Of a stretch of 64,000 nt of DNA, positions 1 through 64,000 are shown piece after piece. The position numbers and the translations under genes were made by a program. Origin of the DNA: Desulfobacterium sp. (GTDB lineage: Bacteria > Desulfobacterota > Desulfobacteria > Desulfobacterales > Desulfobacteraceae); assembly GCA_016342325.1 (NCBI GenBank), contig JAEINR010000014.1:1-64000 (forward strand), given 5' to 3'. The stretch's first letter is position 1, and every line of letters begins with the position of its first letter. The notes beneath the pieces were generated by a model. It did not search any database. It was not told the origin of the DNA and saw only the letters and a program-made list of their open reading frames with translations.

Positions 1-46
1 TCAAACTTATATCATTCTTAGCAAAAAGTCAATAACAATAGGGTTT

Positions 47-1201
47 TCAGCCCCTTATGTCAGGAGCTCTGAATTTTCCGGACTCAATTCTTGAAATATC
101 AAGGAGGTCGTTAACCAATCCCGACAATCGATCGGTTTCCTCATTTACAACGTTTAGGAACTCCCTTTGCGTATCAAAATCTTCGGGATCCACCTGGTCA
201 AGTATCGCTTCAACGTAGGACTTGATGATGCTTAAGGGGGTTCTTAACTCATGGGACACATTGGATACAAACTCGCTCTTCATTTCATCCAGTTGCAAAA
301 GACGCTGGATTTCCATGGATGCCAGCATATCCCGAAAAACAAAAATAATGCCGATCCTCTGGTTGTTGTCATCAAGCAGGATGGACGCATTGATTCCCAG
401 GGTAATTGGAAACTCTTTGTAAGGCGAGTGCTCAAATCTTGTTTCGATAACATAGCCTTCGTCAATGATCTTCTTACTCAGAAGCTCGATCTGTTCTGTC
501 AGCTTACCCGTGAAAACATCTTTATAGCGTTTTCCGATGACATCTCCGGACTCGATTCCAAGTATCGCGGTTGCATTTTTGTTGATGAGGGTAATTTTGC
601 CGAATAAATCGAGTGCTACAATGCCGTTATTGATACTTTCCACAATATTGTTGATGTATTTACGAGAATAGTTCAGTTGAAAATATAGATTCTGATTTTC
701 AAGTGCAATTCCCGCCTGATCGGCTATAAAGGAGAGAATCGTCATATTGGTTTTGTTATACGTGTTCTCATCATGATCGGATATCATGAACAAAAAACCC
801 AGCTTCTTTATCATTCCACGCAAGGGAAGTATGCTATGAAACTTTTTTTGGGGTGTTTTTGATTCCTCCGGAATGGGTGTCCATCTTCCCTCGTTTATAA
901 TCCAATCAACAATTTTATTGTCGGGGATCTCAGCCGTTAACGCTTCCCTGGGCGCGCCCCTGGAACTCACCACATGGTATGTTTTCAAGTCATCATCATA
1001 TAAGAATATCGCGCAGGCGTTATAATTAACGACCTCCTTTACAACATCTAGGAACCGGGTGATGATCTGATCAAAATCAAATCCGGAAACGATCTTTTTA
1101 CTTAAATCCTGGAGGATCGTCAAAAGGTCAATCTGCTCGGTTAAGCCGTCAATTGTATCCCTCAGGAAATGTGTGTCCGTTATAATGGGTTCAGTACTCA
1201 T
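47..1201 (-). CDS. Sensor histidine kinase, truncated (GAF-PAS-HisKA, no ATPase domain)
   Basis: 384 residues. A GAF-like sensor lies at about 35-175, a PAS domain at about 180-290, and a HisKA dimerisation domain near 310-378 with the phospho-acceptor H-box SHELRTPL. The protein stops about 10 residues after the DISRIESGKF segment that normally leads into the HATPase_c domain, so the catalytic ATP-binding half is missing. All three forward frames hit stops within a few codons after this point, so a single frameshift does not restore it. No membrane segment is visible, so it is cytosolic. As it stands it could be phosphorylated by a partner kinase but could not autophosphorylate. Either a decayed gene or a split kinase; 46 bases remain before the window edge, so a separate ATPase gene beyond it cannot be excluded. 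Confidence 0.75.
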   Translation of the reverse strand: MSTEPIITDTHFLRDTIDGLTEQIDLLTILQDLSKKIVSGFDFDQIITRFLDVVKEVVNYNACAIFLYDDDLKTYHVVSSRGAPREALTAEIPDNKIVDWIINEGRWTPIPEESKTPQKKFHSILPLRGMIKKLGFLFMISDHDENTYNKTNMTILSFIADQAGIALENQNLYFQLNYSRKYINNIVESINNGIVALDLFGKITLINKNATAILGIESGDVIGKRYKDVFTGKLTEQIELLSKKIIDEGYVIETRFEHSPYKEFPITLGINASILLDDNNQRIGIIFVFRDMLASMEIQRLLQLDEMKSEFVSNVSHELRTPLSIIKSYVEAILDQVDPEDFDTQREFLNVVNEETDRLSGLVNDLLDISRIESGKFRAPDIRG

Positions 1202-1286
1202 GTTTGACTCTCAATGGCTAAATAAGGTTTATCTTTACATCAGGACGCTTTGGGACACGACGGAATGGGGACGTAAACGCCTGTTC

Positions 1287-2135
1287 CTAGTGTAAAAATG
1301 CAGTGGCGCTTTCATATTCTTTCTCCATTTCTGCAAATATGGTCTTTACCGTCTGCTTGTCCAGGTTCATCAAATCCCATGATTTCTCATTAACAATGGG
1401 GATTTCATTATCGCCTCCGGAGCCCAGATCCAATGTGCGGCAAAGGATGTCCGCCAGATGGACAATGGAGGATATCCGAAGCGAATTATAATCCAGAACA
1501 GGATTGTGGTGGTATCGGATGACTTTGAGCAAGGCCGGCGGCATATTCCATTTCCTCGCCACCAGCGTCCCAACCGTCGTATGATTGAACCCAAGATACG
1601 TCTGTTCCGCATCGACAATCAACATGCCTTTTTCTTTTGCAGTCTGCACAACCTGGCTATACTCTTCGTGGATATAGGTATCCATCACAATTTTGCCGAT
1701 ATCATGGAGAATCCCCCAGATAAATGCTTCTTCGGAATTCTTCAGTCCCACGGTTGAGGCGATTATCTTTGAGGTGATTCCACATGCAAGGGAGTGCTTC
1801 CAGAATTCTGTTCGATCAAAATGCGCACTGCTTTTTTCGACTTTATAGGCATCAATGATACCCGCAGAAATGACAATGTTTCGTATGTTTGAAAAACCGA
1901 GGATAACAATGGCATTATTGATCGTTGAAATTTTCTGGGGGAATCCGTAAAATGACGAATTGGCAATTTTAAGCACCTTTGATGTCAGCGCCGGATCCTG
2001 TGAGATCGCCTTGCCCACATCCATGGCAGACGCCTTGGGATTTTGGGTCAGTTGCATCACATTATATGCCACCACGGGAAGGGTTGCCAGATCGCCTATC
2101 TTAAGTAATTTTTCTTTTAAATCTTTACGATCCAT
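1287..2135 (-). CDS. HDOD-domain signalling protein
   Basis: 282 residues, nearly all one HDOD domain (about 10-215). This is a metal-poor relative of HD phosphohydrolases that acts in bacterial signalling, often beside chemoreceptors and kinases. Visible family features are the DPALTSKVLKIANSSFYG helix region and the residual HD motif LHDIGKIV near 140, followed by the FNHTTVG and RYHHNP segments. No membrane segment. It lies between a histidine kinase and a chemoreceptor, with its start overlapping the small ORF upstream by 11 bases, so those two are probably co-transcribed. The exact output is not predictable from sequence. Confidence 0.85.
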   Translation of the reverse strand: MDRKDLKEKLLKIGDLATLPVVAYNVMQLTQNPKASAMDVGKAISQDPALTSKVLKIANSSFYGFPQKISTINNAIVILGFSNIRNIVISAGIIDAYKVEKSSAHFDRTEFWKHSLACGITSKIIASTVGLKNSEEAFIWGILHDIGKIVMDTYIHEEYSQVVQTAKEKGMLIVDAEQTYLGFNHTTVGTLVARKWNMPPALLKVIRYHHNPVLDYNSLRISSIVHLADILCRTLDLGSGGDNEIPIVNEKSWDLMNLDKQTVKTIFAEMEKEYESATAFLH

Positions 2136-2289
2136 TTTTCTCTTGGCCTTTTTCGGTCAGATATTCTTTTGCGGCATTTAGAAGGATTTTCATCGGTTCA
2201 TTCTCCTTGAGTCTCGCATATTTCTGTTCAATGATATCAATTTGATCCTGTGACGCACTTTTGTCATGGAGCCCTTTGTTCTTGTTCAT
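2125..2289 (-). CDS. Small hypothetical protein (54 aa)
   Basis: A 54-residue hydrophilic protein with charged helical segments (KYARLKENEPM, KEYLTEKGQEK). I chose the internal ATG at 2289 over one nine codons earlier because a good ribosome site (GGAAGAGAG) sits just upstream of it. Its 3' end overlaps the HDOD gene start by 11 bases, which suggests translational coupling. No family recognised. It may be a small partner of the HDOD protein. Confidence 0.5.
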   Translation of the reverse strand: MNKNKGLHDKSASQDQIDIIEQKYARLKENEPMKILLNAAKEYLTEKGQEKNGS

Positions 2290-2518
2290 TCTCTCTTCCC
2301 AGTATAAAAGAACCAACGGTTATACCAAACATGAAACAACGATAATATACGAAAAAAAAATATCAGGCGATTGACCAAAAAGCAATCAAAATATAACTAT
2401 CCACTGGAACGCGAAAAATGGGGGGCTGGCGGGCAAGAACTTACCCAGGAAAATGAATCGGCAATGGGGCACGGTATGGATGATCCCCTACCGAGCAGGG
2501 ACTGCAATGGCAGGATGA

Positions 2519-3811
2519 TTAAAAGGAAAGACTGTTTGGGAGTTGCCGGTTGTCCGTGGAAGGCGCTATGTGCCGGAGATTTCCCTGGGCGTAGGCATCA
2601 CTGTCGTTTTCTCCTTGACGTAAACGGAAGCGGTTGAGGGATGCTGCTAATTCCTCGGCGTTGGCGGCTGCACGTTGTGTTGAGCGGTCTATATTTGCAA
2701 CGGCTTGGTTTATTAGCGCCACTTCTTTGGACTGCTCCTCGCTGCCTGTCATCACTTCGGATACTCGTTTCGTTACCTGTTCAACGGAGCCGCTAATCTT
2801 AGTGAGGACATCTGCCACCTCGCCGGAGACCGCCACGCCATTGTCCGCATTGCTTTGGGATTCCTCAATCAGCACGGTCGTGTCCTTCGCGGCCTGGGCG
2901 GCCTCGGAGGACATTGCGTTGGCTTGCTTCGCGTTATCGGTGTTTTGCTTGGTCATGGCGGTAATTTCTTTCATTGAAGCGCTGGTTTCTTCAATGGAAG
3001 CTGCCTGGGTCATGGTAATACCCGTTAGTTCTTTCGCCGACGTTGCATTCGCACCCAAGGTGAGATTGAGGGTCTCCAACATCTGTTTCATGGCTGCGAG
3101 CATTTTGCCCGCCTCATCCGTACCTGTTGTCCCTATTTTTGTTGTCAGATCGTTTTGCGCCATCGCTTCTGCTACCTGCAATGCGTTTTGAATCGGACGC
3201 AATATGTTACGCGATATAATGACACTAAATACCAGCACGATAAGCACCGTAGGTAGCGCTACGCCGGCAATTGTCATGAACAGCGAGGAAATAATTTGGG
3301 CCATTTCAGCATTAGACGCATCAAATTTTTCATTTTTCAGTTTAACTAATTTGCTGAAATATTTTCGGGATTCTACGGCCAAAGGCGTCGCCGATTTTGA
3401 ATATTGTCCATAATACGTATGGCGCGCTGCCACATCTACATCAGCCAATCCTTTACAAAGGGTGTACCCGTCCTCTACAAAAGCCAGACTCGCCCTTTCC
3501 GCATTCTCTATTAATTCTTTTTCAGCGTCATCTGAATACGTTGTTTTTAAGATCGCGTAGTTTTTCTTAATGCGTTTAATCATTTTTTCAAGTTTGGGAA
3601 TGTCTTTTTTCATATCACTTCCCAACATCATGTTACGGGTTAATCTGCTGACATAATTAACATCCCTGTTGATTTCGATGGTGGCGATTTTTCCGGCTAC
3701 ATCCCGGGCGCCCATGGTTTCAAAAGAGTGTTGCACCCGCTGAAAGCCATACAAGCTGATGGTGGACAATCCAACAATAACGGTGGTTACCAATATTGCA
3801 AAGTAGATCAT
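2519..3811 (-). CDS. Methyl-accepting chemotaxis protein lacking the signalling tip
   Basis: 430 residues. TM1 is at about 1-23, a four-helix-bundle-like periplasmic sensor at 24-185, TM2 at about 186-208, HAMP to about 260, then MCP coiled-coil helices. The N helix (SIEETSASMKEITAMTKQN) and the C helix (AAQAAKDTTVLIEES ... EEQSKEVALINQAVANID) are joined directly. The hairpin tip that binds CheA and CheW, normally centred on QTNLLALNAAIEAARAGE, is absent, an apparent in-frame loss of roughly 60-75 residues. Start uncertain: the strong AGGAGG lies about 22 nt before this ATG and only 4 nt before an in-frame ATA, which would add six residues. Both oddities suggest a decaying receptor, or one that no longer talks to CheA. 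Confidence 0.8.
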   Translation of the reverse strand: MIYFAILVTTVIVGLSTISLYGFQRVQHSFETMGARDVAGKIATIEINRDVNYVSRLTRNMMLGSDMKKDIPKLEKMIKRIKKNYAILKTTYSDDAEKELIENAERASLAFVEDGYTLCKGLADVDVAARHTYYGQYSKSATPLAVESRKYFSKLVKLKNEKFDASNAEMAQIISSLFMTIAGVALPTVLIVLVFSVIISRNILRPIQNALQVAEAMAQNDLTTKIGTTGTDEAGKMLAAMKQMLETLNLTLGANATSAKELTGITMTQAASIEETSASMKEITAMTKQNTDNAKQANAMSSEAAQAAKDTTVLIEESQSNADNGVAVSGEVADVLTKISGSVEQVTKRVSEVMTGSEEQSKEVALINQAVANIDRSTQRAAANAEELAASLNRFRLRQGENDSDAYAQGNLRHIAPSTDNRQLPNSLSF

Positions 3812-3841
3812 TTTCCATTTTATAGATATGCTGCCTCCTTT

Positions 3842-3866
3842 CGGTTACACATTTTGTGTATAACCG
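3842..3866. promoter_or_regulatory. Near-palindrome upstream of the chemoreceptor gene; rest of the 438-bp gap empty
   Basis: Arms CGGTTACACA and TGTGTATAACCG (one bulged base) around a 3-nt centre, directly before the ribosome site of the chemoreceptor gene. It could be an operator or an mRNA hairpin. The gap 3812-4249 otherwise holds a small CCGCT-GAAA-AGCGG hairpin near 3910 and the terminator at 4198-4230; I see no gene in it. Confidence 0.35.
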
Positions 3867-4197
3867 TCGTTTATACGATGAAAGATGATAAGAAACCGCC
3901 TTTTAGGGGCCGCTGAAAAGCGGACGAAAAAGTTTGCATTGAGAGATTATGCAGCCGTTACCTGATCGCGATGGATTTTTTATGTTGAAACAGAATCAAT
4001 TAAAATACGTGAAAATATAACTCAACGTGTATTTTGTCTTCATTTAGGATGGCAATTTTTTTGAAAAGAATGATGCAGTATATGATGGATTGTTCAGTTT
4101 CGCAACTGAAAAATGTGCGCGTGACGGCAATAAAGCAGGTTGTCAGAAGATGTCGCAGATGAACCGCCACCGTTGGGACGATATTCAAATGCCTAGC

Positions 4198-4230
4198 AAA
4201 AAGAGAGGTGGCACGGTGATCCGTGCCACC
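4198..4230 (-). terminator. Terminator of the met/hdr operon
   Basis: Perfect 10-bp stem GGTGGCACGG / CCGTGCCACC with a TGAT loop (4207-4230), followed on the minus strand by CTCTC and then five T. It sits 20 bases after the stop of metF, the last gene of the operon. Confidence 0.6.
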
Positions 4231-4249
4231 ATCCAAATAAGTGGAGGGG

Positions 4250-5182
4250 TCACACCTTGGGGCGGGGAAGCACGCCGGCCCTTTCTGCGATCTCGGGTAC
4301 CTTGTGCTCCCATTCGATGGCCATGAGATGGACCCCGGCCACCCCCTCCATCTGTTTGAACTCCTCGATCTGCTCCAGGGCGAAACAAATGCCCTCTTCG
4401 GCCTGTTTTGCTTTTTCCACCCCCTTGAGCCGTTTTTTCAGGGCGTCGGGGATGTCCATGCCGGGCACGAATTTGGCCATGAAATTGGCCATGCCCAGGT
4501 TCTTCATGGGGGTGACCCCGGCCAGGATAAAGCATTTTTCCGTAAGTCCCATATCCACGGCCTGGTGCATGAAGGTGCGGAACTTCTCCATATTGAAGAT
4601 GCACTGGGTCTGGATAAAGTCGGCCCCTGCCGTGATCTTGTTGGCAAGCCTGTAGACCCGGTACTCAAAGGGATCGGCAAAGGGGTTGCAGGCCGCCCCC
4701 ACAAACAGCCGGGGGGGGACGTCGATCTCCTCATCGTTCATGAACCGGCCCTTGTCCCTCATGTTGGTGACCAGGCGGATGAGTTGCATGGAGTCGATGT
4801 CATGGACATTTTTTGCCTGGGTGTGGTTGCCGAAGCTCTGGTGGTCCCCGGACAGGCAGAGCATGTTACGGATACCCAGGGCATGGGCCCCGAGGATGTC
4901 CGAGGTGATGGCCAGGCGGTTCCGGTCCCGGCACACCATCTGGAAATTGGGTTCCATGCCCTCGTGGACCAGGAGATGGGAGGCGGCAAGGCTGGACATG
5001 CGCACCACGGCGGTCTGGTTGTCCGTGATGTTCACGGCATCCACCATGCCCTTGAGGTGGGCGAACTTTTTCTTGAGATGGTCCACATTGGCGCCCTTGG
5101 GCGGACCGCACTCCCCTGTAAAGGCAAAATGGCCGGCCCTGAGGATCTTTTCAAGATTGCTTCCTGATTTATACTCATCCAT
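4250..5182 (-). CDS. metF: Methylenetetrahydrofolate reductase, MetF subunit
   Basis: 310 residues, a TIM-barrel FAD enzyme of the MTHFR family. It interconverts 5,10-methylene- and 5-methyl-tetrahydrofolate. Family features: the N-terminal FTGECGPPKGAN strand, DAVNITDNQ, the nucleotide-contact stretch NMLCLSGDHQ, the GADFIQTQCIFN segment, and the FILAGVTPMKN region near the C-terminus. It lacks the NADH-using extension of aerobic enzymes and lies directly after metV (76-bp gap), as in acetogens where MetV and MetF form one unit. Here it is the last gene of an hdr-mvhD operon, so electrons probably come from the Hdr module rather than directly from NADH. In a sulfate reducer the complex may run in either direction. 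Confidence 0.93.
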   Translation of the reverse strand: MDEYKSGSNLEKILRAGHFAFTGECGPPKGANVDHLKKKFAHLKGMVDAVNITDNQTAVVRMSSLAASHLLVHEGMEPNFQMVCRDRNRLAITSDILGAHALGIRNMLCLSGDHQSFGNHTQAKNVHDIDSMQLIRLVTNMRDKGRFMNDEEIDVPPRLFVGAACNPFADPFEYRVYRLANKITAGADFIQTQCIFNMEKFRTFMHQAVDMGLTEKCFILAGVTPMKNLGMANFMAKFVPGMDIPDALKKRLKGVEKAKQAEEGICFALEQIEEFKQMEGVAGVHLMAIEWEHKVPEIAERAGVLPRPKV

Positions 5183-5258
5183 GGGATTCTCTCCTTTGAC
5201 AAAGGGTTTGGCTTTATAGCGAATATTTCCGTGTTTTTTGGGTTTTGCCTTGGCCGGG

Positions 5259-5927
5259 TCAGGGAATCAACTCCTCCCGGATGCTTCGTCTGGGGCCGCC
5301 GTCCCTGGCCGAGCGCCAGTCCTTGGCCTCCATCACCGTCAAAAGATCGTTGAGGCGCCCCTGTTCCATCTTTTTTTTCACGATCATGTCCCAGATGCAG
5401 AGGGTTTCCTTAGACACCTCACAGAGGCCGTCTGATGAGCCGCCGCAGGGGCCGTGGAGGAGGCTCTTGGCGCACCGTGCAACGGGACAGAGCCCGTCAA
5501 AGTGATGGATGATACAGGTGCCGCACCCCTGGCATCGCTCTTCCCATACGCCGTGGCTCACGGCGCCCCCGAAAAAGGTGGTGTTCACCCCGGGGAAGAA
5601 GAGCTGGTCGGGATAGGCCTCGGAGAGGAACTGGGGACCCACCCCGCAGGCCAGGGAGACGACGGCATCGTAGGTGTTGATCCCCTCTTTTAGCTGGGCC
5701 ACATACTCGTTGTCGCACTGGCGCTCAATGGTGACGGTCTCGATCTCAATGGGCTGGTCACTGGTTTTTCGTGCCAGATTGATGGAGGCCTCCAGGATTT
5801 CCACCTCCTTTTCCCCGCCCACATTGCACACGGTGACACACCCCCGGCACCCCACAATGAGGATCTTATGCTTCTCCTGGACCATGGCCAAAATCTCTTC
5901 AAGGGATTTTCTGTCTGCAACTATCAT
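5259..5927 (-). CDS. metV: Methylenetetrahydrofolate reductase partner MetV (Fe-S/zinc protein)
   Basis: 222 residues. The N-terminal half resembles a Rossmann-like domain with GCRGCVTVCNVGG near 27. The C-terminal half is Cys-rich (RCQGCGTCIIHH near 132-143, GLCPVARCAKSLLHGPCGG), the MTHFR C-terminal domain that carries an Fe-S cluster or zinc and contacts MetF. MetV is needed for activity of acetogen-type reductases and is thought to pass electrons to the MetF flavin. The gene lies 20 bp after mvhD and just before metF. It contains no membrane segments, so it is cytosolic. Confidence 0.9.
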   Translation of the reverse strand: MIVADRKSLEEILAMVQEKHKILIVGCRGCVTVCNVGGEKEVEILEASINLARKTSDQPIEIETVTIERQCDNEYVAQLKEGINTYDAVVSLACGVGPQFLSEAYPDQLFFPGVNTTFFGGAVSHGVWEERCQGCGTCIIHHFDGLCPVARCAKSLLHGPCGGSSDGLCEVSKETLCIWDMIVKKKMEQGRLNDLLTVMEAKDWRSARDGGPRRSIREELIP

Positions 5928-5947
5928 GGGTCACCTCTTCATTATGG

Positions 5948-6385
5948 TTATACGGTTGCATGGGTTTTTGACCGTTTGTTGACCGGGCTTGGGCCCAACG
6001 CGACGATCCGTGCCGTGATTTCGTCTGCGATCTCGGCAAACCGCTTCCCCTGGGCGGAGGAGAGGTTGAACATGGCCACCCGGTCGGGTTCCATGCCGAT
6101 CTCGGCCAGCACCTTTTGGACGTACGCCACCCGTTTCCTCGCCTTTAGATTTCCCGTTCTGTAGTGGCACTCCCCTTCGAGGCAACCGGCCACATAGACG
6201 CCGTCCGCCCCGTTCTCAAGGGCGTTTAGCAGATGAATGATGTCCACCCGGCCCGTGCAGGGCACCTGGATCACCTTGATCTCGGGCGGATAGGAGAGCC
6301 TCATGGAACCTGCCAGGTCCCCGGCTGCGTAAGCTCAATATTGACAGCAAAAGGCGACGATTTTTGGTTCAAACGCTGTTGTCAT
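5948..6385 (-). CDS. mvhD: MvhD-type [2Fe-2S] electron carrier, selenoprotein (Sec at codon 17)
   Basis: 145 residues when the in-frame TGA at 6335-6337 is read as selenocysteine. The start ATG at 6385 has GGAGGA seven bases upstream. The N-terminus reads ...VAFCCQY-Sec-AYAAGDLAGS, which matches the MvhD motif where a Cys normally stands at the Sec position (CxxC-YAxADLAG). Downstream come PCTGRVD, GADGVYVAGCLEGECHYRTGN and the C-terminal helices typical of the family. A conventional ORF call would start at 6304 and lose the first cluster ligands. MvhD passes electrons between an input module and HdrA; Sec-containing homologues are established in methanogens. Located between hdrA (31-bp gap) and metV (20-bp gap). 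Confidence 0.9.
6305..6321 (-). promoter_or_regulatory. Putative SECIS hairpin of mvhD
   Basis: Thirteen bases after the TGA codon the mRNA can fold GGGACCT-GGC-AGGTTCC, a 7-bp stem with a G-containing apical loop. Bacterial SECIS elements sit at this kind of distance inside the coding region and recruit SelB. Supports reading of TGA as selenocysteine. Confidence 0.65.
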
Positions 6386-6416
6386 AATAGTCCTCCACAA
6401 TGGATCGTAAAAACAA

Positions 6417-9400
6417 TTATCCTTCCTGGAACAGGGCATCGGTTTTGGCCATGATCTGCCGGTCGGTGAAGTGGTGGAGCCGGATGGCCTTTGCCGGGCA
6501 CTCTGCCACACAGACGCCGCAGCCGTGGCATTCGGACGGCTCGATCACGGCATACCCCTCTTCATGGACGTAGGGAATCTCATAGGGACAGGCCCTGACA
6601 CAGGTGAGGCAGACGGCACAGGTCTCCTTGTTCACTTCGGCCACCACTCCACCCACCATGATCGAATCCTTGGAGATGATGGTCATGGCCCTTGCCACTG
6701 CCGCCTTTGCCTGGGCAATGCTCTCCTCCAGGGGTTTGGGGTAGTGGGCAAGGCCCGCCACAAACAGCCCGTCCGAAGCAAAATCCACGGGTCTTAGTTT
6801 GGCATGGGCCTCCACCAGGAAGCCGTCGCTGTTTACCGGTACCTTGAACATCTCGAACAGCGCCTGGTTGGCGTTGGGAAGAATGGCCGAGGCCAGCACC
6901 AGATAATCCGGCCGGATCCTCACCATCATGTTGAGTACATGGTCCATGATGGTGATGGCCAGGGTGTTATCGGCCCCAAGGGTCACTTCCGGTCCGTTTT
7001 CCGGCTCAAACCGGATAAAGATCACCCCCTTGCTTCGGGCCTCCTTGTAGAGATCCTCCCTGAACCCGTAGGATCGGATCTCCCGGTAGAGAATGTAGAC
7101 CCGGGTGGCGGGATTCTCCTGCTTCAGGGCAAGGGCGGTCTTCAGGCTGTGGGTGCAGCACACTTTGCTGCAATAGGGGCGCTCTTCGTTCCTGGAGCCC
7201 ACGCACTGGATGAACACCACGGCCTTGGTTTTTTTTACCCCGTTTGAACTTGCCTGGACCACCTTGTCCATCTCCAGGTGGGTCAACACATTGGGGTGTT
7301 TGCCGTAGAGATAGAGATCGGGCTTCAGCTCGTGACCGCCGGTGGCGATGATGGCGGCACCGTGCTCCACCAGGGTCTTGCCGTTGATGGCCCCCTCCTG
7401 GGCAATGGTGGTGACGAAATTGCCCAGGGACCCGGTTGAGGCGACGACCCTTGCGTTGGTGAAGAGTTTTAACCTGTCGTGGGCCTTGACCCGTTCCATG
7501 AGATCCTCGAGATAGGGGGCGACCTTTTCCCCCTGCCAGGTGGTCTTGAGATCCCGGGCCACCCCGCCCAGAACCGCGGACTGTTCCACAAGAAAGGCGT
7601 TGAAGCCCTGGTCCGCCACCCCCAGGGCTGCTTCCATGCCGGCCACCCCGCCCCCCACCACCAGGACCGCCTTGTGGATGGGAAGGTTCACCAGATGGAG
7701 GGGTTCTACATGGGCGGCCTTGGCAACGGCCATGCGCACCAGGTCCTTGGCTTTTTGGGTCGCTTTTTCAGGCTGGTTCATGTGAACCCAGGTGTTCTGG
7801 TCCCTTATGTTTGCCATCTCAAAGAGATATTTGTTCAGCCCTGCTGCCCGGATGGTTTCCTGGAACAGGGGTTCATGGGTCCTGGGGGAGCAGGAGGCCA
7901 CTACCACCCGGTTGATATTTTTTTCCATGATCACATCCCGGATGTGGTCCTGGGCATCCTGGGAACAGGAGAAAAGGTTGTCCTCCACATGGACCACCTG
8001 GTCAAGGCTGGCGGCATAGTCCCGGACCGCCGGCACATCGGCGATGCCGCCGATGTTGATGCCGCAGTTGCAGACAAAGACCCCGATGCGGGGGGCCATG
8101 CCCGAGAAGTCCCGTTCCGGCACAAGCTCCGGGGTGCGGGTCAGGCGCCAGCGTTGGGTGGTGAGGAGATTGGCTGCCGAGGTCGCAGCTGCTGAGGCCT
8201 CCATGACCGAGCCCGGAATATCTTTGGGCTCCTGGAAGCTGCCGCACACAAAGATGCCTTCTTTTGTGGTATCCACCGGGGAGAGGTTCGCGGTTTCTGC
8301 AAACCCGTGACGGTTGAGTTCGATTCCCATGGTTTTGGCAAGGGATGCTGCATCCTTGGGCGGGGCCAGGCCCACGGACAGGACCGCCATGTCGAAGATT
8401 TCCTCCACGGTTGAGCCGGGTTCGGTGGCATAGACGATCTTGAGGGTGTCATCCTTGTGGGGAAATATGCTGTGGATCCTGGATCGGACCAACCGCACCC
8501 CGTGCTCGTCCTGGGCACGGATGCTGTAAGCGTCGAACTCCTTGCCATGGGTTCTCATGTCCATGAAAAAGATGGCGGTATCAAGTTCCAGTTCGCTGTG
8601 CTCCTTTGCGATGACAGCCTGCTTGTTGGCGTACATGCAGCACACCCCGGAGCAGTAGCTGTGGTCACCCTTGTTGATATCCCTGGAGCCCACGCACTGG
8701 AGCCAGGCGATTTTCCGGGGTTCCCGCTGGTCCGAGGGCCGCACAAGATGCCCCATGTTCGGACCTGAGGCAGACAGGAGGCGCTCAAACTCGATGCTGG
8801 TGACCACGTTGGGGATGGTGCCGTAGCCGTAAGTGTCGTAGACGGAGGGGTCAAAGGCTTCGAATCCCGGGGAGAGAATGATAGCCCCCACGGACAGTGT
8901 TTTTACCTCCGGCACCATGGTGTGGTCCACGGCCTTGGCAAGGCAGACATCCACACAGGCCATGCACTCGGAACAAAAGCCGCAGTTGAGGCAGCGGTCC
9001 GCCTCCACTTGACCCGCTTCTTCAGGAAGGCCCAGCTCTACTTCGCGGAAATTGCCCTGGCGATCTTCCAGGGGCAGTTCCGGCATGGGGGAACGGGGCT
9101 GCCGGGGAAGGTCCGGTGGGATCGGGACAAAATCGGCTTCATCTGATGGGGAAATATTCCCTTTTAAGGACGTGTCCTCTTTCACAGCGGTCTTGCCGGT
9201 AAGATAGCGGGCCATGGACGCTGCCGCGGCCATGCCCGCACCCACGGCACCGATGGCCACCCCGGGGCCGGTTTGGAAATCGCCTCCTGCAAACACCCCC
9301 GCCCGTGTGGTGGCATGGGTATCAGGATCCACCAGGGCCGTGCCCCAGGCCGTCATCTCAATGTTGCCAAGGGCCTCCATAATAGAGAGATCCGGCCGCT

Positions 9401-10868
9401 GGCCGATGGCCGGGACAATCTGATCCACCCGGATCTCAAACTCGGTGCCGGGAACGGGAACCGGGCGTCTCCGGCCGGAACGGTCCGGTTCGCCAAGTTC
9501 CATTTGAATGCATTTAAGGCCCGTGACTTGGTTTGCTTCTCCCAGCACCTCCTGGGGCGCGGCCAGATAGACCAGCTTGACCCCCTCGTCCTCGGCGGCC
9601 TGGATCTCCTCTTCCCAGGCCGGCATCTCGTTCCGGGTGCGGCGATAGAGGATGGTCACCGAATCTGCCCCCAGGCGCAGGGCGCTCCTTGCCACGTCAA
9701 TGGCAACATTGCCGCCGCCGATGACCGCCACCTGTTTTCCCACCCTAAGGGGTTCCTTCAGGTTCATCCGTCGCAGGAAATCCACCCCCTGGCAGACCCC
9801 GGCCATGGTTTCGCCGGGAATGCCAAGGCCGATGCCCTGGTGGGCGCCCATGGCAAGGAACACGGCGTCAAACCCGTCCGAGAGAAGGGTGTCCACGGAG
9901 AGATCGTTCCCCAGGGGCGCGTTGAGGCGAATCTCCACCCCCAGATGGGTGACAACTTCGATCTCCATGTCGATGATCTCCCTTGGCAATCGGTGCTCGG
10001 GGATGCCCACCCTGAGCATTCCCCCGGGCTTTGCCAGGGCCTCGAAAATGGTGGCGCCAATGCCTTTTCTGGCCAGGTGATAGGCGGCGGACAGGCCGGC
10101 CGGGCCCGATCCGATGACGGCGACCTTTTTCCCCGTGGGATCATCACAGTTGATTTTTATCGTTCTGGGATCAAACCGGTCGGCGGCCAGCCGCTTGAGA
10201 TCCCGGATGGCAATGGGCTGGTCCACCTCGTTTCTCCGGCAGACGGTTTCGCATTCATGGGGGCAGATTCGGCCCAGAATGCCCGGCAACGGAAGCTTGT
10301 CCATGATGATCTCAAGGGCGCGTTCGTATCGTCCCTGCTTGACCATCTGGACATAGCCCTGGACATTGATGTTGGCCGGGCAGGCAAGGGTGCAGGGGGC
10401 CCTGTCCCCTTTGTCGATGGCAAAGGCCGAGGGCATGGCCTGGGGATAGAGCTTGAACGCGGCCTTTTGGTTGCACAGGTTTTCGTCAAACCGGCTGGGC
10501 AGTTCCACCGGGCACACCGTGGCGCACTCCCCGCAGGCCGTGCATTTCTCAAGATCGATGAATCGTGGTTCTCCCAGCACGGTGACCGCGAAATTGCCGG
10601 CCTCTCCCGTGACTTCCCGGATCCGGGTCATGGTGGACAGCTCGATGTTGAGATGCCGTCCCGCCTCAACAAGCTTAGGCGAGATGATGCACATGGAGCA
10701 GTCGTTGGTGGGAAAGGTCTTGTCCAGCTGGGCCATGACCCCGCCAATGGCGGAACTCTTGTCCACGAGGTGGACAAAGAAGCCTGAATCGGCAAGGTCA
10801 AGGGCCGCCTGGATTCCTGCGATGCCAGCACCCACCACCAGCACTGATCCTCTCTTGTTCTCATCCAT
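6417..10868 (-). CDS. hdrA: Giant HdrA flavoprotein with embedded GltD/NfnB-like NAD(P)H module
   Basis: 1483 residues, cytosolic. I start at ATG 10868 (GGAGGG just upstream), not 39 codons earlier. Order: HdrA N-part with FAD fold (VVGAGIAG) and the cluster motif NDCSMCIISPK; a ferredoxin motif CTACGECATVCP near 106; a GltD/NfnB-like insertion at about 150-620 (CTLACPANINVQGY, GSGPAGLSAA, IGGGNVAIDVAR, AGGDFQTGPG); a second HdrA-like unit (CVGSRDINKG, CNCGINIGG, VVGGGVAGMEAAL); and two C-terminal [4Fe-4S] motifs (CAVCLTCVRACP, CHGCGVCVAECP). HdrA carries the bifurcating flavin. The inserted module probably lets the complex take electrons from NAD(P)H directly. It has Cys, not Sec, at the HdrA redox site. 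Flanked by hdrCB (16 bp) and mvhD (31 bp). Confidence 0.9.
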   Translation of the reverse strand: MDENKRGSVLVVGAGIAGIQAALDLADSGFFVHLVDKSSAIGGVMAQLDKTFPTNDCSMCIISPKLVEAGRHLNIELSTMTRIREVTGEAGNFAVTVLGEPRFIDLEKCTACGECATVCPVELPSRFDENLCNQKAAFKLYPQAMPSAFAIDKGDRAPCTLACPANINVQGYVQMVKQGRYERALEIIMDKLPLPGILGRICPHECETVCRRNEVDQPIAIRDLKRLAADRFDPRTIKINCDDPTGKKVAVIGSGPAGLSAAYHLARKGIGATIFEALAKPGGMLRVGIPEHRLPREIIDMEIEVVTHLGVEIRLNAPLGNDLSVDTLLSDGFDAVFLAMGAHQGIGLGIPGETMAGVCQGVDFLRRMNLKEPLRVGKQVAVIGGGNVAIDVARSALRLGADSVTILYRRTRNEMPAWEEEIQAAEDEGVKLVYLAAPQEVLGEANQVTGLKCIQMELGEPDRSGRRRPVPVPGTEFEIRVDQIVPAIGQRPDLSIMEALGNIEMTAWGTALVDPDTHATTRAGVFAGGDFQTGPGVAIGAVGAGMAAAASMARYLTGKTAVKEDTSLKGNISPSDEADFVPIPPDLPRQPRSPMPELPLEDRQGNFREVELGLPEEAGQVEADRCLNCGFCSECMACVDVCLAKAVDHTMVPEVKTLSVGAIILSPGFEAFDPSVYDTYGYGTIPNVVTSIEFERLLSASGPNMGHLVRPSDQREPRKIAWLQCVGSRDINKGDHSYCSGVCCMYANKQAVIAKEHSELELDTAIFFMDMRTHGKEFDAYSIRAQDEHGVRLVRSRIHSIFPHKDDTLKIVYATEPGSTVEEIFDMAVLSVGLAPPKDAASLAKTMGIELNRHGFAETANLSPVDTTKEGIFVCGSFQEPKDIPGSVMEASAAATSAANLLTTQRWRLTRTPELVPERDFSGMAPRIGVFVCNCGINIGGIADVPAVRDYAASLDQVVHVEDNLFSCSQDAQDHIRDVIMEKNINRVVVASCSPRTHEPLFQETIRAAGLNKYLFEMANIRDQNTWVHMNQPEKATQKAKDLVRMAVAKAAHVEPLHLVNLPIHKAVLVVGGGVAGMEAALGVADQGFNAFLVEQSAVLGGVARDLKTTWQGEKVAPYLEDLMERVKAHDRLKLFTNARVVASTGSLGNFVTTIAQEGAINGKTLVEHGAAIIATGGHELKPDLYLYGKHPNVLTHLEMDKVVQASSNGVKKTKAVVFIQCVGSRNEERPYCSKVCCTHSLKTALALKQENPATRVYILYREIRSYGFREDLYKEARSKGVIFIRFEPENGPEVTLGADNTLAITIMDHVLNMMVRIRPDYLVLASAILPNANQALFEMFKVPVNSDGFLVEAHAKLRPVDFASDGLFVAGLAHYPKPLEESIAQAKAAVARAMTIISKDSIMVGGVVAEVNKETCAVCLTCVRACPYEIPYVHEEGYAVIEPSECHGCGVCVAECPAKAIRLHHFTDRQIMAKTDALFQEG

Positions 10869-10884
10869 TTGTATCCCTCCTTTG

Positions 10885-12171
10885 TTAGAGGCCCACCATG
10901 GCCAGGTCGGGTCCAAGATAGCTTCGTTCGTTCTCGTCGAGAATCCCCATGGCCAGGCAGAGGATGGTCCAGAGATGGACCACATGGTAGGCGCCCCCGT
11001 AGTGGGCGCCCATGTCTTCGATCTGGGCGTGGCAGTTGTGGCAGGGGGCGATCACATATTGGGCCCCTGTCTCCATGACCTGGTCGAACTTGATCTTTCC
11101 GTAAGCCTTGCGCTGGTCCGTGTGCCCGGCCTGGAGGGCACCGCCCCCGCCGCCGCAGCAGAAGTTGTTGGCACGGTTGGGGGCCATCTCCCTGAAATTC
11201 TCTTCGCCGATGGCGGCTTTCAGTACAAAGCGAAGGTCGTCCACGATGCGGTTGGTGCCGGCCTTTCGCCCGATGTTACAGGGGTCCTGAACCGTGAATT
11301 TAACCTTGAGGTCCCGGTTCCAATCGGCGTTGACCACGAGCTTTCCCTCCCGTATCCACTGGGCATAGAGTTCGATGATGGTGACGAGTTTGAAATTATG
11401 GTCGATCTTGTATTTTCGCAACCCTTCCAGGATTGCAAAGTAGGAGTGGCCTCACTCGGTGTTGACCACCAGGGGACTCTTCAGATTGATGTCCACGTGG
11501 TGGACAAACTCCTCCAGGATGTATCGCCACCCCTCGTCGTCGGCCAGGAACATGCAGTAGTTCTCTCCGGCCCACATCACCGACGGATAGGTCCAGTCGG
11601 CATCCACCAGGTGGAGGATCTTCCACAGGGGGCCCAGCTCGTCCGGTTCGGTAACCGGCTCCCTGGAGTTCTGGTTCAGCACCATGGCTGTCCCTTTTCG
11701 GTCCACCGAGACTTTCAGATCCTTGAAAGCGGGCTGATTCTCCCGGATCTCCTCGGCCACATCCTCCACGGTGAAGATGAAATCATCCCGGGGCACGCCC
11801 ATGGCGTTGCCGGCTTTGATGTGCTGGTCGCAGGAGCCCCGGATGCCCTTGGGACGCTCTTCCCTTGGCAGGCTGGCCCGTACGTTGTAGATCAATTTGG
11901 GGATGTCGATATCCATGGGACAGGCGTGCTTACACCGTGCGCACATGGTGCAGACCCATGCCCAGGGAGAATTTCGCACCTCGTCGTCCATGCCCAGCAC
12001 CACCATTCGTAAGAATCGTCTCGGGTCCATGTCGTATTGCTCCGAGGCCGGACATCCGCCGGTACAGGTGCCGCAGGTGAGGCAGAGATCAAGGTTGGCG
12101 TCCGGCAGGAGGTGGGTGATTTGTTCCTTTAATTCACACGTACAATCGTCAATGTCAATTACCCTTGCCAT
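10885..12171 (-). CDS. HdrCB fusion (HdrD/DsrK-like Fe-S oxidoreductase), selenoprotein (Sec at codon 240)
   Basis: 428 residues when the in-frame TGA at 11452-11454 is read as selenocysteine; conventional calling splits it into a 239-aa and a 178-aa ORF. N-part (HdrC-like): two [4Fe-4S] motifs, CLTCGTCTGGCP near 30 and CTMCARCKHACP near 74. C-part (HdrB-like): two CCG-type domains. The first ends VVNTE-Sec-GHSYFAILEG, where relatives carry the Cys of a CGH motif; the second holds FCCGGGGGALQAG and APCHNCHAQ, as in DsrK/TmcB/HdrD. Reading frame and domain order are continuous across the TGA. In MetVF-type complexes HdrB and HdrC supply a second electron path from HdrA. The first CCG domain has lost some usual Cys (AGENYCMF), so the cluster there may be unusual. 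Confidence 0.88.
11418..11436 (-). promoter_or_regulatory. Putative SECIS hairpin of hdrCB
   Basis: Fifteen bases after the TGA the mRNA can fold GCAATCC-TGGAA-GGGTTGC: a 7-bp stem (one G-T pair) with a GG-containing loop, the expected place and size for a bacterial SECIS. Confidence 0.65.
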
Positions 12172-12263
12172 GGCTGACTCCTTTTTGCTATAGATGTTCG
12201 CAATGGAACTGATATTTGTTGAGCTTTTCCAATAAAAACCGGGGTCAATCCCTAGGCGAAGAT

Positions 12264-13139
12264 CTATAATTTTGCCGCATTAAGATAATGGGCAAGCCGG
12301 TCCTGCCCGCCGATGGTGATGATGTGTACGCCCTGGCAGAGGTGCCGCAGGCCGTTGATGGTCTCCGCGAAAAGTTCCACGCTGGCCCGTGCCTTGTCCG
12401 GCGCGTCCATGAGCTTCCGGATGGCCCAGTCCGGCACCAGGCCCGACCGGAAGTGGCGGTTCAAAAACTTTCCCATGCCCGCAGTCCTGAGGATCATCAC
12501 CTCGGCGATTACCGGGACCTGAAAGGTGTTTACCTGTTTCATGAACCGTTCAAACTGGTCCAGGTCAAAGATCGGGGTGGTGAGGAAATAGCCCGTGTTC
12601 AGGTTCATCATGTCCTCCATCTCTTCCATGCCCTTCTTGCTCACCGGCTTTCCCCAGGGGGTGGCGACCCCGGATCCGAGGGTGAATTCCATCTTGTTCG
12701 GCAGGGCTTCTCCGTCGATGGTCTGGCCATCCTTCATGTGCTTGAGTACGGAACCCAGTTTCCCCGAGTCCACATGGAAAAACATGGTCTCCTGGAGGGT
12801 GTCCCCGGAGATTCGGTAATCCTCGGTAAACACCAGGAGGTTTTCCACGCCGATGCCATGGGCGGCGGCAAGATCTTTCTGGAGCTGGAATCGGTTCTTG
12901 TCCCTTGTGGTGGTCTGATAGATGGGGGTGAAACGGTTTTTGTTTAAAAGATCGCAGGTTTGGATGGTGTCGCCCACCACCCCTTGGAGTTCAACCTCGG
13001 ACACAGACACCCCGTCCACCCGGCCCTTCACCCGTTTGAGGCTGTTGACCAGCATTTCGGGATCGTCATCGCCGAGGGGGGCCTGGATTTCAGATGTTAC
13101 GACAAATCGCTTTTGATCCAATGCTTCTCTTAGGTTCAT
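12264..13139 (-). CDS. MetF-like methylenetetrahydrofolate reductase family protein
   Basis: 291 residues with the MTHFR barrel outline: FVVTSEIQAPLGDDDPEML at the N-terminus (the conserved SEI-P strand), DGVSVSEVELQG, TTRDKNRFQLQKDL, and VIAEVMILRTAGMGKFLN near the C-terminus. It differs clearly from the metF at 4250 and lacks that protein's QTQ segment (it has GYFLTTPIFDLDQFE). Second gene of the operon, 13 bp after the regulator and 92 bp before hdrCB. It could be a second reductase subunit, a different folate enzyme, or a non-catalytic partner; family-level assignment is secure, exact role is not. Confidence 0.75.
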   Translation of the reverse strand: MNLREALDQKRFVVTSEIQAPLGDDDPEMLVNSLKRVKGRVDGVSVSEVELQGVVGDTIQTCDLLNKNRFTPIYQTTTRDKNRFQLQKDLAAAHGIGVENLLVFTEDYRISGDTLQETMFFHVDSGKLGSVLKHMKDGQTIDGEALPNKMEFTLGSGVATPWGKPVSKKGMEEMEDMMNLNTGYFLTTPIFDLDQFERFMKQVNTFQVPVIAEVMILRTAGMGKFLNRHFRSGLVPDWAIRKLMDAPDKARASVELFAETINGLRHLCQGVHIITIGGQDRLAHYLNAAKL

Positions 13140-13152
13140 GACGTGCCTCCTC

Positions 13153-13725
13153 CTATTTTAATCCAAGCAGGGTTGCCACTTCCGATTTGAGCTGGGCCAG
13201 GGGCAGGGGCTTGGTTAAGCAAATGTCCGCGCCGTTCTCCTTCATGGTCTTGAACTTTTCGTCGTCAAGGTAGGCCGACAGGACGATGATCTTGATCTCC
13301 CGGGTATCGGGACTTGACTTGATCTTTTTGCACACCTCGTAGCCCTTGATGTCGGGCATCATGATGTCCAGGATCAGAAGATCGGGGTTGAAATGCTTGA
13401 CCTGGAGCCCGGCCTCAAACCCGTCCGAGGCGGAGATCACATCGTAGTCGAACTCATCCTCCTCCAGGGCCTGGACGATGGACTCCACGATGATCATGTC
13501 GTCGTCCACAACCAGGATTCGTTTTCGCCCCTCTTCGCCCTTTTCCTCGGGAATGGGGATACCCTGGTTCTCCATGAAGGCCAAAAGATCTGCTTTTTTG
13601 ATTCGTCGATGGCCGCCCACGGTCTTGTACGCCTTGATATGACCGGCCTCGACCCAGTTGATGATGGTTTTAGATGAAACGTTGCAGTATTTGCTCGCGG
13701 TAAATACGGTCAAGGTATCTTCCAT
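13153..13725 (-). CDS. DNA-binding response regulator: MerR/excisionase-type HTH followed by receiver
   Basis: 190 residues. An N-terminal helix-turn-helix of the MerR/excisionase class (TASKYCNVSSKTIINWVEAGHIKAYKTVGGHRRIKK, about 8-45, split here only by description of its region) is joined to a CheY-like receiver (about 68-190) with acidic pocket VVDDD, phospho-acceptor D in LLILDIMMPD, and the conserved K in CLTKPLP. This order, HTH first and receiver last, is the reverse of most response regulators. First gene of the seven-gene met/hdr operon, so it may autoregulate it. No kinase gene is adjacent; a kinase elsewhere must phosphorylate it if it is active. Confidence 0.88.
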   Translation of the reverse strand: MEDTLTVFTASKYCNVSSKTIINWVEAGHIKAYKTVGGHRRIKKADLLAFMENQGIPIPEEKGEEGRKRILVVDDDMIIVESIVQALEEDEFDYDVISASDGFEAGLQVKHFNPDLLILDIMMPDIKGYEVCKKIKSSPDTREIKIIVLSAYLDDEKFKTMKENGADICLTKPLPLAQLKSEVATLLGLK

Positions 13726-13768
13726 AACGCATCCCTCCTCTAAATTTTTGGGGGTAATCTACTTATTT

Positions 13769-13833
13769 TAATTATTATAGATTTATTCAATCGTCAAGAA
13801 GGATTTAATGTGTATTGTTGATTTATTGAATGA
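13769..13833 (-). promoter_or_regulatory. Putative promoter and paired operator of the met/hdr operon
   Basis: On the minus strand a -35-like TTGACG (13792-13797) is followed after 17 bp by TAATTA (13769-13774). Two direct repeats of a near-identical 12-mer (GATTTATTCAAT at 13780 and GATTTATTGAAT at 13820) lie 40 bp apart, one inside and one just upstream of the promoter. The 40-bp distance is close to four helical turns and would suit cooperative binding by the HTH-receiver protein encoded next. Confidence 0.4.
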
Positions 13834-13904
13834 ACGTCATACGGCGAAAAAAATATTGGATCACAAATCGGGGGTCAGGTTTATACCTTTGACCTAGGTC
13901 TGTC

Positions 13905-13929
13905 GGGGGCCCAGGTACGGGTGGCCCCC
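13905..13929 (-). terminator. GC-rich hairpin after epd
   Basis: Stem GGGGGCC / GGCCCCC with an 11-nt loop, about 30 bases past the epd stop. No T-run follows on the minus strand, so factor-independent termination is doubtful. Confidence 0.3.
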
Positions 13930-13957
13930 TTGGCACAAGGCGTGAAAACCGTGGGGG

Positions 13958-14980
13958 TCAGGCGTTGCTCTTTGCAAGGAGGGCCGCTGCCGTGTCGAGC
14001 ATCCGGTTGGCATAGCCCCACTCGTTGTCAAACCAGGCGAGGATTTTAACCAGGGTGGTGCCGCTGACCCGGGTCTGGCAGCCGTCCACCACCGACGATC
14101 TTGAGTCGTGGTTGAAATCGCAGGAGGCAAGGGGCTCTTCCGTATAGCCGAGGATGCCGGTGAGCCGTCCCTTGGACGCCTTGTGCAATATATGGTTCAC
14201 CTGGGTGACGCTGGTGGGTTCGGACACCACCACTGTGATGTCCAGGGCCGATACGTTGATGGTGGGCACCCGCATGGAGACCGCCTGGAATCGTCCGGAG
14301 AGTTCGGGCAGTATCCGGTCGATGCCCTTGGCAAGCTCCGTATCCACCGGAATGATGGACTGGCCGGCACACCGGGTGCGGCGAAGGTCGTGGTGGTGGT
14401 AGGCATCGATGACGGGCTGGTCGTTCATGACCGAGTGGATGGTGGTGATGATTCCCGATTCAATGCCCAGGGCGTCGTTGAGCACCTTGAGCACCGGGAC
14501 GCTGCAGTTGGTGGTGCAGGAGGCGTTGGAGATCACCCGGTGGTGGGGTTCAAGGGTGTGGTCGTTGATGCCGTAGACAATGGTGGCATCCACATCATCC
14601 TCGGCCGGTTGGGAAAAGATTACCTTTTTCGCCCCGCTTTCGATGTGCTGTTCGGCCCGCTTTCTCTGGGAGAAAGACCCGGTGCACTCCAGCACCACGT
14701 CAACCCCAAGTTCGGCCCAGGGCAGTCGTTGGATCTCCGGTTCATGGGTCAGCCGAATTTTAGTGTTGTTCACATAGAGGTCATTTCCGCAGATCGTCAC
14801 CTCGCCTGAGAATCGGCCGTGGGTGGTATCATATTTTGTCAAATGGGCCATGGTCCTGGCATCTGAAAGCTCGTTGATGCCGACGATCTCAAGGGCCCGA
14901 AAGTGGTGGGACTCGTAGAGGGCCCGAAGGACCGAGCGTCCGATTCTTCCATATCCGTTTATAGCGACTCTGTGACTCAT
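13958..14980 (-). CDS. epd: Erythrose-4-phosphate/glyceraldehyde-3-phosphate dehydrogenase (Epd type)
   Basis: 340 residues, GAPDH fold. NAD-binding [14 protein letters not shown] at the N-terminus, catalytic SNASCTTNC near 155, [14 protein letters not shown] and DLRRTR segments, [10 protein letters not shown], and the C-terminal [15 protein letters not shown]. The HSxMxDQxVIDAYH and [12 protein letters not shown] wording is closer to Epd (erythrose-4-phosphate dehydrogenase, feeding pyridoxal phosphate synthesis) than to classical glycolytic GAPDH, but the enzyme may act on both substrates. Single gene between the met/hdr operon and the divergent murI; ordinary length. Confidence 0.85.
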
Positions 14981-15114
14981 ATGCCTTTTATTTCATCCTG
15001 GTCAACAATTTTAATCGACAAATCGGCCGTTTAGGCGGGCCGATAATTTCAATCGACAAACCCGTCGGTTGAAAGAGGTCGAATATCATAAAAGGCTAAA
15101 TTTGTCATCCTCCA

Positions 15115-16023
15115 ATGCACTCTTTTGAGCAAAAGAAACCCTTGAAACCGATCGGGTTCCAGGATATACCCCCACCAGGGCATGATTCCAAAGGTATGGC
15201 GATGATAGGGGGGATGGGGGTGACAATTAAAACAGCAGCAAAAGACAGGCCCCTGGGCGTTTTTGATTCCGGCGCAGGCGGCGTCTCCGTGCTTCGCTGG
15301 ATCCGGCAGCAACTGCCCCGGGAAAACCTCATCTACATCTCGGACGCCGGCTACGCCCCCTATGGAAACAGGTCTTCACACTATGTCCAGGGCCGGGCCA
15401 CCTGTGTGACCCAGTTTCTGCTGGACCAGGGGGCCAAGGCCGTTGTGGTTGCGTGCAACACGGCCACCGTCACCTCCATCGCCACCTTGAGATCTAAGTT
15501 TGCCGTTCCCTTCATCGGCATTGAACCGGGTGTGAAGCCGGCCCTGGCCGAGACGGCATCCGGGGTCGTGGGGGTGCTGGCCACCACGGAAACCCTGAAG
15601 AGTCCCGCCTTCCACAACCTGATCCACCGTTTCGGAAAAGGCGTCCGGGTGGAAGTCCAGGGGTGCCCCGGCCTGATGGAGCAGGTGGAGGCCCTGGCGT
15701 TTTCCACCCCCAAAACCCGTGACCTTATGGATCGTTACCTCTTCCCCCTGCTTGAAAAAGGTGCCGACACCATTGTCCTGGGGTGTACCCACTACCCCTT
15801 TCTTGCCCCCCTGATCCGGGAGATGGCCGGGGAAGGGATCCGGATCATCGATACGGGGGAGGCGGTCTCCCGCCAGGTGTGCCGGGCTCTGACAACCCGG
15901 GATCTTCTCACCGGGAGAACGGAGCCGGGGGCGGTAACCTTTTGGACCAGCGGCTCCCGGGGTGTTCAAACCGTGCTCTCGTGCCTGTGGGGAGAGCCTG
16001 TCACGGTGGCGCAGATGCCCTGA
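15115..16023 (+). CDS. murI: Glutamate racemase
   Basis: Up to 302 residues. Makes D-glutamate for peptidoglycan. Motifs: PLGVFDSGAGGVSVL at the start of the fold, SDAGYAPYGN, the first catalytic Cys in VVACNTAT, and the second in VLGCTHYPF. The true start is uncertain: the conserved fold begins only at about residue 43, and better-placed starts lie at ATG 15202 (AAAGG seven bases before), or GTG 15220 after a G-rich site. Length from 15202 (273 aa) fits the family. Divergent from epd. Nothing unusual in the active site. Confidence 0.92.
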   Translation: MHSFEQKKPLKPIGFQDIPPPGHDSKGMAMIGGMGVTIKTAAKDRPLGVFDSGAGGVSVLRWIRQQLPRENLIYISDAGYAPYGNRSSHYVQGRATCVTQFLLDQGAKAVVVACNTATVTSIATLRSKFAVPFIGIEPGVKPALAETASGVVGVLATTETLKSPAFHNLIHRFGKGVRVEVQGCPGLMEQVEALAFSTPKTRDLMDRYLFPLLEKGADTIVLGCTHYPFLAPLIREMAGEGIRIIDTGEAVSRQVCRALTTRDLLTGRTEPGAVTFWTSGSRGVQTVLSCLWGEPVTVAQMP

Positions 16024-16178
16024 TTACTTTCCCGGGGATGGGCGCTATTCATCCATTGCCTGCTCGACTTGGTTGCCCGCCTTGGCTTGGACATGGCCCT
16101 GAAGAACTTGCCTATTGTCCCTTGGAAAGATATAAGAGAAACGCTTTGACAACTTTTCAGCTTAAGGAGAGGGACCCT

Positions 16179-17111
16179 TTGATTTACGTAAAACTGCTTT
16201 TGACCGCCATTTTCTGGGGCGGCACCTTCATTGCCGCAAAATCCCTGGCCGCCCATGTCAACCCCCTGGATGCCGCCTTTGTTCGCTTTACCATTGCCTC
16301 TATCTTTCTCTTGATCCTCACAAGACGCCTTGAGGGGCGGCTGCCCCGGGTGAAAAAAGAGCAGATCCTTCCCCTGGTGCTGTTGGGTTGTACCGGGGTG
16401 TTTGCCTATAATATCCTCTTTTTCACCGCCCTCCATCACATCAATGCGGGCAGGGCCTCCCTGATCATCGCAACAAACCCCATCATTATCAGCCTGCTGT
16501 CCGTTCTTATTTTTAAGGAGCGGCTCAACCCCATCAAGGGGCTTGGCATTCTCATGTCGGTCACCGGCGCCCTGGTGGTGATCTCAAACGGCCATGTGCT
16601 GGATCTTGTCAGCTACGATATCGGCCAAGGGGAACTTTTGATCGGCGGCTGTGTGCTGAGCTGGGTGGCCTACTCCCTCATCGGGAAATCGGTCATGGGA
16701 GAGATGTCCCCGGTGGCATCGGTCTGTTACTCTTCCGTGATTGGCGCCCTGTTTTTGGCCGTTGCCGCCCTGGTCAAGGGCGATCTGTCAACCATGGGCA
16801 CCTGGTCCATGGGGGATTGGGTCAGTCTCTTTTACCTGGGGTTTTTCGGCACCGTGCTCGGTTTCTTTTGGTACTATGAAGGGATCAGCAAGATCGGACC
16901 CATGAAGGCCAGCGTCTTTATCAACTTTGTACCCATTTCCGCCATCCTCTTTGCCTGGCTCATCCTGGATGAGCCTGTCACCCCTTCCCTTTTCATCGGC
17001 GGTGTTCTGGTGGTCTCAGGGGTCTATTCCACCAATGCGTCGGAGATCATCAAACGCTGGTGGTCGAAAAGAGGCGCCGCTTATCCCGGGGTGGGCGGAT
17101 CCGGCCGTTAA
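16179..17111 (+). CDS. EamA/DMT-family transporter
   Basis: 310 residues from a TTG start at 16179, chosen because AAGGAG lies nine bases upstream and because the longer open frame upstream reads through murI out of frame. Ten predicted membrane helices as two EamA repeats: LLLTAIFWGGTFIAAKSLA opens the first, and LLIGGCVLSWVAYSLIGKSV opens the second. Inner-membrane drug/metabolite exporter; the substrate cannot be read from sequence. It follows murI by about 155 bases on the same strand and may share its transcript. Confidence 0.88.
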   Translation: MIYVKLLLTAIFWGGTFIAAKSLAAHVNPLDAAFVRFTIASIFLLILTRRLEGRLPRVKKEQILPLVLLGCTGVFAYNILFFTALHHINAGRASLIIATNPIIISLLSVLIFKERLNPIKGLGILMSVTGALVVISNGHVLDLVSYDIGQGELLIGGCVLSWVAYSLIGKSVMGEMSPVASVCYSSVIGALFLAVAALVKGDLSTMGTWSMGDWVSLFYLGFFGTVLGFFWYYEGISKIGPMKASVFINFVPISAILFAWLILDEPVTPSLFIGGVLVVSGVYSTNASEIIKRWWSKRGAAYPGVGGSGR

Positions 17112-17119
17112 CTTCTTTG

Positions 17120-17189
17120 CTCTGATTTTCGCGCTATTTTGCCCAGGGAATCATAACTATTTTGGGGCGCTGGCTTGTCCAGGCGAGGG
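17120..17189 (+). repeat. Dispersed intergenic repeat, family 1, copy A
   Basis: Begins GCTCTGATTTTCGCGCTATT, contains a degenerate second arm (GGGAATCA) and ends GGCTTGTCCAGGCGAGG. Same architecture as copies at 24328, 24399, 43237 and 44341. Lies between the convergent DMT transporter and HD-GYP genes. Confidence 0.7.
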
Positions 17190-18194
17190 TCAATTTTTGT
17201 ATTGGGTGAAAATTTTGATGAATTCCGCTTCACAGGTACGGAAGGCGTCAACCACCTGGGGATCGAAATGCTCTCCGCTTCCCTTGAGGATGATGTTCCG
17301 GGTCATGTCATGGGGCGTGGCCAGCTTGTATACCCGCTTGCTGACCAGGGCGTCGTAAACATCGGCCAGGGCCACGATCCGTGCCGCCAGGGGAATACTT
17401 TCGCCGGAAAGCCCCTGGGGATAGCCGGTGCCGTCAAATTTCTCATGGTGACACAGGGCGATGTCCGCACTCATCTGAAGGTAGTCGGCCCTTGGATACC
17501 GTTTAAGGGCCTCGCTCAGGGTTTCGAACCCGATGGTGGCGTGGCTTTTCATGATCTCGAACTCCTTGTCATCAAGGCGTCCCGGCTTGAGCAGCACATA
17601 GTCCGGGATGCCGATTTTGCCGATGTCATGGAGGGGGCTTGTCAGAAAGATGTTCTCCACAAACACCTTGGTGATCTCCTTGGAAGGGTGGTCAAGGCCT
17701 GCCATGGCATTGGCAAGGGTCCGGGAGTAGAAGCGTATCCGTTCCAAATGGTTGCCGGTCTCAGGGTCCCTTGACTCTGCAAGCTTGGCCATGGAGAAGA
17801 TCACCAGATCCCGGGTCTCAAACCCGAGGATGCGCTTTCCCACCTGGATGCGCACTGCAAGCTCCTCCTTGATAAAGGGCTTGGTGATGAAATCGTCCGC
17901 CCCGGCCTTCATGCTTGCCACACAGTCCTTGGTGCCGGTCTTGGCAGAGACCATGATCAGGTAGGTGTAGCGGCTGCCCTCGGCCTTGCGGATCCTGGAG
18001 CAGAGTCCCGGACCGTCCAGTCCGGGCATGACCCAGTCGGTGATGACCAGCCTGGGTCTTTCGGCCTGCCACATCTCCCAGGCCGCCATGCCGTCGGTTG
18101 CCACAAGCAGTTCATAGCCGAGGCTTTGGACCAGGACCTCCATTTTCTTCCGGCTCACCAGTTCATCATCAACGATCAATACCTTCATTCTCAA
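17190..18194 (-). CDS. Response regulator with HD-GYP output domain
   Basis: 334 residues. Receiver at about 3-120 (VDDE pocket, D in LVITDWVMPG, K in FITKPF), then an HD-GYP domain at about 140-325 with LHDIGKIGIPD, CHHEKFDGTGYPQGL and the GYP triad itself. HD-GYP proteins hydrolyse cyclic di-GMP, so the output is probably second-messenger control. Last gene of a minus-strand signalling cluster that starts at 24297. Its N-terminus (VLIVDDELVSRKKME) is almost identical to that of the CheY-like protein at 22306, so the two receivers are recent paralogues. Confidence 0.92.
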   Translation of the reverse strand: MRMKVLIVDDELVSRKKMEVLVQSLGYELLVATDGMAAWEMWQAERPRLVITDWVMPGLDGPGLCSRIRKAEGSRYTYLIMVSAKTGTKDCVASMKAGADDFITKPFIKEELAVRIQVGKRILGFETRDLVIFSMAKLAESRDPETGNHLERIRFYSRTLANAMAGLDHPSKEITKVFVENIFLTSPLHDIGKIGIPDYVLLKPGRLDDKEFEIMKSHATIGFETLSEALKRYPRADYLQMSADIALCHHEKFDGTGYPQGLSGESIPLAARIVALADVYDALVSKRVYKLATPHDMTRNIILKGSGEHFDPQVVDAFRTCEAEFIKIFTQYKN

Positions 18195-18235
18195 CGCCTT
18201 TTCATAACTTCAGCAGTTAACTCAACTCAGCAGGG

Positions 18236-21202
18236 TCATCCCAGGGTATCGGCATGGTCAGCCAGTCGCTTGATCTCATTGTCAAGCCTTGCCAAAGCAT
18301 CCGGGCTTGGGTCTTTTTCAAGTTCATGGGCAAGGTCTGCAAGCCTGTCCGCCGTCAGGTTGGCTGCGCCTCCCTTGATGGCGTGGGCTTCTCTTCTTAT
18401 CACATCCCTCTCCTGGTGTTCCAGGGCTTTTTCCATGGTGGATACCTGACCCTTTGCAATGGCCAGAAACCCGGAAAGGATCTCCAGGACAAGTTCCCTG
18501 TCTCCGTCAAACTCCTCAACGGCCCGGTCAAGTACCATGGGCGGCGTTGCGTCGGCCTTGGCCGGAACACCCGGTTTCCCGGAGCACAAACACCAGCGCT
18601 CCACCATGGTGAGAAGCGCCCCACGGCCCAGGGGTTTGGTGATGTAATCGTCCATGCCCGTGGTGAGGCATTTATCCCTGTAGCCTGTGACGGCATGGGC
18701 GGTCATGGCGATGATGGGAACGGGGGGGAGGTCGCGGTTTTGGGTGGTTGTTTCAAATTCCCGGATCGCCCGGGTGGCCTCGTAACCGTCCATCTTCGGC
18801 ATCTGGATATCCATGAGCACCAGGTGGTAGCGATTCTGTTGAAAGAGATCAAGGGCTTCGAGGCCGTTTTCGGCAAGATCCACCCGGTAGCCGGCACGGG
18901 TCAGATGGGCCATGGCCACCTGCTGGTTGACCGGATAGTCCTCCACCAGAAGCAGGTGCCCTCCCGCCAGTTGTTCCACCGGCCGGACCGGGATCCCGGG
19001 GGGATCAAGATCCCTGTCAGCCCTCGCCCGGGCGAGGCCCGAATCTTCCTTCTCCAGGGCATCCGGGATGGGGAAGGCCACGGTGAACCAGAACCTCGAT
19101 CCCTTGCCCGGCTCGCTCTCCATATCCATGGTGCCCCCCATGAGTTGCACCAATTGCTTGGAGATGGTGGTGCCAAGACCGGTGCCGCCATATTTGCGGG
19201 TGGTTGATCCGTCCGCCTGGGTAAAGCTGTCAAAGATAGTGGCAAGCTTGTCCCGGGAGATCCCGATGCCGGTATCCCTGACCGAAAAAATCATCCTGTA
19301 TTCCTGGTTTGCCCCGGCCTCCCCCTGGGCGGTGAGAACGATCTCCCCCTGGTGGGTAAACTTGAGGGCATTGCTCACAAGATTGGTCAATATCTGTCCC
19401 AACCGGCCGGGATCGCCCACAAGCCTTGGCGGCAGGTTTTCGGGGAGGGTGACGGTGAGGGCCACGCCCTTTTGTTCGGCCTGGAGGGCAAACCGCCTGG
19501 CCACGGAATTGATGGTCTTGTCCACATCAAAGGGGATGCTCTCCAGTTCGATTTTTCCGGCTTCGATCTTTGAAAAATCCAGGACAAAGTTGATCACCTC
19601 CAGCAGGGAATTGGCCTCTTCGTTGATGGTCTCTACAATGGTCTGCTGTTCGGTGTTCAGGCCTGTATCAAGGGCCAGTTCTGCCATGCCCAGGATGCCG
19701 TTCAGGGGGGTCCGGATTTCATGGCTCATGTTGGCTAGAAACTGGCTCTTGGCAAGGCTTGCTGCCTCGGCGTCCATTCGGGCCTTTTCCAGGGCCTGGT
19801 TGGCTCGACGGATCTCGGCATCGGCCTTCTGTCGTTCGGTGATATCCACAAAGGCCGTAAGCAGTACCTTTTCCCCGTTGAGCACAATGGGTACCGCAGT
19901 CTTTAGGATGGGGATCTTTCTGCCTTGCCGGGTCAACAGGATCTGTTCTCTGGCGTCAATGGTCTGGCCGAGGTCCAGGATGGGGCAGGCCCCCTCAAGG
20001 GCAGGGCAGATGGTTCTGTGGCACACCTGGCCCAGAATCTGGTCCATGGTTTCAAGTTCCATCATGGTCAGGGCCGCCTGGTTGGCATGGCGAATCCGCC
20101 GGTCCGTTCCGATGATCATTACGCCGTAGGGAAGGCTGTCCACTATGGTCCGGAGCATGGCCTGGGAGCGCCTCAGCTCAAGGGTTTGCTCCTTGACCTG
20201 CTCTTCAAGGGTGTCCCTGTGCCGGGCAAGGGTTTCCTGGGAGTGGAACAGGCTCTTGAGTACCTGGTTAAAGGCCCTGGCAAGCGTGCTGAACTCCACA
20301 TGGTGGATGGCGTCTTCATCCAGATAGCGTCTGGAGGGATTACCGGCAATGATCTGGGCCTGTTCAGCCATGAGCTCCAGGGGATTGCTCACCTTTCTTG
20401 CAATGGCAAAACTGACCACCAGGGTCAGGGCAAAGATGGTGCTGCAGAGGATTACCAGCAGGAGGATCAGGGCGCTTTTCTCCGCCGTGAGGCTTGTTGA
20501 GGCGGCGGCAAAGAGAAACCCTGGAAAATTTTTCAGGGGAAAGAGGTGGGCGTCGGCATCCGTTGCCATGGAAACCCGTTCACCGTTTTTTAGATTCACA
20601 AGCCCGTCTGGGGTGCGCACCAGGAGCCTTGCCCCGTACTTGGCGTCAAATCGCTGCCAGAACGCTTTGTCCCTGGAGATCTCATAGAGGGCATAGCCGG
20701 TGCCGATCCAATTTTTTTTCCGCATGATGGGAACGGAAAAAACAGTGATGATCCGGTTGTTTAAATAATGGAATCCATGGGGAAGGGGAGTGCCGGCTTC
20801 GCCCTTCTTGCTGAACTCGGCCATCCATTCAGCCAGGTCGGACGGAAGCCCGGGAATGAAAGTTCCCTTTTTTCGATCCTGGATCGTGAAGACAACCCCT
20901 CGGGAATCGGGGAACTGACGCTCCATCATCTCAATGAGCTGACCGTGGACCCCAAGCATTAAAACGATCCGAACGGCATTGTCCTGTTCCAGAAATTCGA
21001 GCTGGGACCTGACCGATTCCACCCTGTCCTGGACAGCCATGGCCGCTTCCGATTGTTTGAGTTTGAGCTCATGGAAAAATTCCCGGGTCATGCTGCGGCT
21101 CAGGGTGCTGTACAGCACCCCCACAACCAGGGACAGGGAGAGGAAAATCAATGCCACAAGTACGGTGACCAGAAAATTTGAAAATGTCTTTTGCCGGGCC
21201 AT
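18236..21202 (-). CDS. Membrane hybrid sensor histidine kinase (HAMP-PAS-HK-REC-HPt)
   Basis: 988 residues. TM1 about 10-30, extracytoplasmic sensor about 31-245, TM2 about 246-268, HAMP to about 325, coiled coil, PAS about 350-465, HisKA with SHEIRTPLNG near 505, HATPase_c with NLVSNALKF, DTGIGIS and YGGTGLGTTIS, a receiver (LLLVEDYPVNQQ, phospho-acceptor D in LVLMDIQMPKMDG), and a C-terminal HPt domain with the phosphotransfer His in REAHAIKGGAANL. The PAS holds a Cys-rich stretch (CHRTICPALEGACPI) that could bind metal or respond to redox state. A complete phosphorelay in one chain; probable target is the HD-GYP regulator 41 bp downstream, and probable periplasmic input the binding protein encoded just upstream. 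Confidence 0.93.
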   Translation of the reverse strand: MARQKTFSNFLVTVLVALIFLSLSLVVGVLYSTLSRSMTREFFHELKLKQSEAAMAVQDRVESVRSQLEFLEQDNAVRIVLMLGVHGQLIEMMERQFPDSRGVVFTIQDRKKGTFIPGLPSDLAEWMAEFSKKGEAGTPLPHGFHYLNNRIITVFSVPIMRKKNWIGTGYALYEISRDKAFWQRFDAKYGARLLVRTPDGLVNLKNGERVSMATDADAHLFPLKNFPGFLFAAASTSLTAEKSALILLLVILCSTIFALTLVVSFAIARKVSNPLELMAEQAQIIAGNPSRRYLDEDAIHHVEFSTLARAFNQVLKSLFHSQETLARHRDTLEEQVKEQTLELRRSQAMLRTIVDSLPYGVMIIGTDRRIRHANQAALTMMELETMDQILGQVCHRTICPALEGACPILDLGQTIDAREQILLTRQGRKIPILKTAVPIVLNGEKVLLTAFVDITERQKADAEIRRANQALEKARMDAEAASLAKSQFLANMSHEIRTPLNGILGMAELALDTGLNTEQQTIVETINEEANSLLEVINFVLDFSKIEAGKIELESIPFDVDKTINSVARRFALQAEQKGVALTVTLPENLPPRLVGDPGRLGQILTNLVSNALKFTHQGEIVLTAQGEAGANQEYRMIFSVRDTGIGISRDKLATIFDSFTQADGSTTRKYGGTGLGTTISKQLVQLMGGTMDMESEPGKGSRFWFTVAFPIPDALEKEDSGLARARADRDLDPPGIPVRPVEQLAGGHLLLVEDYPVNQQVAMAHLTRAGYRVDLAENGLEALDLFQQNRYHLVLMDIQMPKMDGYEATRAIREFETTTQNRDLPPVPIIAMTAHAVTGYRDKCLTTGMDDYITKPLGRGALLTMVERWCLCSGKPGVPAKADATPPMVLDRAVEEFDGDRELVLEILSGFLAIAKGQVSTMEKALEHQERDVIRREAHAIKGGAANLTADRLADLAHELEKDPSPDALARLDNEIKRLADHADTLG

Positions 21203-21223
21203 GGAAGGGTTCCCTTTGATATT

Positions 21224-22291
21224 TTACTCCGTGATCACTTCATCTGCAGCCATGAGGATCTCCGGAGGGATGGTGATCCCGAGCTGCCTGGCTCGTTTGA
21301 GGTTAAACACCAGGGCATATTTTTTGGCATCCTGGATGGAAATGGTGCCTGGAGACACGCCATTGAAAATCCGTGCCACCATCTGCCCCACCTGGACGCC
21401 CATGGCGTGGAAATCCACGGCCGCCCCGCCAAAGAGTCCCATGTGGGCAAAGGCGTAGTTGAGGGGAATCTCGGGCTTTGTCGAATGCTTAACGGTCCAG
21501 GCAAAAATTTCAGGGGCGGTATAAGTGGCGCCTGCAACATCCTTGAGCAGCAGTACCCCAGGGTAGATGGCGCTGGTGGCCGGATCCTGGTTCGCCAGGA
21601 GAATCTCCTGCTGATACTGCTCCCAATTCGCGATGACGGTTATCTCCCAGTCCCAGGGAATGGATGGGTGGGCCATCTCAAGGAGGATCTGCCTGTGGAT
21701 GGCGAAGCCCGTGGGTGAGGTGTCCACAAAGATCCTCACCTTTTCAAGTCCGGGCAGAAGCCTGGAGTGGACCCGGATGGCATCGGCGATGTAGAGCTTT
21801 TCATAGACGCCGGTGGTGTTGTGACCCGGTTGCAGTCTTGTTTCCATGAACGGCTTGATCCTGTTGTACGCTTCGGGCTGGCCGTTCATTCCGCAAAAGA
21901 CAATGGCCATGGGGGAATCCGTAAGCGCCAGGGCTACGGTTCTGAAGGCATTGTCATCCAAAGGGACAAGAACGTGGGGCTTGAAATCATCAATGGCGGC
22001 CAGGGCTTTTTGGGCCTGGCGGTGAATAAGGGGGGGGGTGTTGTTTGTTCGTTTGGTGTCCATGTAAAAGGCCTGGACCTTGAAATCGACGTTCTCTTCA
22101 AATCCTGCGTCCGTGAGGGCTGCAATCACGCCGTTGTGCTGGGGCTGGCCGCAGACATGGTCCTTTTCATAGCTGTGGAGGATAAAAACCCGGTGCATTT
22201 CATTGGGTTGTGAAAAGGCGTTTCCCAATGTCGCCAGCAAAAGGGATACCCCCACTAGAACCCCAAAGAAAAAATGTCTCCAAAAATTCAT
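21224..22291 (-). CDS. Periplasmic ABC_sub_bind-family protein without a transporter
   Basis: 355 residues with an N-terminal signal peptide (hydrophobic stretch about 8-27, ending NAFSQ). The rest is a two-lobe periplasmic binding fold of the uncharacterised ABC_sub_bind type (HSYEKDHVCGQPQHNG, AIVFCGMNG, GVLLLKDVAGATY, NLKRARQLGITIPPE). No permease or ATPase gene is nearby; instead it lies 21 bp upstream of the hybrid kinase and 14 bp downstream of a receiver gene. I infer a sensory role: it probably presents a ligand to the kinase periplasmic domain. Confidence 0.85.
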   Translation of the reverse strand: MNFWRHFFFGVLVGVSLLLATLGNAFSQPNEMHRVFILHSYEKDHVCGQPQHNGVIAALTDAGFEENVDFKVQAFYMDTKRTNNTPPLIHRQAQKALAAIDDFKPHVLVPLDDNAFRTVALALTDSPMAIVFCGMNGQPEAYNRIKPFMETRLQPGHNTTGVYEKLYIADAIRVHSRLLPGLEKVRIFVDTSPTGFAIHRQILLEMAHPSIPWDWEITVIANWEQYQQEILLANQDPATSAIYPGVLLLKDVAGATYTAPEIFAWTVKHSTKPEIPLNYAFAHMGLFGGAAVDFHAMGVQVGQMVARIFNGVSPGTISIQDAKKYALVFNLKRARQLGITIPPEILMAADEVITE

Positions 22292-22305
22292 CAGATATTC
22301 CCCTC

Positions 22306-22695
22306 TCAGAGCCCTATCTTCCTGAGCTTCTCGTCCATGGTTGTTTTGGAAAACGGCTTGATGATGTAGCCGTCACATCCTGCCACAATGCTGCGGAGGA
22401 CCGTTTCCTGATCCGCATGGGAGGTGACCATAAGGACCTTGGCTTTTCCATCTTCCCGGACGTTTTCGTTCTGTTCAATATCCCGTAGCTTTGATAACAC
22501 CTCGGTGCCCTCCATATCGGGCAGGGATATATCCAGGGTGACGAGTTTAAATCCCTTTCCCTTTTTAAGGGCCTTGGCAAAGAGGGCCAGGGCCTGGGTC
22601 CCGGTTGCAACCCCTGTGCACTTCCCGGATTTATCCAGGATGGTTTCCATTTTCTTTCTGCTGACAAGCTCATCATCAACAACAAGAATCTTCAT
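22306..22695 (-). CDS. CheY-like stand-alone response regulator
   Basis: 129 residues, a single receiver domain: ILVVDDELVSRKKME, phospho-acceptor D in LVTLDISLPDMEG, T/S in LMVTSHAD and K in YIIKPFSK. No output domain. Lies 14 bp before the binding-protein gene and about 160 bp after the PAS kinase, in the same direction. It probably shuttles phosphate between the kinases of this cluster. Confidence 0.92.
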   Translation of the reverse strand: MKILVVDDELVSRKKMETILDKSGKCTGVATGTQALALFAKALKKGKGFKLVTLDISLPDMEGTEVLSKLRDIEQNENVREDGKAKVLMVTSHADQETVLRSIVAGCDGYIIKPFSKTTMDEKLRKIGL

Positions 22696-22854
22696 TGTCC
22701 TTTCCTTCGTCGCTTCTCGGGTTAACCGCTCTTTTCCGGGGGAAGGTCCCTTGCTTCCCTCTCAAGCGTGTATACTGTATATATCGGAATCCCCATGGAA
22801 ATCCATGGGAAAAATCATTTTTCTGGGATTCCTTGGTTCCCCCCCTGCCCTGGG

Positions 22855-24297
22855 TTATGGCTGCCCGGCAAGGGGCAGGGAGATGGTGAAGGCGGTTTCC
22901 TTGCCAAGGGTGCTTTCCACCGTGATCGTTCCCCCGTGATCTTTGATGAATCCGTAACAGACCGAGAGCCCCAGCCCCACGCCCTTGACGCTCTCTCGCT
23001 TGGTGGTAAAGAACGAGTCAAAGATCTTTTCAAGGTGCTCTTTTTCAATCCCGATCCCTGTGTCGGAGACAACGATTCTCATCTCCTGGTCGGTCTGGGT
23101 GGTGGCAAGGGTCAACACCCCGCCCTCGGGCATGGCGTCCAGGGCATTGGAAAACAGGTTTAAAAAGACCTGGCGCAGTTGATCCTTGGAGGCGCAAACA
23201 TGGTCTGGGGCCTCCATGAGCCGGGTGGTAATCTTGATGCTGTTCTCCCTGAACCTTTTTTCATAGAGCAGCAAAATTTCCTCAAGGATGGTGTTGACGT
23301 TGATGTTGACCCGGTCGACCTGGTCCGGGGTCGAAAAGGTGAGCATTTTTTTCAGCATGTCGGCAAGGCGCTGGGTTTCGGACAAGGACATGTCAAGGAG
23401 CCTTCGACGCTTGCTTTCAGGAGCAATCTCCGTCTTCATCAGCTCCAGGGTGTTCATGATGCCAAACAGGGGATTGTTGAGTTCATGGGCGACCTGGGAG
23501 GTGAGGCGTCCCATGGCAGCGAGTTTCTCCGACTGCAGGAGATGCTGGCGGGTTTCATTCAGTTTTCGCTCCATGCGGAGCCGCTCCCCGAGATCCACGA
23601 TGATTCCTTCGTATCCCAGGACATTTCCCTTGGAATCGTAGCGGACATGGGTGGTCAGGAGCACCTGGACAATGGATCCGTCCCGTTTTTTCCATTCCAC
23701 TTCATAGTCCACCACCTTGCCCTCTTCCTCAACAATCTTCCGATACGCCTCCCTGTGACCTGGGTCGAGGTAGACCTGGGTGGCAAGGTCGAGCTCCAGG
23801 AACGCCTTTTTGTCGTCATATCCAAGCATTGCGAGGAGTGCGGGGTTCACGTCCAGAAACCGTCCTTCCTTGCTGCTGGTGAACACGCCGCATCCCACAT
23901 GGTTGAACAGCCGCCGATAATCCTCTTCAGAGGATTTCAGCCGTGCTTCCTGGGCCTTGGTGCGGGTGATGTCCCGATAGATCACCAGCTGGGACTTGGA
24001 GCCGTTTTTGTTGGTCACGGGGCTGGAGATGATATGAAAGGAGCGGTGGACCCTGGGAATAAACACCTCTCCATGGAGGGTTTCCTGCCGGGCAAATACC
24101 TGGTCGGCCCTGCACCATGGGCAGACCCACTCTGCCTGGTTGATCACGGTGTAACATTTCCGTCCCGCCCCCTCTCCGAAGAGGGAGACCATGGCCTTGT
24201 TCATGTACTGGATGACGAAATTGTCACTGATGATGTAGATGCCGTCTTCAATGGCTTCAAGGGCATCCATCAACCTGGGCATGGTGGTTTCCGGCAT
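22855..24297 (-). CDS. Soluble PAS-PAS sensor histidine kinase
   Basis: 480 residues, no membrane segment. First PAS about 5-125, with a CPWC motif near 60 that may bind a metal or sense redox; second PAS about 130-250; HisKA with QVAHELNNPLFG near 270 (the NtrB/ZraS-like subfamily); HATPase_c with FLNLFSNALDAMPEGG, DTGIGIE and KGVGLGLSVCYG. First gene of the five-gene signalling cluster read on the minus strand. It has no receiver of its own and so probably phosphorylates the CheY-like protein next in the cluster. Confidence 0.92.
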   Translation of the reverse strand: MPETTMPRLMDALEAIEDGIYIISDNFVIQYMNKAMVSLFGEGAGRKCYTVINQAEWVCPWCRADQVFARQETLHGEVFIPRVHRSFHIISSPVTNKNGSKSQLVIYRDITRTKAQEARLKSSEEDYRRLFNHVGCGVFTSSKEGRFLDVNPALLAMLGYDDKKAFLELDLATQVYLDPGHREAYRKIVEEEGKVVDYEVEWKKRDGSIVQVLLTTHVRYDSKGNVLGYEGIIVDLGERLRMERKLNETRQHLLQSEKLAAMGRLTSQVAHELNNPLFGIMNTLELMKTEIAPESKRRRLLDMSLSETQRLADMLKKMLTFSTPDQVDRVNINVNTILEEILLLYEKRFRENSIKITTRLMEAPDHVCASKDQLRQVFLNLFSNALDAMPEGGVLTLATTQTDQEMRIVVSDTGIGIEKEHLEKIFDSFFTTKRESVKGVGLGLSVCYGFIKDHGGTITVESTLGKETAFTISLPLAGQP

Positions 24298-24327
24298 GGC
24301 TATCTCCTTGTTTTCTCGCTTCTTAGG

Positions 24328-24390
24328 TCTGATTTTCGTGTTTTTTGGGCAAGAGAATCAGAACGCTTTTTGGGTTCCGGCTTGTTTAGG
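24328..24390 (+). repeat. Dispersed intergenic repeat, family 1, copy B1
   Basis: TCTGATTTTCGTG ... AAGAGAATCAGAACGCTTTT ... CCGGCTTGTTTAGG. The two arms TCTGATTTTC and GAGAATCAGA can pair. Directly followed by copy B2. The 340-bp gap 24298-24637 holds these two copies and otherwise nothing I can recognise. Confidence 0.8.
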
Positions 24391-24398
24391 TCTTTATC

Positions 24399-24466
24399 CC
24401 TGATTCTCGTGTCATTTTGGCAAAAGAATCAGAGAACCGCTTTGGTCCCGGCTTGTCCGGGTAAGG
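24399..24466 (+). repeat. Dispersed intergenic repeat, family 1, copy B2
   Basis: CCTGATTCTCGTG ... AAAAGAATCAGAGAACCGC ... CCCGGCTTGTCCGGGTAAGG. Tandem with B1 at a period of about 71 bp, same orientation. Confidence 0.8.
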
Positions 24467-24637
24467 CCACAGGAGTGATCTCTCTACCAGAGATAGAGGG
24501 GACGTCACGGTTTGTCAAGGAGGAGAATGGCGAAAATGTTAAAAATAAGGTCTTTTCTTGAACAATAATGGGTTAGAAGTTATAGAGATAAAGGATCGAA
24601 ACCCCTTCCAAATCATAGAATATGGGATAGACACGCC

Positions 24638-25903
24638 ATGGATCTTATTATAAAAAACGGTATTGTATTGACCATGAACAAAGGGATGGAGATCGTCCAC
24701 CAGGGGTGGGTGGGCGTGGACAAGGGGGGGATCATCGGGATGGGCAGACCCGACACCCTGCCGTTGCCAGGGGCGAAAACGGTGATCGATGCCCGGGGCG
24801 GGATCATCATGCCGGGCCTTGTCAACTGCCACACCCATGCCCCCATGACCCTGTTCCGGGGCCTTGCCCGGGATCTTCCCCCCATGGCGTGGCTCAACCG
24901 CCATGTCCCTGCCACGGATGAACGCCTGACCCGGGAATCGGCATACCAGGGGAGCGTGCTGGCCTGTGCCGAGATGATCCTTTCCGGAACCACCTGTTTC
25001 TGCGACAGCTACCGGTTTGGGCAGGTCGTGGCAAGGGCTGCCGCAACAACCGGCATGCGGGCTGTGTTGGGGGCGGAGCCCCGGGTGTTTTCCGGGGGTG
25101 GGGGAATGGCGGCCCAGTGGGGAAATCATTCCCTGGTGACGGTGGCTGTGGCCCTCCCTTCCCTCCTGTCTCCGGATCCGGAACGGTTGAAACGGGCGGC
25201 TGTCCTTGCAAGGGCGAATGGGGTTCCCCTGGTGACAGCGGTTGCAGAAACAAGGGCTGAAATCCCACAGATGGCAAAAAACCATGGAACGACCCCGGTT
25301 GAATTCCTTGAAAACCTTGGAATCCTCGGCCCCGATCTTGTGGCTTGCCACTCCATCCATTTGACCGAAAAGGAGATGGCGCTCTACAGGGACTACGATG
25401 TCAAGGTGGTCCATTGTCCGGAGAGCGATATGGCCCTTGCCTCAGGGGTGGCGCCCATCCCCCGGCTCCTTGGGCTTGGCATCACCGTGGGGCTTGGCAC
25501 GGACGCTTGTGCAAGCAACGGCGATCTTGATCTTTTCTGCGAAATGGATACAGCGGCAAAGCTTCACAAGGTATTTACCATGGATCCGGAGGTGATTGAT
25601 GCCGAAACCGCTGTGAAAATGGCCACCATCAACGGGGCAAAGGCCCTGGGACTCGATGGGGTGACAGGGTCCCTTGAGAGGGGCAAACGGGCCGACATCA
25701 TCGTGGTCGATCTGTCCGGACACCATCTTGTGCCCATGTATAATCCCTATTCCCATATTGTCTACTCTGCCCTGGGCAGCGATGTTACAGCGTCCGTCAT
25801 CGACGGGAAACTTGTGATGAACAACAGGGCACTTTTGACCATGGATGTCGGCACGGTGATGGACGAGGTGCAGGCCATTTGTCAGAAAAAGGGCGCGTTA
25901 TGA
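24638..25903 (+). CDS. mtaD: Amidohydrolase, MtaD-like (methylthioadenosine/S-adenosylhomocysteine deaminase)
   Basis: 421 residues. Metal-dependent hydrolase of the TRZ/ATZ/MtaD group. Metal ligands: HxH in NCHTHAPMTLFRGL near 66, H in CHSIHL near 235, and the catalytic region GTDACASNGDLDLFCEMD near 288. Deaminates methylthioadenosine, S-adenosylhomocysteine or a related adenosine. It fits the nearby mtnP, apt and mtnA genes, which handle the same metabolites. Its 3' end overlaps the end of the convergent sigma-54 regulator by six bases. A cytosine/guanine deaminase or another adenosine deaminase specificity is possible. Confidence 0.85.
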   Translation: MDLIIKNGIVLTMNKGMEIVHQGWVGVDKGGIIGMGRPDTLPLPGAKTVIDARGGIIMPGLVNCHTHAPMTLFRGLARDLPPMAWLNRHVPATDERLTRESAYQGSVLACAEMILSGTTCFCDSYRFGQVVARAAATTGMRAVLGAEPRVFSGGGGMAAQWGNHSLVTVAVALPSLLSPDPERLKRAAVLARANGVPLVTAVAETRAEIPQMAKNHGTTPVEFLENLGILGPDLVACHSIHLTEKEMALYRDYDVKVVHCPESDMALASGVAPIPRLLGLGITVGLGTDACASNGDLDLFCEMDTAAKLHKVFTMDPEVIDAETAVKMATINGAKALGLDGVTGSLERGKRADIIVVDLSGHHLVPMYNPYSHIVYSALGSDVTASVIDGKLVMNNRALLTMDVGTVMDEVQAICQKKGAL

Positions 25904-27247
25904 TCCCTGCTTCTTCCTGGGCGTAAGGCCATGTTTTTTCAACTTCCTTACAACACTTGACTGGTCAATCCCCAGGTGTTCGCCCATGGCCCGGGTGGTG
26001 GTGTGCATGGACATGGCTTTGATCAATATCTTTTTTTCAAAGTCAAGCATCTGCTCTTTCAGAAAGAGCGCCGCCGCCTTTGTCGGCGCATGGCCCGCCA
26101 AATTACAGCTGCCCTCGTCAAGGGCATTGGTTTCGCCCAGGACCACGACCCTTTTCATGATGTTTTTCAACTCGCGCACATTGCCGGGAAAGGGGTAGGC
26201 TTGCAGCTGCTCCACCAGCAGGGGAGAGATGCATCGGTGCTGTCCGTACTGTTTGTTGTATTTTTCAAGAAAGTGGGTCACCAGTCCGAAAATGTCCTCG
26301 GGGCGCTCTTTTAACGGGGGAATTCGGACGGTAAAGGCGTTGATCCGGTAGAGCAGGTCCTCCCGGAATCTGCCTTTTTCCACAAGGGCCTTGAGGTCAC
26401 AGTTGGTGGCTGCGATCATGGTGCAGTCGACCTTTTTCGCCCGGGTGCTGCACAGGCGCATGATCTGAAAATCGTCCAGGTATTTTAACAGCTTTGCCTG
26501 GAGGGGCAGGGGAAGCTCACCAATCTCATCCAAAAACAGGGTCCCCCCATGGGCGATTTCGAACAAACCGGCCTTGCCCTGCTTCTTGGCCCCGGTAAAG
26601 GCACCGCCTTCGTAACCGAACAGTTCGGCCTCCAAAAGGTTTTCCGGAACAGCGGCACAATTGAGCTGGACAAAGGCGTTGTCCCGCCGGGGGCTTTTTT
26701 CGTGCATCAGCCTTGCCAAAAGCCCCTTGCCCGTGCCGGATTCTCCCAGGACAAGGATTTTTGAGACTCCGGATCCGGCCAGCTTGAAGATTGTCCCCAG
26801 GGTCTGCCGGTATCGGTGGTTCCTGGCAACGACTTCATGGGGACCGATCCGGACCATGGCAGGATCGTTGAACTCCCCTTCAAACTCGGCCTGGATTCCC
26901 TGGGTCTGGCCAGGGGACAGATGGGAGATGTTTTGCTCCTTGACCACGATGCGAAAGATCTCCCCCCGGTGGTCCACATGGGGGGTGCCGGTATTCATTG
27001 TCACGATCCCGGTCCGCATGGACTCCGCCTGGACCACGGCCGTTTTTTTGGTCTTGAAAATATTGTGGGCCACGGAACGATCGTAAATACCCTCCCGGAT
27101 CAGTTCGAGGTAACTCTTGCCGATCAGGGCTTCCTCCTTGACTGCGCCGTACTTCTCGGCAGTCTTGTTCACTGCGATGACCCGGCCGAAACCGTCCCAT
27201 ATCCATATGCCGTCCGGCGAAGAATTAAGAATTTGGTCCATTGTCAC
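25898..27247 (-). CDS. Sigma-54-dependent transcriptional activator with PAS sensor
   Basis: 449 residues. PAS at about 5-115; AAA+ ATPase about 135-375 with Walker A GESGTGKG, the sigma-54 contact loop GAFTGAKKQG, and Walker B region TLFLDEIGELPLP; Fis/TyrR-like helix-turn-helix at the end (TTRAMGEHLGIDQSSVVRKLKKHG). Reads away from the mttB operon. Its likely binding sites are the three palindromes at 27449, 27519 and 27589, upstream of a sigma-54 promoter. The PAS domain would sense the substrate or its metabolic state. No receiver domain, so it is not a response regulator. Confidence 0.93.
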   Translation of the reverse strand: MTMDQILNSSPDGIWIWDGFGRVIAVNKTAEKYGAVKEEALIGKSYLELIREGIYDRSVAHNIFKTKKTAVVQAESMRTGIVTMNTGTPHVDHRGEIFRIVVKEQNISHLSPGQTQGIQAEFEGEFNDPAMVRIGPHEVVARNHRYRQTLGTIFKLAGSGVSKILVLGESGTGKGLLARLMHEKSPRRDNAFVQLNCAAVPENLLEAELFGYEGGAFTGAKKQGKAGLFEIAHGGTLFLDEIGELPLPLQAKLLKYLDDFQIMRLCSTRAKKVDCTMIAATNCDLKALVEKGRFREDLLYRINAFTVRIPPLKERPEDIFGLVTHFLEKYNKQYGQHRCISPLLVEQLQAYPFPGNVRELKNIMKRVVVLGETNALDEGSCNLAGHAPTKAAALFLKEQMLDFEKKILIKAMSMHTTTRAMGEHLGIDQSSVVRKLKKHGLTPRKKQGS

Positions 27248-27448
27248 ACCCTTTTTCTAATCGAAACCGGCGCCTTGTTTTGTTGAACATATCCGAGTGA
27301 CACCCCATCCTATCCTTTCCCGTTGTGATGACGGGAAAACAAATTCAAAAAATCTCAGCCAACACCCATGGCGATCTTACGCAAGCGCCTAAAATAACTA
27401 TTATAGGCTGCCAAGTCAATCTTAAAACCCGCCAAGCCCATTGGCGTT

Positions 27449-27464
27449 GATGCAAAGTTGCATT
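27449..27464. promoter_or_regulatory. Putative activator-binding palindrome UAS1
   Basis: GATGC-N6-GCATT (GATGCAAAGTTGCATT), with a perfect core ATGCAA-AG-TTGCAT. First of three similar sites at an exact 70-bp period. The gap 27248-27813 (566 bp) holds these sites, the sigma-54 promoter and one reversed repeat tail; I see nothing else in 27248-27448. Confidence 0.7.
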
Positions 27465-27518
27465 GCATGGGATTCGGCAAGATCCGAACTGGCGCCAACC
27501 ACCGGGGTTTTGAGCAGT

Positions 27519-27534
27519 GATGCAAAAATGCATT
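27519..27534. promoter_or_regulatory. Putative activator-binding palindrome UAS2
   Basis: GATGCAAAAATGCATT, matching GATGC-N6-GCATY; starts exactly 70 bp after UAS1. Confidence 0.7.
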
Positions 27535-27588
27535 CTTCGATTTTATCTTCCCAAAGCGTATGCCGGCTGGGCATTGTAAGGGTTTGTT

Positions 27589-27604
27589 GATGCGACTTTG
27601 CATC
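27589..27604. promoter_or_regulatory. Putative activator-binding palindrome UAS3
   Basis: GATGCGACTTTGCATC, matching GATGC-N6-GCATY with perfect 5-bp arms; starts exactly 70 bp after UAS2 and 117 bp before the -24 GG of the promoter. Confidence 0.7.
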
Positions 27605-27658
27605 GTTTGTCAGGGGCTGGCATGGCTCAGAATACGGGCCAGGTCCATTCCGCACCCT

Positions 27659-27691
27659 CCCTTAACCTGGACAAGTCAGAACCAAAGGGGG
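27659..27691 (-). repeat. Dispersed intergenic repeat, family 1, tail only, reversed
   Basis: On the minus strand it reads CCCCTTTGGTTCTGACTTGT then CCAGGTTAAGG, closely matching the tail of the other copies (CTTTGG-TTCCGGCTTGTCC-GGGTTAGG). The hairpin part is absent. Confidence 0.6.
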
Positions 27692-27703
27692 ACTCCGATT
27701 TTC

Positions 27704-27720
27704 TTGGCATGTAAGTTGCT
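27704..27720 (+). promoter_or_regulatory. Sigma-54 (-24/-12) promoter of the mttB operon
   Basis: TTGGCATGTAAGTTGCT: GG at 27706 and GC at 27718, exactly 12 bp apart, matching the TGGCAC-N5-TTGCW consensus. It lies 94 bp before the mttB-like start, with three activator palindromes upstream and a sigma-54 activator gene divergent. Confidence 0.8.
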
Positions 27721-27813
27721 ATGCCTAGTGAAAAATAAACACGATGGCGTTTTACAGGAGTAACAGAGCCCGTAAACTGCGGGCTGAACCGATATCAAAG
27801 GAGTTGCCAGATT

Positions 27814-29235
27814 ATGCTGAACAGGTTGCAGTCCCTTGACAGGGCCCGGACGGAACGTTTACACAGCGCTTGCATGGAAGTCCTGAACAAGACCGGGATT
27901 CTCTTCAACGAACCCGAAGCCGTGGAGATCTTCAAAGCAAACGGTTTCCGGGTGGATGGAAACAAGGTTTATTTTGAGGAAGAGCAGGTGATGAACGCGC
28001 TGAAGACGGCACCGTCCGAATTTACCATCCGCGCCAGAAACCCTGAAAAATCCGTCCGGATCGGAGGGGATCATTTCGTCCTGAGTCCGGGCTGGGGCGC
28101 CCCGTTCATTGTTGATGCCGCCGGGGACAGCCGTGCCGCCACCATGGCGGATGCCGACAATCTATGCAAACTGGTGCAGACCTCCCCCCATCTGGACATG
28201 ATCGCAAGCGCCATGGTGCCGCCCAAGGATCTCAATGCCAAGACAGCCATGGCAGAGCTCCTGGCCGCCTGCTTTACCCTCACCGACATGCCCCTCACCA
28301 CCAACCCCTGTTCCCGGGAGAACGCCATCGAGACCATTGAGATGGCATCCATTGTCTGGGGCAGCAGGGAGGCGGCTACTGCGTCGCCGGTCTCCATCGT
28401 ATCGGTCAACCCCACGTCCCCCCTGACCTACAGCCCGGAAGCCGCAGGCGGCCTCATCGAGCTGGCCCGGGGCGGCCAGGCGCTCTTGATCTCGAGCATG
28501 GTCATGGCGGGCCTGAGCGGCCCCATCACCCTTGCCGGTACCGCTGTCCTGGAGATGGCTGAAAGCCTTGCCGGCATTGTCCTGGCCCAGCTGGTCAATC
28601 CCGGGGTTCCCTGTGTGTGCGGGGGCACCTCCTGCTCGGCCGACCTTCGCTTCTGCAGCGCCTCCATCGGAAGCCCCGAGCTTGTCAAGCTCATGGCGAT
28701 TTCCACCCAGATGTCCCGGTTTTACGGGTTGCCCTGCCGGTACGGCGGCGGCTTGACCGATGCCCATTTCCCGGACATGCAGGCGGGTATGGAATCGACC
28801 CTCAACATCGCCCTGAGCCTTGTCTCGGGCGCCCATTACATGCACCAGGCCTGTGGCATCCTCGGTTCCTACACGGAGATGAGCTTTGAAAAATTTGTTC
28901 TGGATGAGGAGATCGGCGGCATGGTGAAACGGGCCATTTCTCCGGTTGAGATCAGCGATGAAACCCTTGCCCTTGATGCCATTGACCGGGTCGGCTGCGG
29001 CGGCAGTTTCCTCATGGAGCCCATGACGGCCAAACGGTGCCGGTCTGAATTCTTCATGCCCAAGGTATCCATGCGGGAAACCTACGAGAAGTGGAACAGC
29101 AACGGACGGGCGGATGTCACAAAGGCGGCGGAAAAACATGTCCAGGATCGCCTTGCCGCCTATGTGAAACCCGACATGGACCCTGGCATTGAAAAGGATC
29201 TCAAGGCCTATATCGTGGCCAAGGCAAACGCGTAA
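27814..29235 (+). CDS. MttB-family corrinoid methyltransferase, non-pyrrolysine
   Basis: 473 residues of the trimethylamine methyltransferase (MttB) superfamily, starting at ATG 27814 after AAAGGAG. Recognisable parts: the N-terminal LHSACMEVLNKTGILFNEPE helix, SPGWGAPFIVD, PLTTNPCSREN, NPTSPLTYSPEA and GGGLTDAHFPDMQAGMES. True MttB carries pyrrolysine at an in-frame amber codon; here the frame is continuous with no TAG, so it belongs to the non-Pyl branch, whose known members (MtgB and others) demethylate glycine betaine, proline betaine, carnitine or other quaternary amines. First gene of a three-gene operon with its corrinoid protein and a methyl-tetrahydrofolate methyltransferase. Substrate not assignable from sequence. 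Confidence 0.92.
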   Translation: MLNRLQSLDRARTERLHSACMEVLNKTGILFNEPEAVEIFKANGFRVDGNKVYFEEEQVMNALKTAPSEFTIRARNPEKSVRIGGDHFVLSPGWGAPFIVDAAGDSRAATMADADNLCKLVQTSPHLDMIASAMVPPKDLNAKTAMAELLAACFTLTDMPLTTNPCSRENAIETIEMASIVWGSREAATASPVSIVSVNPTSPLTYSPEAAGGLIELARGGQALLISSMVMAGLSGPITLAGTAVLEMAESLAGIVLAQLVNPGVPCVCGGTSCSADLRFCSASIGSPELVKLMAISTQMSRFYGLPCRYGGGLTDAHFPDMQAGMESTLNIALSLVSGAHYMHQACGILGSYTEMSFEKFVLDEEIGGMVKRAISPVEISDETLALDAIDRVGCGGSFLMEPMTAKRCRSEFFMPKVSMRETYEKWNSNGRADVTKAAEKHVQDRLAAYVKPDMDPGIEKDLKAYIVAKANA

Positions 29236-29280
29236 AAAGCGCCTTTCCGGACGGAAAGCCAAACAATTAAATGATTTTAA

Positions 29281-29955
29281 ATGGAGACCCCTATGTCTGA
29301 CTACAAAGAACTGTTGGAAGTCCTGCTCACCGGAGACGGTGAAAAACTTGAAACCCTTGTCAAGGAAGCCCTGGAAAATGGTGTGGCCGCAAACGAGATT
29401 CTCAACCAGGGACTCATCGCCAGTATGGACGTTGTGGGCGCACGGATGGAGTCCGGTGAGATGTTCATTCCCGAGGTGCTCATGAGTGCCCAGGCCATGG
29501 GCGGTGCCGTTGAGATCCTCAAACCCCTGCTTTCGGAAGAGGACTCTGCCGTGGCCGGCAAGGTGGTCCTGGGGACGGTCAAGGGCGACCTCCACGACAT
29601 TGGGAAAAATCTTGTTGCCATGATGCTGGAGAGCGCAGGGTTCGAGGTGATCGAGATGGGGGTGGATGTGACGCCTGAAAAATTTGTCGAGGCCATCAAA
29701 GACAATGATGCGGATATCCTGGCCCTTTCAGCCCTCTTGACCACCACCATGCCCATGATGGCCCAGACCGTCAAGACCATTGAGGAGAGCGGTATCAGGG
29801 ACACGGTCAAGATCCTTGTGGGCGGCGCCCCCGTGAATCAGACCTTTGCAGATGAGATTGGGGCGGACGGATACGCACCGGATGCCGGTTCCGCAAGCAA
29901 GCTTGCCAAGACCCTGCTCAAGAAATCAGCTTATGGCTCTATTCAAACCAATTGA
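29281..29955 (+). CDS. Corrinoid (B12-binding) methyl-carrier protein, MttC/MtgC type
   Basis: 224 residues. N-terminal helical cap about 1-90 (VVGARMESGEMFIPEVLMSAQAM region), then a Rossmann-like cobalamin domain with the base-off ligand motif GDLHDIGKNL (DxHxxG) near 104, SALLTTTM, and GGAPVNQTFADEIGADGYAPDA. It carries the methyl group on cobalt between the MttB-like enzyme (45 bp upstream) and the methyl-tetrahydrofolate methyltransferase downstream. Normal length. A corrinoid reactivase (RamA) gene is not in this window. Confidence 0.95.
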   Translation: METPMSDYKELLEVLLTGDGEKLETLVKEALENGVAANEILNQGLIASMDVVGARMESGEMFIPEVLMSAQAMGGAVEILKPLLSEEDSAVAGKVVLGTVKGDLHDIGKNLVAMMLESAGFEVIEMGVDVTPEKFVEAIKDNDADILALSALLTTTMPMMAQTVKTIEESGIRDTVKILVGGAPVNQTFADEIGADGYAPDAGSASKLAKTLLKKSAYGSIQTN

Positions 29956-30010
29956 TACCGCTACTTATTAATGATGGAGGGTTGGTATCACGTCATTTGA
30001 CCGGCATTAT
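29949..30010 (+). repeat. Dispersed intergenic repeat, family 2, copy 1
   Basis: Starts CAATTGATACCGC and ends CGTCATTTGACCGGCATTAT. A 7-bp pair TGATACC ... GGTATCA can form a stem. Nearly the same sequence occurs reversed at 59232-59293. It overlaps the last codons of the corrinoid protein gene. Confidence 0.75.
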
Positions 30011-30049
30011 AGGACCGCGAATGAATAAAGGTGAACAGAAATAGCGCCG

Positions 30050-30078
30050 AACTTTGGTTTCGGCTTGTCCAGGTTAGG
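30050..30078 (+). repeat. Dispersed intergenic repeat, family 1, tail only
   Basis: AACTTTGGTTTCGGCTTGTC then CAGGTTAGG: the conserved tail of family 1 without its hairpin, in the gap between the corrinoid protein and mtgA-like genes. Confidence 0.6.
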
Positions 30079-30105
30079 AAAAAATATTAATCGGAGAAAA
30101 TAGCC

Positions 30106-30906
30106 ATGTTTACAGTCATTGGAGAGAGAATCAACACCACCCTGAAAAAGGTTCAGGCGGCGGTCATTGCCAGGGATGCCGACTACATCAGGGAAGATGT
30201 CAAGAAACAGCAGGCCGGTGGCGCCACCTACATCGACGTGAATGCCGGGGCCCGCATCGGCCATGAGGAAGCGGATATGAAATGGCTGCTCAAGGTGGTT
30301 CAGGAGGGCACCGACCTTCCCCTCTGCCTGGACAGCCCGGATCCCGCCATCCTGGAGATGGCCTATTCCATGGTCAACAAGACCCCCATGGTCAATTCCA
30401 TCAGCCTTGAGAAAGACCGGTTCGACGCCATGATGCCCTTTCTCGACGGCAAGGAGTGCAAGATCATTGCCCTTTGCATGGACGATTCCGGCATGCCCAA
30501 GTCGGTTGCCGACATTGTTGACCGGGCAACCAAGCTCGTAGAGGAGCTCGAGAAGATCGGCATGAAACGGGACGACATCTTTATCGATCCCCTGATCCAG
30601 CCCATGAGCGTCGATTCCAATAACGGCAATGTTGCCATGGAAGCCGTTCAGACCATCATGACGGATCTTGCCGGCGTTCACACCACAGGAGGACTGTCCA
30701 ACATCTCCTACGGGCTTCCCCAGCGAAAAATTATCAACCGGAATTTCCTTGGCCTGATGATGGCCCACGGGTTTGATTCGGCCATCATGGATCCCCTTGA
30801 TACCGATATCATGGCGGTGCTCAACACCTGTGAGATGCTGAAGGGCAACGACAGCTTTTGCATGAACTATCTTAAGGGCGTCAGGGCCGGTAATATCAAG
30901 GCCTGA
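30106..30906 (+). CDS. Methyltetrahydrofolate:corrinoid methyltransferase (MtgA/AcsE family)
   Basis: 266 residues, a pterin-binding TIM barrel: VIGERINTT at the N-terminus, GATYIDVNAGAR, LCLDSPDPAILEMA, MVNSISLEKDRF, FIDPLIQPMS and GGLSNISYGLPQRK, all typical of MtgA, MtvA and AcsE. It moves the methyl group from the corrinoid protein to tetrahydrofolate, giving methyl-H4folate, the substrate of the MetVF complex encoded at 4-6 kb. Third gene of the mttB-like operon, separated by 150 bp that carry two repeat elements. AcsE of acetyl-CoA synthesis is the alternative, but the neighbours favour MtgA. Confidence 0.92.
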   Translation: MFTVIGERINTTLKKVQAAVIARDADYIREDVKKQQAGGATYIDVNAGARIGHEEADMKWLLKVVQEGTDLPLCLDSPDPAILEMAYSMVNKTPMVNSISLEKDRFDAMMPFLDGKECKIIALCMDDSGMPKSVADIVDRATKLVEELEKIGMKRDDIFIDPLIQPMSVDSNNGNVAMEAVQTIMTDLAGVHTTGGLSNISYGLPQRKIINRNFLGLMMAHGFDSAIMDPLDTDIMAVLNTCEMLKGNDSFCMNYLKGVRAGNIKA

Positions 30907-30996
30907 TCATTGTTTTACAGCGCCTCGCCCGTGAACCGATTCCATTTCGTATTACAAGAGGCGATCCGGTATCCGTTCGCGTGCAAACATCTATAA

Positions 30997-31053
30997 CCCG
31001 CCATTGTTCGGCAAACGGAGCAATATTGCCCCGGTAAGCGGAGCAATGGCGGG
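30997..31053. repeat. Long inverted repeat between convergent genes
   Basis: Perfect 10-bp arms CCCGCCATTG (30997-31006) and CAATGGCGGG (31044-31053), enclosing a further small palindrome GCAATATTGC and two copies of CGGAGCAAT. It sits between the ends of mtgA-like and apt. No T-run on either side, so it may be a 3'-end stabiliser or a cruciform rather than an ordinary terminator. Confidence 0.6.
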
Positions 31054-31062
31054 AAAAACGTA

Positions 31063-31584
31063 TCAGTCTCCTTCAAACTCGACGATGGAGAAGATCTTGT
31101 GGCCGTTCAGCTTTTCTCTGCCGTTGAGATCCGGAAGCTCCACCACAAAGGCACACTCCACGATGCTGCCGCCGATCTTCTCCACGAGTTTCACCGTTGC
31201 TCCGATGGTGCCGCCCGTGGCAATGAGATCGTCCATGATCACCACCCGTTCCCCTTTTTTGATGGCATCCTCGTGGATCTCCAGGGTGTCCTGGCCGTAC
31301 TCAAGACTGTAGGACTCGCTGATGGTCTTGTGGGGCAGTTTGCCCTTTTTTCGAACCGGAATGAAACCCACGTGGAGCTGATGGGCCAGGATGGCGCCAA
31401 AGACGAATCCCCGGGCATCGATGCCCACCACCTTGTCGATATCCATGTTTTTGTATCGATCAAAAAAGATGTCCGTGGCCTTCCTGTTTGTGTCGGGATT
31501 CTGCATCAGGGTGGTAATATCCCGGAAAATCACCCCTTCGATGGGCCAGCCTGGTATCGATCGTATGCTGCTCTTTATATCCAT
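31063..31584 (-). CDS. apt: Adenine phosphoribosyltransferase
   Basis: 173 residues, type I phosphoribosyltransferase. Flavour: GWPIEGVIFRDITTLMQNP at the start, GIDARGFVFGA, RKKGKLPHKT, and the PRPP loop VVIMDDLIATGGT near 118. Converts adenine and PRPP to AMP. Lies 16 bp after mtnP in the same direction: MtnP releases adenine from methylthioadenosine and Apt recovers it. Usual length, no oddities. Confidence 0.95.
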   Translation of the reverse strand: MDIKSSIRSIPGWPIEGVIFRDITTLMQNPDTNRKATDIFFDRYKNMDIDKVVGIDARGFVFGAILAHQLHVGFIPVRKKGKLPHKTISESYSLEYGQDTLEIHEDAIKKGERVVIMDDLIATGGTIGATVKLVEKIGGSIVECAFVVELPDLNGREKLNGHKIFSIVEFEGD

Positions 31585-31600
31585 TGTCTCACCTGGTTGT

Positions 31601-32353
31601 TTAGTTGTTTTTCAGCCCGGAAACGGCCGCGATTAAAAGCGCTTTAACACGCTGTGCATTGGCGTTGAACACCTCAAGGATCTCTTCCCAGGAGACCGGT
31701 GCTTCATCTTCCTTCCAGGAGTCGTAGTCCGTGGACATGGCCACCGAGGCATAGGGAATGCCGGTCTCACAGGCCAGGGCCGCCTCAGGCGCAATGGACA
31801 TGTTGACCACGTCCCCCCCCCACAGTCGGAACATCTTTGACTCGGCCCGTGTGGAAAAGCGCGGGCCCTCGATGGTCACCACGGTTCCCTTTTCATGGAC
31901 CCTCACCCCCTGGTTAACGGCGGTCTCGTAGAGCAGGCGCCGCAGATCCCTGTCAAAGGGCTCGGCTGTGGAGGTGTGGACCACCCCGTCCTTAAACGAG
32001 TCGTGAAAGGTGTTTTTCCTGAACCGGGTGACATCTATGAACTGATCCAGGATCACGAGATCCCCCCGGTTGATCTCCTGTCTCAGGCTTCCGCAGGCCG
32101 TGGTTGAGAGAATTGCGGTCACCCCTTGCTCCTTGAGGGCAAAGATGTTGGCCCGGTTGTTGACCTGGGTGGGGCTGAGCGCGTGATTTCGGCCGTGTCT
32201 GCCAAGGATCACCACCTCGATCCCGTCGATGGTTCCGCAGGTGAGGGGGGAAGAGGGGCTTCCATAGGGCGTCGTGACCGTTATCTCCTGGGAGTCGTGA
32301 ACTATTTCAGGGTCATCCAGCCCAGATCCGCCGATGATTCCAACCTTAACCAT
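31601..32353 (-). CDS. mtnP: S-methyl-5'-thioadenosine phosphorylase
   Basis: 250 residues, PNP/MTAP family: VGIIGGSGLDDPE at the N-terminus, LGRHGRNHALSPTQVNNRAN, AVGAI-equivalent STTACGSL, TVVTIEGPRFSTRAESKMF, and MSTDYDSWKED. Cleaves methylthioadenosine with phosphate to adenine and methylthioribose-1-phosphate, the substrate of the divergently placed MtnA. Forms an operon with apt. Confidence 0.93.
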   Translation of the reverse strand: MVKVGIIGGSGLDDPEIVHDSQEITVTTPYGSPSSPLTCGTIDGIEVVILGRHGRNHALSPTQVNNRANIFALKEQGVTAILSTTACGSLRQEINRGDLVILDQFIDVTRFRKNTFHDSFKDGVVHTSTAEPFDRDLRRLLYETAVNQGVRVHEKGTVVTIEGPRFSTRAESKMFRLWGGDVVNMSIAPEAALACETGIPYASVAMSTDYDSWKEDEAPVSWEEILEVFNANAQRVKALLIAAVSGLKNN

Positions 32354-32604
32354 ATTATTCTCCTGCTTTGCGTCATGCCGCTATCAATGGCCCCCTGTTT
32401 TTTAACAAGAGAGCCCCGAAAAATCCTGTTTGTTTTTATATGATGCCCAAAACCTTTGTCAAGGCAAGAGTTGGCTAACATAATCGTTGACGCCCGGAAT
32501 GACAATGATATGATGGTCTGAAAACGCGTACCGATACCGGATTTGTGCCCTGTCCGTTCCCAATTCCGGTCCCAAAGATCTCGAAGAATCGAAAGGAGAT
32601 TCAC

Positions 32605-33705
32605 ATGCTTGTTGACGGTAACCAGATGCGTCCCATCTGGTTTGATACTGATTTGAAAATTGCAAAGGTGATCGACCAGAGAATGCTGCCCCATCAGCTG
32701 ATTGAGGCGGATCTAAACACCGTGGATGATGTCATTGAGGCCATCCAGGAGATGTTTGTCCGGGGAGCGCCCCTGATCGGCGCCACCGGCGCCTTTGGGG
32801 TCTATACCGCCGTTCTTCAGGATCAAGGGTGCAACGATGATCGTTTTGTCGCGGAGTGCGACAGGCTCAAGGCAGCACGGCCCACGGCGGTGAACCTTGC
32901 CTGGGGGGTTGATAGAGTCCTTGGGGTTTGCCTGGCCCAAAGCGATCGTACAGCCCGGCTTGCCGCCGCCCTGGCCGAGGCCCTGGCTATTGTTGAGGAG
33001 GAGGCGGAGAACTGTCGGCTCATCGGAGAGTACGGTGTGTCCCTGATCCGGGAGATCAGCCAAAAAAAGGGGGGCAAGCCGGTTAACATCCTTACCCACT
33101 GCAACGCGGGCTGGTTGGCCTGTATTGAGTATGGCACGGCCACAGCCCCCATGTACACGGCCTTTGATACGGGTATCGACATCCATGTGTGGGTGGACGA
33201 GACCCGGCCCTTGAACCAGGGCTCACGGCTTACGGCCTGGGAGCTTGGAAAGCACGGCATCGCCCACACGGTGGTCACGGACAATGCCGGGGGCCATCTT
33301 ATGCAGCATGGGATGGTGGACCTTGTGATCGTTGGAACGGACCGGACCACCTGGACCGGGGATGTTGCCAACAAGATCGGCACCTACCTCAAGGCCCTGG
33401 CCGCAAAGGACAACGACATTCCCTTTTATGTTGCCCTTCCCTCATCCACCATTGACTGGGAGATGGACAACGGGTTGACCTCGATCCCCATCGAGGAGCG
33501 GGACCCGGACGAGATCAGTTATGTCCAGGGACTGGATGATACCGGCAAGCTTGTGAAGGTGCTGGTGCCGCCCCAGTCAAGCCCGTGCGCCAATCACGCC
33601 TTTGACGTGACGCCATCGCGGCTTGTCACAGGGCTCATCACGGAACGGGGGATGTGCTCGGCATCCCAGGAGGGAATCCTGACCCTGTTTCCGGAAAGAA
33701 GATAA
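32605..33705 (+). CDS. mtnA: S-methyl-5-thioribose-1-phosphate isomerase
   Basis: 366 residues from ATG 32605 (AGGAGAT seven bases upstream); 20 extra upstream codons are rejected. eIF2B-like fold: VRGAPLIGATGAFGVY, RPTAVNLAWGVDR, THCNAGWLA (catalytic Cys), VWVDETRPLNQGSRLTAWEL, DNAGGHLM with the catalytic Asp, VGTDRTTWTGDVANKIGTY, and ALPSSTIDW. Converts methylthioribose-1-phosphate to methylthioribulose-1-phosphate. The later enzymes of methionine salvage are not in this window, so the product may go into a shunt. Confidence 0.95.
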   Translation: MLVDGNQMRPIWFDTDLKIAKVIDQRMLPHQLIEADLNTVDDVIEAIQEMFVRGAPLIGATGAFGVYTAVLQDQGCNDDRFVAECDRLKAARPTAVNLAWGVDRVLGVCLAQSDRTARLAAALAEALAIVEEEAENCRLIGEYGVSLIREISQKKGGKPVNILTHCNAGWLACIEYGTATAPMYTAFDTGIDIHVWVDETRPLNQGSRLTAWELGKHGIAHTVVTDNAGGHLMQHGMVDLVIVGTDRTTWTGDVANKIGTYLKALAAKDNDIPFYVALPSSTIDWEMDNGLTSIPIEERDPDEISYVQGLDDTGKLVKVLVPPQSSPCANHAFDVTPSRLVTGLITERGMCSASQEGILTLFPERR

Positions 33706-33815
33706 GCCATGGAGCGCCCCGGGAACGCCGTCAAAGAGAAGATGGCAGGCAGATGAACCCGGGGCGCTGAATTTTATCCTTGACATATCAACAGGAACAC
33801 CATTAAAAAACGCCT

Positions 33816-34283
33816 ATGTTGACTGAAATAGAAAAAAAAGTGATCTCCGCCCTCCAGGGCAACATTCCGGTCTGTGAACAGCCTTATCTTGCGCTTGCAG
33901 CAGGGCTTGGCATGTCCGAGGAGGAGTTCCTAACAACGGCAAAGGGGCTGGATGACCGGGGCATCATTCGAAGATTCGGCGCAACCCTCAAACATCAGAA
34001 ATCCGGTTACACGGCCAACGCCATGGTCGCATGGTCGGTGGATGAGGCACGGGTTCAGGAAGTGGGACCCACCATGGCCGGATTTAGCGAGGTATCCCAC
34101 TGCTACCGCAGGAATCCCACGACCTCCTGGCCCTACAACCTCTACACCATGATCCACGCATTTGACGAACCCTCCTGCCACGCCATTGCGGAAAAGATAT
34201 CCAGGGCTGCGGGGGTTGAAGAGTACATCCTTCTCTTTAGCAAGAAAGAGCTGAAAAAGACCTCCATGCGATATTTCGACTGA
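33816..34283 (+). CDS. ahbB: Siroheme decarboxylase subunit (AhbA/AhbB, Lrp-like)
   Basis: 155 residues. An N-terminal AsnC/Lrp-type winged helix (about 1-62, IRRFGATLKHQKSGY) and a RAM-like C-terminal domain with SHCYRRNPTTSWPYNLYTMIHA, the signature of NirD/L/G/H and AhbA/B. These proteins decarboxylate siroheme to didecarboxysiroheme in the alternative haem pathway of sulfate reducers and archaea, despite looking like regulators. Subunit choice (beta rather than alpha) is my best guess from the WPYNLYTMIH wording. Stops directly before the radical SAM gene with no gap. Confidence 0.8.
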   Translation: MLTEIEKKVISALQGNIPVCEQPYLALAAGLGMSEEEFLTTAKGLDDRGIIRRFGATLKHQKSGYTANAMVAWSVDEARVQEVGPTMAGFSEVSHCYRRNPTTSWPYNLYTMIHAFDEPSCHAIAEKISRAAGVEEYILLFSKKELKKTSMRYFD

Positions 34284-35624
34284 TTGAAACGGGAAGCACC
34301 ACATATTCTCTGTATTAATCCGTGGATCCACGACTTTGCCGCCTTTGATTTCTGGGCAAAGCCCTTGGGGTTGCTCGGCCTTGCCGCCATGCTCAGGGAG
34401 AATGGCATCCGGGTGAGCTTTATGGATTGCCTGGACCGGTTTCATCCCAGGGCCGGTTCCCGGGTGAAGGTGCTGGCCGATGGCCGGGGCCCCTACCGGA
34501 AGACCGTTATTCCACCCCCCAGGGGGGTGGAGGAGACGGGAAAACGCTATTTTCGCTACGGCATCGAGCCGGAATGGTTCAAACAGGATCTGTTGGCCAT
34601 GGAACAACCCGATATGGTGTTTGTTACCTCGCTGATGACGTACTGGGCCCCCGGGGTCAGGGAGACCATTGCCTGTATCAAGGCGGTGTTTCCGGACGTC
34701 CCTGTGGTGCTTGGCGGCATCTACGCCACCCTCTGTACCGACCACGCAAGGCGCAACTCCCTTGCTGATGAGGTGGTGCCGGGCAACGGGGAAGAAAAGC
34801 TCCCGGATCTGGTGCTTCGTTACACCGGGTTTTCCTTTGATCCCAAGGGGGAGCCAGGGAACCTCGACACCCAGCCCTATCCGGCACTGGATCTGATTTC
34901 CCATCTCAGTTACGCACCGATTCTCACCTCCAGGGGGTGCCCCTTTTCCTGCGAATACTGCGCTTCCTCATTTCTCGAGCCGAGGTTCCGGCGCAGGTCT
35001 CCTGAATCGGTGTTCCGGGAAATATGCCATTGGCACACGGAACGGGGGGTCACAAATTTTGCGTTCTACGATGATGCCCTGCTCATTGATGCAGATCGGT
35101 ACGCCATCCCCCTTTTGGAAATGCTCATCGACGCAGATATGGACCTTGCCTTTCATACCCCCAACGCCCTCCACATCCGGGAAATCACCCAAGGGACGGC
35201 GACACTGATGTTCAAGGCCGGTTTCAAGACCATCCGCCTGGGACTTGAGACCACGGATTTTTCATCTGCAAGGACCCATGACACCAAGGTGAAGGCCAAT
35301 GAGTTTCATCAGGCGGTCGCCATGCTCAAGGCGGCCGGGTTCAGCCATGACCAGATCGGTGCCTACCTCTTGTGCGGCCTGCCCGGTCAGGGCCTGGCCG
35401 AAGTCAAGGCATCCATGGTTGAGGTGGAAAAGAGCGGCATCACTCCGGTGCTGGCTTTTTACACCCCCATCCCCCACACCCCCATGTGGGAGGAGGCAAA
35501 GACGGCATCCCGCTACGACCTTGAAAAAGACCCTGTATTTTCGAACAACGCCCTCTTCCCTTGCCTTGCCAGGGGGGTGCCTCGCATAAAAACAATTTCC
35601 CAATTGAAAAAAATAGCAATATAA
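34284..35624 (+). CDS. B12-binding radical SAM protein
   Basis: 446 residues from a TTG start that follows the ahbB-like stop directly (TGATTG), so the two are probably translationally coupled. N-terminal cobalamin-binding-like domain about 1-165 (INPWIHDFAAFDFWAKPLG, VLGGIYATL), then a radical SAM core with the cluster motif CPFSCEYC near 217, GVTNFAFYDDALL and KTIRLGLETTD. Family members do methylations or ring rearrangements. The coupling with a siroheme decarboxylase subunit invites a haem-pathway role, but it does not look like AhbC or AhbD and I cannot assign a reaction. Confidence 0.85.
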   Translation: MKREAPHILCINPWIHDFAAFDFWAKPLGLLGLAAMLRENGIRVSFMDCLDRFHPRAGSRVKVLADGRGPYRKTVIPPPRGVEETGKRYFRYGIEPEWFKQDLLAMEQPDMVFVTSLMTYWAPGVRETIACIKAVFPDVPVVLGGIYATLCTDHARRNSLADEVVPGNGEEKLPDLVLRYTGFSFDPKGEPGNLDTQPYPALDLISHLSYAPILTSRGCPFSCEYCASSFLEPRFRRRSPESVFREICHWHTERGVTNFAFYDDALLIDADRYAIPLLEMLIDADMDLAFHTPNALHIREITQGTATLMFKAGFKTIRLGLETTDFSSARTHDTKVKANEFHQAVAMLKAAGFSHDQIGAYLLCGLPGQGLAEVKASMVEVEKSGITPVLAFYTPIPHTPMWEEAKTASRYDLEKDPVFSNNALFPCLARGVPRIKTISQLKKIAI

Positions 35625-35696
35625 ACTATACATGGCGAAAACTGTACAGGAACATCTGAACACTGGCTTAACTAAAACTAAATAAAAGGTGCTAGC

Positions 35697-37367
35697 TTGG
35701 ATTCATTAGATATTCTTATTCAAACCATTGGCGGCCTGGGACTCTTCATCCTTGGCATGAAGATGATGACCGAAGGTCTGGAAATGACGGCAGGCCAGAA
35801 GATCAAACGGATCCTTGGGGCTATTTCGTCCAACCGAGTGATCGGCTGCGCCACCGGCGCCGGGGTCACCGCAATGATCCAGTCGTCATCGGCCACCACC
35901 GTGATGCTCATCGGTTTTGTGGGCGCGGGCATCATGACCCTGGAGCAGGCCGTGGGCGTCATCCTCGGCGCCAACGTGGGCACCACGGTCACGGCCCAGC
36001 TGATCGCCTTTAAGCTCACCGATTTAGCACTTCCCGCCATTGCCATTGGCGTTCCCATGAAATTTTTCTCCAAAAAACGACAGTACCGCCACATTGGTGA
36101 CATCATCCTCGGATTTGGTCTGCTCTTCTACGGCATGACCGTGATGAAGCACGGGCTTGCGCCCATCAAGAGCGATCCCGAATTTATTTCCTTTTTTATG
36201 AAATTCTCCACCGAATCCTATGGGGGCATTCTCCTGTGCGTCGGCATGGGGGCGCTGGTGACCATCATGGTTCAGTCCTCCTCGGCCACGGTGGGACTTA
36301 CCATGACCCTGGCGGTCCAGGGTCTGATCGACTTTCCAACGGCCATGGCCCTGGTCCTGGGGGAGAACATCGGCACCACCATAACGGCGGAGATCGCAAC
36401 CCTTGGTTCCACCAGCCTCAGCGCCCATCGAACGGCCCGGGCCCACACCCTTTTCAACGTGGTGGGCGTCTCCATGGTCGTCCTGATCTTTCCCTGGTTT
36501 GTCAAGCTCATCACAGCCGTCACAATGATGATGGGGGCGGATCCGGTGACCGATATGGTAAATGGTGAGTTCCTGCATTCGGGCCGTTACATCGCCAACG
36601 GTCACACCATTTTCAATATTCTCAATGCGTCATTTTTTCTTATCTTTCTCCCCCAGCTGATCAAGGTGGCCATCTATCTGTCGCCCAAGGAGAAGCAAAA
36701 GGAGAGATACCGGCTGCCCTCGTTTGACGGGCGGTTCATCGACTCCACCATCGGCGCCCTTGCCAAGGTCAGGGGAGAGGTGGTCAAGATGGCCCTGTTC
36801 ACCCAGAAAAGCCTCAGGAACACCTGCGAATGCATCACCGTCCGGGACGATGATCGGCTGGCCGAGCGGGAGTCCATTGAGGATCACATTGATGCCATGC
36901 AAAAGGTGATCATCAAATATCTGACCTCCATCTACCAGGGTGATGTGAATGAGCCCGAGGCCATTGAGATATCGGAGATGATGCGAATCACCAACAACAT
37001 TGAGCGGATCGGTGATTCCATGGAGAATGTTTCCAACATCCTTGAGCGCATCCATGAAAATGATTATGATATTAGTAAAGACGCGTTGAACGACCTGGTT
37101 GCCATCTCAAAGGAGGTTGACCATTTTCTGGAATTTGTCATCAAGGAGATGGGGGAACCTTCCCCGGACTTTAAAAAGCGGGCCAAGGCCCAGGAGGATC
37201 TCATCGACGACATGCGGGAGCGCATGCGCCGGGATCACATTGACCGGCTCAGGGCAGACTCCTGTTCCGTGGATGTGGGGGTACTCTTCATCGCGTTGCT
37301 CTCCAATTTTGAAAAAATGGGAGACTATTGCTATAATATTGCCACAGGAATCAATCGGATAAAATAA
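35697..37367 (+). CDS. Na+/phosphate cotransporter family protein with PhoU-like tail
   Basis: 556 residues from a TTG start (AAAAGGTG five to six bases upstream). The N-terminal 340 residues are hydrophobic with two inverted Na/Pi repeats carrying the QSSSATT and QSSSATVG motifs and GANVGTT / GENIGTT. The C-terminal part (about 350-556) is a PhoU-like helical domain (NNIERIGDSMENVSNI, NFEKMGDYCYNIA). Inner-membrane phosphate uptake or efflux, controlled by its own PhoU-like domain. Stands alone; DUF1178 follows after 2 bp. Confidence 0.92.
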   Translation: MDSLDILIQTIGGLGLFILGMKMMTEGLEMTAGQKIKRILGAISSNRVIGCATGAGVTAMIQSSSATTVMLIGFVGAGIMTLEQAVGVILGANVGTTVTAQLIAFKLTDLALPAIAIGVPMKFFSKKRQYRHIGDIILGFGLLFYGMTVMKHGLAPIKSDPEFISFFMKFSTESYGGILLCVGMGALVTIMVQSSSATVGLTMTLAVQGLIDFPTAMALVLGENIGTTITAEIATLGSTSLSAHRTARAHTLFNVVGVSMVVLIFPWFVKLITAVTMMMGADPVTDMVNGEFLHSGRYIANGHTIFNILNASFFLIFLPQLIKVAIYLSPKEKQKERYRLPSFDGRFIDSTIGALAKVRGEVVKMALFTQKSLRNTCECITVRDDDRLAERESIEDHIDAMQKVIIKYLTSIYQGDVNEPEAIEISEMMRITNNIERIGDSMENVSNILERIHENDYDISKDALNDLVAISKEVDHFLEFVIKEMGEPSPDFKKRAKAQEDLIDDMRERMRRDHIDRLRADSCSVDVGVLFIALLSNFEKMGDYCYNIATGINRIK

Positions 37368-37369
37368 GG

Positions 37370-37795
37370 ATGATTGTTTTTGACCTTGAATGTATTAACG
37401 GCCACGCTTTTGAGGGGTGGTTTGACCACGGGGAAGCGTTCGAGTCCCAGCAGGAACAGGGGCTGGTCGCCTGTCCGGTGTGCGAAACAACCTCGGTCAC
37501 CCAGAAGCTGTCCCCCATTGCGGTGAAGACCTCCCAGGGGGTTGCGGCCCATACCCGGGCAAGGGAGGAGGCTCTGGTGGAACTGCATACCCGGGTCTCT
37601 GAATTCATCGAGAAGAACTTTGACAATGTGGGTCCCAATTTTGCCAAAGAGGCCCTGAAAATTCACTATGGGGCGGGGGAACCTAAAAATATCATGGGCA
37701 CCACCACGGCCGAAGAAGACAAGCTCCTGGACCAGGAGGGGATTGACGTGGTAAAGCTGCCCCTGCCGCCTAAAGATGACGAGCACCTTAACTGA
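37370..37795 (+). CDS. DUF1178 family protein
   Basis: 141 residues. N-terminal IVFDLECINGHAFEGWF with Cys near 8, CPVC near 37, then SVTQKLSPIAV and a helical C-terminus with VGPNFAKEALKIHYGAGEPKN region typical of DUF1178. The CxnC and CPVC pairs suggest a zinc ribbon. Function unknown in the whole family. Two bases after the Na/Pi gene and 18 before the MCE lipoprotein gene, so these three probably share a transcript. Confidence 0.85.
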   Translation: MIVFDLECINGHAFEGWFDHGEAFESQQEQGLVACPVCETTSVTQKLSPIAVKTSQGVAAHTRAREEALVELHTRVSEFIEKNFDNVGPNFAKEALKIHYGAGEPKNIMGTTTAEEDKLLDQEGIDVVKLPLPPKDDEHLN

Positions 37796-37813
37796 TCGTC
37801 CAGGAGGAGCGCC

Positions 37814-38473
37814 ATGCTTTCCCTTCGAACCGCCATCCTTGTTCTTGTTTCAACCCTTTTCTTTGTGGGGTGCACCCCCCTGGACTTTACGGTGACCTTT
37901 GAGGATATCAACGGCCTCAAGGTTGGTGACCCCGTCCTGGTGGACAAGATCCAGGTGGGCCGGGTGACGGCCGTTTCTCCGCCTGGGAACGGAACCTATG
38001 CCGTGTCTGTCGAGATCGATTCCGACTTCAAGGCGTTTATGACCGAACACGCGATCTTCCGCCTTAAACCCCCAGCGGCAACACCGGGACAAACGGTCCT
38101 CATGGTCACCCAGGCAGCGCCGGGGGGGACTCCGCTTCAAAAGGGCGCCATCGTGCAAGGCGCGGAGGCGCCGTCTCTTCCTGGAATCTCTGGAATCTCC
38201 GGGATGTTGAAACAACTGGAAACAGGGTTTGAACAGTTCATGGACCAGGTGGGCAAGATCCCGGAGAGCGAGGAGTACAAGGAACTTGAATCCGCCATGG
38301 ACACGCTTGCCAAGGAGATGAAGGCGTCGGGGAAAGAGGTCCGGGAGACCCTGAAGAACGAGATCCTCCCAAAGCTTCGAAAAGATCTGGAAATGCTCAA
38401 GAAACGCCTCGAGGATCGTGGCCAGGCCGTTGAGCCCCTGGAGAAGAAGCTCGACACCCTCAGGGACATCTGA
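37814..38473 (+). CDS. MCE/MlaD-domain lipoprotein
   Basis: 219 residues. Signal peptide with lipobox LFFVGC (Cys 20), then one MCE domain (about 25-115: TFEDINGLKVGDPVLVDKIQVGRV) and a long charged coiled-coil C-terminus. MCE proteins bind and move lipids across the periplasm. Most MlaD proteins are inner-membrane anchored; this one would be a lipoprotein. No Mla permease or ATPase is next to it. Followed by a strong terminator. Confidence 0.82.
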   Translation: MLSLRTAILVLVSTLFFVGCTPLDFTVTFEDINGLKVGDPVLVDKIQVGRVTAVSPPGNGTYAVSVEIDSDFKAFMTEHAIFRLKPPAATPGQTVLMVTQAAPGGTPLQKGAIVQGAEAPSLPGISGISGMLKQLETGFEQFMDQVGKIPESEEYKELESAMDTLAKEMKASGKEVRETLKNEILPKLRKDLEMLKKRLEDRGQAVEPLEKKLDTLRDI

Positions 38474-38543
38474 TGGGTGAAACTATTTAGCTTTCCAGGT
38501 CAGGCCTGTCCAAGGTCGGGCAACATAAATAAGTTGGGCAAAA

Positions 38544-38574
38544 GGGCCGGTCATGATTGACCGGCCCTTTTTTT
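38544..38574 (+). terminator. Rho-independent terminator after the MCE gene
   Basis: Perfect 10-bp stem GGGCCGGTCA / TGACCGGCCC with loop TGAT, followed by seven T. On the other strand four T follow, so it may also serve the convergent ugp-type operon. Confidence 0.9.
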
Positions 38575-38588
38575 ATCTATTTCTATTT

Positions 38589-39509
38589 CTATTTTTCTTT
38601 TTCGATCAATCCCTTTACAAACCAGCGCTGCATGAAGAGCACCACCAGGATGGGCGGCAGCATCACCAGTACGGCAGCCCCCAGGGCGATGTTCCACTCG
38701 GGAAGGTCGTCTGCCTGGGGAATCAGGTTCTGGAGACCGATGACCGCTGTGGTCATCTTGGGATTAGTGGTGACGAGCAAGGGCCAGAGATACTGGTTGT
38801 AGCCATAGACAAACTCGATAACCACCAGGGCGGCGATGTTGGTCTTTGACAGGGGGAAGAGGACCTTCCTGAAAAACATCATGGGAGAGGCCCCGTCCAT
38901 TTTTGCGGCCTCGCACAGCTCTTCAGGGACGGTGAGGAAGAACTGCCTGAAGAGAAAGGTGCAGGTGGCCGAGGCAACCAGGGGAAGGATCAGTCCTGTG
39001 TAGCTGTCCAGCAGCGACCAGTTGAGGATCACTTCCATATCGTGGCCGGCAAACCAGGAGATGAGTCCGTCCATGTGGAGGAAATCCCACACCGGCTGGA
39101 GGGGTCCAAGGAGGTTGGCTGCCACCTCGTAGGTGGGCATGATCCTCACCTCCACCGGCAGCATGAGGGTGCAGAAAACCGAGGCAAAGGCAGCGGCCCT
39201 GAACCGGTAGTCAAAATAGACGATGGAAAAGGCACCGATCATGGAGATGGCAATTTTTCCCACGGTAATGCCGGATGCCATGACAAAGGAGTTGAATATC
39301 TGTGTGCCCAGATCCCCCCGGGTCCACGCCTCTTTCATGTTCACCAGGAACTGGTCCCCGGGGATGAAGGGCATGGGTACCCGGGAAACATCCTCAAGGG
39401 GAAGTGTGGCGGCGATGAGGCTGTAAATAATGGGGAATCCCACGATAAATATGCCGATGATTAGAAAGGCATATGTAAAAAAATCCAATAGGGGTGTTTT
39501 TTCAACCAT
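38589..39509 (-). CDS. ugpE: ABC transporter permease, UgpE-like
   Basis: 306 residues, six membrane helices, MalG/UgpE family. EAA-like loop LCEAAKMDGASPMMFFRKVLFP near 205 contacts the ATPase. Inner membrane. Five bases after the partner permease, same strand. Extra length before the permease domain (the EAWTRGDLGTQIFNS stretch) is normal for UgpE. Substrate: probably sn-glycerol-3-phosphate or a glycerophosphodiester, but sugar-type relatives are very similar, so the symbol is tentative. Confidence 0.85.
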   Translation of the reverse strand: MVEKTPLLDFFTYAFLIIGIFIVGFPIIYSLIAATLPLEDVSRVPMPFIPGDQFLVNMKEAWTRGDLGTQIFNSFVMASGITVGKIAISMIGAFSIVYFDYRFRAAAFASVFCTLMLPVEVRIMPTYEVAANLLGPLQPVWDFLHMDGLISWFAGHDMEVILNWSLLDSYTGLILPLVASATCTFLFRQFFLTVPEELCEAAKMDGASPMMFFRKVLFPLSKTNIAALVVIEFVYGYNQYLWPLLVTTNPKMTTAVIGLQNLIPQADDLPEWNIALGAAVLVMLPPILVVLFMQRWFVKGLIEKEK

Positions 39510-39514
39510 AATGT

Positions 39515-40405
39515 TTATCCGGTATATTGTACTTTCTTTTCAACAAATCGAAACTGCAGAAATGTTATAAAAATAATCAATGCCATGAGGACCACACTCT
39601 GGGCCGAGGAGGAACCGAGGTTCAAGCCAACGAATCCGTCCTGGTAAACCTTGTAGACCAGAATATTGGTGGAACCCCCCGGGCCTCCCTGGGTGACGGT
39701 GTGAATAACGCCGAAGGTCTCGAAGAACGAGTAGATGATATTCATGACCGACAAAAAGAAAAAGGTGGGGGAGAGCAAGGGGAATGTGATCGTCCAGAAC
39801 CGTCGAAACGGGCTTGCACCGTCAATGGCTGCGGCTTCGATGAGGGATTTGGGGATGGCCTGGAGGCCTGCCACAAAGAACACAAAGTTGTAGGAGATCT
39901 GTTTCCAGGCCGCTGCCATGGTGATCATGGCCATGGCGTCCGTCCCGTTCAGTACAGGGTTCCAGTCAATCCCCAGCCAGCGCTTGATTCCCAGGGCGAT
40001 AATGCCGTAGGAGGGGTGTAGGAGAAACAGCCACATGATGCCGGAAATGGCCGGTGCCACGGCATAGGGCCAGATGAGCATGGTCCTGACCAAGGGTTTC
40101 GCCTTGAGGGCCCGGTTGGCCATGGTGGCCAGGAACAGTCCCAGGCCCAGGGAGACCGATGCCACAGACATGCTGAACACAACGGTGATCAAAATCGATT
40201 TGAGATAGAGGGGGTCCGTGAACAGCTCGATATAGTTATAGAACCATACAAACCGGCTCTCGATCCCAAAGGGGTCACTCAGGTGAAACGACTGAATCAG
40301 TCCCTGGAGCGCCGGCCAATAGAAAAAGGTCAACGTGATGATCACCTGGGGGAAAATCAGCAGGTATGGTAGATACGAAGATTTAAAAAAAGATCGTTTA
40401 ATCAT
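39515..40405 (-). CDS. ugpA: ABC transporter permease, UgpA-like
   Basis: 296 residues, six membrane helices of the MalF/UgpA type: YLPYLLIFPQVIITLTFFYWP in TM1, the ATPase-contact loop LIEAAAIDGASPFRRFWTITFP near 190, and the GGPGGSTNILVYKVY segment typical of UgpA. Separated from the binding-protein gene by a hairpin terminator, so it probably gets less transcription than that gene. Confidence 0.85.
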   Translation of the reverse strand: MIKRSFFKSSYLPYLLIFPQVIITLTFFYWPALQGLIQSFHLSDPFGIESRFVWFYNYIELFTDPLYLKSILITVVFSMSVASVSLGLGLFLATMANRALKAKPLVRTMLIWPYAVAPAISGIMWLFLLHPSYGIIALGIKRWLGIDWNPVLNGTDAMAMITMAAAWKQISYNFVFFVAGLQAIPKSLIEAAAIDGASPFRRFWTITFPLLSPTFFFLSVMNIIYSFFETFGVIHTVTQGGPGGSTNILVYKVYQDGFVGLNLGSSSAQSVVLMALIIFITFLQFRFVEKKVQYTG

Positions 40406-40420
40406 GGATGTAAAAGCAAC

Positions 40421-40457
40421 AAAAAGCCCCTGACGGTGTACGGGGCAGGGGCTTTTT
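40421..40457 (-). terminator. Intra-operon terminator between ugpB-like and ugpA-like genes
   Basis: Arms AAAAAGCCCCTG and CAGGGGCTTTTT around a 13-nt loop; read on the minus strand the stem ends in a T-run. It lies after the binding-protein stop and 16 bp before the permease start. Partial termination here would give more binding protein than permease. Confidence 0.85.
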
Positions 40458-40474
40458 GTTAATCCCTTTTTTCG

Positions 40475-41803
40475 CTAATTATAGGTTTTTTCGAAGGTCC
40501 TGAGCTGGATGTTACTTCGCTTGACCGCATTGTCCAGGGCCGCCTCGGGTGTCTTGGAGCCGTTCCAGACAAGCTCTAGCTCTTCGTTGATGATGTTTCG
40601 GATCTGGACAAAGTAGCCCAGGCGAAGGCCCCTTGAGATCTCCGTGGGAACGGCGCGGTTGAGCTGGGTGATGCCCACTTCCTGGAGGGGGTTCTCCGTG
40701 TAGTATCCCTTGGCCTTGAGATCGTTGTATGCGTCCAGGGTGATGGGGAAATAGCCGGTTTCTTTGTGCCAGTATTCCTGCATCTCATTGCTGGAAAGGA
40801 ACTTGAGGAAGGCGGCAACGCCCTTGTACTCTTTTTTCTTGTGGCCTTTGAGCACCCAGAGGGAGGCGCCGCCGATGATGCTGTTCTGGAGCTTGGTTGT
40901 CCCAGCCTCCACGGGCAGGGGCGCCGCATCCCACTTAAAATCCTTGACTGCGGATTTCAACTTGGCAATGCCGGAGATGCTGTCGATATAAAAGGCCGCG
41001 TTCTGGGAGATAAACTCGGATTTGGGGCCCTGGTATTTCTGTCCGCCGTACATGAAACGCTTGTCTGCGGTCCAGCTCTTGAGGCGCTCAATGTGCTTCA
41101 GGACCTGGGGGTTGTTGATCTGAAGCTCAGTGTCAAGGCCCTTGTACCCATTGGCCTTGCTTGCAAAGGGAAGGTTGTGGATGGCGCTGTAGTTCTCGAT
41201 CTGGGTCCAGGACTGCCAGGCGGTTACCATGCCGGCGGGCGCAATGCCTTCCTCCACGAGCTTTTTGGTGATCTCCCCAAGCTGGTCCCAGGTGATGGGG
41301 TCTGTTTTGGAAAGGGGCTTGATGCCGGCCTTTTCAAGCATGGACACGTTGTAGTACATGATGGGAGTGGAAGAGTTAAAGGGCATGGACATGAGGTTGC
41401 CGTCGGCATTCATGTAGTAGGAGAGCACGGCCTGGAGATAGTTGTCCCAGTTGATGTTGTGACCTGCGTCTGCCATGAGCTTGTATACCGGGTAGACAGC
41501 GCCTGACAGCATCATGGTCTGGGTGCCCACCTCAAAAACCTGGAGAATATGGGGCTGTTTCTTGGCCCTGAAGGCGGCGACGCCCGCGTTCATGGTCTCG
41601 TCATAGTTGCCCTTGTTGGTGCCGACCACTTTGTATTCCGTCTGTGAGGCGTTGAACGCTTCGATCATGTGGTCCACAACTTTTCCCCTGGCGCTTCTCA
41701 TGGCGTGCCACCACTCGATGGTGACCGGTTCTGCAAACACGCCTGCGGGCATGGCAAGCCCCAGTGCAACAATGGTGCAAACAAACAATTTGCGCAGCTT
41801 CAT
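40475..41803 (-). CDS. ugpB: ABC transporter substrate-binding protein, UgpB-like
   Basis: 442 residues with a Sec signal peptide (MKLRKLFVCTIVALGLAMPAG region, cut near AFAEP-type site GVFAEP). Extracellular solute-binding family 1 fold: TIEWWHAMRSARGKVVDHMI, NKGNYDETMNAGVAAFRAK, MPFNSSTPIMYYN, GASLWVLKGHKKKEYKG. The WWHAM, NSSTP and FRAKKQPHILQVFEVGTQTM wording is close to UgpB (glycerol-3-phosphate). First gene of the transporter operon, divergent from the ATPase gene. Confidence 0.88.
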   Translation of the reverse strand: MKLRKLFVCTIVALGLAMPAGVFAEPVTIEWWHAMRSARGKVVDHMIEAFNASQTEYKVVGTNKGNYDETMNAGVAAFRAKKQPHILQVFEVGTQTMMLSGAVYPVYKLMADAGHNINWDNYLQAVLSYYMNADGNLMSMPFNSSTPIMYYNVSMLEKAGIKPLSKTDPITWDQLGEITKKLVEEGIAPAGMVTAWQSWTQIENYSAIHNLPFASKANGYKGLDTELQINNPQVLKHIERLKSWTADKRFMYGGQKYQGPKSEFISQNAAFYIDSISGIAKLKSAVKDFKWDAAPLPVEAGTTKLQNSIIGGASLWVLKGHKKKEYKGVAAFLKFLSSNEMQEYWHKETGYFPITLDAYNDLKAKGYYTENPLQEVGITQLNRAVPTEISRGLRLGYFVQIRNIINEELELVWNGSKTPEAALDNAVKRSNIQLRTFEKTYN

Positions 41804-41970
41804 ATTCCTTTTTCCTCCTGGTTAATGGTCTTTCAATTCGTAATTGAACATGATTGTTCCCTTTCTTACAGGAAACAGCTATCCTATTTCAATATGAATT
41901 AATCGGTAATTACAATAGAGTCAAGATTAAAATTTCAGAGAAAAACGATTGCGCGATTGCCTTTTTTCCT

Positions 41971-42071
41971 ATTATGTGGTTTTTAGAAAAAATATGAACA
42001 CGGAAAACACGGGCGAATTCATTATTATGGGTTTTTTAGAAAAATTGTGAACATGGAAAACACGGGCGAAT
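41971..42071. repeat. 53-bp tandem repeat upstream of the transporter ATPase gene
   Basis: Two copies starting ATTATGTGGTTTTTAG and ATTATGGGTTTTTTAG, each ending AAAACACGGGCGAAT, at a period of 53 bp. They lie in the 285-bp divergent gap between ugpB- and ugpC-like genes, just before the ATPase start, and could hold paired regulator sites. Confidence 0.8.
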
Positions 42072-42088
42072 AAAATATAGGATATGGA

Positions 42089-43186
42089 ATGGCTGAATTA
42101 AAAATCAATGATGTTGTAAAGCGATATGGAAAAACCGAAGTGGTCCACGGCATTAACCTGGATGTTAAGGACAAGGAGTTCCTCGTGCTGGTGGGACCCT
42201 CGGGCTGCGGGAAATCCACCCTTTTGCGCATGGTGGCGGGTCTTGAGGAAATCAGCCAGGGAACCATCTCTATTGACGGTAAGGTGATTAACGATGTGGC
42301 GCCCAAGGACAGGGGGCTTGCCATGGTGTTCCAGAACTATGCCCTTTATCCCCACATGGATGTGTTCAACAACATGTCCTTTGGCCTTAAGATCTCCAAG
42401 ACGCCTAAGGCGGAGATTCAGCAGCGGGTGGAGGAGGTGGCCGGGATCCTCGGACTTGAAGCGCTGCTCTATCGAAAGCCCCACGAACTGTCCGGTGGTC
42501 AGCGCCAGCGGGTGGCCATGGGACGGGCCATGGTGAGAAAGCCTTCCATGTTCCTGTTTGACGAACCCTTGTCAAACCTGGACGCCAAGCTCAGGATTCA
42601 GATGCGGGCCGAGATAAAGTTGCTGCATCAGCGGGTGGATTCCACCATCATCTATGTGACCCACGACCAGGTGGAGGCCATGACCCTGGCAGACCGGATT
42701 GTAGTGCTTCGGGACGGGTATATTGAACAGGTGGGCACCCCCCTTGAACTGTTTTTAAATCCGGTGAATACCTTTGTTGCGGGCTTCATCGGCACCCCGC
42801 CCATGAATCTGCTGGATTGTACCGTTAAACAGACCGGGGAGGATGTTTCTTTGTGCTTTGAAGGGGGCCTTGAGATCCCTGTGCCCCGGAAGAACGGAAC
42901 CGACCTCAGGGACGGCCAAAAGGTGGTCATGGGCCTTAGAACCGAAGAGATGATGCCTGCGGATATGGCCGAAGAACTCCCCGATGCCTGGACATTCGAT
43001 GGCATTGTTGATGTGGTGGAGCCCCTTGGTAACGAGACCCACCTCCATGTAAATTTCAATGGGGTCAGGATGATTGCACGGAGCGAGGGTCGCAGGATCA
43101 TCCATCCCAGAGAGGCGCTCCGGATCGCCATGGACCTGAACCAGCTCCATATCTTTGATGCTGAAACCACCCTGGTGGTCTACTAA
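42089..43186 (+). CDS. ugpC: ABC transporter ATP-binding protein, UgpC/MalK-like
   Basis: 365 residues. Walker [10 protein letters not shown] near 38, Q-loop FQNYALYP, signature [14 protein letters not shown], Walker [13 protein letters not shown], switch H in [10 protein letters not shown]; then a C-terminal OB-type regulatory domain (about 240-365). Family MalK/UgpC. Transcribed away from the other three transporter genes. No sugar or glycerophosphate enzyme gene lies beside it, so the substrate rests on similarity of the set to Ugp. Confidence 0.93.
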
Positions 43187-43236
43187 CCGTAGAAGGGGAG
43201 TTGTAGGGGATGTTCAATTTTCTTTTTCGTTTTTCA

Positions 43237-43312
43237 GCTCTGATTTTCGTGTTTTTGTGGCATGAAAATCAGAGCGTTATCTCTGATTCTGGCTTGGCCG
43301 GGTTAGGTTAGG
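43237..43312 (+). repeat. Dispersed intergenic repeat, family 1, copy C
   Basis: CTCTGATTTTCGTGTTTTTG ... ATGAAAATCAGAGCG ... GGCTTGGCCGGGTTAGGTTA. The arms CTCTGATTTTC and GAAAATCAGAG are perfect complements over 11 bases, the best hairpin of the family. Lies between the convergent ugpC-like and DHH genes. Confidence 0.85.
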
Positions 43313-44207
43313 CCTCCTGGTTGGCCCCAAGGATCGCCAGGACCTCTTCCAGTACCCTGTCGGCATCCCGGGCATCGAGGCTGCATCCGCCTGCACCGGC
43401 ATGGCCTCCCCCGCCATAGTTGGAAAGAAGCTTTCCCACGTTGACCCGGCAGGTTGGGTTGAAGATCGAATGACCGATGCTCATGAGAACGCTCTTTTTT
43501 CCAGAATCAGCATACCGTATCTTGATGCTGGCATGGCTCTGGGGGAAGAGACAGTATGTGAGGAACCGGTTTCCCGAAGGAACGGTTTCCATGGATCGGA
43601 AATCGGCAATGGAGATGGTTCCGTGGTGGATGACCGTGTGCTGCTTCAGGATGTCCACATAGAGGCGGTTCTCCTCGACCACTTCGTTACACCGCTGTTT
43701 CACCTCGGGATCCGCCATCACCTCAAGGATGGTCTGTTCCCGTAACATGGCAACAAGCCGGTTCCAATAGGGCGGATCTGTTTCGTCACGGTTTTTCACG
43801 GACATGGAGAGAAGGATGTAGGGATAGGCCTCGGGGCGAAGGACCTGGTCCTCGTTGAGGTCTGCTGCATCGATGATGTCGGTCCAATGGATCAGCTCGT
43901 CATACTCCCTTGGCAGCCGGTTGGCGCTCCGGTAGTACTCATAGGCGACCCCGGCTGCAGAGGGGGCGATCTTAAAGGCGCCCTCGATTTTCTCCTCTGC
44001 TTGGTTGGAGACGTGGTGGTCAAACCAGACAGAGCAGCGGGGATCATGGGGGAGGTTGGCCATGATATCACCCTCCCGGATCTCGGCTTCCCTGTTCTGA
44101 ACCTGGCTCGGTTCTATCCAGAGGGCCGGGGCATTGATTTCTTCGGCTTCATGGATGATCACGGCGCAGACAATTCCATCAAAATCGGGTCTTGTTACTA
44201 TTCTCAT
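43308..44207 (-). CDS. DHH-family phosphoesterase
   Basis: 299 residues. N-terminal DHH domain: TRPDFDGIVCA (metal Asp), WFDHHVSNQ (the DHH motif) near 62, and HWTDIIDAADL near 107. C-terminal DHHA1 domain with GKLLSNYGGGGHAGAGG near 268. This pattern fits oligoribonuclease NrnA or exopolyphosphatase-like and cyclic-dinucleotide phosphodiesterase relatives; sequence alone does not choose. Soluble, single gene. Confidence 0.85.
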   Translation of the reverse strand: MRIVTRPDFDGIVCAVIIHEAEEINAPALWIEPSQVQNREAEIREGDIMANLPHDPRCSVWFDHHVSNQAEEKIEGAFKIAPSAAGVAYEYYRSANRLPREYDELIHWTDIIDAADLNEDQVLRPEAYPYILLSMSVKNRDETDPPYWNRLVAMLREQTILEVMADPEVKQRCNEVVEENRLYVDILKQHTVIHHGTISIADFRSMETVPSGNRFLTYCLFPQSHASIKIRYADSGKKSVLMSIGHSIFNPTCRVNVGKLLSNYGGGGHAGAGGCSLDARDADRVLEEVLAILGANQEA

Positions 44208-44340
44208 AATAAAATGTACACATTTTGGATTTTAGGGTAGCATGGTGACTGATTATACGTCCTCCATGACAAAAGAATTAATCATTATCACACCCTTTTT
44301 TCTTTCTCAAGGAGAACCTGGTGATCCCTAAGCGTCCTAT

Positions 44341-44409
44341 CTCTGATTTTCGCGTTATTTGAGCAAGAGAGTCAGAACGCTTTTGGGGTTCCGGCTTGTC
44401 CGGATTCGG
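44341..44409 (+). repeat. Dispersed intergenic repeat, family 1, copy D
   Basis: CTCTGATTTTCGCGTTATTT ... AAGAGAGTCAGAACGCTTTT ... CCGGCTTGTCCGGATTCGG. The 284-bp gap 44208-44491 holds this copy and otherwise nothing recognisable. Confidence 0.8.
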
Positions 44410-44491
44410 AGGAAACCCTTGACACAGGCACGGATTTGGTTGAGAAAAGAGGGGGCGTATTACTTATACCTTAAAACTGGAACGGATAATT

Positions 44492-46756
44492 GTGAAACAG
44501 ATCCCTGATGTTCCCTCCATGGGAGAGCTTGCCGTCCAATACGGTACCATAGACAGGCAACAGCTGGACCGTCTCCTCCCCCTGTTGAACCAGACAGGTC
44601 TCTCTTTTGTGCAACTCATGCAGCAGGAGAAGATGGCCACCGACTACCAGATCAGTCTGCTATCTCTTATACGGGAGTTCCTCGTCATTAAGCACCAAGG
44701 GGAGAAATTCGGCCAGTTGGCTGTTGAAAAGGGTTTTGTCACAAGGGAAGAGGTGGATGAGGCCCTGAAACAACAACTCCAGGAGTTCAGAAAGGCCAAG
44801 CTCAAGCGCCTGATCGGTGACATCCTTGTGGGTGCCGGGGTGATCACCCCGGAACAGAAGGAGGTCATCGCCCGGGAACAAAAACTTTTGGAATTTCAGC
44901 CTTCCATGGCCCAGGCGGCGGTGGGCGGTCCCAGAGATCTGGAACTCACGCCTGAAGTGCGGCATTTTCTCAAGATACGGGGGCTGGACAAGATTTTTGC
45001 CGCCACCGTGGTTGAAAAGGGGTTTGCAACCAAGGAACAGGTGGACACATCCCTTAAGGCCCAGACCATGGTGTTCAAGGGCCAGGGGACCATCAGCCTC
45101 CTTGGGGATATTATGGTCTCAAAGGGCTTTTTGACCCATGGGCAGCGGGACTTGATCCTGGCCGAACAGAAGCGGCTGGAAACGGTTCCAGCAACGGATG
45201 TGTCCGGTACAGCGCCCGAACCCAATATTGACATTCTGATCTCCGATGATGCCATGGAGGCCTGGGTCGAGATGCCGAAAACCAAAACAACCGACCCGTC
45301 GTTGGCCGGGATCAAAGCAGCCCTGGCCGGGATGGGGGTCACCCACGGCTTGCTTAGCGATGCCTTGATGAAGTGTTGCATGGACAAAAAAATGCCCCGT
45401 TTCATGGCCGCAAAGGGCGATCTGCCCACGCTTTTCGGAGATATCCAGGTGAACTACCTGTTTGAGATTCAAACGGGGGAGACAGAGGACAACGGGCTTG
45501 CGCCCCGGGTGGAACGGGGTGAGGTCCTGGCCGCATTGGAAAGGCGTGTGACAACGACCCAGGGATGTGATGTCTTTGGAAACAGCGTGGCAAAGGTGCT
45601 GCCCAAAAGGATCGCCGGTTTCAGCTGCGGCAGGGGGGCACGGCTCTCCAAGGAGCGTTTCAAGGTGCTTGCGGGCACCAGGGGAATTCCCTTTCTGTCA
45701 CTTCTGGGTCGCCCCTACGTTTTTCCCGAGATCAATGTGCTCGATGATGCAGATTTAAGATTCGGCCCTATCCAGGAGTTCTCCTCCATCAAGGTGACAG
45801 GCATTCTGACCGGGGCCTATCCGGTGAAAGCCGGCAGGGTCAAAGCCCGGGAGATCAGGGGTGCCGACATTGTGAGCCTCGGTGATATATCTGTCTCCAT
45901 CGGTATCACCAATGCCGTCATCAGAACCCAGGGCAGTGTCCGGGCAAAGTACATACACAACTCGACCATCGAGGCCTTTGGAGACGTCATTGTGGACCAT
46001 GAGATCCTGGACTCCACCATCACCATCAGCGGCCGCTGTTCGGCCGAAAACAGCCGGGTCATTGCCTCCACGGTTTCGGCAAAGGGGGGTGTTGCGGTCG
46101 GGGGCGTGGGAAGTGATGTCACCGCGCCTTGCCATCTCAGCGCCGGCAGGGAGGATCATCTGCTGATCGAGCTTGAAAGGATCGCCAACCATATCGACCA
46201 GACCCGGGAAGCCCTCGATAAACTTGAAAACAGGGCCGGGGAATTGAAGGGGGAGATCAAGGGACTCTTTGAGAAGATGGTGGACATCAAACGCTTCCAT
46301 GACACGGCCGAACAGGAAAGGGAGAGGGCCCGGCAGCACCTTGAAGCCACCCCCGATTCTGGAACGGACCCTTCGAGGGCCAAGACCGTCAAGCTTGTGA
46401 AGGCCCTTGACAAAAGACTGGTTTCCGCATTGGCTGCATTGAAGGATCTCAACACACGGAAAAGGGTTATTGGCAAGAAGCTGACCGCCGTAAAGGAGAA
46501 GGGTGCGGCTGTGAGGCCGGGGGTGGAGGCCGAGGTTCATCGGTTTGAGCAGCAACGGTTTGCCCTGATTGAGTGGAGCCGGAAACGCCCTGGTGCAGCT
46601 GAGATTGTCGTCAAAGGGAGGATCGCCCAGGAAACGGTGCTAACCGGGCAATTGAGTTCAACAACGGTTCAGAACTCCTGCCAGGGGGTGAAGATCCTTG
46701 AGACTAAAAAAGCCGGGGTTCCGGAAAAATATGAATTAATCCTGAAACCGTTTTAA
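44492..46756 (+). CDS. DUF342/FapA-type polymer-forming protein with MshEN-like N-terminal repeats
   Basis: 754 residues from a GTG start. N-terminal part (about 1-235) has repeated helical units of the T2SS-E/MshE N-terminal type: FGQLAVEKGFVTREEVDEAL then LIGDILVGAGVITPEQKEVI, and again VVEKGFATKEQVDTSLKAQ then LLGDIMVSKGFLTHGQRDLI. The middle (about 255-550) is the DUF342/FapA beta-helix (GAYPVKAGRVKAREIRGADI, TQGSVRAKYIHNSTIEAFGD). The C-terminus is a coiled coil (about 555-700). MshEN modules can bind cyclic di-GMP; this link is inference. Soluble. Confidence 0.82.
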   Translation: MKQIPDVPSMGELAVQYGTIDRQQLDRLLPLLNQTGLSFVQLMQQEKMATDYQISLLSLIREFLVIKHQGEKFGQLAVEKGFVTREEVDEALKQQLQEFRKAKLKRLIGDILVGAGVITPEQKEVIAREQKLLEFQPSMAQAAVGGPRDLELTPEVRHFLKIRGLDKIFAATVVEKGFATKEQVDTSLKAQTMVFKGQGTISLLGDIMVSKGFLTHGQRDLILAEQKRLETVPATDVSGTAPEPNIDILISDDAMEAWVEMPKTKTTDPSLAGIKAALAGMGVTHGLLSDALMKCCMDKKMPRFMAAKGDLPTLFGDIQVNYLFEIQTGETEDNGLAPRVERGEVLAALERRVTTTQGCDVFGNSVAKVLPKRIAGFSCGRGARLSKERFKVLAGTRGIPFLSLLGRPYVFPEINVLDDADLRFGPIQEFSSIKVTGILTGAYPVKAGRVKAREIRGADIVSLGDISVSIGITNAVIRTQGSVRAKYIHNSTIEAFGDVIVDHEILDSTITISGRCSAENSRVIASTVSAKGGVAVGGVGSDVTAPCHLSAGREDHLLIELERIANHIDQTREALDKLENRAGELKGEIKGLFEKMVDIKRFHDTAEQERERARQHLEATPDSGTDPSRAKTVKLVKALDKRLVSALAALKDLNTRKRVIGKKLTAVKEKGAAVRPGVEAEVHRFEQQRFALIEWSRKRPGAAEIVVKGRIAQETVLTGQLSSTTVQNSCQGVKILETKKAGVPEKYELILKPF

Positions 46757-46776
46757 CTCCCCCCTCTGAAGCGCAT

Positions 46777-47373
46777 TTAACCGGTCCTTTGGTTAAATTT
46801 TGCCCTGAACATCCGGGTATGAACGGCCCTGGAAGGCGTAAGAACGCTCTGGTACAGATCAAGGCCGGTGCACTCAAAGCGCTCGGATGCAACGTCCTGA
46901 AACGCTTTTATCATCTCTCTCAGCTGTCGGCTATCCACCCGGGTTTTGAGCCGGGCCAGGGTCAGATGGGGGGAGAACCGCTTTTTCGACCGGGGAACCC
47001 CCGCCTTTCCAAGATGTCTATCCAGGCGCTGGTATAGGTCTGACAGGACCTCGTTTTCCGATCTCACCCCCGTCCAGATCACCCGGGCCCGTTTCACCGA
47101 AGGAAACACCCCAACCCCCCGGGCCTTCAATTCAAACGATTCGTGATCCCGGGCTGTTTGTTCAAGGGCCGCCAGGATGGGATCGATCTTTTCAGCCGGG
47201 GTGTCCCCCATGAATTTTAGGGTAAGATGCATGGTGTCCATCCCGGACCAGGCTGCCCTGAATCCCAGCTTTTTCAATGAAATTTGAACCCCTTCGAGGA
47301 AACGGACCACCTTGTCCGGTACCGGTATGGCAACAAAGAGTCTCAGACTTTTGTTGTTATTTATAGTGACCAC
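46777..47373 (-). CDS. thpR: RNA 2',3'-cyclic phosphodiesterase (2H family)
   Basis: 198 residues. The two HxTx catalytic motifs are plain: HLTLKFMGD near 50 and HLTLARLKT near 140, with LRLFVAIPVPDKVV at the N-terminus as in ThpR/LigT. Hydrolyses 2',3'-cyclic phosphate ends of RNA and can ligate tRNA halves in vitro. It is divergent from, and next to, a broken rtcB-like RNA ligase gene, suggesting the two once formed an RNA-repair locus. Confidence 0.92.
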   Translation of the reverse strand: MVTINNNKSLRLFVAIPVPDKVVRFLEGVQISLKKLGFRAAWSGMDTMHLTLKFMGDTPAEKIDPILAALEQTARDHESFELKARGVGVFPSVKRARVIWTGVRSENEVLSDLYQRLDRHLGKAGVPRSKKRFSPHLTLARLKTRVDSRQLREMIKAFQDVASERFECTGLDLYQSVLTPSRAVHTRMFRAKFNQRTG

Positions 47374-47410
47374 TGGTTATTCCTTTACAGAGTGCCCGTT
47401 GTTTTTTATA

Positions 47411-47887
47411 ATGCGCCAAGTTGAAGTCAAACCATGTCATGTTGAATTTTACTGGGTTTGCAACGGGAACTCAATGATAGAAGCGCAAACAACCCATTCC
47501 GGCGCTCCCTGGGAGAAATGGTCGGAAGGGCTTGAATATAGAAAATCAATGGAACTCATGGGCAGATACGCATCTGCAAACCATGATATGATCCACCAGA
47601 GTGTGCTGAACCATCCGGGGGCAGTGTCTGTCCTGACCCTGGAGAACCATCACAACTTTGCATGGAAAATGTAGTGTGGGGATGAGGAGGTGATCGCTCA
47701 CCTAAAAGGAGCGACTCCCGTAGACGAGGGAGTCTTTGGTGTTATTCCGGGATCCATGGCAACCCCTGCCTTTGATGTCATGGCGCAGCAAAAGGGTCTC
47801 GTGATGTTGTTGCCGGGTTTGACCCCAAGCGGGTCAATATGGCGCCTTCCGACAGAAGAAAAAGAGAAAGCGATAATTTCCAAGTGA
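47411..47887 (+). pseudogene. Remnant of an RtcB-type RNA ligase gene
   Basis: One reading frame interrupted by TAG at 47672-47674. Before it: YRKSMELMGRYASANHDMIH and LENHHNFAWK; after it: EEVIAHLKGATPVDEGVFGV and IPGSMATPAF. These match the C-terminal half of RtcB (ENHHNFAWxE, HRKGATP, GxIPGSMxTPG), but the Arg of HRKGATP is Leu, the guanylate-binding SASHGAGR region is missing, and the N-terminal metal-binding half is absent. The first 40 residues overlap thpR and are not convincing. The TAG is a nonsense mutation more likely than pyrrolysine. Confidence 0.75.
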
Positions 47888-47906
47888 AAAAGTTCAAGGA
47901 GATACC

Positions 47907-49634
47907 ATGTCAAAAATATTGAGAATCAACACAAAAAACAAAACATATACGTTTGAGGATGTACCCGAGGAGCTGGCAGGTCTGGGCGGCCGGGCCCTGA
48001 CCTCAAAGATGGTGCTTAACGAAGTGCCTGCCACCTGCCACCCCCTGGGCCAGGCCAACAAGATCATCTTTGCTCCGGGCCTGTTGTCAGGCTCTCCGGC
48101 CGCCAATTCGGGCAGGCTCTCCGCAGGGACCAAATCTCCCCTGACCGGCGGTATTAAGGAGAGTAACGCAGGCGGGCTTGTTTCCCAGAAGCTTGCAAAG
48201 CTTGAGATCAAGGCCGTCGTGCTGGAGGACAAACCCGAGGGTGACGACTACTCCATGGTCGTGATCAAGAAGGACAGCGTGGAGTTCCTCCCGGCAGACG
48301 AGTATGTTGGCAACGGCAACTACGACACCATGGAGAAGCTCTGGGACCGGTTCGGCAAGAAGACCGGCGTCATGTGCATCGGCCAGGCAGGGGAGCAGCG
48401 CCTCAAGGCGGCCAGCATCCATGTGGCAGATCCCCAGGGTACACCGGGCCGGGCCCTTGGCCGTGGCGGACTCGGTGCAGTCATGGGTTCCAAGAAGATT
48501 AAGGCGATCATCGTGGATGACAAAGGCACGTCCAGGCTGGCCATTGCAGATCCCGATGCTTTCAAGGTTGCCAACAAGCGATGGGTTGAGATGCTCAGAA
48601 CCCATCCTGTGTGCGGAGAAGGGCTTCCCGCCCTTGGCACAGCAGTGCTTGTCAACGTGATCAACGAAGCCGGTGCCCTCCCCACAAAGAACTTCAGGAC
48701 AGGTCGTTTTGACCATGCCCAGGAGATCAGCGGCGAGAAGATGGTCGAGAACATGGAGGCCAGGGGCGGCGTTGTTGCGGAAGGCTGCCATCCCGGCTGC
48801 GTCATGAAGTGCTCCCAGGTCTACCACGACAAGGATGGCAAGTACCTTACTTCCGGATTCGAGTATGAGACCCTTTGGGCCTTTGGCGCCCACTGCCAGA
48901 TCAAGGAGCTCGACGACATCGCCATGATGGACAGGCTCTGCGATGACTTTGGCGTTGACACCATCGACACGGGTGTGGCCATTGGTATGGCCATGGAGGG
49001 CGGACTGATTCCCTGGGGCGACAGCAAGGCTGCCATCGAACTTGTTAAGGAGATCGGCAAGGGAACGCCCATGGGCAAGATCCTCGGCAGCGGCACCGCA
49101 TTTACCGCAGACGCCCTGGGGGTCGACAGGATTCCTGCTGTCAAGCGCCAGGCCTTTCCCGCCTATGACCCGAGATCCGTCAAGGGCGTTGGCATCACCT
49201 ATGCAACCTCCCCCATGGGCGCCGATCATACCGCAGGCTATGGCGTTACGGCCAACATCCTTGCCGTTGGCGGCACCGTTGATCCCCTGAAAAAAGAGGG
49301 GAACCTGGAGCTTTCCAGGAACCTCCAGGTTGCCACCGCAGCCATTGATGCGGCAGGCCTTTGTCTCTTTGTCGCCTTCGCTGTCCTTGACAACGAGGAC
49401 GGGGTGCAGACCATTGTTGACCTGCTCAACGCCCAGTACGGTATCAGCCTCACCCCGGACGATGTGGTCAGCCTTGGCCAGTCCATCCTCAATGACGAGA
49501 AAGAGTTTAACCGCAGGGCCGGCTTTACCAAGAAAGACGACCAGCTCCCGGAAATGTTCAATGAGACCTTTCCTCCCCACGACACCACCTGGGATTTCTC
49601 AACCGACGAGCTCCAGGAGACCCTGAAGTTTTAA
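47907..49634 (+). CDS. aor: Tungsten-containing aldehyde:ferredoxin oxidoreductase
   Basis: 575 residues; start ATG has AAGGAG eight bases upstream. AOR family: ILRINTKNKTYTFEDVPEE, GGRALTSKMVLNEV, GPLLSGSPAANSGRLS-like FAPGLLSGSPAANSGRLSAG, GRGGLGAVMGSKKIKAI, and cluster Cys in GCHPGCVMKC near 295 with the fourth in AAGLCLF near 490. Oxidises aldehydes to acids with ferredoxin, or reduces acids with low-potential electrons. Stand-alone; slightly shorter than archaeal AOR (about 605). Followed by a duplicated tail fragment and a terminator. Confidence 0.92.
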   Translation: MSKILRINTKNKTYTFEDVPEELAGLGGRALTSKMVLNEVPATCHPLGQANKIIFAPGLLSGSPAANSGRLSAGTKSPLTGGIKESNAGGLVSQKLAKLEIKAVVLEDKPEGDDYSMVVIKKDSVEFLPADEYVGNGNYDTMEKLWDRFGKKTGVMCIGQAGEQRLKAASIHVADPQGTPGRALGRGGLGAVMGSKKIKAIIVDDKGTSRLAIADPDAFKVANKRWVEMLRTHPVCGEGLPALGTAVLVNVINEAGALPTKNFRTGRFDHAQEISGEKMVENMEARGGVVAEGCHPGCVMKCSQVYHDKDGKYLTSGFEYETLWAFGAHCQIKELDDIAMMDRLCDDFGVDTIDTGVAIGMAMEGGLIPWGDSKAAIELVKEIGKGTPMGKILGSGTAFTADALGVDRIPAVKRQAFPAYDPRSVKGVGITYATSPMGADHTAGYGVTANILAVGGTVDPLKKEGNLELSRNLQVATAAIDAAGLCLFVAFAVLDNEDGVQTIVDLLNAQYGISLTPDDVVSLGQSILNDEKEFNRRAGFTKKDDQLPEMFNETFPPHDTTWDFSTDELQETLKF

Positions 49635-49719
49635 GCTTGACCTTGCCTGGTGGGCTTTAAAGGTTACAGAGGGCACGGGACGAACTCCAGGAAATACTGA
49701 AGTTATAGCGTGACCCTTG
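49605..49719 (+). repeat. Duplicated 3' end of aor
   Basis: The last 30 coding bases plus 11 after the stop (GACGAGCTCCAGGAGACCCT ...) recur 74 bp downstream from 49679 (GACGAACTCCAGGAAATACT ..., then GAAGTTATAGCGTGACCCTTG). The second copy still reads DELQEILKL-stop, like the aor C-terminus DELQETLKF. Probably a relic of a tandem aor gene. Confidence 0.75.
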
Positions 49720-49742
49720 GTAACACAGAAAGATGAGAAAAG

Positions 49743-49766
49743 GGGCGGCCTTTGCCGCCCTTTTTT
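49743..49766 (+). terminator. Rho-independent terminator of aor
   Basis: Stem GGGCGGC / GCCGCCC with loop CTTT, followed by six T. Confidence 0.9.
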
Positions 49767-49878
49767 GTTTGCCCGGATCGACGCCTCCCTTGATCTTGTG
49801 TCCCTATTACTGATAAAAGGGATTCCATGAAGATAGAATGGACAACCACCAAGGATCAAAGAGACGGGAGCGTCAGGC

Positions 49879-52539
49879 ATGGCCGCTGAGAAAGCCAAGG
49901 AACTGAATGTGGAGATCATGTACCCCCAGGATCTCCGGCTGACCTGGGAAAGCGGCAACGGCAGGCTCGGCAAGAAGCGGCAGTTCCTGAACCAGGAGAT
50001 CTTCAACAGATATGCTGGCAACGAAAAGGAGTGGCTCCTCGTTCTTGGCTGTTCCGATCCCCACATCCCCCTTGCCCCCTCCCTTGACTTTTTCAGGGGC
50101 CTTTCACGGCTATTCGTGGAAAAGCTCAGGAAGCTGCCCGACATTGAAGCGCTCCGGGACCGGGTCGACATTGAATACGATGAAAACGAACTCCAGGCCC
50201 TTGTCCATGCCGCTCCCTTGATGATCGGGTCCGAGTATCTGGACCTGGATCTCATGGTCCGTGTGTGGACGGATCTCAACCACGGGTTCAGCCAGGGGAT
50301 AAAAGCATATAAGGGAAGCGTCAAAGCGTATTTTCTGGGGTTCAGCCCCCACATTCACCTGGCCGGAAGGGTCTATTTTCATCTGGTGGAGAGCCGGGAG
50401 GAGGCGTATCCGTTCCAGTTCCTTGCCACCTACACCGCCGTGGACACTGCCAAGCACCGGCCCATCCACTGGGCCCTGGAAGAGTACAGGGATGACCAGG
50501 AACAGATGCTAAAGCTGCTCACCGCGGTCCATGCCGCAGCAAAGACAAGCGAGTTGCTCCACGAACTCCTGGAGACGGGAGAGCTCTTTCACCACCTTGC
50601 CTGGGACGCCCGGGAGGCGTTTGAATTTCTGAAACAGGTGGAAAATTTTGAGCATTGCGGCATCATCTGCCGCATTCCCGACTGGTGGAAAACCAGGGGC
50701 TCAAAAACCTCCCTCAAGATAAGTCTGGGTGCCAAAGCGCCTTCCCTTGTCGGCATGAACGCCCTCATCGATGTTGACGCCGCTCTCTTTCTCGGGGACG
50801 ATCCCATCTCGCCTGATGAGGTTAAGGCCCTTCTCAGCCAGAGCCATGGGCTTGCCTGGATCAAGAACAGGTGGGTCGAGGTGGATACAGAGCGGCTTAA
50901 CAACCTCCTTTCCGCCTATGAAGCCGCCATGGAGATGGCCGGGGATGGGACCCTCACCATCCGCGAGGCCCTGGAACTCAAGTTCCGGCCCGAGAGGCTT
51001 TCTGCCATTGAAAACGTCACCGATCTTGAGATCTCCAATGGGGAGTGGCTCGACCAGGTGATCTCTAAGCTCAAGAGGCCCGAGCTCGTAACAAAGATCA
51101 AACCTGGCAAGGGATTCAAGGCAAAACTTCGTCCCTACCAGCAGCGGGGGGTGAACTGGCTTGCTTTTCTTGACAGCCTTGGATTTGGTGCTTGCCTTGC
51201 CGATGACATGGGCCTTGGGAAAACCATTCAGGTCCTTGCCTTCCTGAGCATCCTGAGGGTCAAAGAGCCGGGCCGGACATCGCTTTTGATCGTTCCCGCC
51301 TCCCTTCTTTCAAACTGGGAAGGGGAGATCGGCCGGTTTCTGCCGGACCTTAATTACGTTGTGGCCCATCCCGGATACAAAAAGGAGGGCCGGGGCAAAA
51401 ATAAGGCAATCGTCCAATGGCAGGATTTTGACCTTGTCATTACCACCTATGCCATGGTCCAGCACCATTCCTGGATGCAGGAGGTGCCCTGGCGGGCGCT
51501 GATCCTGGATGAGGCCCAGGCCATCAAGAACCCCGCAACCCAGCAGTCAAAAACCGTTAAACAGCTGTCCTCGGGTATCCGGATCACCATGACCGGCACC
51601 CCCATTGAAAACGCCCTGTCCGATCTTTGGTCTTTGTTTGACTTCATCAACCCCGGCCTTTTGGGAAGTTCCGCCGAGTTCAAGACCTTTTCAAAGGCGC
51701 TCGCGTCCGATCCCGCAGGCTACGGCCGGTTAAAGCAGGTGGTGTCTCCCTATATCTTGAGACGGATGAAGACGGACAAGGGCATCGCGCCGGATCTGCC
51801 GGACAAGGTGGAGATGAGGACATTCCCGGAGCTGTCCCGGAAACAGCGGGTGCTGTACATGGATTTCGTCAAGGAGCTTGAGAAACAGCTGCTGGAATCG
51901 GACCAGGGTATCCGGAGAAAAGGGCTTGTCCTCTCGGCCCTGATGAAGTTTAAGCAGATCTGCAACCACCCGGACCAGTACCTTGGCACAGGGGGGTTCT
52001 CCCCCAAGGAGAGTGGGAAATTCCTACGCCTGGGACAGATCTGCGAAACCATCCACGCAAAGCGCGAGCGGGTCCTGGTATTTACCCAGTTCAAGGAGAT
52101 GGTGGCCCCCATTCAAGCCTTTCTTGAGACCGTGTTCCAACAGGAAGGGTGCATCATCCACGGCAGCCTCAGTGTCAAGAAGCGCAAGCTGGCCATTGAG
52201 CGGTTCCAGGCTAGAGAATATCTTCCCTTTATGGTGCTCTCCCTCAAGGCCGGGGGTACCGGGCTCAACCTCACCCGGGCCAACCATGTGATCCATTTTG
52301 ACCGGTGGTGGAACCCGGCCGTGGAGAACCAGGCAACGGACCGGGCCTTTCGCATCGGCCAGACCAAGGGAGTGCTTGTGCACAAGTTTGTCACAAAGGG
52401 CACCATTGAAGAGAAGATCGATCTTATGATAGAAAAGAAAAAAGAACTTGCGGAGCAGATCATCTCAGACGCCCAGGGCACCTGGATCACCGAGATGGAC
52501 GACCAGGCGCTTATGGATTTGTTTACCCTTAAAATTTAA
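49879..52539 (+). CDS. SNF2-family helicase
   Basis: 886 residues. N-terminal about 1-400 is the bacterial SNF2-associated region (contains PRIHLSG-like and PLMIGSEYLDLD stretches). The ATPase core runs from about 410: LRPYQQRGVNWL, Walker A DDMGLGKTIQ, DEAQAIKNPATQQSK (Walker B), TGTPIENALSDLWSLFDFINP, then the second lobe with LSLKAGGTGLNLTRANHVIH and DRAFRIGQTKGV. Translocates on DNA and remodels protein-DNA complexes; cytosolic. The ATG has a weak GGGAG nine bases upstream; a 20-codon ORF (from 49827) overlaps the start. Its partner, a SWIM-finger protein, starts 22 bp downstream. Confidence 0.92.
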   Translation: MAAEKAKELNVEIMYPQDLRLTWESGNGRLGKKRQFLNQEIFNRYAGNEKEWLLVLGCSDPHIPLAPSLDFFRGLSRLFVEKLRKLPDIEALRDRVDIEYDENELQALVHAAPLMIGSEYLDLDLMVRVWTDLNHGFSQGIKAYKGSVKAYFLGFSPHIHLAGRVYFHLVESREEAYPFQFLATYTAVDTAKHRPIHWALEEYRDDQEQMLKLLTAVHAAAKTSELLHELLETGELFHHLAWDAREAFEFLKQVENFEHCGIICRIPDWWKTRGSKTSLKISLGAKAPSLVGMNALIDVDAALFLGDDPISPDEVKALLSQSHGLAWIKNRWVEVDTERLNNLLSAYEAAMEMAGDGTLTIREALELKFRPERLSAIENVTDLEISNGEWLDQVISKLKRPELVTKIKPGKGFKAKLRPYQQRGVNWLAFLDSLGFGACLADDMGLGKTIQVLAFLSILRVKEPGRTSLLIVPASLLSNWEGEIGRFLPDLNYVVAHPGYKKEGRGKNKAIVQWQDFDLVITTYAMVQHHSWMQEVPWRALILDEAQAIKNPATQQSKTVKQLSSGIRITMTGTPIENALSDLWSLFDFINPGLLGSSAEFKTFSKALASDPAGYGRLKQVVSPYILRRMKTDKGIAPDLPDKVEMRTFPELSRKQRVLYMDFVKELEKQLLESDQGIRRKGLVLSALMKFKQICNHPDQYLGTGGFSPKESGKFLRLGQICETIHAKRERVLVFTQFKEMVAPIQAFLETVFQQEGCIIHGSLSVKKRKLAIERFQAREYLPFMVLSLKAGGTGLNLTRANHVIHFDRWWNPAVENQATDRAFRIGQTKGVLVHKFVTKGTIEEKIDLMIEKKKELAEQIISDAQGTWITEMDDQALMDLFTLKI

Positions 52540-52561
52540 CACCAACCCAGTTGAGGCAGGT

Positions 52562-53710
52562 ATGAGTCGTTACGAATACGGTTTTCCAAAATATGTAAGT
52601 GTTGCAGAAAAACGGGCAAAGACCGAGAAGAAACTCAAGCAGCTGAAGAAGAAAAACCCGGGGATCGCTCCCATTGAGATAACGGGACGAAAGCTTGCCG
52701 AATCCTGGTGGGGCATTTCCTGGAACAAGAATCTCGAAAGCTATGCCGACTTTTCCAACCGCATCGGCCGGGGCCGATCCTATGTGCGCCACGGTGCGGT
52801 GCTGGATCTCAAGATCGAAGAGGGGAAGATCCTCTCCCTTGTCCAGGGCTCAACCGCAAGGCCCTACAAGGTGGAGATCTCCATCAAGAAACTGAAGCCC
52901 AAGGTTTGGGAAACCATTGTCCAGGCGTGCAAGGGTGAGATCGGTTCCCTTGGGCTGCTCATGGACGGCAAGCTTCCCAAGACCATGGAGAGCCTGCTGA
53001 CCCACCCGGATCACGGCATGTTTCCCTCCCCCGGGGAGATCGACTTTGACTGCTCCTGCCCGGACTGGGCCCTGATGTGCAAGCATGTGGCCGCCACCCT
53101 TTACGGCGTGGGCGCACGGCTTGACCAGGATCCTTCACTTTTTTTCACCCTCAGGGGGGTGAAGATGGAAGCCCTTGTCTCCCAGGCGGTCAAGGGCGAG
53201 GCGGACGCGCTCATCAAGCGGGCCAAATCAAAGGGATCCAAGCGGATCATCCAGGATGCCGACCTGTCATCGGCCTTTGGCATTGATATGGACGATCTGC
53301 CGGCACCACCCGCAAAGACCCCAAAGAAAAAGGCGGTCAAGACGATCCCAGCACTGGTAAAACGCAAAAAAGTCTCCGCAACTAAGGCCGTCAAGACCGT
53401 GGCTCCGGTGGTTAAGCGCAAAAAGGCCCTAGTAAAGAAGGCCACGAAGACCGTGGTTCCCCCAAAAAAGAGTGCCAAGACCGTTGCACCTGGGATAAAG
53501 AGTCAAAAGAGCTCCGACCCGAAGGGAGCCGACTACGATATTGTGGTGGCCATCATCCGGAGACGGCGGGTCACGGGGATCGGATTCAAGGAGATAAAAG
53601 AGCGCACTGCCATTGGGGATACAAAGATCCGGAACATCATCTTCCGGGCAAAGCAGAATAAAGAGATTCGGAACATCAGCCGCGGCCTCTACATCAAGGG
53701 AGAAAAATAG
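52562..53710 (+). CDS. SWIM zinc-finger protein with histone-H1-like tail
   Basis: 382 residues from ATG 52562 (GAGGCAGGT just before); the longer frame overlapping the helicase is rejected. N-terminal part holds a SWIM finger: CSCPDWALMCKHVAA near 163 (CxC-xn-CxH). From about 250 comes a Lys/Ala/Pro-rich tail with irregular repeats such as KKAVKTIPALVKRKK, TKAVKTVAPVVKRKK and TKTVVPPKKSAKTVAP, resembling eukaryotic histone H1 tails, then a short helix-turn-helix-like end (FKEIKERTAIGDTKIRNII). Adjacent bacterial SNF2 and SWIM genes are a known pair; the tail would bind DNA. Confidence 0.88.
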   Translation: MSRYEYGFPKYVSVAEKRAKTEKKLKQLKKKNPGIAPIEITGRKLAESWWGISWNKNLESYADFSNRIGRGRSYVRHGAVLDLKIEEGKILSLVQGSTARPYKVEISIKKLKPKVWETIVQACKGEIGSLGLLMDGKLPKTMESLLTHPDHGMFPSPGEIDFDCSCPDWALMCKHVAATLYGVGARLDQDPSLFFTLRGVKMEALVSQAVKGEADALIKRAKSKGSKRIIQDADLSSAFGIDMDDLPAPPAKTPKKKAVKTIPALVKRKKVSATKAVKTVAPVVKRKKALVKKATKTVVPPKKSAKTVAPGIKSQKSSDPKGADYDIVVAIIRRRRVTGIGFKEIKERTAIGDTKIRNIIFRAKQNKEIRNISRGLYIKGEK

Positions 53711-53715
53711 GTGTC

Positions 53716-54870
53716 ATGAAAAAAAAGATCACCGATAACCCCATGTACATATATCTGATGGTGCTCACCATTGCCGCCACAGCCGGTCTCCATGTGTGGC
53801 GCACCCTGTTTGACAACTTTGCGGTGAATGTGGTCAACCTGGACGGTCACCATATCGGCATTCTTCAATCTGTCCGGGAGATTCCCGGATTTCTGGCGTT
53901 GCTGGTGGTTTATCTCCTGTTCATCATCAAGGAACACACGCTCTCCGCCTTTTCCATCGTGGTGCTGGGGATCGGTGTGTCGGCAACGGGTCTCTTTCCA
54001 ACCTTTTACGGGCTGATCTTCACCACCCTTGTGATGAGCTTTGGGTTTCACTATTTTGAAACCACGAACAAATCCCTGACCCTTCAATATTTTGACCAGG
54101 ATACCGCCCCCCTTGTGTTTGGAAAACTGAGAAGCTATGCTGCGGTGAGCAATATGGCCGCAGGCGCCATGATCTTCATAGCCGCGTCCTTTCTCTCCTA
54201 TACCCAGCTCTACCTGGTGTTTGGTGTTCTCGTGGTGGGGGTGGGGGCATGGGCCTTTCTCCAAAATCCCGCGTCAGCGGAGATGGTTCCCCAGCATAAG
54301 AAGATGATCCTGAAACGACGCTACTGGCTCTACTATGTTCTTACCTTCATGGCTGGTGCCAGGCGTCAGATCTTCATCGCCTTTGCCGTATTTCTCCTTG
54401 TGAAGAAATTTGAGTTTTCCGTACAGGCCATTGCGGCCCTGTTTCTCTTTAATAATCTTGTTAACTATTTTCTGAGCCCTTTTATCGGCCGATGCATTGT
54501 CCGGTTCGGCGAGAGAAAGGTGCTGTCCCTTGAATACTTCAGCCTGATTTTTATTTTCATTGCCTATGCCATGGTGGACTCAAAAGCCTTGGTGGCATTG
54601 CTCTATGTGGCGGATCATATCTTTTTCAATTTTGCCATTGCCATTAACACCTTTTTCCAGAAGATTGCCGATCCCAGGGATATTGCCCCGAGCATGGCCG
54701 TGGGATTTACCATCAACCATATTGCTGCCGTGGTGCTTCCGGCCATCGGCGGGATGCTGTGGATCGTGGATTACCGGATTCCCTTTATCGGGGCGGCCGT
54801 ATTGAGCATCGGTTCCCTTGTGCTCGTGCAGTTGATCCCAGGAGAACTTGAAAAGAGAAAAGCATCCTGA
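53716..54870 (+). CDS. Major facilitator superfamily transporter
   Basis: 384 residues, about 11-12 hydrophobic helices (for example LMVLTIAATAGLHVWRTLF, LALLVVYLLFIIK, FSLIFIFIAYAMVDSK). MFS outline with a loop FEKMETTNKSL-like FETTNKSLTLQYFD after helix 4. Inner membrane; substrate unknown. Five bases after the SWIM gene, so it is on the same transcript as the SNF2-SWIM pair, which is unexpected and may be incidental. Confidence 0.85.
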   Translation: MKKKITDNPMYIYLMVLTIAATAGLHVWRTLFDNFAVNVVNLDGHHIGILQSVREIPGFLALLVVYLLFIIKEHTLSAFSIVVLGIGVSATGLFPTFYGLIFTTLVMSFGFHYFETTNKSLTLQYFDQDTAPLVFGKLRSYAAVSNMAAGAMIFIAASFLSYTQLYLVFGVLVVGVGAWAFLQNPASAEMVPQHKKMILKRRYWLYYVLTFMAGARRQIFIAFAVFLLVKKFEFSVQAIAALFLFNNLVNYFLSPFIGRCIVRFGERKVLSLEYFSLIFIFIAYAMVDSKALVALLYVADHIFFNFAIAINTFFQKIADPRDIAPSMAVGFTINHIAAVVLPAIGGMLWIVDYRIPFIGAAVLSIGSLVLVQLIPGELEKRKAS

Positions 54871-54964
54871 TTCCTGGCTTCTGACTATCTTTTTCCATGT
54901 TATTTTGGTATGGACCGTCACCTGACGAAACAGGTGTAACCGATACCAACGTTTAAAGGGATGC

Positions 54965-56353
54965 ATGAAAAAAGGAATCGATTTAACCGAAGGGAATATC
55001 CTGCCTAAAATAATCGGCCTGACCCTGCCGATTGTGGGGACCTCCTTTGTGCAGATGGCGTACAACCTTACCGATGTCATTTGGCTTGGCCGGACTGGAT
55101 CTGCAACGGTTACAGCCGTTACAACCGCCGGTTTTTTCATGTGGCTGCTTCTGAGCATCTTCTATTGTACCAAAGCCGGTACGGAAACGTTGGTGTCCCA
55201 GGCGGTGGGTAGAAAAGATTTTAAAACGGCCCGGCAGGTATCTGAAAATGCCCTGACATTTGCCATCTGCTGCTCCATTATTTTAAATCTTACGGTACTG
55301 GTCAGTTCAGGCGTTTTGCTCAAATTTTTTAAACTGGAACCAGAGGTGATGGGGCATGCCCTGGCCTATTTGCGGATTGTCTCCTTTGGGATGTTTTTCG
55401 CTGTGATAAATCCCACATTCAGCGCAATTTATATCGGGTTCGGCAACAGCAGAACCCCATTTGTTGTGAGCTCAATGGGGCTGGTCTTGAACATTATCCT
55501 TGACCCCATATTGATCTTCGGGTGGGGGGCGATTCCGGCACTTGGGGCAAAAGGCGCTGCCCTGGCAACGGTTGTTTTAAATATTCTGGTTTTTTCCGTG
55601 TTTTTGTTCAAACTGAAATCAGACAGCTCCGTACTTGAACGGTTTAAGCTGTTTGCTCCGATAGACAAAAAAATCCTGAAAAAGCTGTTGGATATCGGAA
55701 TTCCGGTAACGATTCATCAGGTGGCATTCTGTTTGATTTCCATGTATATCGGCAGGATCGTCTCTGGTTTCGGCACGATTCCATTGGGCGTTCAGAATGT
55801 TGGCGCAAGTATTGAGGCCTTGTCCTGGAATACGGCGTTAGGGTTTTCCACAGCCCTTGGAACCTTTACCGGTCAAAATTACGGCGCCTTGAAATTGGAT
55901 AGAATCAGGAAAGGATATTATATCGTCCTTTTTTTAAGTCTCAGCCTGGGGGGGCTGGCCACCATCGGGTTTTATTTTTTTGGCAGCCAGATCTTTTCTG
56001 TGTTCACAAGTGAAAGTGTCATGCGATCAACCGGGGCGCTCTATCTTAAAATCCTTGCGGTTTCACAAATGTTCATGTGCCTTGAAATTATTTCAGCAGG
56101 TGGCTTTTACGGGTTGGGAAGAACACGGCCGCCATCATTGACAAGTGTCTTGTTCACCGGATTGAGAATCCCGGCGGCCCTTGCTGTTGTCAGTTTTACG
56201 ACCTGGGGGGTTGCCGGTGTGTGGTGGTGTATCAGCATCAGCAGCGTGGTTAAAGGGATTATCGTGTCATCGTGGTATATGTTGGAGTTGAACGCCTTGC
56301 CGACGTTGAATGTGGGATCCCCGGCCAACCGGCTGAGACCTGAAGAAGGTTGA
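54965..56353 (+). CDS. MATE-family multidrug efflux protein
   Basis: 462 residues, 12 predicted helices: ILPKIIGLTLPIVGTSFVQM, VIWLGRTGSATVTAVTTAG, GFSTALGTFTGQNYGALK and FFGSQIFSVFTSESVM are typical NorM/DinF parts. Inner-membrane Na+ or H+ antiporter for cationic compounds. More AT-rich by eye than its neighbours, so it may have been acquired separately. Single gene, no regulator beside it. Confidence 0.92.
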   Translation: MKKGIDLTEGNILPKIIGLTLPIVGTSFVQMAYNLTDVIWLGRTGSATVTAVTTAGFFMWLLLSIFYCTKAGTETLVSQAVGRKDFKTARQVSENALTFAICCSIILNLTVLVSSGVLLKFFKLEPEVMGHALAYLRIVSFGMFFAVINPTFSAIYIGFGNSRTPFVVSSMGLVLNIILDPILIFGWGAIPALGAKGAALATVVLNILVFSVFLFKLKSDSSVLERFKLFAPIDKKILKKLLDIGIPVTIHQVAFCLISMYIGRIVSGFGTIPLGVQNVGASIEALSWNTALGFSTALGTFTGQNYGALKLDRIRKGYYIVLFLSLSLGGLATIGFYFFGSQIFSVFTSESVMRSTGALYLKILAVSQMFMCLEIISAGGFYGLGRTRPPSLTSVLFTGLRIPAALAVVSFTTWGVAGVWWCISISSVVKGIIVSSWYMLELNALPTLNVGSPANRLRPEEG

Positions 56354-56407
56354 ATGTTTTTCTGGGGTCACGATCCTTTGTCTGTTTTGCCTTACCGGGA
56401 TAAGTTG

Positions 56408-56436
56408 TTGACGAAAAAATAATGATTTTGTATAAA
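56408..56436 (+). promoter_or_regulatory. Sigma-70-type promoter of the soluble hybrid kinase
   Basis: TTGACG, 17-bp spacer, TATAAA (56431-56436); about 150 bp before the kinase start. Confidence 0.6.
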
Positions 56437-56582
56437 AAGAGATCATTGCTTTTTTAATTACCCAAAATCACCACCCACGCCCGACTTCTTGGTCACAACC
56501 GATTTTTATGGTCCTTGGTCTATCCCAAGACCTGCATGGACACGACTGCCTATACCGTGGCGAATTTATGGAGGGTCTTATA

Positions 56583-59225
56583 ATGAAAACAGATCACATC
56601 CATGTTCAAATAAAGCAGATCGCAGCCTCCCTTGATGCAAACATCAGAAGCTGCCATGACACCCTCAACGAACTCAAACGGCTCTCCCAGCTGCTTTTTT
56701 CCGAGATCACAGCCGACCAATTGGATATTGATCGTTGGTTTGAAACAGAGGGGTTTGGCGTCGATGATGCCGGTTTCTGGCTCAGACTTCCCCTTCAGGA
56801 GGCGTTCCGGTCCGACAGGGTCCCCGACAATGCCATCTCCTATTCCTGGTCCCCCGGGTTGAGGAATAATCCGGAAACCTGTTTTCGCATGTACTGCCTT
56901 AGAAACATCGGTACTTTTCTGGACGAAATGCGAACCCGGTTGCCGGGCAGTGCCTGGTTCTATTACCAGGATGTGACAAACACTTCGGTTCAGTTTCCCT
57001 ATATCGACCAGGCCGAAGCCATCGATCCCGGGTTTGACTGGACGTCCTACCACACCTTTGTATCGGTGGAACCTTCCAACAATCCGGAAAGAAAGATACA
57101 GTGGACCAAACCGACCATTGATTATGCAGGCGAGGGGCTTATCGTTTCGGCCTCGATTCCCGTCTATCTGGCAGATCAGTTCGTGGGTCTCTGGAGCATC
57201 GACCTGCCCATGAAAAGCCTGTACCAGGATTTTATCCTGGACACATACATCACAGGCCAGATCAACTTTATTGTGGATTCCGATGGCATCATCATGGATC
57301 ATCCTGCCGTGGAAACCGAGATAGACAAGGCAAAGGGCAGCATTTTCCAGCGCCACCTCCACAGCCTCGGTCCGGAGTTCAAAGAGATCTCCCTGGCCCG
57401 CCTGAAAAAAAACCGCAAGGGCCGTTTCAGGCTCACAAAGAAAGGCGCTTTTGATCTCATCGTCTACCACGAGGTGATTCCGGGAATCGAATGGATTCTT
57501 TTTGTGATATTTCCCCGGTCATCCATGGAGGATGTTGCCAATAAACGCATCAGGGCCGCCCTTGACCGGGTCAAGTCCGGAGACTTTTCCTACCGGCTCG
57601 CAAAGGGGGCAGACATTGAACAGGTCAGATTGATCGTCGAGGGCTACAACGAGATGGTTGCGACCCTTGAAACCCAGGAGATCATTCGTAAAAAGGCCCA
57701 GCAGGATCTCCTGAAGAGCGAAGAGATGTTCCGAAATCTGTTTGAGCACTCCTACGACGCCATCTTCATCCACACCATTGACGGGGGGATCCGGAACGCC
57801 AACAAGAGCGCATCCCTGCTGCTGGGATACCCCCACCACGAGCTCTGCGCCATGAATCTTATGGATCTGTTTTCCCAGGAGGGGGCAGCATATGTGAAAA
57901 AGGCCTTGAATGTCGGCCAAAAGCAAGGTTCAATGCTTTTTGAGACCACGCTTCTCACCCGGTTTGACACCCGTATTCCCGTGGAGATCAGTTTCAGCAT
58001 TATCTCCAGCAAACAAGGCCAGTACCAAGCGATCTGCCGGGACCTTTCGGAACGGCTGCGGGCCCTTAAGGAGCGGAAAAAACTAGAAAACCGCCTCAGC
58101 CACTACCAGAAGATAGAGGCCATCGGTACCCTGGCCGGCGGCATTGCCCATGATTTTAACAACATCCTCTTTCCCATCATGGGGTATTCGGAGATGCTGT
58201 TAGAGGATCTGCCGGAGGAGACTCCCGAGTATCGCAAGGTTAAGAAAATCTACAAGGCAGCATATCGGGCCAAGGAGCTTACCATGCAGATCCTGACCTT
58301 CAGTCGCCATGCAGACCAGGAGCAGAGCCCGGTCCAGTACCAGCTGATCGTCAAGGAGGCGCTCAAGCTGTTGCGCGCATCCATCCCAAAGGACATCGAG
58401 ATCATCCAGAACATCAAGCCGGGGGGCAGCCCCGTGTTCGCCGACCCCACCAAACTGCACCAGATCGTCATGAACCTGTGCACCAACGCTTTCCATGCGG
58501 TCCAGGAATGCGGTGGTAAGTTCGAGGTGGGGCTGGATGAGGTGGCGATTGATACGGACGCGATCCTGGGCAACCCCGGGTTGCAATCCGGAGAGTACGT
58601 CCATTTGTCGGTCAGCGACACGGGTCATGGTATCAATAAAGAGATCCTGCCCATGATTTTTGATCCCTACTTCACCACAAAGGGGAACGGAAAGGGCACG
58701 GGCCTCGGTCTCTCCGTGACCTACGGCATCGTAAAAGATTTAAACGGCGACATCAAGGTCTACAGCGAACCGGGCAAGGGTACGACCGTTCATGTCTATC
58801 TGCCCAAGGCCGAGACGCCCCCTTTGGTGGAAAAATTTTCCGGGGAGCCCATCGTCAACGGCACCGAACACATCCTCTTGGTGGACGATGAGGAGAGCAT
58901 CGCCCAGATGGGTCGGCAGATGCTGGAAAAGCACGGTTACAGCGTTACCGCCTGCACCGACAGCCTCGAGGCGCTGGAAGCCTTTAGGGCCAATTCCGAG
59001 GGGTTTGATCTTGTGATCACCGATATGACCATGCCCAATATGACCGGCGATATCCTGGCCGCTGAGATTAAGAAACTCAGCGCCACCACCCCCATCATTC
59101 TCTGTACCGGTTTCAGCGAAAAAATTTCGAGAAACAGTTATTCCACCAAGGTAATTGACGATTTTTTGATGAAGCCCGTCACCATGCACACCATTAGCCG
59201 AAGCATCAGAAAACTTCTGGATTAA
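56583..59225 (+). CDS. Hybrid histidine kinase with Cache-like sensor but no membrane segment
   Basis: 880 residues from ATG 56583 (GGAGGG seven bases before), rejecting 25 extra codons. N-terminal about 30-320 resembles a dCache sensor (FYYQDVTNTSVQFPYID, LIVSASIPVYLADQFVGLWS, NFIVDSDGIIMDHPA), followed by a HAMP-like stretch, PAS about 385-500, HisKA with AGGIAHDFNNILFP near 525, HATPase_c (NLCTNAFHAV, GKGTGLGLSVTYG), and a receiver (ILLVDDEESIAQ, D in LVITDMTMPN). I see no transmembrane helix on either side of the Cache part, so the sensor appears cytosolic, which is unusual. No output gene adjacent; target unknown. Confidence 0.88.
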   Translation: MKTDHIHVQIKQIAASLDANIRSCHDTLNELKRLSQLLFSEITADQLDIDRWFETEGFGVDDAGFWLRLPLQEAFRSDRVPDNAISYSWSPGLRNNPETCFRMYCLRNIGTFLDEMRTRLPGSAWFYYQDVTNTSVQFPYIDQAEAIDPGFDWTSYHTFVSVEPSNNPERKIQWTKPTIDYAGEGLIVSASIPVYLADQFVGLWSIDLPMKSLYQDFILDTYITGQINFIVDSDGIIMDHPAVETEIDKAKGSIFQRHLHSLGPEFKEISLARLKKNRKGRFRLTKKGAFDLIVYHEVIPGIEWILFVIFPRSSMEDVANKRIRAALDRVKSGDFSYRLAKGADIEQVRLIVEGYNEMVATLETQEIIRKKAQQDLLKSEEMFRNLFEHSYDAIFIHTIDGGIRNANKSASLLLGYPHHELCAMNLMDLFSQEGAAYVKKALNVGQKQGSMLFETTLLTRFDTRIPVEISFSIISSKQGQYQAICRDLSERLRALKERKKLENRLSHYQKIEAIGTLAGGIAHDFNNILFPIMGYSEMLLEDLPEETPEYRKVKKIYKAAYRAKELTMQILTFSRHADQEQSPVQYQLIVKEALKLLRASIPKDIEIIQNIKPGGSPVFADPTKLHQIVMNLCTNAFHAVQECGGKFEVGLDEVAIDTDAILGNPGLQSGEYVHLSVSDTGHGINKEILPMIFDPYFTTKGNGKGTGLGLSVTYGIVKDLNGDIKVYSEPGKGTTVHVYLPKAETPPLVEKFSGEPIVNGTEHILLVDDEESIAQMGRQMLEKHGYSVTACTDSLEALEAFRANSEGFDLVITDMTMPNMTGDILAAEIKKLSATTPIILCTGFSEKISRNSYSTKVIDDFLMKPVTMHTISRSIRKLLD

Positions 59226-59231
59226 CAACGT

Positions 59232-59293
59232 ATAGTGCCGGTCAAATGACATGATGCCAACCTTACCCTTATTGAGAGGTGGCGGTATCAATT
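59232..59293 (-). repeat. Dispersed intergenic repeat, family 2, copy 2 (reversed)
   Basis: Read on the minus strand it gives CAATTGATACCGCCACCTC ... GTTGGCATCATGTCATTTG then ACCGGCACTAT, matching the copy at 29949-30010 with one indel and about ten substitutions over 62 bases. Confidence 0.75.
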
Positions 59294-59331
59294 GATCTGA
59301 CCTGAGCAATAACCCGGAAAGGAGAATTGCC

Positions 59332-61332
59332 ATGACCGTTTCCATAACATCTCCAAAGGACCCCATGGACTTGGAACGGATCTTTCAGTTCCTCTATGAG
59401 GTCTGGAACAACGAGTTTGAGCGGGACATCCCAGGCATGGATCACCGTAGGGGATGGGTCAGGGACGAGCTGGACGATTGGGCCGACCACCTGATCGCAC
59501 TCAGCGATACAGGGCAGATCCTGGGCTGCATCCGCACCAACACGCTGAACCAAGGAAAACCACCCCCGGAACTTTCAGACAACATGGCGTTTGAGAAGCT
59601 CGGTACCCTTTTTGGTAAGGACAAGGTGTCGTTCATCTCCCATCTGGCCGTCGCCCCTGCCCACCGGGGCAGCACCGTGGTTTCTTTGCTCATGTCCCAC
59701 ATCTTCCGGGCAAATTTTGAAAAAAAGATCCAGGTGGCGACCTGTTACTGCCAGCTGACCCTTGTTTCCCTCTACTGCCGGTTCGGCCTCTGTCCCTACC
59801 TGCCCAATTTCAGGATCGATGTCGGGGTGAGGGTGCCGCTGATCGGCTGCGTCAACGACCGCAATTATTTCGAGAAAACCGGCAGCCCCCTGGCAATGCT
59901 GGTTCCGGAAACCCTTAACGACCACGGCCGGGCTGCAAAACGGCTTGAAGAACATTTTCCAAAGTTCTACGATCCCGGCCTTGAAAAAATTCCGTCCAAG
60001 GCGCTCTGGGCCCAGTTGGCCTACGCCCCGGCCATGGAAGAGCACCGGGAAGGGTTCAAGTTGTTCCAGGATATTCCCCTGGAGAGCATAGAACAGGCGT
60101 TGAAGATGCTCCCACGGCTTCAGCTTGCCCAGGGGGAGGTGTTGTTCATGAAGGGAGACAAGGAGGCCTCCATGGGAATTCTTCTTTCCGGCTCCATGGG
60201 GCTTGGGGTGGGCGAAGGGAAGGACCCCCACTTCATTTCCGTGATCCGGCCCGGGGAACCCTTTGGCGAAATCAACACCCTGACAAAGATCCGGCATTCC
60301 ACCACCCTGGTCGCCATGGAGCCGAGCAAGGTGCTGCTCCTCTCCGAACAGATGTTTGAACGGATCGCAGAAAAGAATCCCGGCCTTGCCATTCAGCTTT
60401 ATAAAAATATCGTAAACATCCTGGCCCGGAGAATGACGGACGCCAATAACAACCTGTCGGAAATCCTGGGCAAGAACGACCTTGCCGCCATCCGGGTTCA
60501 CCGCCCGGCCCTCTACGGTTCAGGGCAACGGGTGGAGTCCTACAGCTTTGACACCCTCATGGACAAGGAATCCGAATACAAGCGGCTGAAGACCCAGGCC
60601 CAGGTGGCCCAGGCCATGGAGTTCTCCAAGCTCAAGGGCATCGGCCTTGCCAACGGGGATACCATCCTCGATCTGGGATCCGGCCCCGGGGTTACGGCCA
60701 TGCTTTTGTCCCATAACTTCCCAAAGAGCCGGATCATCGGCATAGAACCGGATAAAGACCTGCGGACAAGGGCCGAGGCCTTGAAGGCTGAAAAGGATCT
60801 TACCCGCTGCGATTTCCTTGAGGGAACGGCCCAGGAGATTCCCCTGGCAGACGATTCCATTGACTTTGCCTATGCAAGGCTATTGTTCCAGCACATTCCC
60901 AACCCCATGGCGGCCCTGAAGGAGATGCACCGGGTGACCCGGAAAAACGGAATCGCCTGCATCCTTGACGTGGATGATGATACCATCTTCATCCACCCAC
61001 GGGTCAAGGGGTGGGAGGCGGTGGAGAGACGGGTGGCAAAAGCCCAGGCAAGTTACGGCGGAGACCGCCATGTGGGCCGGAAGCTCCTCTCCTACTTGCT
61101 TGAAGCCGGGTTTGAATCGGTGCGGGTGGACCTTGTTCCCGTCACCACCCAGATGCTGGGGCCCGAGGTTTTCTTTGATATTGTGTTTGGCTTTAAGCAG
61201 CAGACCCTCAAGCGGGCAGGGGATTGGGACGAAGAAACCGGGAAGCGCTTCAGCGCCATCCGCGACCTTCTCCAGGAGAAAGGCGCGTTTGCATCTGAAA
61301 ACATTTTTGTGGTCCATGGAACCGCCACCTGA
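59332..61332 (+). CDS. GNAT-cNMP-binding-methyltransferase triple-domain protein
   Basis: 666 residues. N-terminal GNAT-like N-acyltransferase about 1-190 (FISHLAVAPAHRGSTVVSLLM is the acyl-CoA pocket region). Cyclic-nucleotide-binding (CRP-like) domain about 235-365 (GEVLFMKGDKEASMGILLSG, RPGEPFGEINTLT). Class I SAM methyltransferase about 420-600 (ILDLGSGPGVTAM motif I, FAYARLLFQHIPNPMAALKE). Start ATG follows AAAGGAG. Substrates unknown; the GNAT part resembles autoinducer-synthase-like or hydroxyacyl-type acyltransferases only loosely. A fusion of three unrelated modules in one chain. Stand-alone gene. Confidence 0.85.
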   Translation: MTVSITSPKDPMDLERIFQFLYEVWNNEFERDIPGMDHRRGWVRDELDDWADHLIALSDTGQILGCIRTNTLNQGKPPPELSDNMAFEKLGTLFGKDKVSFISHLAVAPAHRGSTVVSLLMSHIFRANFEKKIQVATCYCQLTLVSLYCRFGLCPYLPNFRIDVGVRVPLIGCVNDRNYFEKTGSPLAMLVPETLNDHGRAAKRLEEHFPKFYDPGLEKIPSKALWAQLAYAPAMEEHREGFKLFQDIPLESIEQALKMLPRLQLAQGEVLFMKGDKEASMGILLSGSMGLGVGEGKDPHFISVIRPGEPFGEINTLTKIRHSTTLVAMEPSKVLLLSEQMFERIAEKNPGLAIQLYKNIVNILARRMTDANNNLSEILGKNDLAAIRVHRPALYGSGQRVESYSFDTLMDKESEYKRLKTQAQVAQAMEFSKLKGIGLANGDTILDLGSGPGVTAMLLSHNFPKSRIIGIEPDKDLRTRAEALKAEKDLTRCDFLEGTAQEIPLADDSIDFAYARLLFQHIPNPMAALKEMHRVTRKNGIACILDVDDDTIFIHPRVKGWEAVERRVAKAQASYGGDRHVGRKLLSYLLEAGFESVRVDLVPVTTQMLGPEVFFDIVFGFKQQTLKRAGDWDEETGKRFSAIRDLLQEKGAFASENIFVVHGTAT

Positions 61333-61395
61333 AACGTTCCTGCACGGTGAGGAAAAGCCTGTCCTGATGCCGTCATTTCTGATAGAAAATGATCC

Positions 61396-64000
61396 ATGGC
61401 AGCGGCAGACAAAGACATAAAAAATGAGATCGGGTTTCTTGATCTTGAGGTGGATCCCAGTGGCAGGATCTATCACATGGGCGCGGTGACAGGATCGGCC
61501 TCCTTTGAGAGACGGGGACGGTTTGACCCGGCAGAAGCCCTGAACGCCCTGGATCAATTTTGCAAGGAGGCCCGCTTCATTGCCGGCCACAATCTTCTTT
61601 ACCATGACCTGCCCGTGATTCAAGCCGGGTTTCCCCATCTTAAACTCCTTCAAAAGCCCGTCATCGACACCCTCTTTCTCTCGCCCCTGGCATTCCCGGA
61701 AAACCCCTACCACCGGCTGGTCAAGGGGTATAAGCTGGTCAAGGAGAGCCTGAACGATCCGGTTGCGGATGCCCGGCTCTCCCAACGGGTGCTCCTGGAA
61801 CAGATGGCGCGGTTCCAGGCCCAGGACAATAAGGTGCTGGGCTTTTACCGCTCCTGCTTCCAGGATGCCCGGTTTGGCGCCTTTGACGGCAAGGGAATGG
61901 CCGAGGTATTCAACCGGGGGGGGGGCGACGAGGTGCTTGGGCCCGATGATGCCCTGGCGGTTTTTGAGGCGCTCACCCAAGGAAAAATCTGCACAACAGG
62001 CCTTGAGGAGATCTTTGTCTTCAACTTTCTGGACCCTGAACACCGGGTGGTCCTTGCCTACGCCCTTGCCTGGCTGGGGGTGGCCGGGGGAAACTCGGTG
62101 ATCCCGGCCTGGGTCAGGAAACGGTTTTCCCGTATTCTTGAAATCGTTGCAAGGCTCAGGGAAACCCACTGCCGTTGTGACGACTGTTCATACTGTCGAG
62201 GAAACCACGATCCCGAGGGACATCTGAAACGCTATTTCGGGTTTGACAGCTTTCGCAATTTGCCCGACGGCACCCCCCTTCAGAGGGAGATCGTTTCCGC
62301 GGGCATGGCTGGAACACCGCTCCTTGGCATCCTTCCCACCGGGGGTGGAAAATCGATCTGTTTCCAGGTGCCGGCCCTGGCGGGTTTTTTCCGGACAGGG
62401 GCACTTACCGTGGTGATCTCCCCCCTCCAGGCATTGATGAAGGATCAGGTGGAGAATCTCAACCGGGTGACCGGATCAGAAACGGCGGCCTTTATCAACG
62501 GGCTTTTGACCCTGCCGGAACGGGGCTATGTCATGGACCGGGTGAGGATGGGGGAGATCGCCCTTCTCTATATTTCGCCTGAGCAGCTCAGGAACCGGTC
62601 CATCGGCCTTCTTCTTGGCTCCCGCCAGGTTCGTTGCTTTGTGTTTGATGAGGCCCACTGCCTCTCCAAATGGGGCCATGATTTCAGGACCGACTACCTC
62701 TATGCCTCCCAGTTCATCCGCACCTATTCGGACCGAGAAAAAACAGCCCCCACCATTGCCTGCTTCACGGCAACGGCAAAGACCGATGTGATCCAGGAGA
62801 TTATCGCCCATTTCAAGGGGGAACTGGGGCTTGGGCTTGCCCTGTTTGAGGGAGGGGTTGAACGAAACAACCTCCACTTTGAGGTGCATGGGGTCACGGC
62901 CCATGAAAAGAGCGAGGGCATCGCCACCCTTCTTTCCACCCGGTTGTCCCGGGAGACCCCGGGCTGCGCCATTGTCTACTGTGCCACACGGAAAAAGACG
63001 GAGCAGCTTTCTGAATACCTGAATCTTAAGGGACACCAGGCCCGGTTCTTCCATGCCGGCATGACCGTGCCGGAGAAAAGGGAGGTCCAGGAGGGGTTTG
63101 TGGCAGGAGATATCCCGGTGATCGTCGCCACCAACGCATTTGGCATGGGCATTGACAAGGACAATGTGAGGCTGGTGATCCATGCCGATATCCCGGGCTC
63201 CGTGGAAAACTACCTCCAGGAGGCGGGGCGGGCCGGCAGGGACAACCAGGAAGCCCAGTGCATCCTCTTGTACGACGAGAACGATATTGAAGACCAGTTC
63301 CGGCTCACCGCCGCCTCACGGCTCACCACCCGGGACATCGCCCAGATCCTCAAGGGAATCCGCAGGGCAAAACAGAACCCGGAGGGAGAGATTATCATCA
63401 CGGCCGGGGAGATCCTCAGGGACGCGTCTGTCAACACAGCGTTTGACCCGTCCAACCGGGACTACGAGACCCGGGTGAAGACGGCCATCTCCTGGCTTGA
63501 GCGGGGGGGATTCCTCAGCCGGAAAGAGAACGTCACCTCGGTTTTCCAGGGGCGGCCCAGGTTCGCGTCCATGGCAGAGGCAAGACAAGCGATTCAGCGG
63601 CTCAACCTCTCCAAAAAGCTCGGGGAAATCTGGGAAACCATTCTTTGGGCCCTCATGGACGCTCCCCCGGACCAGGGGATGAGTGCGGACCAGATCTGTG
63701 AGACCCTGGGCACCCTCAAGGATCTTCCCCAGGGGTACACCTCCACCAAAAAGGTGATCGCCACCATGAACGAGATGGCCCATGCCGGTATTATTCACCG
63801 CACCATGATGCTCACGGCCTGGCTTACCCCAGGGGGAAGGAACAGCGCCAAAAAGCGCCTTGAAAAGGTCTGCACCCTGGAGCGGGCAATGATCTCGGTG
63901 ATGGAAGGGGAATATCCCATGGTTGATCCCGAGGAGCGGGTGCGCCTCACCTTCAGGGCCTTGAATCAGAAGCTCCTGGATTTGGGCCACAATGACACCA
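61396..64000 (+). CDS. RecQ-family helicase with N-terminal DEDD exonuclease domain (cut by window end)
   Basis: Open from ATG 61396 to the window end: 868 complete codons with no stop, so partial. N-terminal DnaQ/RNase T-like 3'-5' exonuclease about 10-130: FLDLEVDPSG (Exo I D-x-E), FIAGHNLLYHDLPVI (Exo II), and SLNDPVADARL (Exo III region). RecQ core about 275-640: Walker A LPTGGGKSICFQ, DEAHCLSKWGHDFR, CFTATAK, FGMGIDKDNVRLV, EAGRAGRDNQEAQC. A four-Cys region (CRCDDCSYC) lies between the exonuclease and helicase. Arrangement recalls human WRN, with exonuclease and RecQ in one chain. A start before 61396 is unlikely as no site precedes it. Confidence 0.85.
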   Translation, partial: MAAADKDIKNEIGFLDLEVDPSGRIYHMGAVTGSASFERRGRFDPAEALNALDQFCKEARFIAGHNLLYHDLPVIQAGFPHLKLLQKPVIDTLFLSPLAFPENPYHRLVKGYKLVKESLNDPVADARLSQRVLLEQMARFQAQDNKVLGFYRSCFQDARFGAFDGKGMAEVFNRGGGDEVLGPDDALAVFEALTQGKICTTGLEEIFVFNFLDPEHRVVLAYALAWLGVAGGNSVIPAWVRKRFSRILEIVARLRETHCRCDDCSYCRGNHDPEGHLKRYFGFDSFRNLPDGTPLQREIVSAGMAGTPLLGILPTGGGKSICFQVPALAGFFRTGALTVVISPLQALMKDQVENLNRVTGSETAAFINGLLTLPERGYVMDRVRMGEIALLYISPEQLRNRSIGLLLGSRQVRCFVFDEAHCLSKWGHDFRTDYLYASQFIRTYSDREKTAPTIACFTATAKTDVIQEIIAHFKGELGLGLALFEGGVERNNLHFEVHGVTAHEKSEGIATLLSTRLSRETPGCAIVYCATRKKTEQLSEYLNLKGHQARFFHAGMTVPEKREVQEGFVAGDIPVIVATNAFGMGIDKDNVRLVIHADIPGSVENYLQEAGRAGRDNQEAQCILLYDENDIEDQFRLTAASRLTTRDIAQILKGIRRAKQNPEGEIIITAGEILRDASVNTAFDPSNRDYETRVKTAISWLERGGFLSRKENVTSVFQGRPRFASMAEARQAIQRLNLSKKLGEIWETILWALMDAPPDQGMSADQICETLGTLKDLPQGYTSTKKVIATMNEMAHAGIIHRTMMLTAWLTPGGRNSAKKRLEKVCTLERAMISVMEGEYPMVDPEERVRLTFRALNQKLLDLGHNDT

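Follow-up and report, generated by a model that had tools for sequence, protein, structure and literature searches.

On the minus strand of a 64,000-nucleotide stretch of Desulfobacterium sp. DNA (the window, by which the whole of the analysed stretch is meant), a gene of the HdrCB (HdrD-like) type at 10885-12171 is interrupted by a single in-frame TGA. The question that it raises is whether this codon ends one protein and leaves another to begin beyond it, or is read as selenocysteine (Sec) within a single chain and, if so, what selenium might be doing there.

The reading frame and its homologues

The hdrCB frame opens with ATG at 12171, with AGGAG upstream, and closes with TAA at 10887-10885 (all window features discussed here are on the minus strand). 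TGA at 11454-11452 is the sole stop codon in between, and its translation as U yields a product of 428 aa (MARVIDID...NTE-U-GHSYF...AMVGL) with Sec as residue 240 in the motif TE-U-GH; the assignment of the gene draws on this translation, on orthologues and on the fold. An earlier interpretation made from the letters alone (the sequence-only reading) had placed open reading frames of 239 and 178 aa in one frame with only TGA 11452-11454 between them, and translation confirms it. The 178-aa frame had been counted from TTG at 11421; the 10 codons that separate TGA from this TTG are open.

Among 72 distinct homologues at at least 66% identity (the window's gene included), codon 240 is TGA in 69 and TGC in 3, and in none of the 72 is the gene split at this codon. 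Overall, 99 distinct homologues have TGA, whereas TGC stands in 21 (at least 50% identity) and in the distant TmcB; no third codon occurs. In the Cys homologues the chain is continuous and reads TE-C-GH at this point; those nearest to the window's protein (L150, L151 and L137) are 68-70% identical to it. The proposal of Sec in place of Cys (TE-Sec-GH), which was to be checked by looking for Cys or TGA at this position, is thereby upheld; homologues that end and restart at the UGA, named in advance as the contrary finding, were sought among ~120 and not found.

Within the taxonomic family, 85 of 86 genomes have a match, and ~50 orthologues (71-97% identity) contain exactly one TGA each; the finished isolates Desulfosarcina widdelii and Desulfosarcina alkanivorans carry the same TGA. 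A separate paralogue group in this family (~60-65% identity) has none. Of 395 genomes sampled from the phylum, 113 have homologues that pass the threshold applied, most with one TGA and some without. Tandem copies also occur: in L171 there are two Sec-HdrCB genes (7621-8937 and 9399-10715, with 59% and 55% identity to the protein of the window), both of which have a TGA, and contig 92 of G004 has a pair resembling them.

Directly after the TGA, Gly at +1 is encoded by GGG, GGC, GGT or GGA and His at +2 by CAC or CAT, so that all changes are synonymous. This use of four codons for the one residue and two for the other implies that what follows the UGA is under selection as translated protein.

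A hairpin downstream of the UGA

A SECIS-like hairpin (11418-11436), identified by folding, wobble freezing and co-variation, starts 15 nt past the TGA, just as the sequence-only reading had it (a 7-bp hairpin 15 bases downstream). Its seven core pairs join 11436-11430 with 11424-11418 and close an apical loop, UGGAA. Folding is more stable than that of shuffled sequence (z -3.2 for a 47-nt piece and -1.8 for a 60-nt piece). Codons +7 to +11 (ATC CTG GAR GGR TTG) are nearly frozen in 68 TGA orthologues, wobble positions included; the wobble entropy of these codons is near zero in TGA genes and mostly 1-2 bits in 12 TGC homologues. Pairing in the core of the stem is preserved in 93-100% of the 99 TGA genes, as against 38-86% of TGC genes, and the mean hairpin energy is -10.7 and -11.2 kcal/mol in TGA genes vs -5.2 in TGC genes. 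Between groups of TGA genes the stem co-varies (A-U to G-C, plus other paired changes). Residue +8 is Leu, Arg or Gln in TGA proteins (all specified by CNG codons) and Trp or Tyr in TGC proteins, which suggests that the residue at this position in the TGA proteins is set by the RNA. The features of a bacterial SECIS, a stem-loop just past the UGA, a G in the apical loop and conservation with compensation, are all found here, and comparison of the genes strongly supports selection of the hairpin as RNA, in TGA genes only. A search of 4000-14000 against Rfam brought up neither a SECIS nor any other RNA family, its three matches being at chance level; a repeat search of the hairpin regions returned short palindromes only, since the hairpin holds a G-U pair.

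Decoding of the UGA

The genome to which the window belongs encodes SelA, SelB, SelD and tRNA-Sec. (Its SelD gene, L187 at G000:C65:87168-88091, contains one in-frame TGA, and SelD is itself probably a selenoprotein, judging from this codon.) As for genomes with the Cys form of HdrCB, the tRNA-Sec of L150 scores above the cut-off and those of L151 and L137 yield none above it; the L151 assembly may be incomplete, since MvhD there still has its TGA. The unbroken Cys homologues, the hairpin selected only in TGA genes and the Sec machinery in the genome together argue for reading UGA 240 as Sec; conservation of the codon and its hairpin goes well past anything that chance would produce. There is strong support for the predicted hdrCB product as a selenoprotein in which Sec replaces the conserved Cys of a degenerate first CCG domain.

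Were the UGA a true stop, there would be a 239-aa protein and a 178-aa protein, the second re-initiated at TTG 11421. This TTG is present at codon +11 in 67 of 68 close orthologues and is directly preceded by GGAAGG. However, its conservation is explained by its place in the hairpin's 3' arm, and the +11 codon is mostly CTG in the Sec paralogues. Moreover, the ten codons from UGA to TTG show selection at the protein level (Gly-His invariant, wobble free), the Cys homologues run unbroken through the site of the UGA, and a stop there would cut a single HdrB domain in two. Termination is accordingly most improbable, and two separate subunits are rejected because homologues are unbroken and the UGA lies inside the HdrB domain. 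The chance that the stop codon is a sequencing error or a mark of gene decay, as an interrupted gene in a 205-contig assembly might suggest, is negligible: the identical TGA in dozens of independent genomes, finished isolates among them, refutes both.

Fold and cluster ligands

The N-proximal, HdrC-like part of the protein (11920-12084) has two CxxCxxCxxxC motifs, C30-C40 and C74-C84, for two [4Fe-4S] clusters, recognized by Pfam Fer4_8/Fer4_17 and by their invariant Cys. An AlphaFold2 model built from a 68-sequence alignment (pLDDT 88.7, pTM 0.89) places HdrC at the N-terminus and matches HdrB chains over residues 161-427 (10891-11691; Z 19-20), with a degenerate CCG 1 followed by an intact CCG 2. 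Its best structural match over the whole chain is EtfD (365 residues, Z 24.9). Many racemases also match, at Z ~5, which is taken as a shared Rossmann-like arrangement. The proposal of a joined HdrCB/HdrD-like chain is sustained by the two [4Fe-4S] motifs, the CCG domain and a fold made up of HdrC and a complete HdrB. It fails in making the UGA the joint between HdrC and HdrB: residue 240 sits inside the HdrB-like domain, in the model 80 residues into the fold, and takes the place of the leading Cys in the CxxC of degenerate CCG 1.

Invariant in 96 of 96 homologues are C206 (11554-11556), the CCG 1 partner, Cys or Sec at 240, H242 (11446-11448) and the five Cys of CCG 2, C298, C338, C339, C377 and C380 (11032-11280). 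CCG 1 of the window protein has only C206 and U240 left; CCG 2 has all five Cys. The protein thus has the HdrB fold of HdrB and HdrD proteins without five Cys in each CCG domain. A profile comparison of one half of the HdrB domain with the other matched nothing beyond the residues common to both profiles.

A phmmer alignment to EtfD (~17-19% identity) equates U240 with Cys581, H242 with His583 and S243 with Cys584, and C298/C338/C339/C377/C380 with Cys637/672/673/709/712. U240 also aligns with a cluster Cys of HdrB. In EtfD, Cys503, 538, 581 and 584 hold a linear [3Fe-4S] cluster, D1, and Cys637, 672, 673, 709 and 712 together with His583 hold a noncubane [4Fe-4S] cluster, which His583 is held to make non-catalytic (PMC13083937). 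In the HdrCB family position 243 is Ser, Glu, Val or Ala, and the first Cys of EtfD cluster D1 is absent. His242 is probably a noncubane-cluster ligand, by analogy with EtfD through this alignment at ~17-19% identity.

The operon

The block reads, in order, RR-MetF2-HdrCB(Sec)-HdrA/GltD-MvhD(Sec)-MetV-MetF. Its first gene (13153-13725) encodes a small protein that combines a MerR/excisionase-type HTH with a response-regulator receiver, likely the regulator of the operon by its domains and conservation. A second, divergent metF-like gene (metF2, 12264-13139; 25% identical to metF) lies just upstream of hdrCB. Downstream are hdrA (6417-10868; 1483 aa, with a GltD-like NAD(P)H/FAD domain and no in-frame TGA), mvhD (5948-6385), metV (5259-5927; PF12225) and metF (4250-5182; PF02219). 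Two selenoproteins in one operon had been proposed, and a second Sec codon is indeed present in mvhD (6337-6335, CQYU); the attendant idea of "unusually reactive" clusters is not supported. Assignment of the mvhD codon as Sec rests on retention of the TGA in relatives, because the energy of the similar short hairpin that accompanies TGA 6335-6337 (GGGACCUGGCAGGUUCC) is not below that of shuffles (z 0.3).

Across 59 ortholog loci (several on short contigs that end early) MetF2 and HdrA are each present in 57, RR in 54, MvhD in 37 and MetV/MetF in 29-30; all seven genes are found together in 26. The genomes include Desulfobacula, Desulfotignum, Desulfospira, Desulfosarcina, Desulfatitalea and others. 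In about half of the loci no MvhD or MetV/MetF turned up in the vicinity (partly due to contig ends), so that HdrCB may also work without them. MetF2 accompanies hdrCB also where MetV/MetF are not found nearby, and may be the true partner of HdrCB. Paralogues in the window's genome (C157, C149 and C28) gave no clue to a substrate, because their neighbours (kinase, RNase D, Lon-like and similar) include no conserved redox partners; the exception is the C28 copy, with hdrA/mvhD ~2.5 kb away on the opposite strand.

Selenium is distributed differently in the two proteins. HdrCB has Sec and MvhD has Cys in Desulfosarcina and Eth-SRB2; the same operon in L150 (hdrCB at 7138-8433) and L151 (8522-9805) combines HdrCB with Cys and MvhD with Sec. 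These opposite patterns imply that selenium has been exchanged independently in HdrCB and MvhD. A quick tree forces at least five Sec/Cys changes on well-supported branches; its total of nine is an upper figure, as one row, L153, was scored as Sec and has TGC at codon 240 and its stop elsewhere.

Relation to known systems

A family of Fe-S oxidoreductase-like (GlpC) selenoproteins with the motif UGH was published by Zhang et al. in 2006 (PMC1794560; reviewed in PMC13188914). The window protein shares with it UGH in an Fe-S/CCG protein, occurrence in Deltaproteobacteria, adjoining hdrA and frhD/mvhD, and Sec/Cys exchange (the reference WP_174406253.1 is compared by description only). The published operons contain the hydrogenase genes frhG-frhA, whereas the window has metV, metF, a second metF and a regulator. 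HdrD4 and HdrF2 of Desulfobacterium autotrophicum HRM2 are selenoproteins (PMC2702500) and likewise join HdrC and HdrB domains in one Sec chain; in G058, of the window's genus, the only counterparts are paralogues (56-58% identity) that the operon does not surround. The nearest curated models are TmcB, HmcF and DsrK, and TmcB of the window genome keeps the equivalents of C206, C240 and H242. Membership in any of the three is rejected (165, 180 and 114 bits against cut-offs of 735, 750 and 400, respectively). HdrCB, in which HdrC and HdrB are fused, is a relative of DsrK/TmcB/HmcF and of the "GlpC" selenoproteins. Mycobacterium smegmatis EtfD (PDB 9ojn), which resembles it in fold and at U240 and H242, differs in having membrane helices and four Cys for its first cluster.

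For the operon, the closest parallels come from PMC9430772: an Hdr-type methylene-tetrahydrofolate (methylene-THF) reductase has been proposed for Moorella thermoacetica (2014 work cited there), and MetF, HdrA, HdrB and MvhD interact in Sporomusa ovata. MetV, MetF, MvhD and HdrA occur together in both systems, as they do in the window, and HdrA of Moorella has the same added GltD domain (1487 aa there, 1483 here). HdrB and HdrC are separate in those systems, and the accessible text mentions no Sec; in the window they are fused, with one CCG domain degenerate and Sec in it, and MvhD also has Sec. Seep-SRB1g genomes have HdrABC beside metF (PMC10553843). The selenoprotein family and Sec-containing HdrD are thus already published. 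The methylene-THF operon setting and the position of Sec in the fold are apparently new: a search, with subscription journals mostly outside it, found no earlier paper placing Sec GlpC/HdrCB in a MetVF block or mapping Sec to a cluster site.

A proposed function

UGA 240 would be decoded as Sec by means of the bacterial SECIS hairpin just downstream, as the comparative evidence suggests. Gene order and the known complexes point to HdrCB as part of an Hdr-type methylene-THF reductase, in which it would replace separate HdrB and HdrC; the block holds metV, metF, mvhD and hdrA, but not hdrB and hdrC as separate genes. That hdrCB specifies one selenoprotein within a methylene-THF reductase operon is, on the strength of sequence, highly probable. 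The weak association of MetVF with Hdr proteins in S. ovata (PMC9430772) argues against a complex of this kind.

MetV and MetF would carry the C1 reaction, HdrA/GltD would exchange electrons with NAD(P)H and flavin, and MvhD, also a putative selenoprotein, would exchange electrons with a further partner. Electrons would pass between HdrA and, by way of the two [4Fe-4S] clusters, one noncubane [4Fe-4S] cluster, held, if EtfD is a guide, by C298, C338, C339, C377, C380 and probably His242. In complete oxidation of acetyl units by a sulfate reducer the reaction would probably run from methyl-THF to methylene-THF, and in autotrophic growth in reverse. The methylene-THF/methyl-THF potential of -200 mV (PMC9430772) is too high for unaided reduction of NAD+, which makes it plausible that HdrA performs flavin-based coupling and that a second acceptor is served at HdrCB.

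Of the second-cluster site of HdrB, only Cys206 and Sec240 would be kept. Sec is typical of two-electron redox sites. Cys206 and Sec240 could form a thiol/selenol pair executing two-electron chemistry, beside the cluster, with a protein dithiol/disulfide or a MetF partner; analogy gives this tentative proposal slightly less than an even chance. Alternatively, Sec240 might be a selenolate ligand of an Fe-S cluster at CCG 1, or bind the noncubane cluster as a ligand that can be displaced. Its counterparts in the alignments, Cys581 of EtfD, which ligates the linear [3Fe-4S] cluster, and a cluster Cys in HdrB, are consistent with this. Just two of the four EtfD D1 equivalents (C206 and U240) remain, however, and FadF and DgcB also lack the D1 cysteines (PMC13083937), which makes such a ligand possible but doubtful. 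It is unlikely that HdrCB, like EtfD in the role proposed for it, is an electron wire only, whose noncubane cluster is shielded and non-catalytic and whose Sec tunes potential or oxygen tolerance. Invariant His242, whose EtfD equivalent is held to render the cluster non-catalytic (PMC13083937), fits a wire, but a wire needs no conserved Cys plus Cys/Sec, and Cys206 and C/U240 are both invariant; the two-electron character of Sec sites also speaks against it.

Significance

GlpC-type selenoproteins have been listed since 2006 without a function. Their placement in a conserved block whose reaction is defined (reduction of methylene-THF or oxidation of methyl-THF) makes a substrate testable; by the EtfD alignment, selenium would occupy a named position of a cluster, with the His that caps the noncubane cluster two residues away. 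The independent exchanges of Sec and Cys in HdrCB and MvhD of one operon provide natural pairs for measuring what selenium does. Throughout a whole family of sulfate reducers, ordinary gene calling splits this protein of core energy metabolism into two.
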